A DNA stretch of 23,209 nucleotides. Source: a virus. Numbering within the stretch: position 1 is the stretch's first letter; each line of letters opens with the position of its first letter. This document shows, in pieces, positions 1-23,209 of the stretch. The position numbers and the translations under genes are program-made. The stretch is taken from positions 1 to 23,209 of the IMG/VR virus record IMGVR_UViG_3300025547_000036. One strand, written 5' to 3'. Under the pieces are notes generated by a model. That model was not told the DNA's origin. It saw only the letters and a program-made list of their open reading frames with translations, and ran no database searches.

Positions 1-57
1 GAAGCAGGTTACATCAAAAGATTAAAAGATGTACCAAGAGGAATTATTATTAAGTAG
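1..57 (+). CDS. C-terminal end of an unidentified protein (5' partial)
   Basis: Frame 1 is open from the first base to a TAG at 55-57 and encodes an 18-residue basic tail that ends in GIIIK. The gene starts outside the window, so no function can be assigned. It runs in the same direction as the early genes that follow. A 220-bp gap that holds a structured RNA separates it from the next gene. The open frame is too short to prove coding by itself; the tight gene packing around it is the main support. Confidence 0.5.
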   Translation, partial: EAGYIKRLKDVPRGIIIK

Positions 58-86
58 TTTGACAACCAAATATCCTCCCCATCTTC

Positions 87-234
87 TTGTAGAGATGTAT
101 GCGACATTACAACGACGACACTTCGGTCTTACTGAAAAGTAAACAGCTTAAGTTATCGCAAGTAATGTCATATAAAATTCCTGCCCCAATATTTATTGAA
201 AGACAGTGAATATAAAAACCAAACGTCTCTACAA
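87..234 (+). ncRNA. Candidate structured RNA 1
   Basis: This non-coding gap folds into a compact multi-helix RNA. A 12-bp helix with one G-U pair (87-98 with 223-234) closes the whole element. Inside it an 8-bp perfect helix (103-110 with 162-169) encloses a hairpin TTACT-GAAA-AGTAA (129-142, GNRA tetraloop) and a weaker GAC/GTC hairpin (117-128). A separate 10-bp hairpin with two G-U pairs and an AAAGA loop lies at 189-213. All pairings were read by eye. I do not recognise a tRNA, tmRNA, RNase P, riboswitch, self-cleaving ribozyme or group I intron core. The strand is inferred from the neighbouring genes and the GAAA loop. A TTGACA lies at 59-64, but I see no convincing -10 at the right distance. 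Confidence 0.55.
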
Positions 235-277
235 CAAAATGGGTGGGATTAAATTTAACAGATAACATTAAAAGGGT

Positions 278-436
278 ATGAAATACGTAACAATCAAAGA
301 CGAAGAAGGCAACATTTTACCAAGAGCAATACTTCAGAATAATGATAAGTATGGAATAGAAGTAGTCAAAGAGTATATTGCAAAAGATAAAGATGATTTG
401 AAGTTAGTAATTGTGGAATTAAAAGAAGTCAACTAA
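278..436 (+). CDS. Small hypothetical protein, 52 aa
   Basis: ATG at 278 to TAA at 434 gives a 52-residue charged protein that begins MKYVTIKDEEGN and ends ELKEVN. It has no membrane segment, cysteine motif or domain I recognise. The alternation of hydrophobic and charged residues suggests a small alpha/beta fold. The start follows the structured RNA by about 40 bases. The leader contains AAAGGG directly before the ATG, which is too close to be a normal SD. It is probably an early phage accessory protein; its function is unknown. Confidence 0.6.
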   Translation: MKYVTIKDEEGNILPRAILQNNDKYGIEVVKEYIAKDKDDLKLVIVELKEVN

Positions 437-465
437 CATTTACCAGCATTAAAGAAATAAAGAAT

Positions 466-624
466 ATGAACTACACATCACACAGCAGATGGTACAAAGA
501 AAAGAACTATGAACTCAGGCTTAAAAGGTTACTTAGGAGGGATAGAATAAACACTATACTTGGCTGGATTGTCGTGATAGCCATAATCAACATCTTCTTT
601 TATTGGGCTTTAATTTTAAGATAA
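466..624 (+). CDS. Small single-pass membrane protein, 52 aa
   Basis: ATG at 466 to TAA at 622 encodes 52 residues. Residues 1-30 are strongly basic (WYKEKNYELRLKRLLRRDR). A hydrophobic segment follows (about residues 31-51, ILGWIVVIAIINIFFYWALI), so the protein is probably a single-pass membrane protein with the basic part in the cytoplasm. Its stop codon is one base from the start of the next gene (TAA-T-ATG), which suggests translational coupling. No family is recognised. Small early phage membrane proteins often act on the host envelope or in superinfection exclusion, but nothing here shows that. Confidence 0.6.
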   Translation: MNYTSHSRWYKEKNYELRLKRLLRRDRINTILGWIVVIAIINIFFYWALILR

Positions 625-625
625 T

Positions 626-721
626 ATGGAAAAACTAACATTTTATTTACTATGTTTTATGGCAGGAATCTTATTAAATATAAGTATCCACATAAATCAG
701 ATGGTAGATTTATTAAAATAA
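626..721 (+). CDS. Very small membrane peptide, 31 aa
   Basis: ATG at 626 lies one base after the stop of the preceding membrane protein gene, in a TAA-T-ATG junction used repeatedly in this genome. The 31-residue product begins MEKLTFYLLCFMAGILL and is hydrophobic through about residue 22, ending in a short amphipathic tail (NQMVDLLK). The junction supports translation, although the length is near the limit of what can be called. It could be a partner of the membrane protein upstream. Function is unknown. Confidence 0.45.
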   Translation: MEKLTFYLLCFMAGILLNISIHINQMVDLLK

Positions 722-732
722 ATAAAAACATT

Positions 733-768
733 ATGGAAATAGATTTATACGAGGAGTGTTTAAATTAA
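733..768 (+). CDS. Possible 11-aa peptide ORF
   Basis: ATG at 733 to TAA at 766 would encode MEIDLYEECLN. It is preceded by AAAAACATT, like the AT-rich leaders of other genes here. The only support is position and start context, so it may be a leader peptide for the downstream gene or no gene at all. Confidence 0.15.
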   Translation: MEIDLYEECLN

Positions 769-776
769 CAGCAAAA

Positions 777-793
777 TCCCGCTACTAACGGGA
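777..793 (+). other. Small intergenic hairpin
   Basis: TCCCG at 777-781 can pair with CGGGA at 789-793 around a 7-base loop, 18 bases before the start at 812. No T-run follows, so it is not a classical terminator. It may affect initiation of the next gene, but a 5-bp stem could be chance. Confidence 0.25.
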
Positions 794-811
794 CTTAACC
801 AAAAAACTCAT

Positions 812-1087
812 ATGTACTACAACACTAACACATTCAAGAGGGACTTACAATCTATGGATATACCCCACCTTAAAAGAGTTCAAAAGGACATAGTTAATCA
901 ATTAGATATGTCAGATGGCTGGGGAGAGTCTACACAGGAGCTATGGGAGGTCTTACAGACCATACCAAACTTCATAAGAAGAAAGATAGCGGGAGAACAG
1001 TATAAGAAGATTAAAGGTCGGCAGAGAGGACAAGAGATTGACCATTGTGGTTATGATGATGTTTTACACGAACAATTACTAGCTTAA
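812..1087 (+). CDS. Hypothetical phage protein, 91 aa
   Basis: ATG at 812 sits in a CTCATATG context, and the frame ends at TAA 1085. The product is hydrophilic and mostly helical by composition. It has a basic centre (residues about 55-72, FIRRKIAGEQYKKIKGRQRG) and an acidic and histidine-containing C-terminus (DHCGYDDVLHEQLLA). A basic patch could mean nucleic-acid contact, but no domain is recognised. It is one of several small + strand genes upstream of the ssDNA-binding protein. Confidence 0.6.
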   Translation: MYYNTNTFKRDLQSMDIPHLKRVQKDIVNQLDMSDGWGESTQELWEVLQTIPNFIRRKIAGEQYKKIKGRQRGQEIDHCGYDDVLHEQLLA

Positions 1088-1097
1088 ATTAAGGATT

Positions 1098-1229
1098 ATG
1101 GATAAAGATACACAATTTGTAGAATGGTTATGTGGAGATGAGGGTGTGGAGTTCCCTTTTGGCAGGGAATGTCCAGTAGTGAAGCTCCCAGACCCAATTT
1201 ATCAGGAGAGTAGGTTTAATTTAAAATAA
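1098..1229 (+). CDS. Small hypothetical protein, 43 aa
   Basis: ATG at 1098 to TAA at 1227 encodes a 43-residue acidic protein that begins MDKDTQFVEWLCGDEG. It contains two cysteines (WLCGD and RECPV) that are too far apart to form a standard metal knuckle. AAGGA lies 2 bases before the ATG, which is too close for a normal SD. Its stop joins the next gene through a TAA-T-ATG junction, the best evidence that it is translated. Function is unknown. Confidence 0.55.
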   Translation: MDKDTQFVEWLCGDEGVEFPFGRECPVVKLPDPIYQESRFNLK

Positions 1230-1230
1230 T

Positions 1231-1554
1231 ATGAAATATATAATCATTTTAGTCATAGTAGTTGTAGTATTAGGACTGTTCTCACTGTCACCTATGTATG
1301 CTTATATGACCGATAGTGAAGTTGAATGTACAGTTTCAGAGAAAGAGAGGATAGTAAAAAGCGATTCAAGTAAATATCTTATTTTCTGTGAGGAAGAAGT
1401 CCTAGAAAACACAGATAGTCTATGGTACTGGAAGTGGAACTCATCAGACTTTTACAGAGATATTAAAGTAGAAGAGGTTTATACATTCAGAGTTTACGGG
1501 TGGAGAGTACCATTCTTGAGTATGTACAAAAATATAATTAACATTAACCAATAA
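1231..1554 (+). CDS. Membrane-anchored or exported small phage protein, 107 aa
   Basis: The protein starts with a hydrophobic segment (about residues 3-25, IIILVIVVVVLGLFSLSPMYA) that acts as an uncleaved anchor or a signal peptide with a possible AYA cleavage site. The rest is a small beta-rich domain with two cysteines (residues 33 and 53) that could form a disulfide outside the membrane. The pattern VECTVSEKER, SSKYLIFCEE, ENTDSLWYWKWNSSDFY and RVYGWRVPFLSMYKNI matches a small protein common in tailed phages and prophages, which I remember without a proven function. The start is coupled to the preceding gene by TAA-T-ATG. The likely location is the cell envelope. Confidence 0.7.
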   Translation: MKYIIILVIVVVVLGLFSLSPMYAYMTDSEVECTVSEKERIVKSDSSKYLIFCEEEVLENTDSLWYWKWNSSDFYRDIKVEEVYTFRVYGWRVPFLSMYKNIININQ

Positions 1555-1559
1555 ATAAT

Positions 1560-2114
1560 ATGACATTTTTAAACAAAGACTACGAAGTACCAAAAAGCAA
1601 CAGCAACTACACAAAGCTACAAGATGGCGAGAACACTTTTAGAGTGTTAGGCAGTGCAATAGTAGGGTGGCAATACTGGACTAAAGACAAGAAACCAGTA
1701 AGACAAAAAGAAGTATTCACAGAGACACCTGAAGACGCAAAGCTAGATAACGGACAATTCAAACCAAAGCACTTCTGGGCTTTCCCTGTATGGAATTATG
1801 AAGAAAAAGCAGTACAGATATATGAAGTAACACAGGCAACAATACAGCAAGCAATTATGGCTCTTGTGAAGAATGAGAAATGGGGAGACCCTAAAGGATA
1901 TGACATCTCTATCACAAAGACAGGTGCAGACCTTGAAACTAAGTATGCAGTAATGCCAAATCCACACACAGAGTTATCAAGTGAAATAGCAAAAGCGTAT
2001 GAAGATAAGAAGATAAACCTCGAAGCCCTTTACACAGGGGAAAATCCTTTTGGCGAAAAAGAAACTCCTGAAGTAAGTGCAGAGGATAATCCCTTGAGTG
2101 AAGATGCCTTTTAA
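1560..2114 (+). CDS. Phage single-stranded DNA-binding protein (gp32-like OB fold)
   Basis: This 184-residue protein is rich in aromatic and basic residues in its core (residues about 15-135: LQDGENTFRVL, GWQYWTKDKK, KHFWAFPVW, YEVTQATIQ). That fits an OB-fold ssDNA-binding protein that coats DNA during phage replication and recombination. The last 30 residues are acidic and end in LSEDAF, with an aromatic final residue. This is the hallmark tail by which phage SSBs contact partner replication proteins. The length is typical for phage SSBs. The start has the TAATATG context 5 bases after the preceding stop. I am confident of the role; assignment to the gp32-like rather than the gp2.5-like family is less certain. 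Confidence 0.75.
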   Translation: MTFLNKDYEVPKSNSNYTKLQDGENTFRVLGSAIVGWQYWTKDKKPVRQKEVFTETPEDAKLDNGQFKPKHFWAFPVWNYEEKAVQIYEVTQATIQQAIMALVKNEKWGDPKGYDISITKTGADLETKYAVMPNPHTELSSEIAKAYEDKKINLEALYTGENPFGEKETPEVSAEDNPLSEDAF

Positions 2115-2125
2115 CCAATACTAAT

Positions 2126-2236
2126 ATGAAAGCAGAGCAAAAAAACTATTGTATGGAATGTTTAGAGGAAATAACAGAATTAGATTGTTGTTGGAATATT
2201 TGTAATAGTTGTCGTAATTCTGTAACTGGGATATGA
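2126..2236 (+). CDS. Small cysteine-rich zinc-ribbon protein, 36 aa
   Basis: ATG at 2126, in a TAATATG context, opens a 36-residue frame ending at TGA 2234-2236. The TGA overlaps the next ATG (2233) as ATGA, a typical coupled junction. The sequence holds six cysteines, including YCMEC and ICNSC, a likely four-cysteine zinc site. The pattern fits a tiny zinc ribbon that could bind nucleic acid or protein. No family name can be given. Start context and junction support that it is real. Confidence 0.55.
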   Translation: MKAEQKNYCMECLEEITELDCCWNICNSCRNSVTGI

Positions 2237-2745
2237 AAACACGCACAAAAATATCAAGTCAAGGAATACCAGAACTGACAGAAAATCAGAGAATATATTT
2301 AAAGGATAAACACGCTGGTAAAAATGCTTACATCACAATAGATGAGAGGGCTAATTCAGAGAAGATAGGATTTATAGAGGGTGCTATAAAGCAGTATTTC
2401 TTCTACCAGCACCTTCCTGGTGTCTATAAAGACTACTCAGACGCTCGGAATGGGCTAAAATGGGCTACTAACAGCACTAAATGGGAGTTAGATGACAGAG
2501 GTAACAGAAAGGAAGTAACGGTCTCTATGGCTGATATTTACGAGAATAAGACAAAGACACAATCCTTTATAGATAAATGCCAAGACTCTTTTATGCAGAA
2601 TGGTTATGAGTTCCCAGACAGCGAGCATTTTAAAGCGTGGAGGGACTCAGGTGTAGGAGTAGATGAGGTGTATCCACCTTTACTTAGACTCAAAGAGAAG
2701 TACGAGGAGATGAAGAAACAAAACTTACCAGTCTGGCGTACCTAA
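2233..2745 (+). CDS. Hypothetical phage protein, possibly NinB-like recombination protein, 170 aa
   Basis: A 170-residue soluble protein that follows the ssDNA-binding gene cluster. The order of its features resembles phage NinB-type recombination accessory proteins: a beta-rich start with an AYITIDERANSEKIGFIEGA segment where the family has its RS..QN box, a helical middle (GLKWATNSTKWEL), then a KTQSFIDKC helix and a G-x-E-F-P-D turn near residues 133-140. The match is by pattern and memory only, and the key RSxxQN residues are not well preserved (ANSEKIGFI), so the name is tentative. The start overlaps the preceding stop by four bases. Position next to SSB fits a role in DNA metabolism. 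Confidence 0.5.
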   Translation: MKTRTKISSQGIPELTENQRIYLKDKHAGKNAYITIDERANSEKIGFIEGAIKQYFFYQHLPGVYKDYSDARNGLKWATNSTKWELDDRGNRKEVTVSMADIYENKTKTQSFIDKCQDSFMQNGYEFPDSEHFKAWRDSGVGVDEVYPPLLRLKEKYEEMKKQNLPVWRT

Positions 2746-2758
2746 TTATTAAAACATT

Positions 2759-3073
2759 ATGAAACCCCCCCGCTCCCAAACAATCATAGCAATAATACTC
2801 ACAATGATATTTATTACTATTGCAGTATTAGTCTTAGCTTTTGTAGGGATTTTATTAGAAAACAAGACAGCGGTGGCTTACGAAAGACCAGAAGTATGGG
2901 AGTTACAAATAGAAGAGTCTGGTAGATGGAGTGGGTGCTCGGTTTCAGGGACGTGTTCAGAGAGTTTGACAAGACTTTACCTTAAAGACAGACCTAAATA
3001 TTATAGTAAGTACGAACAAGACAGTGAGGAGTATTGGTGGGCTTATTGTACTTTAACAGATAAATGTAAATGA
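2759..3073 (+). CDS. Single-pass membrane protein with exposed cysteine-bearing domain, 104 aa
   Basis: A basic N-terminus (MKPPRSQ) precedes a long hydrophobic segment (about residues 8-34), then a roughly 70-residue hydrophilic, aromatic-rich domain with four cysteines (SGCSVSGTC, AYCTLTDKC). The inside-positive N-terminus predicts that the C-terminal domain lies outside the membrane, where the cysteines may form disulfides. No family is recognised. The stop TGA overlaps the ATG at 3070. It may modify or sense the host envelope; this is inference from topology only. Confidence 0.55.
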   Translation: MKPPRSQTIIAIILTMIFITIAVLVLAFVGILLENKTAVAYERPEVWELQIEESGRWSGCSVSGTCSESLTRLYLKDRPKYYSKYEQDSEEYWWAYCTLTDKCK

Positions 3074-3426
3074 ATATGATATGTCCTTATTGTAAAAAAG
3101 AAGCAAGATGGTGCGAAAATAAAGAACGCTATGGTAGAAATTACGGTAAATCTTATATGTGCTACTGGTGTCAAAACTGTGATGCGTATGTGGGGTGTCA
3201 TCAGAATACTAAGAGAGCTTTAGGGACTATGGCAAATAAAGAGCTTAGGGGATGGAGAATGAAAGCACACGCTTCAATAGACCCTATCTGGAGGAATGGA
3301 CACGCACACAGAAAAAAAGTTTATAAAGATATGAAAAGACACTTTGGGCGAGAGATACATATTGGAGAAAGTAATATTGAACAATGTAAAGATATTATTA
3401 AATGGGCAACAACACCAATAACTTGA
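3070..3426 (+). CDS. DUF3268-type zinc-finger-containing phage protein, 118 aa
   Basis: The N-terminus carries MICPYCKKEA, and a second pair CYWCQNCDAYVGCH follows at residues about 31-44, so four cysteines are placed to bind zinc. The downstream segment LGTMANKELRGWRMKAHASIDPIWRNG and the final HIGESNIEQCKDIIKW match my memory of the DUF3268 zinc-finger-containing family, found in phages and prophages with no firm biochemical role. The length is normal for the family. Two starts are possible: 3070 (ATGA overlap) and 3076, which has the AT-rich context GAATATG. The family match is fairly secure. Confidence 0.7.
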   Translation: MNMICPYCKKEARWCENKERYGRNYGKSYMCYWCQNCDAYVGCHQNTKRALGTMANKELRGWRMKAHASIDPIWRNGHAHRKKVYKDMKRHFGREIHIGESNIEQCKDIIKWATTPIT

Positions 3427-3453
3427 CCCACCTAAATCATATGGCATTATAAG
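3423..3453 (+). promoter_or_regulatory. Sigma70-like promoter before structured RNA 2
   Basis: TTGACC at 3423-3428 matches five of six -35 bases. TATAAG at 3448-3453 (spacing 19), or TTATAA at 3447-3452 (spacing 18), can serve as the -10. Transcription would begin near 3459, right at the upstream copy of the ATAGTTCTTT repeat and just before the RNA. The -35 overlaps the end of the preceding gene. Spacing is slightly long, so strength is uncertain. Confidence 0.45.
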
Positions 3454-3457
3454 AGTA

Positions 3458-3639
3458 ATAGTTCTTTCTAAGTAGCAGTGGACGAAAGTCCCTCACCGCA
3501 GGTGTACATCGTGAAGCAGTGGAGGAGTGCAGAAGTCTAGCATAAGTGAAAGCGACCGACATAAGCGTCCTACGAAGCTGTGATAACTTCACAAGAAAGC
3601 GGTTGACTGCTACTTTGAGGGTGTTATTTATAGTTCTTT
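3458..3639 (+). repeat. 10-bp direct repeats flanking structured RNA 2
   Basis: ATAGTTCTTT occurs at 3458-3467 and again at 3630-3639, 172 bases apart. The copies sit just outside the closing helix of the RNA on either side. They could mark the borders of an inserted element, or be part of the RNA's own function. Ten bases in an AT-rich genome can recur by chance, but the symmetric placement is striking. Confidence 0.45.
3470..3615 (+). ncRNA. Candidate structured RNA 2
   Basis: This gap has no ORF but forms a strong fold. A perfect 10-bp helix (3470-3479 with 3606-3615) closes the element. Immediately inside is a hairpin GGAC-GAAA-GTCC (3480-3491, GNRA tetraloop). Next to it is CACC-GCA-GGTG (3494-3504). 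A 6-bp helix with one G-U (3553-3558 with 3600-3605) abuts the closing helix and would stack on it. A further perfect 6-bp helix links 3511-3516 with 3587-3592. It crosses the 3553-3558/3600-3605 helix in the drawing, so it would make a pseudoknot or an alternative fold. No known RNA family is recognised. The region is richer in GC than its surroundings, which supports a selected structure. Confidence 0.65.
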
Positions 3640-3660
3640 ACAATTTATAGGAGAATAGAA

Positions 3661-3894
3661 ATGAAAACTGTACAGAAGTGTTTAAAATGTGGAAAAGTAA
3701 ACTTTAATGGTGTATGGTTCAGACCAAAAATCCTACAAAAACACTATTTAAGGAGGGTAGCAAACGGCACAATAAAAGGTATTACTTTAGTGATAGACTA
3801 TTGTGATGGTTGTGCCAGTATATTAGACGGTATAGCTAAGGAGCAAAAACTAAGACAAAAATGTAACTGCTTAGGTCAAGGTAATTTTGATTAA
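3661..3894 (+). CDS. Small zinc-ribbon protein, 77 aa, with canonical SD
   Basis: The protein opens with KCLKCGKVNFNGVW and closes its metal site with DYCDGC near residues 47-52. This is a CxxC...CxxC zinc ribbon around a basic, beta-forming middle. Two more cysteines follow in KCNCLG. AGGAG at 3649-3653 stands 7 bases before the ATG, a textbook SD that most other genes here lack. It follows structured RNA 2 by 45 bases and lies upstream of a small membrane-protein gene, within an apparent promoter-to-terminator unit. Nucleic-acid binding is plausible, and the RNA upstream is an obvious candidate ligand, but that is speculation. Confidence 0.65.
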   Translation: MKTVQKCLKCGKVNFNGVWFRPKILQKHYLRRVANGTIKGITLVIDYCDGCASILDGIAKEQKLRQKCNCLGQGNFD

Positions 3895-3944
3895 ATGTAT
3901 ATAAACTTGCAAGTTTCTATCTTTTCAAAGAAAGATGTAAACAA

Positions 3945-3952
3945 AAAGGAGG
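3945..3952 (+). promoter_or_regulatory. Strong Shine-Dalgarno deciding the 3958 start
   Basis: AAAGGAGG lies 5 bases before ATG 3958 and only 2 before ATG 3955. It makes 3958 the likely start rather than the frame's first ATG at 3895, which has no SD and would sit directly against the previous stop. Confidence 0.7.
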
Positions 3953-3957
3953 TTATG

Positions 3958-4104
3958 ATGATAACCGTAATAAAAGCAGTAGCAGTGTTTTACTTCTTCT
4001 TTATTGTCTATCCTTGTAGGTATCTTAATTTTACACGACATTGGGATATGCACAGGCACAGACAAGCAGAAAGTAGAATGAGTAGGTATCGTTCAAGTAG
4101 TTAA
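3958..4104 (+). CDS. Small membrane protein with basic tail, 48 aa
   Basis: From ATG 3958 the 48-residue product has a hydrophobic segment (residues 2-19, VIKAVAVFYFFFIVYP) and then a strongly basic, histidine- and arginine-rich tail (RHWDMHRHRQ, SRYRSSS). An N-out or hairpin-free single-pass topology with a cytoplasmic basic tail fits. The open frame extends back to 3895, but AAAGGAGG at 3945-3952 argues for the short form. It is the last + strand gene before the terminators. Small hydrophobic phage peptides with basic tails include toxin-like and holin-like products; nothing here decides between them. Confidence 0.55.
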   Translation: MITVIKAVAVFYFFFIVYPCRYLNFTRHWDMHRHRQAESRMSRYRSSS

Positions 4105-4142
4105 ATCCTTGAGCTGTATTAAGGGACTTTACAGCTTCAGGT

Positions 4143-4172
4143 AGCCACCAAAACATCGGTGGCTTTATTTTA
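4143..4172 (+). terminator. Rho-independent terminator of the + strand genes
   Basis: AGCCACC (4143-4149) pairs with GGTGGCT (4158-4164) around an 8-base loop, followed by TTTATTTTAT. The 7-bp GC-rich stem plus T-rich tail, 38 bases after the last + strand gene, is a good intrinsic terminator. Confidence 0.8.
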
Positions 4173-4180
4173 TAAACAAA

Positions 4181-4204
4181 GAAACCCGCTTTTACACGGG
4201 TTTC
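4181..4204. terminator. Bidirectional terminator hairpin
   Basis: GAAACCCG (4181-4188) pairs perfectly with CGGGTTTC (4197-4204) around CTTTTACA. On the - strand the stem is followed by TTTGTTTATAAAA; on the + strand by ATTTACTT. It fits best as a - strand terminator for transcription from 4304 downward, and may serve both strands. Confidence 0.65.
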
Positions 4205-4251
4205 ATTTACTTATAAGGGTTAGTTTATACTTCCCACTTCTGGGGCATAGT

Positions 4252-4269
4252 CAATCGTTTAGTAGATTG
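4252..4269. other. Inverted repeat next to the - strand promoter
   Basis: CAATC (4252-4256) and GATTG (4265-4269) are separated by 8 bases, just downstream of the putative -10 at 4277. The placement suits an operator or a transcript-start hairpin. Five-base arms are weak evidence. Confidence 0.25.
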
Positions 4270-4275
4270 CTAGTA

Positions 4276-4304
4276 CACTTTATCATATATCAAATATTTG
4301 TCAA
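4276..4304 (-). promoter_or_regulatory. Sigma70-like promoter in the convergent gap
   Basis: On the - strand a perfect TTGACA (4304-4299) is followed after 16 bases by TAAAGT (4282-4277), which matches four of six -10 bases. Transcription would start near 4270 and run about 90 bases to the hairpin at 4181-4204. No convincing ORF lies in that stretch; the longest start gives only MPQKWEV. Confidence 0.4.
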
Positions 4305-4315
4305 TAGGTATAACT

Positions 4316-4337
4316 GAAAAAAGCCCCTAGGAGGCTC
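4316..4337 (-). terminator. Terminator at the end of the late operon
   Basis: On the - strand AGCC (4336-4333) pairs with GGCT (4325-4322), extendable by a wobble pair, and TTTTTT follows at 4322-4317. It lies about 95 bases beyond the last late gene, as expected for the operon end. Confidence 0.6.
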
Positions 4338-4403
4338 TCTTCATTAGTATGGACTATTAACACATCAAATTGTTTGAACAACTTAATGTTTAATAATCTA
4401 TTT

Positions 4404-4433
4404 TTCCGCCATATTAACTTAGGCGGAACTTTT
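4404..4433 (+). terminator. + strand terminator guarding the late operon end
   Basis: TTCCGCC (4404-4410) pairs with GGCGGAA (4422-4428) around an 11-base loop, followed by CTTTTTATTT on the + strand. It ends at the stop codon of the last - strand gene and so would stop early transcripts from running antisense into the lysis genes. On the - strand the stem is followed by A residues, so it acts in one direction. Confidence 0.6.
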
Positions 4434-4606
4434 TATTTCTCTGCTATTGGCTTTGTAGTAACCATTCTAAGTGAGATGTCCACTAGAGATTTTACTATTC
4501 CAACGTAACCTATCATATCTAAATCTGTGAATACTGCTATTGCTATACCTCCTATTGCCTGAATAATTGCTAATTTTACTGTACGTGATTTAAGTAATTG
4601 TTGCAT
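4433..4606 (-). CDS. Small phage membrane-associated (holin-like) protein, 57 aa
   Basis: ATG at 4606 in an AATAATATG context opens a 57-residue frame ending at TAA 4435-4433. The first part (LLKSRTVKLAIIQAIGGIAI) is a moderately hydrophobic segment. The tail VDISLRMVTTKPIAEK matches the C-terminal style (R-x-x-T-x-K-P-I/L-x-E-K) of small phage proteins found next to endolysins and often called holins or holin-associated. It is the last gene of the late operon, 23 bases after the endolysin. A helper role in lysis is likely from position; pore formation is unproven. Confidence 0.6.
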   Translation of the reverse strand: MQQLLKSRTVKLAIIQAIGGIAIAVFTDLDMIGYVGIVKSLVDISLRMVTTKPIAEK

Positions 4607-4629
4607 ATTATTTATTATTAACTAATAAT

Positions 4630-5109
4630 TTACGACTTAAATATTCTCCTATAAAAATGTATAGGATACTTACCTCTTACCTGATACCTTTCTTTCCAGC
4701 TATCCAGTGTGTAATGTACGCTAAATAGCCCATTTTGGCTCTTGTTGGACATTATAACACCATTGTCACTCATTATACCAACGTGACCATTCTTGACCTC
4801 CTGAGTGCCTCCATAGCCTGTAGGAGAGATGATTATATCTCCTCTTAAAGGTTTAGTAACTTTGGCAAACTTTTTGTTCTCCTTTAAGGCTTTGTACATT
4901 CTATAAGTTGATACATCTCCTCCTACTTCTTCATTAAAGGTGGTAAATACTATATTGTTCACACTCTCAGCACATCCATACTCATCAGGAGCTACATCAG
5001 AGGGTGAGGCATCTTTACCAAGCCAACCTTTAGCAACAAAATACAATCTCTCTCCTGCTGGAGTTGAGAAGTTATATTTGACTATTAATATTTTGAAAAG
5101 TTCTTTCAT
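4630..5109 (-). CDS. Endolysin, NlpC/P60- or CHAP-like peptidoglycan hydrolase, 159 aa
   Basis: The protein contains the catalytic pattern of a papain-fold peptidoglycan hydrolase: Cys46 in DEYGCAESVNN at the start of a helix, and His109 in KNGHVGIMSDNGVIMSN, with RGDIIISP before it. These enzymes cut peptide bonds in the host cell wall at the end of infection. There is no signal peptide and no separate wall-binding domain, so it needs a holin for release. I chose ATG 5109 rather than the upstream GTG 5124 because it has the TAATATG context one base after the preceding stop. It sits in a lysis module of four genes. Confidence 0.8.
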   Translation of the reverse strand: MKELFKILIVKYNFSTPAGERLYFVAKGWLGKDASPSDVAPDEYGCAESVNNIVFTTFNEEVGGDVSTYRMYKALKENKKFAKVTKPLRGDIIISPTGYGGTQEVKNGHVGIMSDNGVIMSNKSQNGLFSVHYTLDSWKERYQVRGKYPIHFYRRIFKS

Positions 5110-5110
5110 A

Positions 5111-5236
5111 TTACGCAAATGCACCTCGCCATCTAAACTTAGTCTTAGATTTCTTTTTAAAGATAATCGTCGGCTTCTCTGAAATCGTCATAGTCTTTTT
5201 AGGTCTTCTTTCTATTATGAGTGTTTTTTTAGCCAT
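5111..5236 (-). CDS. Small basic protein in the lysis module, 41 aa
   Basis: ATG at 5236 to TAA at 5113-5111 encodes 41 residues, begins MAKKTLIIERRPKKTM and ends FRWRGAFA. It is very rich in lysine and arginine, has no membrane segment and no cysteine. Both ends are TAA-T-ATG junctions, with the holin-like gene upstream and the endolysin downstream. That is strong support that it is real although short. Function is unknown; the charge suggests binding to nucleic acid or to membrane phospholipid. Confidence 0.65.
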   Translation of the reverse strand: MAKKTLIIERRPKKTMTISEKPTIIFKKKSKTKFRWRGAFA

Positions 5237-5237
5237 A

Positions 5238-5543
5238 TTACTTTATTGTTATAATATAATCTTCTCTTAATTGAGATACTACTTTTTCTGTATCAATCGC
5301 ACCATTACTTTTCAAATCTACAATAGTGTTTAAGGCCCAGACAAGCAATGGAAGTAGGATTACCACAATGACAGTTAAACCAACAGTAAAACCATACTGC
5401 CTTCTTTCTACTTTATTTACTCTGCCGTTTGTAAGTTTTGCTTGCTCTAAATTATCTTCGGCAATAGCCTTTAAATTATCTAATTTATCATTCATTGATT
5501 GAAACATTAAGTTTGTTTCGTTTTTTGAATAGTGTTCTTTCAT
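5238..5543 (-). CDS. Holin-like single-pass membrane protein (XhlA-type architecture), 101 aa
   Basis: Residues 1-50 form a hydrophilic helical region with heptad-like spacing (FQSMNDKLDNLKAIAEDNLEQ) that ends in basic residues (RVNKVERRQY). A single membrane segment follows (about 52-74, TVGLTVIVVILLPLLVWALNTI), then a short polar tail. This N-terminal coiled coil plus C-terminal membrane helix resembles the XhlA/haemolysin-type proteins that work with endolysins. Its position at the head of the lysis module agrees. Start ATG 5543 has the TATAATATG context. Confidence 0.65.
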   Translation of the reverse strand: MKEHYSKNETNLMFQSMNDKLDNLKAIAEDNLEQAKLTNGRVNKVERRQYGFTVGLTVIVVILLPLLVWALNTIVDLKSNGAIDTEKVVSQLREDYIITIK

Positions 5544-5578
5544 ATTATATAAATTAAAGATAAAATTTTGATAAAGTA

Positions 5579-5653
5579 ATTATAAAGTAGTTATGAACAG
5601 GTATGTGTTGATTAGTTTGGGTGGTGTGGTATGGTGTGGGTATGTTTAATATT
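5579..5653 (-). promoter_or_regulatory. G-free C-rich leader and TATAAT before the lysis genes
   Basis: In the 179-base gap before the holin-like gene, the - strand has no G over 5653-5599 and about 21 C in those 55 bases, with many CACC and ACAC steps. This is the composition of a Rho-utilisation site. Just downstream, TATAAT occurs at 5584-5579, but I see no good -35. The gap could hold a weak promoter or a Rho-dependent control point for lysis timing. Confidence 0.3.
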
Positions 5654-5722
5654 CTAATTTTTCTAATTGTCAGTTATTTTGTAATACATTTTGCGATATT
5701 TTGTATTGCTTTTATTGTCAGT

Positions 5723-7606
5723 CTATTTGAGTAAAGCTCTTATAGATTTTACAAGCCCTTCTGGGTTTATATTTCGTGCTTTCTCTATCGCTTCAGCACT
5801 TGTTTGTAATACAATATCTCCTATTCCTTGTGCTGATTTTAACTTACCAGTAACACCTCTTGCTTGTTGCACGCCTTTAGCCACCTCTGAAGCTAGACCT
5901 GTTTTAGCTTGTGGGCCAAATATTCTTTCTAAGTCATCTACAAATACTGTTTGAGATATTATGTCGTCTGAGAATTTACCACCTTGCGCTTTAGCAACCT
6001 CTTGAAGTTTATTCATTGAGTTTAGTACTGTAATTCTCGATTGTGCGTTACTTAATATACGCCTTGTTAGTGTTCCTATCTGTGCCTCTGCATTGGGAGC
6101 TGTAGCATCAAAGTTAGAACCTGCCGCCTTTATGAAATTATCCATAGCATTTTTTGTTGTAGAGAATGTTGTATTTACTTTATTGTATTGTGTAAAATTC
6201 TCATCAAGTGTTCCATCTAATGCTTTTCTTAATCCTTTTAGTATGGATTCGGTTTTACCAGTAAGACCCCCACTTGTTTTACCAAATGTTACTTGTTCAT
6301 CAATAAATCCTTTAAGGTTATGCACATCAAAAGCATCGTCAGATACACCAGACATTCTTTTGACTATGGTATTTATTATATTTTGTGGTTCTGTTAACCC
6401 TTCTATTCTTGAACCTTCAAAGGAAGGTTTCCCGTTTCTAAATTTTACTCCTAAATTATCTAAATCATCTATGAATCCTTGTACCGATTCGGTTATATCA
6501 ACTGGCTGACCTTTAAGATTCTTAGCTACTTGGTCAAGCTGTTTACTTGCTGTTTTATTTGCTGTGCTTACTACTTTAAATCTTTCCAGCACAGAGTCGC
6601 CAATTACATCACTTGGTCTATTTACCGCACCAAAGGTAGGGTCTTTTTTCCCTTTTTCTAATATATCTACCATCTGGTTCATCTTTAATTTATCTGCTCT
6701 AGATGAATTTTTAACTGTTGCTACTACTCCCTCATCCACCCCTTGTTTAATCGCTTCTCTTGCTACCTTGTCCTTTACTACCTGTCCTTGTGCTGATAAC
6801 TTTTCTTTCACAACTGTCACGTCTGGCTTTGTTCTTAATAATCTCTCTGCTTCTTCTCGTATTGTTCTTCTGCTTTGTACTACACCAGAAACTCCACCTG
6901 TTAATGCCCCCAATACCCCTCCTGTGGCAACACCTAAGCCAGCCCCTAATCCTGCTGATTTAAGAACGTCTCCTGTACCCTTGCCCTCCTCTAGGGCTAC
7001 ACCAGCACCTGTAGCACCTCCAAATACTCCACCAGTAGCTGCTCCAGCCCCCGCACCTCGCAATGCACCGCCTGCAAAGGTTGTAGCTTTACCAAGTGCA
7101 AATGCTTTCGTTGCAAACTTTCCAAGAGTTCCACCTGCTGCGAATGTTCCTAACCGTAATGCTGAACCAGCTATCTCTTTACCAGTGACAAGTGATTCTC
7201 CAAAGTCTTGTTGTGAACCTGCTAAAAATGCTGTTAATTCTCTACTTCCCTCTAAGGCTTTCTCTAATCGTGATGTATCTTCCCCCCTTGCTCTTTTAGC
7301 TCGTATAAGTTCTAATCCTTTTTGTTGCATTGCAAATGTTTCTTCTTGCTCTTTAGCCAAAGTTCTTTGAATTCCTGGGGCTGCAATAGCCTGTCCTAAT
7401 CCCTCTGCTATTTTTCTACCACCTGTTGCACCAAGTACAAACTTACCTACACCACTAAGACCCTCGGTAGACCTTTCACCTAATTCAAACTGATTACCTT
7501 GTGTTTGTTGGGTTTGTTGTTGCTGTATGTCTTCCAAAGAAAAGACCTTTTTGGGTTTTACCTCTCCATGTTGTTCTTGTAATTGTGCTAGTGTAAATGT
7601 TGCCAT
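5723..7606 (-). CDS. Internal virion (DNA ejection) protein with Gly/Ala zipper region, 627 aa
   Basis: After a Gln-rich start (QQQQTQQTQ near residue 30) the protein has a long Gly/Ala-rich stretch (about residues 143-243: GALRGAGAGAATGGVFGGATG, GLGAGLGVATGGVLGALTGG) with glycine-zipper spacing that could span a membrane. A helical, charged remainder follows. Such glycine-zipper regions are typical of podovirus internal proteins ejected with the DNA to form a channel through the cell envelope. It lies directly after the LysM protein and before lysis, the usual place for ejection proteins. A transglycosylase motif is not visible. The assignment rests on composition and order. Confidence 0.55.
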   Translation of the reverse strand: MATFTLAQLQEQHGEVKPKKVFSLEDIQQQQTQQTQGNQFELGERSTEGLSGVGKFVLGATGGRKIAEGLGQAIAAPGIQRTLAKEQEETFAMQQKGLELIRAKRARGEDTSRLEKALEGSRELTAFLAGSQQDFGESLVTGKEIAGSALRLGTFAAGGTLGKFATKAFALGKATTFAGGALRGAGAGAATGGVFGGATGAGVALEEGKGTGDVLKSAGLGAGLGVATGGVLGALTGGVSGVVQSRRTIREEAERLLRTKPDVTVVKEKLSAQGQVVKDKVAREAIKQGVDEGVVATVKNSSRADKLKMNQMVDILEKGKKDPTFGAVNRPSDVIGDSVLERFKVVSTANKTASKQLDQVAKNLKGQPVDITESVQGFIDDLDNLGVKFRNGKPSFEGSRIEGLTEPQNIINTIVKRMSGVSDDAFDVHNLKGFIDEQVTFGKTSGGLTGKTESILKGLRKALDGTLDENFTQYNKVNTTFSTTKNAMDNFIKAAGSNFDATAPNAEAQIGTLTRRILSNAQSRITVLNSMNKLQEVAKAQGGKFSDDIISQTVFVDDLERIFGPQAKTGLASEVAKGVQQARGVTGKLKSAQGIGDIVLQTSAEAIEKARNINPEGLVKSIRALLK

Positions 7607-7610
7607 AATA

Positions 7611-9404
7611 TTATTGTATTAACTCATATTCATCTTCTCCTATCTTTCTATATACCGACCCACCCATATTTAACATAGTTCCTACTGGTGCTGTTGCTGG
7701 GTCTAAGTCTAACTGTGCTTCACCTGTAACAACATCAAAAAGTTTAGAGGCTGTTGGTATTCTAGCGTTTACTGTCCCTGTAATTCTATTCTCAAGTTGA
7801 TTTAATGCTCCGTCTATTGTAGCTAAGTTAAGTTCTATACTTGCTGTACTTCGTGGGTTTACAGATGCGTATTCTCGTGATTCTGCTGGTGTAAAGGCTG
7901 CTCCTGTCATTATATTCCTATATGTTTGGAATTCTCTTTGTAATTGTACCGCTATTGCTGTTGCTTTAGGGTCTTCAGCAAGTATTCCTAGTTTACGCTC
8001 TATTTCTTCTGTTTTACCTCTCAATAAACTCATATCCCCTCCCTCTGCTGCATATTGTTCAATAGTATTACGCATACCCGCCATTACTTGTATATCATTT
8101 CTTGAATTAGCAAAACGAGTTTTTACTGTGCCAGTAAGTGATGCTTCAACATTATTAGCAACTTCCGCATATGCGGTTGCATAATCTCCATCAGCAACAG
8201 CTTTTGTTATAGCACGCCTACTTGTCTTTCCCCTTTCTGCTCCTACAAGGTTAGACGCTGCATCTATAATACCTGCAAATTGTCCTGATGCTTCAGTTGA
8301 TATACCACTTGTATCTGCAATAATTCCTGCGGTTTGTGCTTTCGTTTTAGCTTGACTTAATCGTTCACTCGTAATTCTTTCTTGTAATAATTGGCTTTCC
8401 AGTTTTTCTTTTCCTAGTCCCCTTTCCGCCTCTAACTGCTTCTCTTCTCTATCTAATATCCTTTCTACCTCATCTGCTTGGAACTCTTGCTGTTGTCCAA
8501 ATAAGTTAATAGCAGTTGTAGCTGCGAATTGTGCTTGCCGTCTTGCTGTTTCTTGCCCTGATTGTAGAAGTGTGAGTTTGTTTACTCTTGCATTTATTCT
8601 TTTATCAAAAGTATCACTTACATTTTGAGCTCTTTGTCGTTTAGAAGACACTGATGAGAATGGGTCATCTTGTATATCTGCTATTTGTCTATCTCTTTCA
8701 TTCTCTAAGTCTTCAATTTCATTTGCTGTACTGGTTACTTGTTCTCTAGTATCAGGAAGTCCTGTCATCTGCATTACTTGTTGTACTATATCTGAAATAG
8801 TACCAAATGGGTTAGTTTGAAAACCTTGACCTACTGCTTCTCCTGAGATACCAAACTGACCTAGAGCTTGGTCTAGTTGTTCTTCTGGTGGGTTTACAAG
8901 TTCTCCCTCTGGTGATATTTCTGCTCCTGATGGTGTAAAGAAGCTCTCTGCACTTGCCGCAGCTTGTTCAAAAGTCTGGTCTGCAAGGTCTTGTATTGGA
9001 GATATGGGAGTTTCAGGCGTAACAGCCACTGTAGGGGCTTCTGCCTGCTCCCCTGACTGTTTAATAGTTTCTGTTATTGCACCCGCTCCTGCATCCACTG
9101 GGGGCTGTGCAGGTTGTATCTGTGCTGTTTGTTCTACTGATGCAGGAAGTTCAGGGGTTGGAGCTACTACGTTTTGACCTTGTGCTGGTTGTAGAGCTGA
9201 ACCATCTACCACTTGTCCTTGCTGTGGAGCTTGTGGTGTACCCTCTGGTGCTAGTGTTTGCTGTTGAATATTTAAAGTTTCCCCTGGGAAGATTACATTA
9301 GGGTCATTTGAGCGAAAACCAGAAACATCTTCAGGGCGTACATTAAAACGCTTTGCTATTGCTGAAACTGTATCTCCTGCTTGTACTTGATGTTGTTGTG
9401 GCAT
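7611..9404 (-). CDS. LysM-domain internal virion or tail protein, 597 aa
   Basis: Residues about 5-47 form a LysM domain: QVQAGDTVSAIAKRFNV, then an asparagine-proline turn (NDPNVIFPGETLNI), which binds peptidoglycan glycans. Residues 50-180 are Pro/Gln/Glu/Ala-rich and probably disordered. The middle (about 230-350) is charged, rich in Glu, Arg and Gln, and likely coiled coil. The C-terminus is mixed alpha/beta. In a virion this protein could bring the ejection machinery to the wall. Start ATG 9404 has a TAATATG context and a TAA-T-ATG junction with the adaptor gene. It stops 4 bases before the ejection protein starts. Confidence 0.65.
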   Translation of the reverse strand: MPQQHQVQAGDTVSAIAKRFNVRPEDVSGFRSNDPNVIFPGETLNIQQQTLAPEGTPQAPQQGQVVDGSALQPAQGQNVVAPTPELPASVEQTAQIQPAQPPVDAGAGAITETIKQSGEQAEAPTVAVTPETPISPIQDLADQTFEQAAASAESFFTPSGAEISPEGELVNPPEEQLDQALGQFGISGEAVGQGFQTNPFGTISDIVQQVMQMTGLPDTREQVTSTANEIEDLENERDRQIADIQDDPFSSVSSKRQRAQNVSDTFDKRINARVNKLTLLQSGQETARRQAQFAATTAINLFGQQQEFQADEVERILDREEKQLEAERGLGKEKLESQLLQERITSERLSQAKTKAQTAGIIADTSGISTEASGQFAGIIDAASNLVGAERGKTSRRAITKAVADGDYATAYAEVANNVEASLTGTVKTRFANSRNDIQVMAGMRNTIEQYAAEGGDMSLLRGKTEEIERKLGILAEDPKATAIAVQLQREFQTYRNIMTGAAFTPAESREYASVNPRSTASIELNLATIDGALNQLENRITGTVNARIPTASKLFDVVTGEAQLDLDPATAPVGTMLNMGGSVYRKIGEDEYELIQ

Positions 9405-9405
9405 A

Positions 9406-10107
9406 TTAGAATTGATTACGTTTTATAAGGGCATCTTGTATATCTCCATGAACCACATTAACTCTTTTAAACATACCTCCTCTAGTCTTGTATGTCTTAT
9501 AGTTAAATTGTTCATCAAGGTAATTCTTAAATACTCCGTCTAGTATCTGTGTTGCTCTGTCATGATGGAAGTTTGCTACGTCTTCTTTCTTTTCTCTTGT
9601 ATTAGCATACGAAAGCACCTCTTCCACAATAGCGGTATTACCCTCCTCATCTCCATTAGAGAAGATTGTTGTTGAAGTAAGCTCAGTCATATCAATAGCT
9701 ACAGGTGGGAATTGACCCCAAGTTGTAAGAGTACCTGATGCGTCTGTGTTAGGATTTATATATACAGTTCTACCAAAGTCAGAGAAGATTTTATCTGTTC
9801 CTGATGCTTCCTCTTCTTTAAATATTTGATAGTCTTCAAAAGTAACCTTTTCAAATCTCTTACCTCCTATTTGTAGTATTCGTATAGAGTCTGCTTTAAT
9901 TCCTTCAAAGTTCCATTCCTCATTAGCTGAGGTATAAGTAGTTTCTTGTTTACCCTCTGAGAAAGGCCATTTCCTATAAGCAGTAGCCCATCTCTCTGCT
10001 TGTTGAATCCAATCATCTAAGATTGCGTCAGTATAAAAAGCTGTGGTAGTTGTGATACCTAGTTTTACTATTACGTCATTTTTTATATCATTTGATGTGA
10101 CTAACAT
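9406..10107 (-). CDS. Head-tail adaptor (gp4/tail-tubular A-like), 233 aa
   Basis: The N-terminus FYTDAILDDWIQQAERWATAYRKWPF is a helix pair with the W-x-x-x-A-x-R-x-W-P pattern that many phage head-tail connector and tail tubular A-like proteins use to dock on the portal. A beta-rich middle follows (residues 55-150), then a helical C-terminus. The length fits an adaptor that extends the portal channel. Its place just after the beta-rich protein and before the internal proteins agrees with podovirus order. A TAA-T-ATG junction joins it to the preceding gene. The family name is by pattern, not by search. Confidence 0.6.
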   Translation of the reverse strand: MLVTSNDIKNDVIVKLGITTTTAFYTDAILDDWIQQAERWATAYRKWPFSEGKQETTYTSANEEWNFEGIKADSIRILQIGGKRFEKVTFEDYQIFKEEEASGTDKIFSDFGRTVYINPNTDASGTLTTWGQFPPVAIDMTELTSTTIFSNGDEEGNTAIVEEVLSYANTREKKEDVANFHHDRATQILDGVFKNYLDEQFNYKTYKTRGGMFKRVNVVHGDIQDALIKRNQF

Positions 10108-10108
10108 A

Positions 10109-10324
10109 TTATATTGAAGTTAAGGTTACCTGATTCCATTGTGTATTAAGTGTGTCATAGAAGTAAGCTGATGTGCTTCCCCCTGCTCTCACTAAGACGA
10201 CCTGTTGTGAGAGTTTCTTTGGTGTATAAGTGGGTGCTTCTGTAAAGGTCTCTATAAACCCTTCTATGTTAAGAATGTGGTTTTCATTTGGTACTTCTGG
10301 TGCTATGTTATTTGATTGGGTCAT
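10109..10324 (-). CDS. Small virion-associated protein, 71 aa
   Basis: The frame begins inside the end of the preceding gene (17-base overlap) and ends one base from the adaptor start. The sequence is polar at first and then beta-prone (QVVLVRAGGSTSAYFYDTLNTQWNQVTL). This short repeat-like beta segment could be a small decoration or connector piece. No family is recognised. Start context is GATATG, not TAATATG; the overlap nevertheless fits a coupled late gene. Confidence 0.55.
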   Translation of the reverse strand: MTQSNNIAPEVPNENHILNIEGFIETFTEAPTYTPKKLSQQVVLVRAGGSTSAYFYDTLNTQWNQVTLTSI

Positions 10325-11660
10325 ATCCTATTCTTATATATTTATATCCTATTGCTCCTGATGATGGATTTATTCCAAACTGAAACATATTTGATTTAAT
10401 ATCTGAGGGGAAGCGTGTAAAGTGTGTAGCTGTTGAGTATTCTTTACTCTCTATTATATTTGTTGAGCCATCTAATTTTACTTCAGAAAAAGTAGCAACT
10501 GTACTTATAGTAGTTTCATCATGTATTAAATCAAATCTTTTAACCTCTACCTCACTATTATAAGTCATTCTATTAGTTCTAAACTGTCCATTTGTACCAG
10601 CAGTATCTAAGTCTATTTCATTTAAGTCGTCATTATCTGTTGCCATTAAAAGAACATTATCTCCTTTATAATGAAGATTGTTTATATCATCTACTGCTTC
10701 TCTGTGTAGTTTCCACCAAGCATTTCCATTACCTAGATTCCCATAACATAGAACCAACCGACCATCTCTTATAACAAAGATATCCTCCATATTAGTCATA
10801 CTTTGTGAGTAAGTAGTACCTGATGTTTCTAATACCTTATTTAAGGGAGTTAGTCCATTACCATCAAATATACCTACATTCTTACCCCAAGTTACAAATA
10901 TAGTACCTCCTACATTCCTTGTACCCTCCACCTGTGCCTCTAGCTCTACTTCTCTACTCCACCCATCTACTGATGCTCCTTGTAAAGTAGGGTCACAGTA
11001 ATACACTTTCCCTGCACCATTTCTAGTGTGTGAGAAGTCTGCTGTACCACCTGTAAAGGCGAGCAGGGAAGTACCATTAGGGTGTTTTCGTAATGAGGTT
11101 ATATTCTGTCCTGCTGGTAGGGTAAACGCTGTACCTGAAGTTGTGCCATCATAGTAAAGAATTAGGTTTTTATCTCCTACAAAGAGCTTCTTTTCCACCA
11201 CTTCTACAGGATGACGATATGATGAATCTAATCCACTCCACCAATCTTCTGTAACAGTTCCCATATTGTTATCAAACTGCCCTATTGTTGTCTTTGAGGT
11301 GAAGTAGAAGTTTCCATCATTAAAAGGAATCATATCTGTTGAACCAAGTTGATAAGTATAGTTTGCTGCGGCAGCTCTTTTATCAGTAAATGTAGTTCCA
11401 TTATATGTATAGAAAGAACCATCATCTGCTATATAATAAGCATCATTACCTGTAAGTGCAGGGTCTACGCAAGAGGCTACTATATTACCTGTGAGAGTCA
11501 CACCAGCTCTTTCTGTTGGACTCTCTGTGAAATAAAGCATCCCTTTTGTCTTGGATAAGTTTATACCAAATGAGTCTGGTGAGAAACCACCATCTGATAA
11601 GTCAGGGGATGAACTCTCTCCTGATATGAAACTTAATGCTTTTATTTCTGTTGATGCCAT
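10308..11660 (-). CDS. Beta-rich head-completion or tail tubular B-like protein, 450 aa
   Basis: Almost the whole protein is beta-prone, with repeated turns such as DDGSFYTYNGTTF, GDKNLILYYDGTT, GGTIFVTWGKNVGIFDGNG and RDGRLVLCYGN. These look like blades of a beta-propeller in which a strand ends in W/Y-x-x-N/D-G. Podoviruses use such a protein of about this size in the tail or as the DNA-stabilising plug (P22 gp10 and T7 gp12 are examples). It precedes the adaptor gene, as expected. The fold is inferred from pattern, so the exact role (plug or nozzle) is open. Start context is AATATATG. Confidence 0.55.
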   Translation of the reverse strand: MASTEIKALSFISGESSSPDLSDGGFSPDSFGINLSKTKGMLYFTESPTERAGVTLTGNIVASCVDPALTGNDAYYIADDGSFYTYNGTTFTDKRAAAANYTYQLGSTDMIPFNDGNFYFTSKTTIGQFDNNMGTVTEDWWSGLDSSYRHPVEVVEKKLFVGDKNLILYYDGTTSGTAFTLPAGQNITSLRKHPNGTSLLAFTGGTADFSHTRNGAGKVYYCDPTLQGASVDGWSREVELEAQVEGTRNVGGTIFVTWGKNVGIFDGNGLTPLNKVLETSGTTYSQSMTNMEDIFVIRDGRLVLCYGNLGNGNAWWKLHREAVDDINNLHYKGDNVLLMATDNDDLNEIDLDTAGTNGQFRTNRMTYNSEVEVKRFDLIHDETTISTVATFSEVKLDGSTNIIESKEYSTATHFTRFPSDIKSNMFQFGINPSSGAIGYKYIRIGYDPIK

Positions 11661-11767
11661 ATATTATTTTCAATAACTTTTCTCTCTTGATGAAACCTGC
11701 AAAATATACCTTTTGGTATCTCTACTCCACATTTCTTACAAACTTTTGTATTTCTTGTAGTCTTCAT
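11642..11767 (-). CDS. Small zinc-ribbon protein overlapping the beta-rich gene, 41 aa
   Basis: ATG at 11767 overlaps the stop of the upstream gene (TAATG), and the frame ends at TAA 11644-11642, which lies inside the start of the next gene (19-base overlap). The 41 residues contain VCKKCGVEIPKGIFCRFH, a CxxC and a CxxH pair that can bind one zinc ion. The tail is basic and polar. The overlaps on both sides argue that it is translated. Zinc ribbons this small are usual in phages but rarely have a known role. Confidence 0.55.
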   Translation of the reverse strand: MKTTRNTKVCKKCGVEIPKGIFCRFHQERKVIENNIWHQQK

Positions 11768-12558
11768 TAGTAATCAAACTTATCTAAGTCTACTTTGTAG
11801 TATTTACCTCTAAAGAAGTACTTATCTGCTTTACTTAATTTAACTCTTCGCCATCTTATCTCTCTAAAAAGTGCATTAAACTGCTGTCTGACACTCTCAT
11901 CTTCAAGTAGTGTGGTTATAATCCTACGAAATAACCTCTGCCTTTCTTTCATATCTCCTATTATTTCTCCATGTTCTAACCAAGGTAGTGCTTTTGTAAA
12001 CGCCTTTGCTGGGTTAAAAAACTTAAGAATAGGGAAGTATGAAGCTAGCCATTGAAGTCTAAAACGATAAGAGTCATCTTCTTGTAAGATAAAACATATT
12101 AAGTCCCTTAATTGTAGGTGTGTACCTATCTTAGTCCACGCTCTATGTATCTCTCTTACAGACTTAACCATTTTACTAGCAGGTAGCCTGTCATATTCAG
12201 TATCTTTCATCAATTCATAGATGTTTTCTAGTGGTTTACACACATTAAATGGTTCATTTGTCTCTAAATTAGACCAGTTATCGTTAAATATCTGATTCTT
12301 TATTTCATGCTTTAGTTTAGATAATTGACCATATAAGAGCCAACCACGAGGGAATCCAGGGAATATATGGGGTTCTCCATCCATTTGCATCACTGTAACA
12401 CCATCTATTTCCATTACTTTTGCTTGTACAGCATTAGTATGTTTCCAGTATTGAACCATAGGCATCTTAGCTGGGTTCTTCCGTAAAATTTTAAAGAACA
12501 GTCTTTTTAGTTTTATAAACATAAGGGTATGCTCGCTCCCTTTCGTGTAGTCAGGCAT
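11767..12558 (-). CDS. Hypothetical phage protein after the capsid gene, 263 aa
   Basis: The product is helical and basic, with aromatic-rich stretches (GFPRGWLLYGQL, LQWLASYFPILKFF, RWRRVKL). It has no recognised domain and no clear membrane segment, although residues about 165-190 are fairly hydrophobic. It lies between major capsid and tail genes, so a structural or assembly role is probable. The start is uncertain. The frame opens at ATG 12558, but a strong hairpin (12531-12593) covers that codon. The ATG at 12522 (giving MFIKLKRLFF, 251 aa) lies beyond the stem with an AT-rich leader, and I slightly prefer it. Confidence 0.55.
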   Translation of the reverse strand: MPDYTKGSEHTLMFIKLKRLFFKILRKNPAKMPMVQYWKHTNAVQAKVMEIDGVTVMQMDGEPHIFPGFPRGWLLYGQLSKLKHEIKNQIFNDNWSNLETNEPFNVCKPLENIYELMKDTEYDRLPASKMVKSVREIHRAWTKIGTHLQLRDLICFILQEDDSYRFRLQWLASYFPILKFFNPAKAFTKALPWLEHGEIIGDMKERQRLFRRIITTLLEDESVRQQFNALFREIRWRRVKLSKADKYFFRGKYYKVDLDKFDY

Positions 12559-12593
12559 TCTGCGAAAGGAGAAATGTCCGACTACGAACGAGC
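12531..12593 (-). other. Large intercistronic hairpin after the capsid gene
   Basis: On the - strand GCTCG (12593-12589) pairs with CGAGC (12535-12531). Inside it, TTCG pairs with CGAA and TAGTC pairs with GACTA, with one bulge. The top is GGACATT against AATGCCT with one mismatch, under a 13-base loop. Upstream is a 12-bp palindrome AGCTAATTAGCT (12591-12602). No T-run follows, so this is not a plain terminator. It may shield mRNA ends or reduce translation after the capsid gene. Confidence 0.55.
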
Positions 12594-12603
12594 TAATTAG
12601 CTA

Positions 12604-13926
12604 CTAAAAACTACCAAAGAGCATAGCTCCAAGCTTCCTTGCTAAATCAGGTACTTTCGCTCCGTAGAGGAATAGTCCTTGATATAGTTTAGCAAATTGC
12701 TTTTCAGCATCTACAACTCGGGACTCACTCCATTTGTCTGCAAATGTAACGAAACCGATTTGGTTTGCTGGAATCTGGTAACCTGTTACTCCTGCCGTTA
12801 GTGCAAGGTCTCCACCAAATCCTGCCGCTGTTGAGCGACCTGTTCTAGTAGATACTCTTGAACCTGCTGCTGAGTGAACATCAAACCCACCAAGTCGCAT
12901 TACACGACCATTTAGAACTGTACCTGAGAAAATCTCAGCAATTCCTGTAGGTTGTAGTTCACTAGCTTGACGAAGCATAGTGATACCTGATGGCGGTAGT
13001 GTGATTTTACGAGATTCCGTTGGAACTTCGTTTTCATCCAACGCTTCTGATAGAAGAGTTGTTTGGTCATAGATAGTAGAAGCTGTAACCGCTGTTGCGA
13101 TTGCTGCTTGAATCTCCCATCCAAGACTTGCCATTGTTGTCAATTTAGCATTTCCATCTCCATATTTAGGGAATGAAATACCGTCTCCACCGAAGAGTCC
13201 ACGTAGTGTGTCTCCTTCTGCAAAGTCAGAACCTCCTGTTGCCTCATCCCACTCTGTAAGAGTAGCTGAGATTGAACTTGTAACTCCTGATATTCTATAC
13301 CAAGGAGAAACAAAGGCTGCTGTTGAACGAAGTCGGAATCCTTTGAATAGGTCTGAACCTTCAAACCCTGTCATGTAAAGAAGACCATCTGCTGGGTTTT
13401 CAGCAGGTGATACTCCACCTCCATTCACTACGTTGGTTGAGATTGTTACTGTTCCGCCTGTTGCTGTTGTAGCAATAGATGCCATAGTCTGACCTGAGCC
13501 AGCTACTATGATGTTTGTACCAATCCATGAACCTGCTTTAGCATTTTCAGCGGTCTTATTCAATACATATGTATCAATTTCTCGCTCAAGTACTTTAGCA
13601 GAGTTCTCAACAAGGACATCAGGAATATCTCCACCGTATGTGAAGAGGTCTTCCAATCGGTCAAGAGAGAAGTTGTAACTCTTTCTTTTCTCTACGATAA
13701 GTATATCTTCGTGGTCTACGATTGTTTCAGACGGCATGTCTGACCCAACTGTGTAGTCACTTAGTAGTATATCGTTAAGGAAAGATAGAATGTTTACTCT
13801 ATCTCCTGGCTTTTTAATGTCTCCTTCGTAGTTTCTGTTTGCAATAGCGTCAACAACTGCACTCTGGTATACCTTTCGGAGTACCTTAGATGCAAATTGT
13901 TCACCAAAATTACTTAATGTTGCCAT
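12604..13926 (-). CDS. Major capsid protein (HK97 fold), 440 aa
   Basis: The protein follows a scaffold gene and is of typical capsid length. The N-terminal part (FGEQFASKVLRKVYQSAV, then DRVNILSFL) and the C-terminus (DAEKQFAKLYQGLFLYGAKVPDL) match the arm and final A-domain strand seen in P22-like and other HK97-fold coat proteins. Residues about 145-250 are Gly/Thr/Ser-rich with many beta turns, which may be an inserted surface domain. Start ATG 13926 has an AATAATATG context. The inferred role is the icosahedral shell. Confidence 0.75.
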   Translation of the reverse strand: MATLSNFGEQFASKVLRKVYQSAVVDAIANRNYEGDIKKPGDRVNILSFLNDILLSDYTVGSDMPSETIVDHEDILIVEKRKSYNFSLDRLEDLFTYGGDIPDVLVENSAKVLEREIDTYVLNKTAENAKAGSWIGTNIIVAGSGQTMASIATTATGGTVTISTNVVNGGGVSPAENPADGLLYMTGFEGSDLFKGFRLRSTAAFVSPWYRISGVTSSISATLTEWDEATGGSDFAEGDTLRGLFGGDGISFPKYGDGNAKLTTMASLGWEIQAAIATAVTASTIYDQTTLLSEALDENEVPTESRKITLPPSGITMLRQASELQPTGIAEIFSGTVLNGRVMRLGGFDVHSAAGSRVSTRTGRSTAAGFGGDLALTAGVTGYQIPANQIGFVTFADKWSESRVVDAEKQFAKLYQGLFLYGAKVPDLARKLGAMLFGSF

Positions 13927-13956
13927 ATTATTTTATATTATATAGTCTTCTGCGAC

Positions 13957-14553
13957 CTACCCCTTGAACTTAATCTGACCCTTTTTAAGCATCTCACGAT
14001 ACTTAGGACCATCGTTCTTACGAACATTCTCTATGTCTTCAAGGGACATTCCTGTTGTTTGAGGTGCTTTGTTACCACCAGTGGCCTTTTCAAGCCCTTT
14101 ACGCCTAGTTCCTAGTAAATCTTTATCTACTAGAAAGGCTTTGGCTGCGGTCTCAAGTTTCATACCTGCATTTTCAGGGTCTTGGTGGTACTTTTCAAAG
14201 TCTTCCCAAGTCTCTTCAAGTTGCGGGTACTTCTTAGTAAGTTTAGATTGTCCGAGTTCTGACTGTAAAGCCGTAACATCGTTTTTCAACTTACTAACAT
14301 CCTCATCTTCAAATTCAGAAGAACTATCGTTAGTGTCTGATAATTCAAGCTCTTTAACACGAGCTTCGGCTTTCTTAGCTCTCTCAAAGTTCTGAGAACT
14401 AACGTCAGCCTTCTTCTTGAGTTCTTCTAAGTCTTCAGGAGATACTGTATCTTCTTCAGTCTTAGTTTCCTCAACGACAACCTCAGTTTCTACTTCGGCT
14501 GTCTCTTCTGTAGCTGGATTTTGAGGCACTACTTCCTCTTTATTATTTTCCAT
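13957..14553 (-). CDS. Scaffold protein, 198 aa
   Basis: Highly acidic and Glu/Val-rich for the first 40 residues (ETAEVETEVVVEETKTEED). A Lys/Glu coiled coil follows (about 40-110, EELKKKADV, KLKNDVTALQSEL), and then a basic helical C-terminus (REMLKKGQIKFKG). This acidic start, long coiled coil and basic coat-binding tail immediately upstream of the capsid gene are the classical features of a phage scaffold. It would be lost or removed during maturation. Length is normal. Start context is AAATATG. Confidence 0.75.
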   Translation of the reverse strand: MENNKEEVVPQNPATEETAEVETEVVVEETKTEEDTVSPEDLEELKKKADVSSQNFERAKKAEARVKELELSDTNDSSSEFEDEDVSKLKNDVTALQSELGQSKLTKKYPQLEETWEDFEKYHQDPENAGMKLETAAKAFLVDKDLLGTRRKGLEKATGGNKAPQTTGMSLEDIENVRKNDGPKYREMLKKGQIKFKG

Positions 14554-14573
14554 ATTTATGAGTTAATGGTTCT

Positions 14574-14603
14574 CTAATAAAATGCGTGTGTAAGATGCAC
14601 GCC
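14574..14603 (-). terminator. Weak intercistronic terminator-like hairpin
   Basis: On the - strand GCGTG (14602-14598) pairs with CACGC (14588-14584) around a 9-base loop, followed by ATTTTATTA. It stands before the scaffold gene. Five base pairs with a partial T-run suggest an attenuator at most. Confidence 0.35.
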
Positions 14604-14613
14604 CCCTGTAAAG

Positions 14614-14790
14614 CTATTTAGCCTTGCCTCCATTTATTGGGCTACCAAATCTATCACCAGCACCAGCATGTGGTTGATTACCGATAGCTGTTGATGTGAC
14701 CTTTCTTTCAGCTACTGGGTCAGGCTTTAGACTGCCTGCAAAGTTAGCTCCTTTTATCTTAAAATCTTTTGATGTATTTCCAAATGACAT
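14614..14790 (-). CDS. Small Gly-rich protein before the scaffold, 58 aa
   Basis: ATG at 14790, preceded by ACAAAAAATATG, opens a 58-residue frame ending at TAG 14616-14614. The product is rich in Gly, Asn and Ser (MSFGNTSKDFKIKGANFAGS, GAGDRFGSP), with no membrane segment and no cysteine. It sits between two terminator-like hairpins, so it may be expressed separately from its neighbours. Glycine-rich small proteins near capsid genes are often virion decoration or head proteins; that role is a guess. Confidence 0.6.
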   Translation of the reverse strand: MSFGNTSKDFKIKGANFAGSLKPDPVAERKVTSTAIGNQPHAGAGDRFGSPINGGKAK

Positions 14791-14810
14791 ATTTTTTGTG
14801 TTTAGTTAAT

Positions 14811-14844
14811 AAAAAGACGAGAACTCCTTGATGAAGTTCCCGCC
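14811..14844 (-). terminator. Intrinsic terminator within the late operon
   Basis: On the - strand GGCGGGAACT (14844-14835) pairs with AGTTCTCGTC (14825-14816) across a 9-base loop, 10 bp with two G-U pairs, then TTTTT and ATTAA. Stem and T-run make a strong intrinsic terminator. A related element occurs at 21604-21656. Confidence 0.7.
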
Positions 14845-14882
14845 TTTGTATGGTTAGGGTATTTAATTACTTTTAGTGTAAA

Positions 14883-15203
14883 TTACTTTAATAAATCTGT
14901 CAAGTATCTTGTTAGGTTTTCCTTCTCTGTTGTCGGTGCGTGGATTAGTTCTGTGAATGTTCGGTAGATAGAATGCTGTAAAGCTAACATAGATTTCTTC
15001 CTATCTTCCATATCTATGTCTCCGAACTGTGCCTCTATCATATTCTTAGCACCCTCACAAAACTCTACAATGTCTTTAATCTGTATTTCTTCCTTATTAA
15101 GGACAGCTTGCCATTGTTCAAACTGTTGTCTTTCTTCCTTATCAAGCTCTGTTACGTCTTTAATTCCTCTCTTCTTGAAGATTTTTGATAGTATATTGTT
15201 CAT
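14883..15203 (-). CDS. Hypothetical helical phage protein, 106 aa
   Basis: A charged, all-helical-looking protein (KRGIKDVTELDKEERQQFEQ, KNMIEAQFGDIDMEDRKKS, YRTFTELIHAPTTEKENLTR). No cysteines define a metal site and there is no membrane segment. It starts one base after the LamG protein stop (TAA-T-ATG) and is followed by the terminator at 14811-14844, so it is the last gene of a transcription block. It could be a chaperone or assembly factor; no family is recognised. Confidence 0.6.
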   Translation of the reverse strand: MNNILSKIFKKRGIKDVTELDKEERQQFEQWQAVLNKEEIQIKDIVEFCEGAKNMIEAQFGDIDMEDRKKSMLALQHSIYRTFTELIHAPTTEKENLTRYLTDLLK

Positions 15204-15204
15204 A

Positions 15205-15942
15205 TTAACCTACGTTTAATGTTAATAAAGTTGGTACTGGTGTAGTGCTACCTCCTGCCGCTGGAACTAGAGGATAAGCTAAACCGTCTCCGTCATTGTA
15301 TAATTGACCTATTTCTTCATCAGTTAAAGCACTATCCCATATTCCCACTTCATCTATAAGTCCATCCATAGTTGGTGCTGAAACAGTTGCATCAGCACCT
15401 ATAACAAAATCATCTGAGTTGTCAGATGCACCTACCTTTGTCCCTGTCTGTGGTGTTTGTTCTACTCCGTCAAACCATACGGAGAACTCCTTTGAACTTA
15501 GTGTGTAACGACATACAATATGAAACCAAGTGCCGTTAGTAAAGTCTTTGGTAAAACTCTTTGTCTCATTACCACCATTATTGATTGCAAAACGAAGACC
15601 TAAAGTATCATGATATGTTATTGCATACCCTTCATTACCTGATTGTGGAGACTTCTGAAGGAACATTATTTGATTCCCTCCTGGTGGTTGTGACTCCATT
15701 TTAACCCACATTGATACAGTCATATCTGAACCAGCTATGTCTAGTCCTGTTTGGGCGGCATCAGTAATAGTGAGACGTTCATCATTAGCTTCTTCAAAAT
15801 CCGCCGCATTATCAATAATTCCAGTACCAAAAAGAACTGTATTCGCATCTTGAAGAGTATTACCATTAGCAGTACTGTCTGCACGTGTACCACTCTCTTC
15901 ATCTAAGTCCCAGTATCCTTGTAAATTATCTGTTAGTGCCAT
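15205..15942 (-). CDS. LamG / concanavalin-like lectin-fold virion protein, 245 aa
   Basis: The sequence has the signature of a LamG-type jelly-roll domain: NLQGYWDLDEESGTRADSTANG at the start, then AADFEEANDERLTI, MTVSMWVKM, GTWFHIVCRYT, FSVWFDGVEQTP, and a final MDGLIDEVGIWDSALTDEEIG that is the family's classical end. It binds sugars in many proteins, and in virions it often decorates the head or fibres and helps adsorption. The last 20 residues (PLVPAAGGSTTPVPTLL) are a flexible tail that may anchor it. It sits between the fibre-like proteins and the scaffold. Confidence 0.75.
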   Translation of the reverse strand: MALTDNLQGYWDLDEESGTRADSTANGNTLQDANTVLFGTGIIDNAADFEEANDERLTITDAAQTGLDIAGSDMTVSMWVKMESQPPGGNQIMFLQKSPQSGNEGYAITYHDTLGLRFAINNGGNETKSFTKDFTNGTWFHIVCRYTLSSKEFSVWFDGVEQTPQTGTKVGASDNSDDFVIGADATVSAPTMDGLIDEVGIWDSALTDEEIGQLYNDGDGLAYPLVPAAGGSTTPVPTLLTLNVG

Positions 15943-15944
15943 AA

Positions 15945-16238
15945 TTATATTTTAATTACTTCTTGCCAATCCTTTGTACGACCTATTCCATGACCTGTTT
16001 GTTTTACATAATCTTTTCCTAACTCTGTTTTTCTTTCTACCACTGTAAAACCAATTTCATCAGTACCTTCATGTGTATGAATTTCAATATCTGGTGGTAT
16101 ATCTGTATAATCTACATCTTTGTATTCTTCCGCATCATTTCTACTTTTAGGTTTTTTGCCGCCTTTAAGAACTTGGAAGTATTTACCTCGCTTTTTTCTA
16201 TACTCTTCTTGTTTTGTTAGGATTTTTTGAAAGTCCAT
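15945..16238 (-). CDS. Hypothetical basic protein, 97 aa
   Basis: Residues 1-35 are very basic (QEEYRKKRGKYFQVLKGGKKPKSRN). A middle acidic segment follows (AEEYKDVDYTDIPPD), and then a beta-prone end (GFTVVERKTELGKDYV). The start overlaps the stop of the 495-aa gene as TAATG, showing translational coupling. It is in the virion-protein block, so it may be a small structural part. No family is recognised. Confidence 0.55.
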   Translation of the reverse strand: MDFQKILTKQEEYRKKRGKYFQVLKGGKKPKSRNDAEEYKDVDYTDIPPDIEIHTHEGTDEIGFTVVERKTELGKDYVKQTGHGIGRTKDWQEVIKI

Positions 16239-17725
16239 TATACTTCTTTAGTGAATAATGCCGTTATATCTACTGTTGTACCTGTAATATCTCCCATATC
16301 TACAGTCCAGTTATTACCTGTATCTGCTTGTGGGTATGGTATCGGTGGAGCTATACCAGCGGTACTGTTTGCAGGTATCTCTAGACTCATAGAAACATTA
16401 CCTGCTGTAACAGCTCTAATATCTACTAAGACAGCTGCATCTGATTGATTAGCTCCCATTACCCATACAAGGTCGTGGAACTCTCCTGCTGAAGCTGCTA
16501 ATAGTGTAGCTTCCGTACCAGTAGCTAGTGATACATAAGCTGTAGCTCTTAAATCTCTTACATTATAAGGTAACACTACTTGTCTTCCTCTTGTATCAAA
16601 TGTTGCTGATACTCTATCACCGTTTCCTACTGCTGAAGCATTAGCTGTCCTTGCTACACCTCCTACCTTGATTGGATTAGAGTCACCATCTGCTTCATCT
16701 GCTGCTTTGTCTCCTATAATTGCTGTAGTTGAAGCTATAATATTTGTTACTTCTACAGAGTAAATAGCCCCTGATACTTGTTTTACATCTAGTGTAGAAG
16801 CCCTTAACTCGGTGTCTGTTAATCCTACTGTGCTGAGAACATTTACACTTGATGATGCCCCACTTACTTGTTTGACATCCAATGTTGAAGCTCTAAGCTC
16901 TGTATCAGTTAATCCTACTGTACTTACTACATTAACACTTGCTGTTGCACCAGATACTTGTGATACAGGTACTGATGTAGCTCTAAGTTCTGCGTCTGTA
17001 AGTCCTGAACCTCCTGTTTCTACTGATACTCTTACTCTGTTATCTGCATTAAATACTCCTGTTGCTGAAGTAGAACCAAAAGCATCTACTACATTTACAG
17101 AAGATATCGCATTTGTTGCTTGTACTATTCTTAGTGTTTCACCACCTATTTCCCCACTTCCTGTATCTGCTGAAAGTGTAGCTGAAAGTGTACCTGTAAT
17201 TGGTACTGGACTTCCACTGTCATTTATAATCTTAACAGTTCCTCTACTTCCACCTCCGCCACCTCCACCTGAAATAGCTGTGATGTTTTCTAATAAATTA
17301 ACTATTGCACCATTCTCATCCCTTAACTGAACTGGTAAAGGATTTTGTAAATCAACGCCCATTAGTCCTACGAATCCCCGTATGTTCATCTCGTCAGGCA
17401 TAACCACATCAGGTACTCTAATAGGTGGTACGGTTACATGAACTCGTGGTTCTGGTACGTTAATTGTTGGTACTTTAATCTCAGGAACAGTCACATTTGA
17501 CGGTGTTCCCTCTACTGTTATTTGAGAAAGAGCATTTAGTAAATCTGATTTATCTACTTGTGCTGTCTCTCTTATCTCTTTCAAGAATGGCTTAAACATT
17601 CTTGCCACTTCCGCAGCGACAGAAGATACAATGTTTGAGCGGTCTCGCTTAAATTCATTGTTTATCATCTTCCCTCGTGCGTTGTTGATAGCATTATTTG
17701 CTATGTTTAAATCATCATTTGCCAT
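16238..17725 (-). CDS. Virion protein with Val/Pro-repeat N-terminus and 30-residue repeats, 495 aa
   Basis: Residues 1-60 form an amphipathic helical head. Residues 76-112 are alternating Val/Ile and Pro (VTVPEIKVPTINVPEPRVHV, VPPIRVPDVVMPDEM), and a poly-Gly linker follows (residues 153-159). Residues 241-327 are three copies of a 30-residue unit that starts GLTD(A/T)ELRA. The C-terminal domain is beta-rich (FDTRGRQVVLPYN, PANSTAGIAP). This is the layout of a fibre or tail-spike-like virion protein: anchor, shaft and variable tip. The LTDAELRA repeat is known to me from phage structural proteins. Its anchor resembles the 610-aa protein at 18038. Confidence 0.6.
   Translation of the reverse strand: MANDDLNIANNAINNARGKMINNEFKRDRSNIVSSVAAEVARMFKPFLKEIRETAQVDKSDLLNALSQITVEGTPSNVTVPEIKVPTINVPEPRVHVTVPPIRVPDVVMPDEMNIRGFVGLMGVDLQNPLPVQLRDENGAIVNLLENITAISGGGGGGGSRGTVKIINDSGSPVPITGTLSATLSADTGSGEIGGETLRIVQATNAISSVNVVDAFGSTSATGVFNADNRVRVSVETGGSGLTDAELRATSVPVSQVSGATASVNVVSTVGLTDTELRASTLDVKQVSGASSSVNVLSTVGLTDTELRASTLDVKQVSGAIYSVEVTNIIASTTAIIGDKAADEADGDSNPIKVGGVARTANASAVGNGDRVSATFDTRGRQVVLPYNVRDLRATAYVSLATGTEATLLAASAGEFHDLVWVMGANQSDAAVLVDIRAVTAGNVSMSLEIPANSTAGIAPPIPYPQADTGNNWTVDMGDITGTTVDITALFTKEV
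16736..17005 (-). repeat. Three 90-bp coding repeats
   Basis: The DNA for residues 241-330 consists of three in-frame 90-bp units. Units 2 and 3 are almost identical at the protein level for the first 20 residues (GLTDTELRASTLDVKQVSGA). Unit 1 is more diverged (GLTDAELRATSVPVSQVSGA). Recent duplication is suggested for the last two. Confidence 0.85.
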
Positions 17726-17751
17726 AATAATTGTTGTTAATTGTTAATAAT

Positions 17752-18036
17752 TTACGCTATTAAAGCTATTAATTTGTCATATAAATCAGAATTATCTGTC
17801 GGTGCTTCTGTGTCTATTGTATCAACTACAAGTGCGTTAGCCACTGTATTATATGATACTGTCCACTTTCCATCCTGTAAAACTACTGCCTCAACAAAAG
17901 TATCTCCATTCTTTAATTTAATATCTATAAGTTTATCCTTTCTTATTGTCACTTTGTCATATCCAAGAGCAGAACTGTAAACTCCTAAATCTACTTTAAT
18001 ACTATTTGCTGTTGATGTTATTACTACGTTTGCCAT
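17752..18036 (-). CDS. Small beta-rich virion protein, 94 aa
   Basis: A beta-prone protein (ANVVITSTANSIKVDLG, DKVTIRKDKLIDIKL, GKWTVSYNTVANALVV) with a short helical end (DLYDKLIALIA). It starts one base after the stop of the 610-aa gene (TAA-T-ATG) and ends 27 bases before the 495-aa start, so it is sandwiched between two fibre-like proteins. It may form part of the same structure. No family is recognised. Confidence 0.6.
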   Translation of the reverse strand: MANVVITSTANSIKVDLGVYSSALGYDKVTIRKDKLIDIKLKNGDTFVEAVVLQDGKWTVSYNTVANALVVDTIDTEAPTDNSDLYDKLIALIA

Positions 18037-18037
18037 A

Positions 18038-19870
18038 TTATGATAATTCTCTTATTGTCATTGATGCGTGGACTGTGATGTTGTTGGTAATTGGTGTTAC
18101 GATAATTACAATTTCATCTACTGTATTATCTATTTTAGCTCCTAATCTAAGTGCATTTGGTGTCGTAATACTTGTTGGTGCTACTGTTGAAAAGTATCCT
18201 CCATCTATATCAATCCCATTTGTAATTGTATTTGTTGATGCTCCTGTTGCTGTTTGTAATGCACTATTTGTAGCATCTGCATAAGTAAATGTTCCTGCTA
18301 CCGTAGGATTTAAAATCAAATCCCAGTGTGCTTGGTCATTCTGTGTAGTAGCAAGTGCTGATATATTTTCAATAATCACTGATGCATCTAGATGAGTTGA
18401 TTTCAGTTTTATGCCTAAAATAGCATAAGAAGTTCCTGCCGATAAACCTGATACCGCACCTGAATCAAAGTGTCTTAATATCCCAGTCTTCTGCAATCCT
18501 CCTTCTGACATTACAGAACAACAAATATGTTCAAGTGTTGAAGCTACGCCAGTTCCATCATTTTCTATCTCATAACGCATCGGTAAGTTAGGTGTAGACA
18601 TATATACTCCACTAAGAACATTAGAATGATTAAACTCATGAACATAAATAGGAATACCTGCTATGACGAATCCAGCTCGTACTCGTCCAACACCAAGCCA
18701 TTCAAGGTCTATAATAGTTATTTGTGATTTGGTAAAGTCTAAATCAATCCCACTAGCTCCATTTCCATCCATTGTATCAAGATTCCAACTAGCTTGAGAT
18801 ACAGGGTCGTTTACCACACTGCCTGTTGCTTTAGAACGTATAACAAACTGTACTGTTCCTTCATTGTCTTTTAAGAATATTCCATTATCATCATCGTAAT
18901 ATCCCCACCCTCTTGTGATACCTGTTTCACCTCCTAATTTATCAAGTGTTCCTGTTGCAAAAATTAACTGACTCTTCCCAGGCTGATAATTAAACCGCAT
19001 AAATGTCTGCCGTACTCTACGTCCTGCTGTATTGAGTGCTACACCTATTACAGTTGAAGCTGTGTCTGTGGAATGGACTGATGTTGTAGAACCACCTGAT
19101 ACTTCTGAATCATCCCAAAATAGAGGTGCGCTATCCCATAATTGCTTTGAATCAAATATTGTCTCAGGATTAGATACTCTCCAACGAGCAAAGGCATCTA
19201 TTGATGGACTATCTTGTGCTGTTATCTGTACTTTCTGTGTGTTGTTGGTTTGATTAGCAATTAAAGTGTTTTGCTTTTCTTCTGTTGCTGGATTGATTTT
19301 ACTTCCATCTGCATTCAAGATACTTGATTTACCTATCTTACTACTATTTCCACCTCCACTAGGGAAACTAATAGGCTTACCCTCATCATCCACCATTTTA
19401 ACTGGTAGAGGACTGTCCCCACCTTTCACAGTCATTTCATCAGGCATCATTACCTCTGGTATCTCAATAGGTGGAATGATTGGTGTGTCAGGTTTCTCTA
19501 CATTCACAGTTACCTGAGGTGTAGGGACTTTTATTTCAGGTATCTTAATCTCAGGCATATCAGGAAGTTCCACTGTAACCTTAGCTTCAGGTACACTTAT
19601 TTGGGGTATTTTGACCTCGGGTGCCTTTATTTCGGGTATTACGATGTCAGGTACTGTTACATTAACAACAGGGGGTTTTACCTCAACTTTGGGCGTTGGT
19701 AGTTTTAGTGAACTTAATGCTTTTGTGAATCCACTTACTATCTTGTCACTTACATTCTCCAACATAAAAGATAGGAGACCTGTCTTAATCTCATCCTTTG
19801 CGTCCTGTTTCTTATCACGAACCTTTTGTTTCAGTTCCGCATCTACTTTTTTAAGGAACTCGCTTGCCAT
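18038..19870 (-). CDS. Large virion protein with Val/Pro-repeat shaft, 610 aa
   Basis: Residues 1-55 form a Lys-rich amphipathic helix (KKVDAELKQKVRDKKQDA). Residues 58-145 contain many (V/I)-x-(V/I)-P units (VTVPDIVIPE, VKIPQISVPE, IKIPEIKVP), a stiff extended shaft. A conserved MPDEM / PLPVKMVDDEG motif follows (143-164), shared with the 495-aa protein. The C-terminal 400 residues are beta-rich with Trp/Tyr-rich strands (ITRGWGYYDDDNG, VGRVRAGFVIAGIPIYVHEF), like a receptor-binding or fibre-tip domain. It lies directly after portal with a TAG-T-ATG junction. The role is inferred as virion surface or tail appendage. Confidence 0.6.
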   Translation of the reverse strand: MASEFLKKVDAELKQKVRDKKQDAKDEIKTGLLSFMLENVSDKIVSGFTKALSSLKLPTPKVEVKPPVVNVTVPDIVIPEIKAPEVKIPQISVPEAKVTVELPDMPEIKIPEIKVPTPQVTVNVEKPDTPIIPPIEIPEVMMPDEMTVKGGDSPLPVKMVDDEGKPISFPSGGGNSSKIGKSSILNADGSKINPATEEKQNTLIANQTNNTQKVQITAQDSPSIDAFARWRVSNPETIFDSKQLWDSAPLFWDDSEVSGGSTTSVHSTDTASTVIGVALNTAGRRVRQTFMRFNYQPGKSQLIFATGTLDKLGGETGITRGWGYYDDDNGIFLKDNEGTVQFVIRSKATGSVVNDPVSQASWNLDTMDGNGASGIDLDFTKSQITIIDLEWLGVGRVRAGFVIAGIPIYVHEFNHSNVLSGVYMSTPNLPMRYEIENDGTGVASTLEHICCSVMSEGGLQKTGILRHFDSGAVSGLSAGTSYAILGIKLKSTHLDASVIIENISALATTQNDQAHWDLILNPTVAGTFTYADATNSALQTATGASTNTITNGIDIDGGYFSTVAPTSITTPNALRLGAKIDNTVDEIVIIVTPITNNITVHASMTIRELS

Positions 19871-19871
19871 A

Positions 19872-21596
19872 CTATGCTGTTAATTCGGCTAAACTGTTCT
19901 GTATGTCTCCAACAAGCCCAGTATTATCAGGTTGCTGAGGAGATTGTTCTCCTTGTGGACCTAATATTTGCTGTACTGGTTGCCCCGTCTCAGCTTCTTC
20001 TACCTGTTTAAGCTCTTCAGGAGACAGATTAAGAACATCAAGCATTCTCTTTTGTGCTATCTCTTTAAGAGCTTGGTTTTCAGGGAACTGTTGAAGAATA
20101 AATGTGAACTTCTGAATTGTCTTGAATGACTCTTGTTCTTGTTCAGAAGATGATATTACTTGTGGCTCATAACCATCTTTAGAAGCCCAGTCAGAAGCGT
20201 ATACTTTCTTTGAATATAACTTACCGCTTCGTCCTACTTTGTATAGGCTTATAACTCTTGGTTTGTTTTGGTGCATAAGTTTAGCCCACTTCCAAGCTAT
20301 CTCATACCAAGCCATCTTATAGAACTTAGCCATACCAATAGTCCTTTCTACTGACTTACCTGTAAGTATCTCTATTTCTCCAAGAGTTTGACTTCCCTTT
20401 TCACTCTCCCCTTTCTCAATAGCAGTAGCGCCAGTTCCCCTCTCTACTATATTTGTAAGAGTTTGAATAGCTGGCATTGTGTCATCAAGTCCTGATACTT
20501 CTACTGGTTTTATAACTTTATTAATATCTTCTCCTGGTGGAGCTGGAAGCATAACTCCTGGTCCTGGTGTGTAAGTTTGAGGTGTGTAGTTCTGATTAGG
20601 TAAGAACCAGTGCATTTGGAAGTTCTTTAATGTCCTGTTCTCCACAAGTTGTGAGAACCATACATTCATTACCTTATTTGGTGTTCTTACTAGGTCTGCT
20701 ACTGAATCAGAGTATATATCAGTAGTTTCAGGGTCTTCTACCCATACTGTGAACGGCCAGAAATCAACACCTATTAAGTCTTTAAGTGTATCATTAGACA
20801 GTTCTACTTGGTTATCTGCATACACAACAACTCGCCTTTCCCATTCTTTCTTATCAGAGTTCCATACTTGTGTGTAATGTTCTGTAAGATTTACAAGTCT
20901 ATCCCCCCCTGCAATCAAAGCAAAGTCAGAATGTTCTACACCCATAGATTCTAACCTTTCCATCTTCTTTTCAAAGATTTTCTTATTTTCTTCACTCTGT
21001 GTAAGTCCTGGTGTTGAATCAAGCCATCTCTTTAGCTCATTCTTACCCTCTGTTGTGTATCTATCATCAGCTAATATCTCTTGTATAGTCCTAAATATGT
21101 TTTGCTGGACTACATACCGTGCTGATTCTATATCCCCTACATTCATCAACGGGTCAAAGGTAATATCATAGACATCGAGTGTGTCTATATCTATTCCTTG
21201 ATTAGATATATTAAGTTTCTTTGTACTTATCCCATAAAGCAATACATTCTTCTTATCTATCACATCTGTGAGTTCTAGTTTGTTTTCTCTAAAGTTAGCA
21301 TCCCACATCTCTTGGAATAGTATTTCTTTGTCTTCATCTCCTCCTTGTTCTTGCCATTCTATGTTTGGTGCATCATCTATCTTAGATAGAAGAGTTTTAA
21401 TTGTCTCTTTCATCAACGGGATATTAACCGCTTGACGTTGTGTTAAGCGATTTGTCTTTATTTTATTACGATACAGTTCATAGTTATCTTTCCAATCCTC
21501 ATGTTTACGTTCTTGTAACTCAGTTGAGGCTGTCTTCTCTGCTATAAGACGTTCCATTAATGTATCTGTAACTAAATCTGGTGTTTCATCTGGCAT
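19872..21596 (-). CDS. Portal protein, 574 aa
   Basis: The product has a typical portal size and composition: N-terminal helices (ERKHEDWKDNYELYRNKI), a beta-rich wing (NVLLYGISTKKLNIS, DVYDITFDP), a central stem with aromatic-rich turns (DFWPFTVWVEDPET, DIYSDSVADLVRTPNKVMNVWF), and a helical crown with a Gln/Pro-rich tail (QPVQQILGPQGEQ). The motif around D-x-x-x-D-S-V-A-D and the PNKVMN helix fits podovirus-type portals, the dodecameric ring for DNA entry. Order after terminase agrees. Start ATG 21596 has TATAATATG, downstream of a hairpin at 21604-21638. Confidence 0.75.
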   Translation of the reverse strand: MPDETPDLVTDTLMERLIAEKTASTELQERKHEDWKDNYELYRNKIKTNRLTQRQAVNIPLMKETIKTLLSKIDDAPNIEWQEQGGDEDKEILFQEMWDANFRENKLELTDVIDKKNVLLYGISTKKLNISNQGIDIDTLDVYDITFDPLMNVGDIESARYVVQQNIFRTIQEILADDRYTTEGKNELKRWLDSTPGLTQSEENKKIFEKKMERLESMGVEHSDFALIAGGDRLVNLTEHYTQVWNSDKKEWERRVVVYADNQVELSNDTLKDLIGVDFWPFTVWVEDPETTDIYSDSVADLVRTPNKVMNVWFSQLVENRTLKNFQMHWFLPNQNYTPQTYTPGPGVMLPAPPGEDINKVIKPVEVSGLDDTMPAIQTLTNIVERGTGATAIEKGESEKGSQTLGEIEILTGKSVERTIGMAKFYKMAWYEIAWKWAKLMHQNKPRVISLYKVGRSGKLYSKKVYASDWASKDGYEPQVISSSEQEQESFKTIQKFTFILQQFPENQALKEIAQKRMLDVLNLSPEELKQVEEAETGQPVQQILGPQGEQSPQQPDNTGLVGDIQNSLAELTA

Positions 21597-21603
21597 ATTA
21601 TAT

Positions 21604-21638
21604 AAAATAAGAGCGAAGTCTGGTTAAAGACTCCGCCC
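21604..21638 (-). terminator. Terminator-like hairpin before the portal gene
   Basis: On the - strand GCGGAGTCT (21636-21628) pairs with AGACTTCGC (21621-21613), 9 bp with one G-U, around a 6-base loop, followed by TCTTATTTTAT. It sits just before the portal start. Upstream it shares a motif with the element at 14811-14863. Confidence 0.55.
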
Positions 21639-21676
21639 TTTGGGGGTTAGGATATTATTAAATTAAGTGTACTATG

Positions 21677-22024
21677 TTAGATTTGGTTGTCAAGTGGTTT
21701 TGCAGGATTACCGACAACAGTCGTACAACTCTTAACGTTCTTTGTTACTACTGCACCTGCGCCAACAACACAACCTTTTCTTAAAGTGACTCCTGGTAAT
21801 ATTGTAGCATTAGCTCCTATAATCACATCATCCTCCACAATTATCGGTCTCCACTCTTTACCTTTAGATGGCGGATGTTTGTCATTTGTAAAGCAAACAT
21901 GTGGTCCTATGAATACATTATCACCTATTGTAACTCCATTCGGAATAAACACAAACTCCTGATAGTTTACATTCTTTCCCATTACTACCTCGTCTCCTAT
22001 GAATACAAACTTTCTTTCATTCAT
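21677..22024 (-). CDS. Hexapeptide-repeat (LbH) sugar acetyltransferase-like protein, 115 aa
   Basis: The protein is a short left-handed beta-helix acetyltransferase. Its hexad repeats are visible as VTIGDNVFIGPHV, VEDDVIIGANATILPGV and CVVGAGAVVTKNV, and it ends with the family's VVGNPAKP motif. A His is present in NDKHPP near residue 50. The family moves an acetyl group from acetyl-CoA to a sugar or amine. In a phage it could modify host surface polysaccharide or a virion glycan. At 115 residues it is shorter than the usual 150-200. Its start overlaps the preceding stop as ATGA, and AGGAGG lies 8 bases upstream (22038-22033). Confidence 0.75.
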   Translation of the reverse strand: MNERKFVFIGDEVVMGKNVNYQEFVFIPNGVTIGDNVFIGPHVCFTNDKHPPSKGKEWRPIIVEDDVIIGANATILPGVTLRKGCVVGAGAVVTKNVKSCTTVVGNPAKPLDNQI

Positions 22025-22212
22025 TTTTTCTTCCTCCTAAAAGCCCAATAGTCTAATTGAACACCTTGGAACGTACCACTCTGGTCAAAGTGTAACACAG
22101 CTTTACCGTTCTGTAAATCAAATGCACCAGAACCAATAAGAGCAGTTATTATCTCTTGATATTTAAAGGCGTTAGTCTCTCCTTTATCTGGTACATCTAT
22201 TTCTATTATCAT
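22021..22212 (-). CDS. Small hypothetical protein next to terminase, 63 aa
   Basis: A 63-residue alpha/beta protein, EIDVPDKGETNAFKYQEIITAL at the start and a beta-prone KAVLHFDQSGTFQGVQLDYW segment, ending in a cluster of basic residues (FRRKKK). It overlaps the terminase stop (ATGA) and the acetyltransferase start (ATGA). Its 3' end also carries the AGGAGG that acts as SD for the acetyltransferase. No family is recognised. Confidence 0.6.
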   Translation of the reverse strand: MIIEIDVPDKGETNAFKYQEIITALIGSGAFDLQNGKAVLHFDQSGTFQGVQLDYWAFRRKKK

Positions 22213-23209
22213 ATTCCTAGTTCATTATAATAAGGGTTAACTGGTGCTGATTGTGATGGCATCTTGAAGTTCGGCTGTTTGAGTACTGAAGATAGCCCAT
22301 ATCTTATTGCATCCATAGAGTGATTGAAGATATCTTCTGGCACATTAGGACTTATAAAGTTATCGTCCTTATCTTTCTTCCACATGTAGTTACGATACTC
22401 TTTGATTGTGTTAGTCGACCTTTTGGTTATAGATATCTTCTGGTCTTGTACTACCTGTATACCATTTCTTACTGAGTCAGCTCCTTTCTCTGCTCCTATT
22501 ATATTAACACCATAACCTCTTATCTCATCAATACTCTTAGGCTCTGCACTGTCAGCTATTACTAGTGTATCTTGCTCTTGGTTATTTATTGTATCGGCTA
22601 TTTGCTTATTCAGCATTCCTTTTCTATAAAGAACTTCATCTAATATGTAACCACCATCATACTTATAGATATCTATCAAAGCTGTAGGGTCATTTGAATA
22701 GCCAAAGTCCATACCTCTACGTTCTAGTCTGGCATGTTTAGGTATCTCATCTATTATATTCCAACCTTTGTATATTTTACCCTCTACTTCTCCTAGCTGT
22801 CCTTCACCATATACTTTCCACCAAGACTTCTTCTCTTTACGCTGTTCAATAGAATCTACAATCTCTTTACTAAGAGCTTCATTGTCTAAGTATGTAAGGA
22901 TTATAAGCTCTGTGTCATCTCTACTTTTAACTTCTTCATAGAACCAGAACTCATTGGTTGGATTCCAGTCTAGGTATATAAAGTCTTTAGTTCTGACCTC
23001 TAATTGGTCAAAGGCTTCATAAGGTATGTTGTTAGCCTCGTTGATGAATAGTCTATCACGTCTTGGTCCTCTTACTTTACTGGGTTGGTCTACTGAAAAG
23101 AACTCTATTTTACTTCCTGTTTCAAATGTATATGTATAGTCTGACTTATTCCATCTCTTGTCTACAAAGTAACCATGCTCTTGCATTATCATTAAGAAGT
23201 CTCTCATAA
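22209..23209 (-). CDS. terL: Terminase large subunit, C-terminal portion (5' partial)
   Basis: The visible part holds a Walker-B-like DRLFINEANN (residues about 51-60 of the visible frame), a coupling-motif-like YLDWNPTNEFWF, and the nuclease domain with three acidic positions: GMDFGYSNDP (Asp167), VIADSAEP (Asp219) and HSMDAIRYG (Asp299). This is the RNase H-fold nuclease of the packaging motor. The Walker A end lies beyond the window edge, so the first in-window ATG (23207) is probably internal. It cuts and pumps DNA into the procapsid through the portal. The stop overlaps the next gene. Confidence 0.85.
   Translation of the reverse strand, partial: MRDFLMIMQEHGYFVDKRWNKSDYTYTFETGSKIEFFSVDQPSKVRGPRRDRLFINEANNIPYEAFDQLEVRTKDFIYLDWNPTNEFWFYEEVKSRDDTELIILTYLDNEALSKEIVDSIEQRKEKKSWWKVYGEGQLGEVEGKIYKGWNIIDEIPKHARLERRGMDFGYSNDPTALIDIYKYDGGYILDEVLYRKGMLNKQIADTINNQEQDTLVIADSAEPKSIDEIRGYGVNIIGAEKGADSVRNGIQVVQDQKISITKRSTNTIKEYRNYMWKKDKDDNFISPNVPEDIFNHSMDAIRYGLSSVLKQPNFKMPSQSAPVNPYYNELGI

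Follow-up and report, generated by a model that had tools for sequence, protein, structure and literature searches.

The window analysed here, a stretch of 23,209 nt of viral DNA, carries at positions 3470-3615 a segment that the initial annotation described as an unassigned structured RNA, closed by a perfect helix around two hairpins and two crossing helices. The locus raises the question of which parts of this architecture are real, and of what they may do in front of protein-coding genes. The segment lies between the stop codon of a DUF3268 gene (3070-3426) and a gene for a 77-aa CxxC protein without PHROG or Pfam match (Table 1). As originally stated, no ORF explains it, the ORF list of the window containing none of at least 60 aa over this interval. 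Its GC content of 49%, compared with 37% for the window, is in the top 2% among 146-nt stretches. The element is also flanked on both sides by boxA-like repeats, which the initial annotation had overlooked.

Table 1. Positions of the features in and around the 3470-3615 element
Feature	Positions	Strand	Remarks
Possible promoter	3423-3452	+	TTGACC (3423-3428), 16 nt spacer, extended -10 CATTAT (3445-3450) or TTATAA (3447-3452)
boxA-like repeat 1 (boxA-1)	3459-3467	+	TAGTTCTTT; GTTCTTTCTAA matches GYTCTTTAANA at 9/11 positions
P1, 5' arm	3470-3479	+	AAGTAGCAGT; analogous to a leader-trailer helix
Interior	3480-3605	+	126 nt, GC-rich; GAAA hairpin plus possible crossing helices
GNRA hairpin	3480-3491	+	GGAC-GAAA-GUCC
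Hairpin	3494-3504	+	CACC-GCA-GGUG
Crossing 6-bp helix	3511-3516 / 3587-3592		GUGAAG / CUUCAC
Crossing 6-bp helix	3553-3558 / 3600-3605		CGACCG / CGGUUG
P1, 3' arm	3606-3615	+	ACTGCTACTT; pairs with 3470-3479
boxA-like repeat 2 (boxA-2)	3631-3647	+	TAGTTCTTTACAATTTA; GTTCTTTACAA (3633-3643) matches GYTCTTTAANA at 10/11 positions
Shine-Dalgarno sequence	3649-3653	+	AGGAG; 5 nt 3' of the boxA-2 core
First gene after the leader	3661-3894	+	77-aa CxxC (zinc-ribbon-like) protein; homologue in G008 is the second of the small genes that follow the leader
Second gene of the unit	3895-4104	+	Short, 69 aa; terminator-like hairpins follow
Terminator-like hairpins	4143-4164 and 4181-4204		Downstream of the 69-aa gene

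Closing helix and interior

The closing helix P1 (AAGUAGCAGU with ACUGCUACUU) is present as proposed, with 10 Watson-Crick pairs, and a Watson-Crick helix of at least 10 bp spanning at least 100 nt arises in only 0.1% of shuffles. With P1 included the segment folds at a z-score of -2.2; once P1 is removed, the interior gives -0.8 or -0.03, so that the energetic signal is that of P1. When the window is compared with the related phage G008 in the register set by their shared repeat, four of the ten pairs are changed on both sides, six are unchanged and none is broken; comparisons in slid registers fail. This test involves two distinct sequences only (that of the window and its identical relative G007, and that of G008), and the covariation support for P1 may be described as modest but clean.

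Both hairpins of the interior are found where they had been placed. A GNRA hairpin with a 4-bp stem arises in 1.9% of shuffles, and P1, perhaps together with this hairpin, exceeds chance. The two crossing 6-bp helices also exist, but a crossing pair of helices of at least 6 bp occurs in 32% of shuffled interiors, and at least as many such helices in 41%; the supposed pseudoknot is thus at the level of chance, and it is not conserved in G008. Competing pairings are available as well, ACCGC/GCGGU being incompatible both with CGACCG/CGGUUG and with CACC/GGUG. The proposed absence of a known RNA class was borne out by the covariance models of Rfam 15: there was no match at the gathering score, the best sub-threshold hits being unrelated (E-value of 0.6 or worse), and no credible match even at an E-value of 10. 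Two segments, GAAAGUCC and ACAAGAAAGCGG, presumably resemble CR-I and CR-V of RNase P; an RNase P-like core was nevertheless rejected, given the lack of an Rfam match at E 10 and a different helix order.

Homologues of the interior were sought by BLAST in phages and plasmids, by scanning IMG/VR for exact patterns and with a single-sequence covariance model run over the relatives and the boxA loci; the identical phage was the only one recovered. The syntenic interior of G008 is unrelated, being AU-rich and then C-rich and mostly unpaired. Covariation among homologues, the check proposed initially, has a divided outcome, with compensatory changes in P1 and no counterpart of the interior in G008. 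The sequence within P1 is best read as mostly replaceable spacer or cargo, and evolution appears to keep the frame, not the knot, although the GC-richness of the interior for this genome hints at an importance of its own. Of the original description, a non-coding segment with a real closing helix stands, while the pseudoknotted interior architecture is not supported; a ribozyme or riboswitch inside P1, which the size of about 146 nt had been taken to allow, is unsupported.

Flanking repeats and the frame shared by two phages

Relatives of the window were found via the coat protein. The 40-kb phage contig G007 is identical to the window over all 23,209 bases and is consequently uninformative on structure and covariation. 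G008 (37.5 kb, coat protein 89% identical) includes the same early region. In the latter, a possible promoter is followed by TAGTTCTTT, a 15-bp closing helix, 15-17 nt, TAGTTCTTT extended by AATTT, and a ribosome-binding site. In both phages the 5' side reads TAGTTCTTT[C/G]TAAGTAG, the partner arm lies downstream, and TAGTTCTTT recurs before the CxxC genes. The 77-aa CxxC protein is 38% identical to the product of L019:7513-7728, and the small membrane-type proteins encoded upstream are alike in both phages as judged by eye; on these two similarities the places are taken as syntenic. Contig L302, which has a relative of one G008 early gene, was discarded, because that gene is not syntenic and lacks such a leader.

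The arrangement TTCTTT, helix, TTCTTT was found among the relatives examined at these two places and in one 9-bp case in another contig. It occurs once per real genome (G007/window and G008), compared with three times in 80 genome shuffles. Among the loci listed for the 86 viral contigs containing AGTTCTTTNTAAGTAG, it was seen only in G007 and G008; it is carried by two distinct phages only. The putative promoter of the window matches at 9 of 12 positions, with TG preceding the -10 element; scores of that level are near chance in the region (6 found vs 4.6 expected), and a promoter at this site appears plausible, if statistically weak. If transcription started near 3457, the transcript would carry boxA-1 at its 5' end. 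In G008, a TATAAT lies at a comparable distance from the first repeat.

The flanking repeats are boxA-like, as judged from their sequences. They were scored against the published consensus of the NusB-S10 site, GYTCTTTAANA (PMC5725501), from which the boxA of the host may differ. On this scale boxA-2 agrees well and boxA-1 weakly, the latter lacking the AACAA part and being degenerate in its 3' part; it is kept in G008 as TAGTTCTTTGTAAGTAG. The second repeat of each phage runs into AATTT exactly like the boxA of rrn operons. That of G008, TAGTTCTTTGATAATTTA, shows an 18-nt identity with bacterial contig L120, 33 nt upstream of where the 16S rRNA model begins; the many Pelagibacteraceae matches of this 18-mer share one context that looks protein-coding and were left out. 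In the window, boxA-2 resembles both this 16S rRNA leader and the E. coli rrn leader GCTCTTTAACAATTTATC, and the form AGTTCTTTACAATTTATAGG is similar to GCTCTTTAACAATTTATCAG of the latter; the E. coli leader box is present at seven places per genome in the complete genomes checked. What the sequences compared show directly is the frame with its synteny between two phages, the covariation of P1 and the identity of the G008 repeat with a 16S-leader boxA.

The boxA sequence is not restricted to these phages. Intergenic TAGTTCTTT(A/G)ACAATTTA was found before or among tRNA genes in unrelated phage contigs (L202, L193 and the L209/L246/L260 group), and the same boxA precedes a closed RNA and a tmRNA in L216. 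The helix just 3' of boxA beats all 60 shuffles in L216 (11 bp), L193 (16 bp) and L239 (20 bp); in the same test, the site in the window was matched by one of 60 shuffles and that of G008 by none. Such a helix is lacking downstream of many other phage boxA sites, so that the combination of boxA and closing helix is recurrent, not universal.

Possible function and alternatives

Known cases of boxA-mediated control are rRNA operons, lambdoid nut sites and the leaders of a few mRNAs, suhB among them; the put RNAs of phage HK022 are promoter-proximal phage leader RNAs whose structure acts on RNA polymerase. The element resembles the lambdoid nut sites in being a promoter-proximal phage leader with boxA; however, no boxB-like hairpin was found beside the boxes of the window, whereas in G008 a single short hairpin precedes boxA-2, and the proteins scanned include none that is N-like. 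In layout the element resembles rrn leaders. In E. coli, boxA binds NusB-S10 and is proposed to keep the leader near RNA polymerase for pairing of leader and trailer, and a second boxA precedes the 23S rRNA (PMC10250234). In the phages, likewise, a boxA-like sequence stands directly before a helix arm with a downstream partner, and a second boxA precedes the next gene; the leader-trailer-type helix, supported by covariation, starts just after boxA in both (10 bp in the window, 15 bp in G008). These 10-15 bp are, however, fewer than the more than 17 bp needed by E. coli 16S rRNA, and the helix encloses approximately 100-130 nt of non-conserved RNA instead of rRNA; moreover, the element precedes protein genes, and its first box is degenerate in the 3' part. 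As in the 5' UTR of suhB, where Nus factors mediate translational repression and boxA lies 6 nt from the Shine-Dalgarno sequence (PMC5725501), boxA-2 is close to the Shine-Dalgarno sequence, at a distance of 5 nt in the window and of 11-12 nt in G008. Unlike suhB, the phage leader has a helix between two copies of boxA, and the gene that follows does not encode a Nus factor.

The succession of boxA-1 and P1, together with boxA-2 placed 5 nt before AGGAG, recalls both layouts and favours a Nus-dependent leader. We therefore consider the element to be, with a probability of about one half, a boxA-bracketed, rRNA-leader-like 5' UTR of the operon 3661-4104, arranged as promoter, boxA-1, self-closing long-range helix, boxA-2 and ribosome-binding site, and acting through NusB-S10 antitermination and/or translation control via boxA-2. 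Under such a model, boxA-1 of the nascent RNA would bind host NusB-S10 (NusE), tethering the 5' end to RNA polymerase. The tether would help the P1 arms to pair over approximately 126 nt and would shield the untranslated stretch from Rho, while boxA-2 would load the Nus complex anew for the genes that follow. Alternatively, as in E. coli suhB, boxA-2 and the 30S subunit may be competitors, expression then being set by the supply of Nus factors. We infer Nus binding, antitermination and translational control, and equally the direction of the effect, be it antitermination or repression. With two genes behind the leader, the operon of the window is short, so that it is not obvious what would be gained by antitermination.

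The same features could instead belong to an RNA gene whose product would be a trans-acting structured RNA or ribozyme of about 146 nt; boxA would only secure transcription, as it does for rRNA, and P1 would serve as a processing or closing stem. The GC content of 49% within a genome of 37%, the low frequency of the GNRA hairpin in shuffles (1.9%) and the occurrence of boxA before non-coding RNA units in unrelated phages speak for this explanation, and a functional RNA within P1, released from a boxA-protected transcript, is possible, GC-richness and the GNRA hairpin pointing there. On balance we regard the RNA-gene explanation as unlikely, in view of the interior z-score of -0.8, the chance level of the crossing helices, the unrelated and mostly unstructured interior of G008 and the absence of a homologue from the collections searched. 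A related and about equally doubtful idea is that phages carry RNA genes built like rRNA operons, with promoter, boxA, leader-trailer helix around a structured non-coding RNA and second boxA; the 126 nt would here be a new functional RNA whose identity varies by phage.

In a cis-acting leader independent of Nus factors, the repeats would be sites of a phage or host regulator or belong to a transcription-start motif, with P1 as an ordinary stem that stabilises the mRNA or causes attenuation. Such a leader would agree with the departure of boxA-1 from the consensus at the AANA part and with the possible -10 elements before the first repeat in both phages. It leaves unaccounted for, however, the extension of the second repeat into AATTT exactly as in rrn boxA and the recurrence of TAGTTCTTT(A/G)ACAATTTA before RNA genes of unrelated phages, and we find it rather improbable. 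The inverted repeat flanked by direct repeats in both phages would also suit a small MITE-like mobile element, with the P1 arms as terminal inverted repeats and TAGTTCTTT as a 9-bp target duplication. This was rejected as highly improbable on the asymmetric spacing (15-17 nt from the 3' arm to the second repeat, 0-2 nt from the first repeat to the 5' arm, in both phages), on the membership of the second repeat in a longer boxA, on the single copy per genome with no homologue elsewhere, and on the fact that P1 diverged through compensatory changes whereas the supposed duplication did not change.

In other phage contigs, rrn-like boxA sequences stand ahead of tRNA groups, of a tmRNA unit and of closed RNAs. 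Together with the boxA-bracketed, helix-closed leader in a phage whose host is uncultured, they suggest that phages may widely borrow the host rRNA antitermination signal for untranslated RNA.

Further RNA structures

Several other RNAs were noted alongside. In L216 (11553-12093), a promoter-like sequence and boxA are followed by an RNA of approximately 170 nt, closed by GCAGTGGGGGC/GCCCCCACTGC and without Rfam match, and then by the phage tmRNA. In L193 (8750-8976, minus strand), boxA, an RNA of approximately 180 nt closed by a 16-bp helix, a promoter-like stretch and a second boxA form a tandem of such units within a tRNA-rich phage region. A conserved RNA beginning AGATAGTGGCGGAACAAC...GTAACGCACAA, unannotated and without Rfam match at gathering, lies just after boxA inside the tRNA arrays of L209, L228, L238, L246, L260, L266 and L196. 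The end of contig L122 carries apparent Illumina adapter sequence (GATCGGAAGAGCGTCGTGTAGGGAAAGAGTGT).

Within the window, a compact closed pseudoknot RNA was found at 12531-12593 (minus strand), between the coat-protein gene (12604-13926) and the next gene, with no match in Rfam. Present in four related phages (G007, G008, G012 and G011), it consists of a P1 of 8-9 bp, a hairpin P2 of 8-12 bp and a pseudoknot of 7-8 bp between the P2 loop and a downstream strand (CCTGACG/CGTCAGG, CCTGGCG/CGCCAGG and TCCTTTCG/CGAAAGGG). All three helices stay paired despite sequence change, and this RNA is much better supported than the 3470-3615 element. The sequence TGTTCTTTAAAATT, also near the coat-protein gene, was not counted as a boxA, being coding (LFFKIL). 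The strongest-folding stretch of the window (z-score of -6 to -7) lies at about 4229-4448 on the minus strand, at the 3' end of the late genes encoded on that strand, and comprises tandem hairpins with a conserved CCATACTAAT that are present in G008 too (L019, about 9480-9530).
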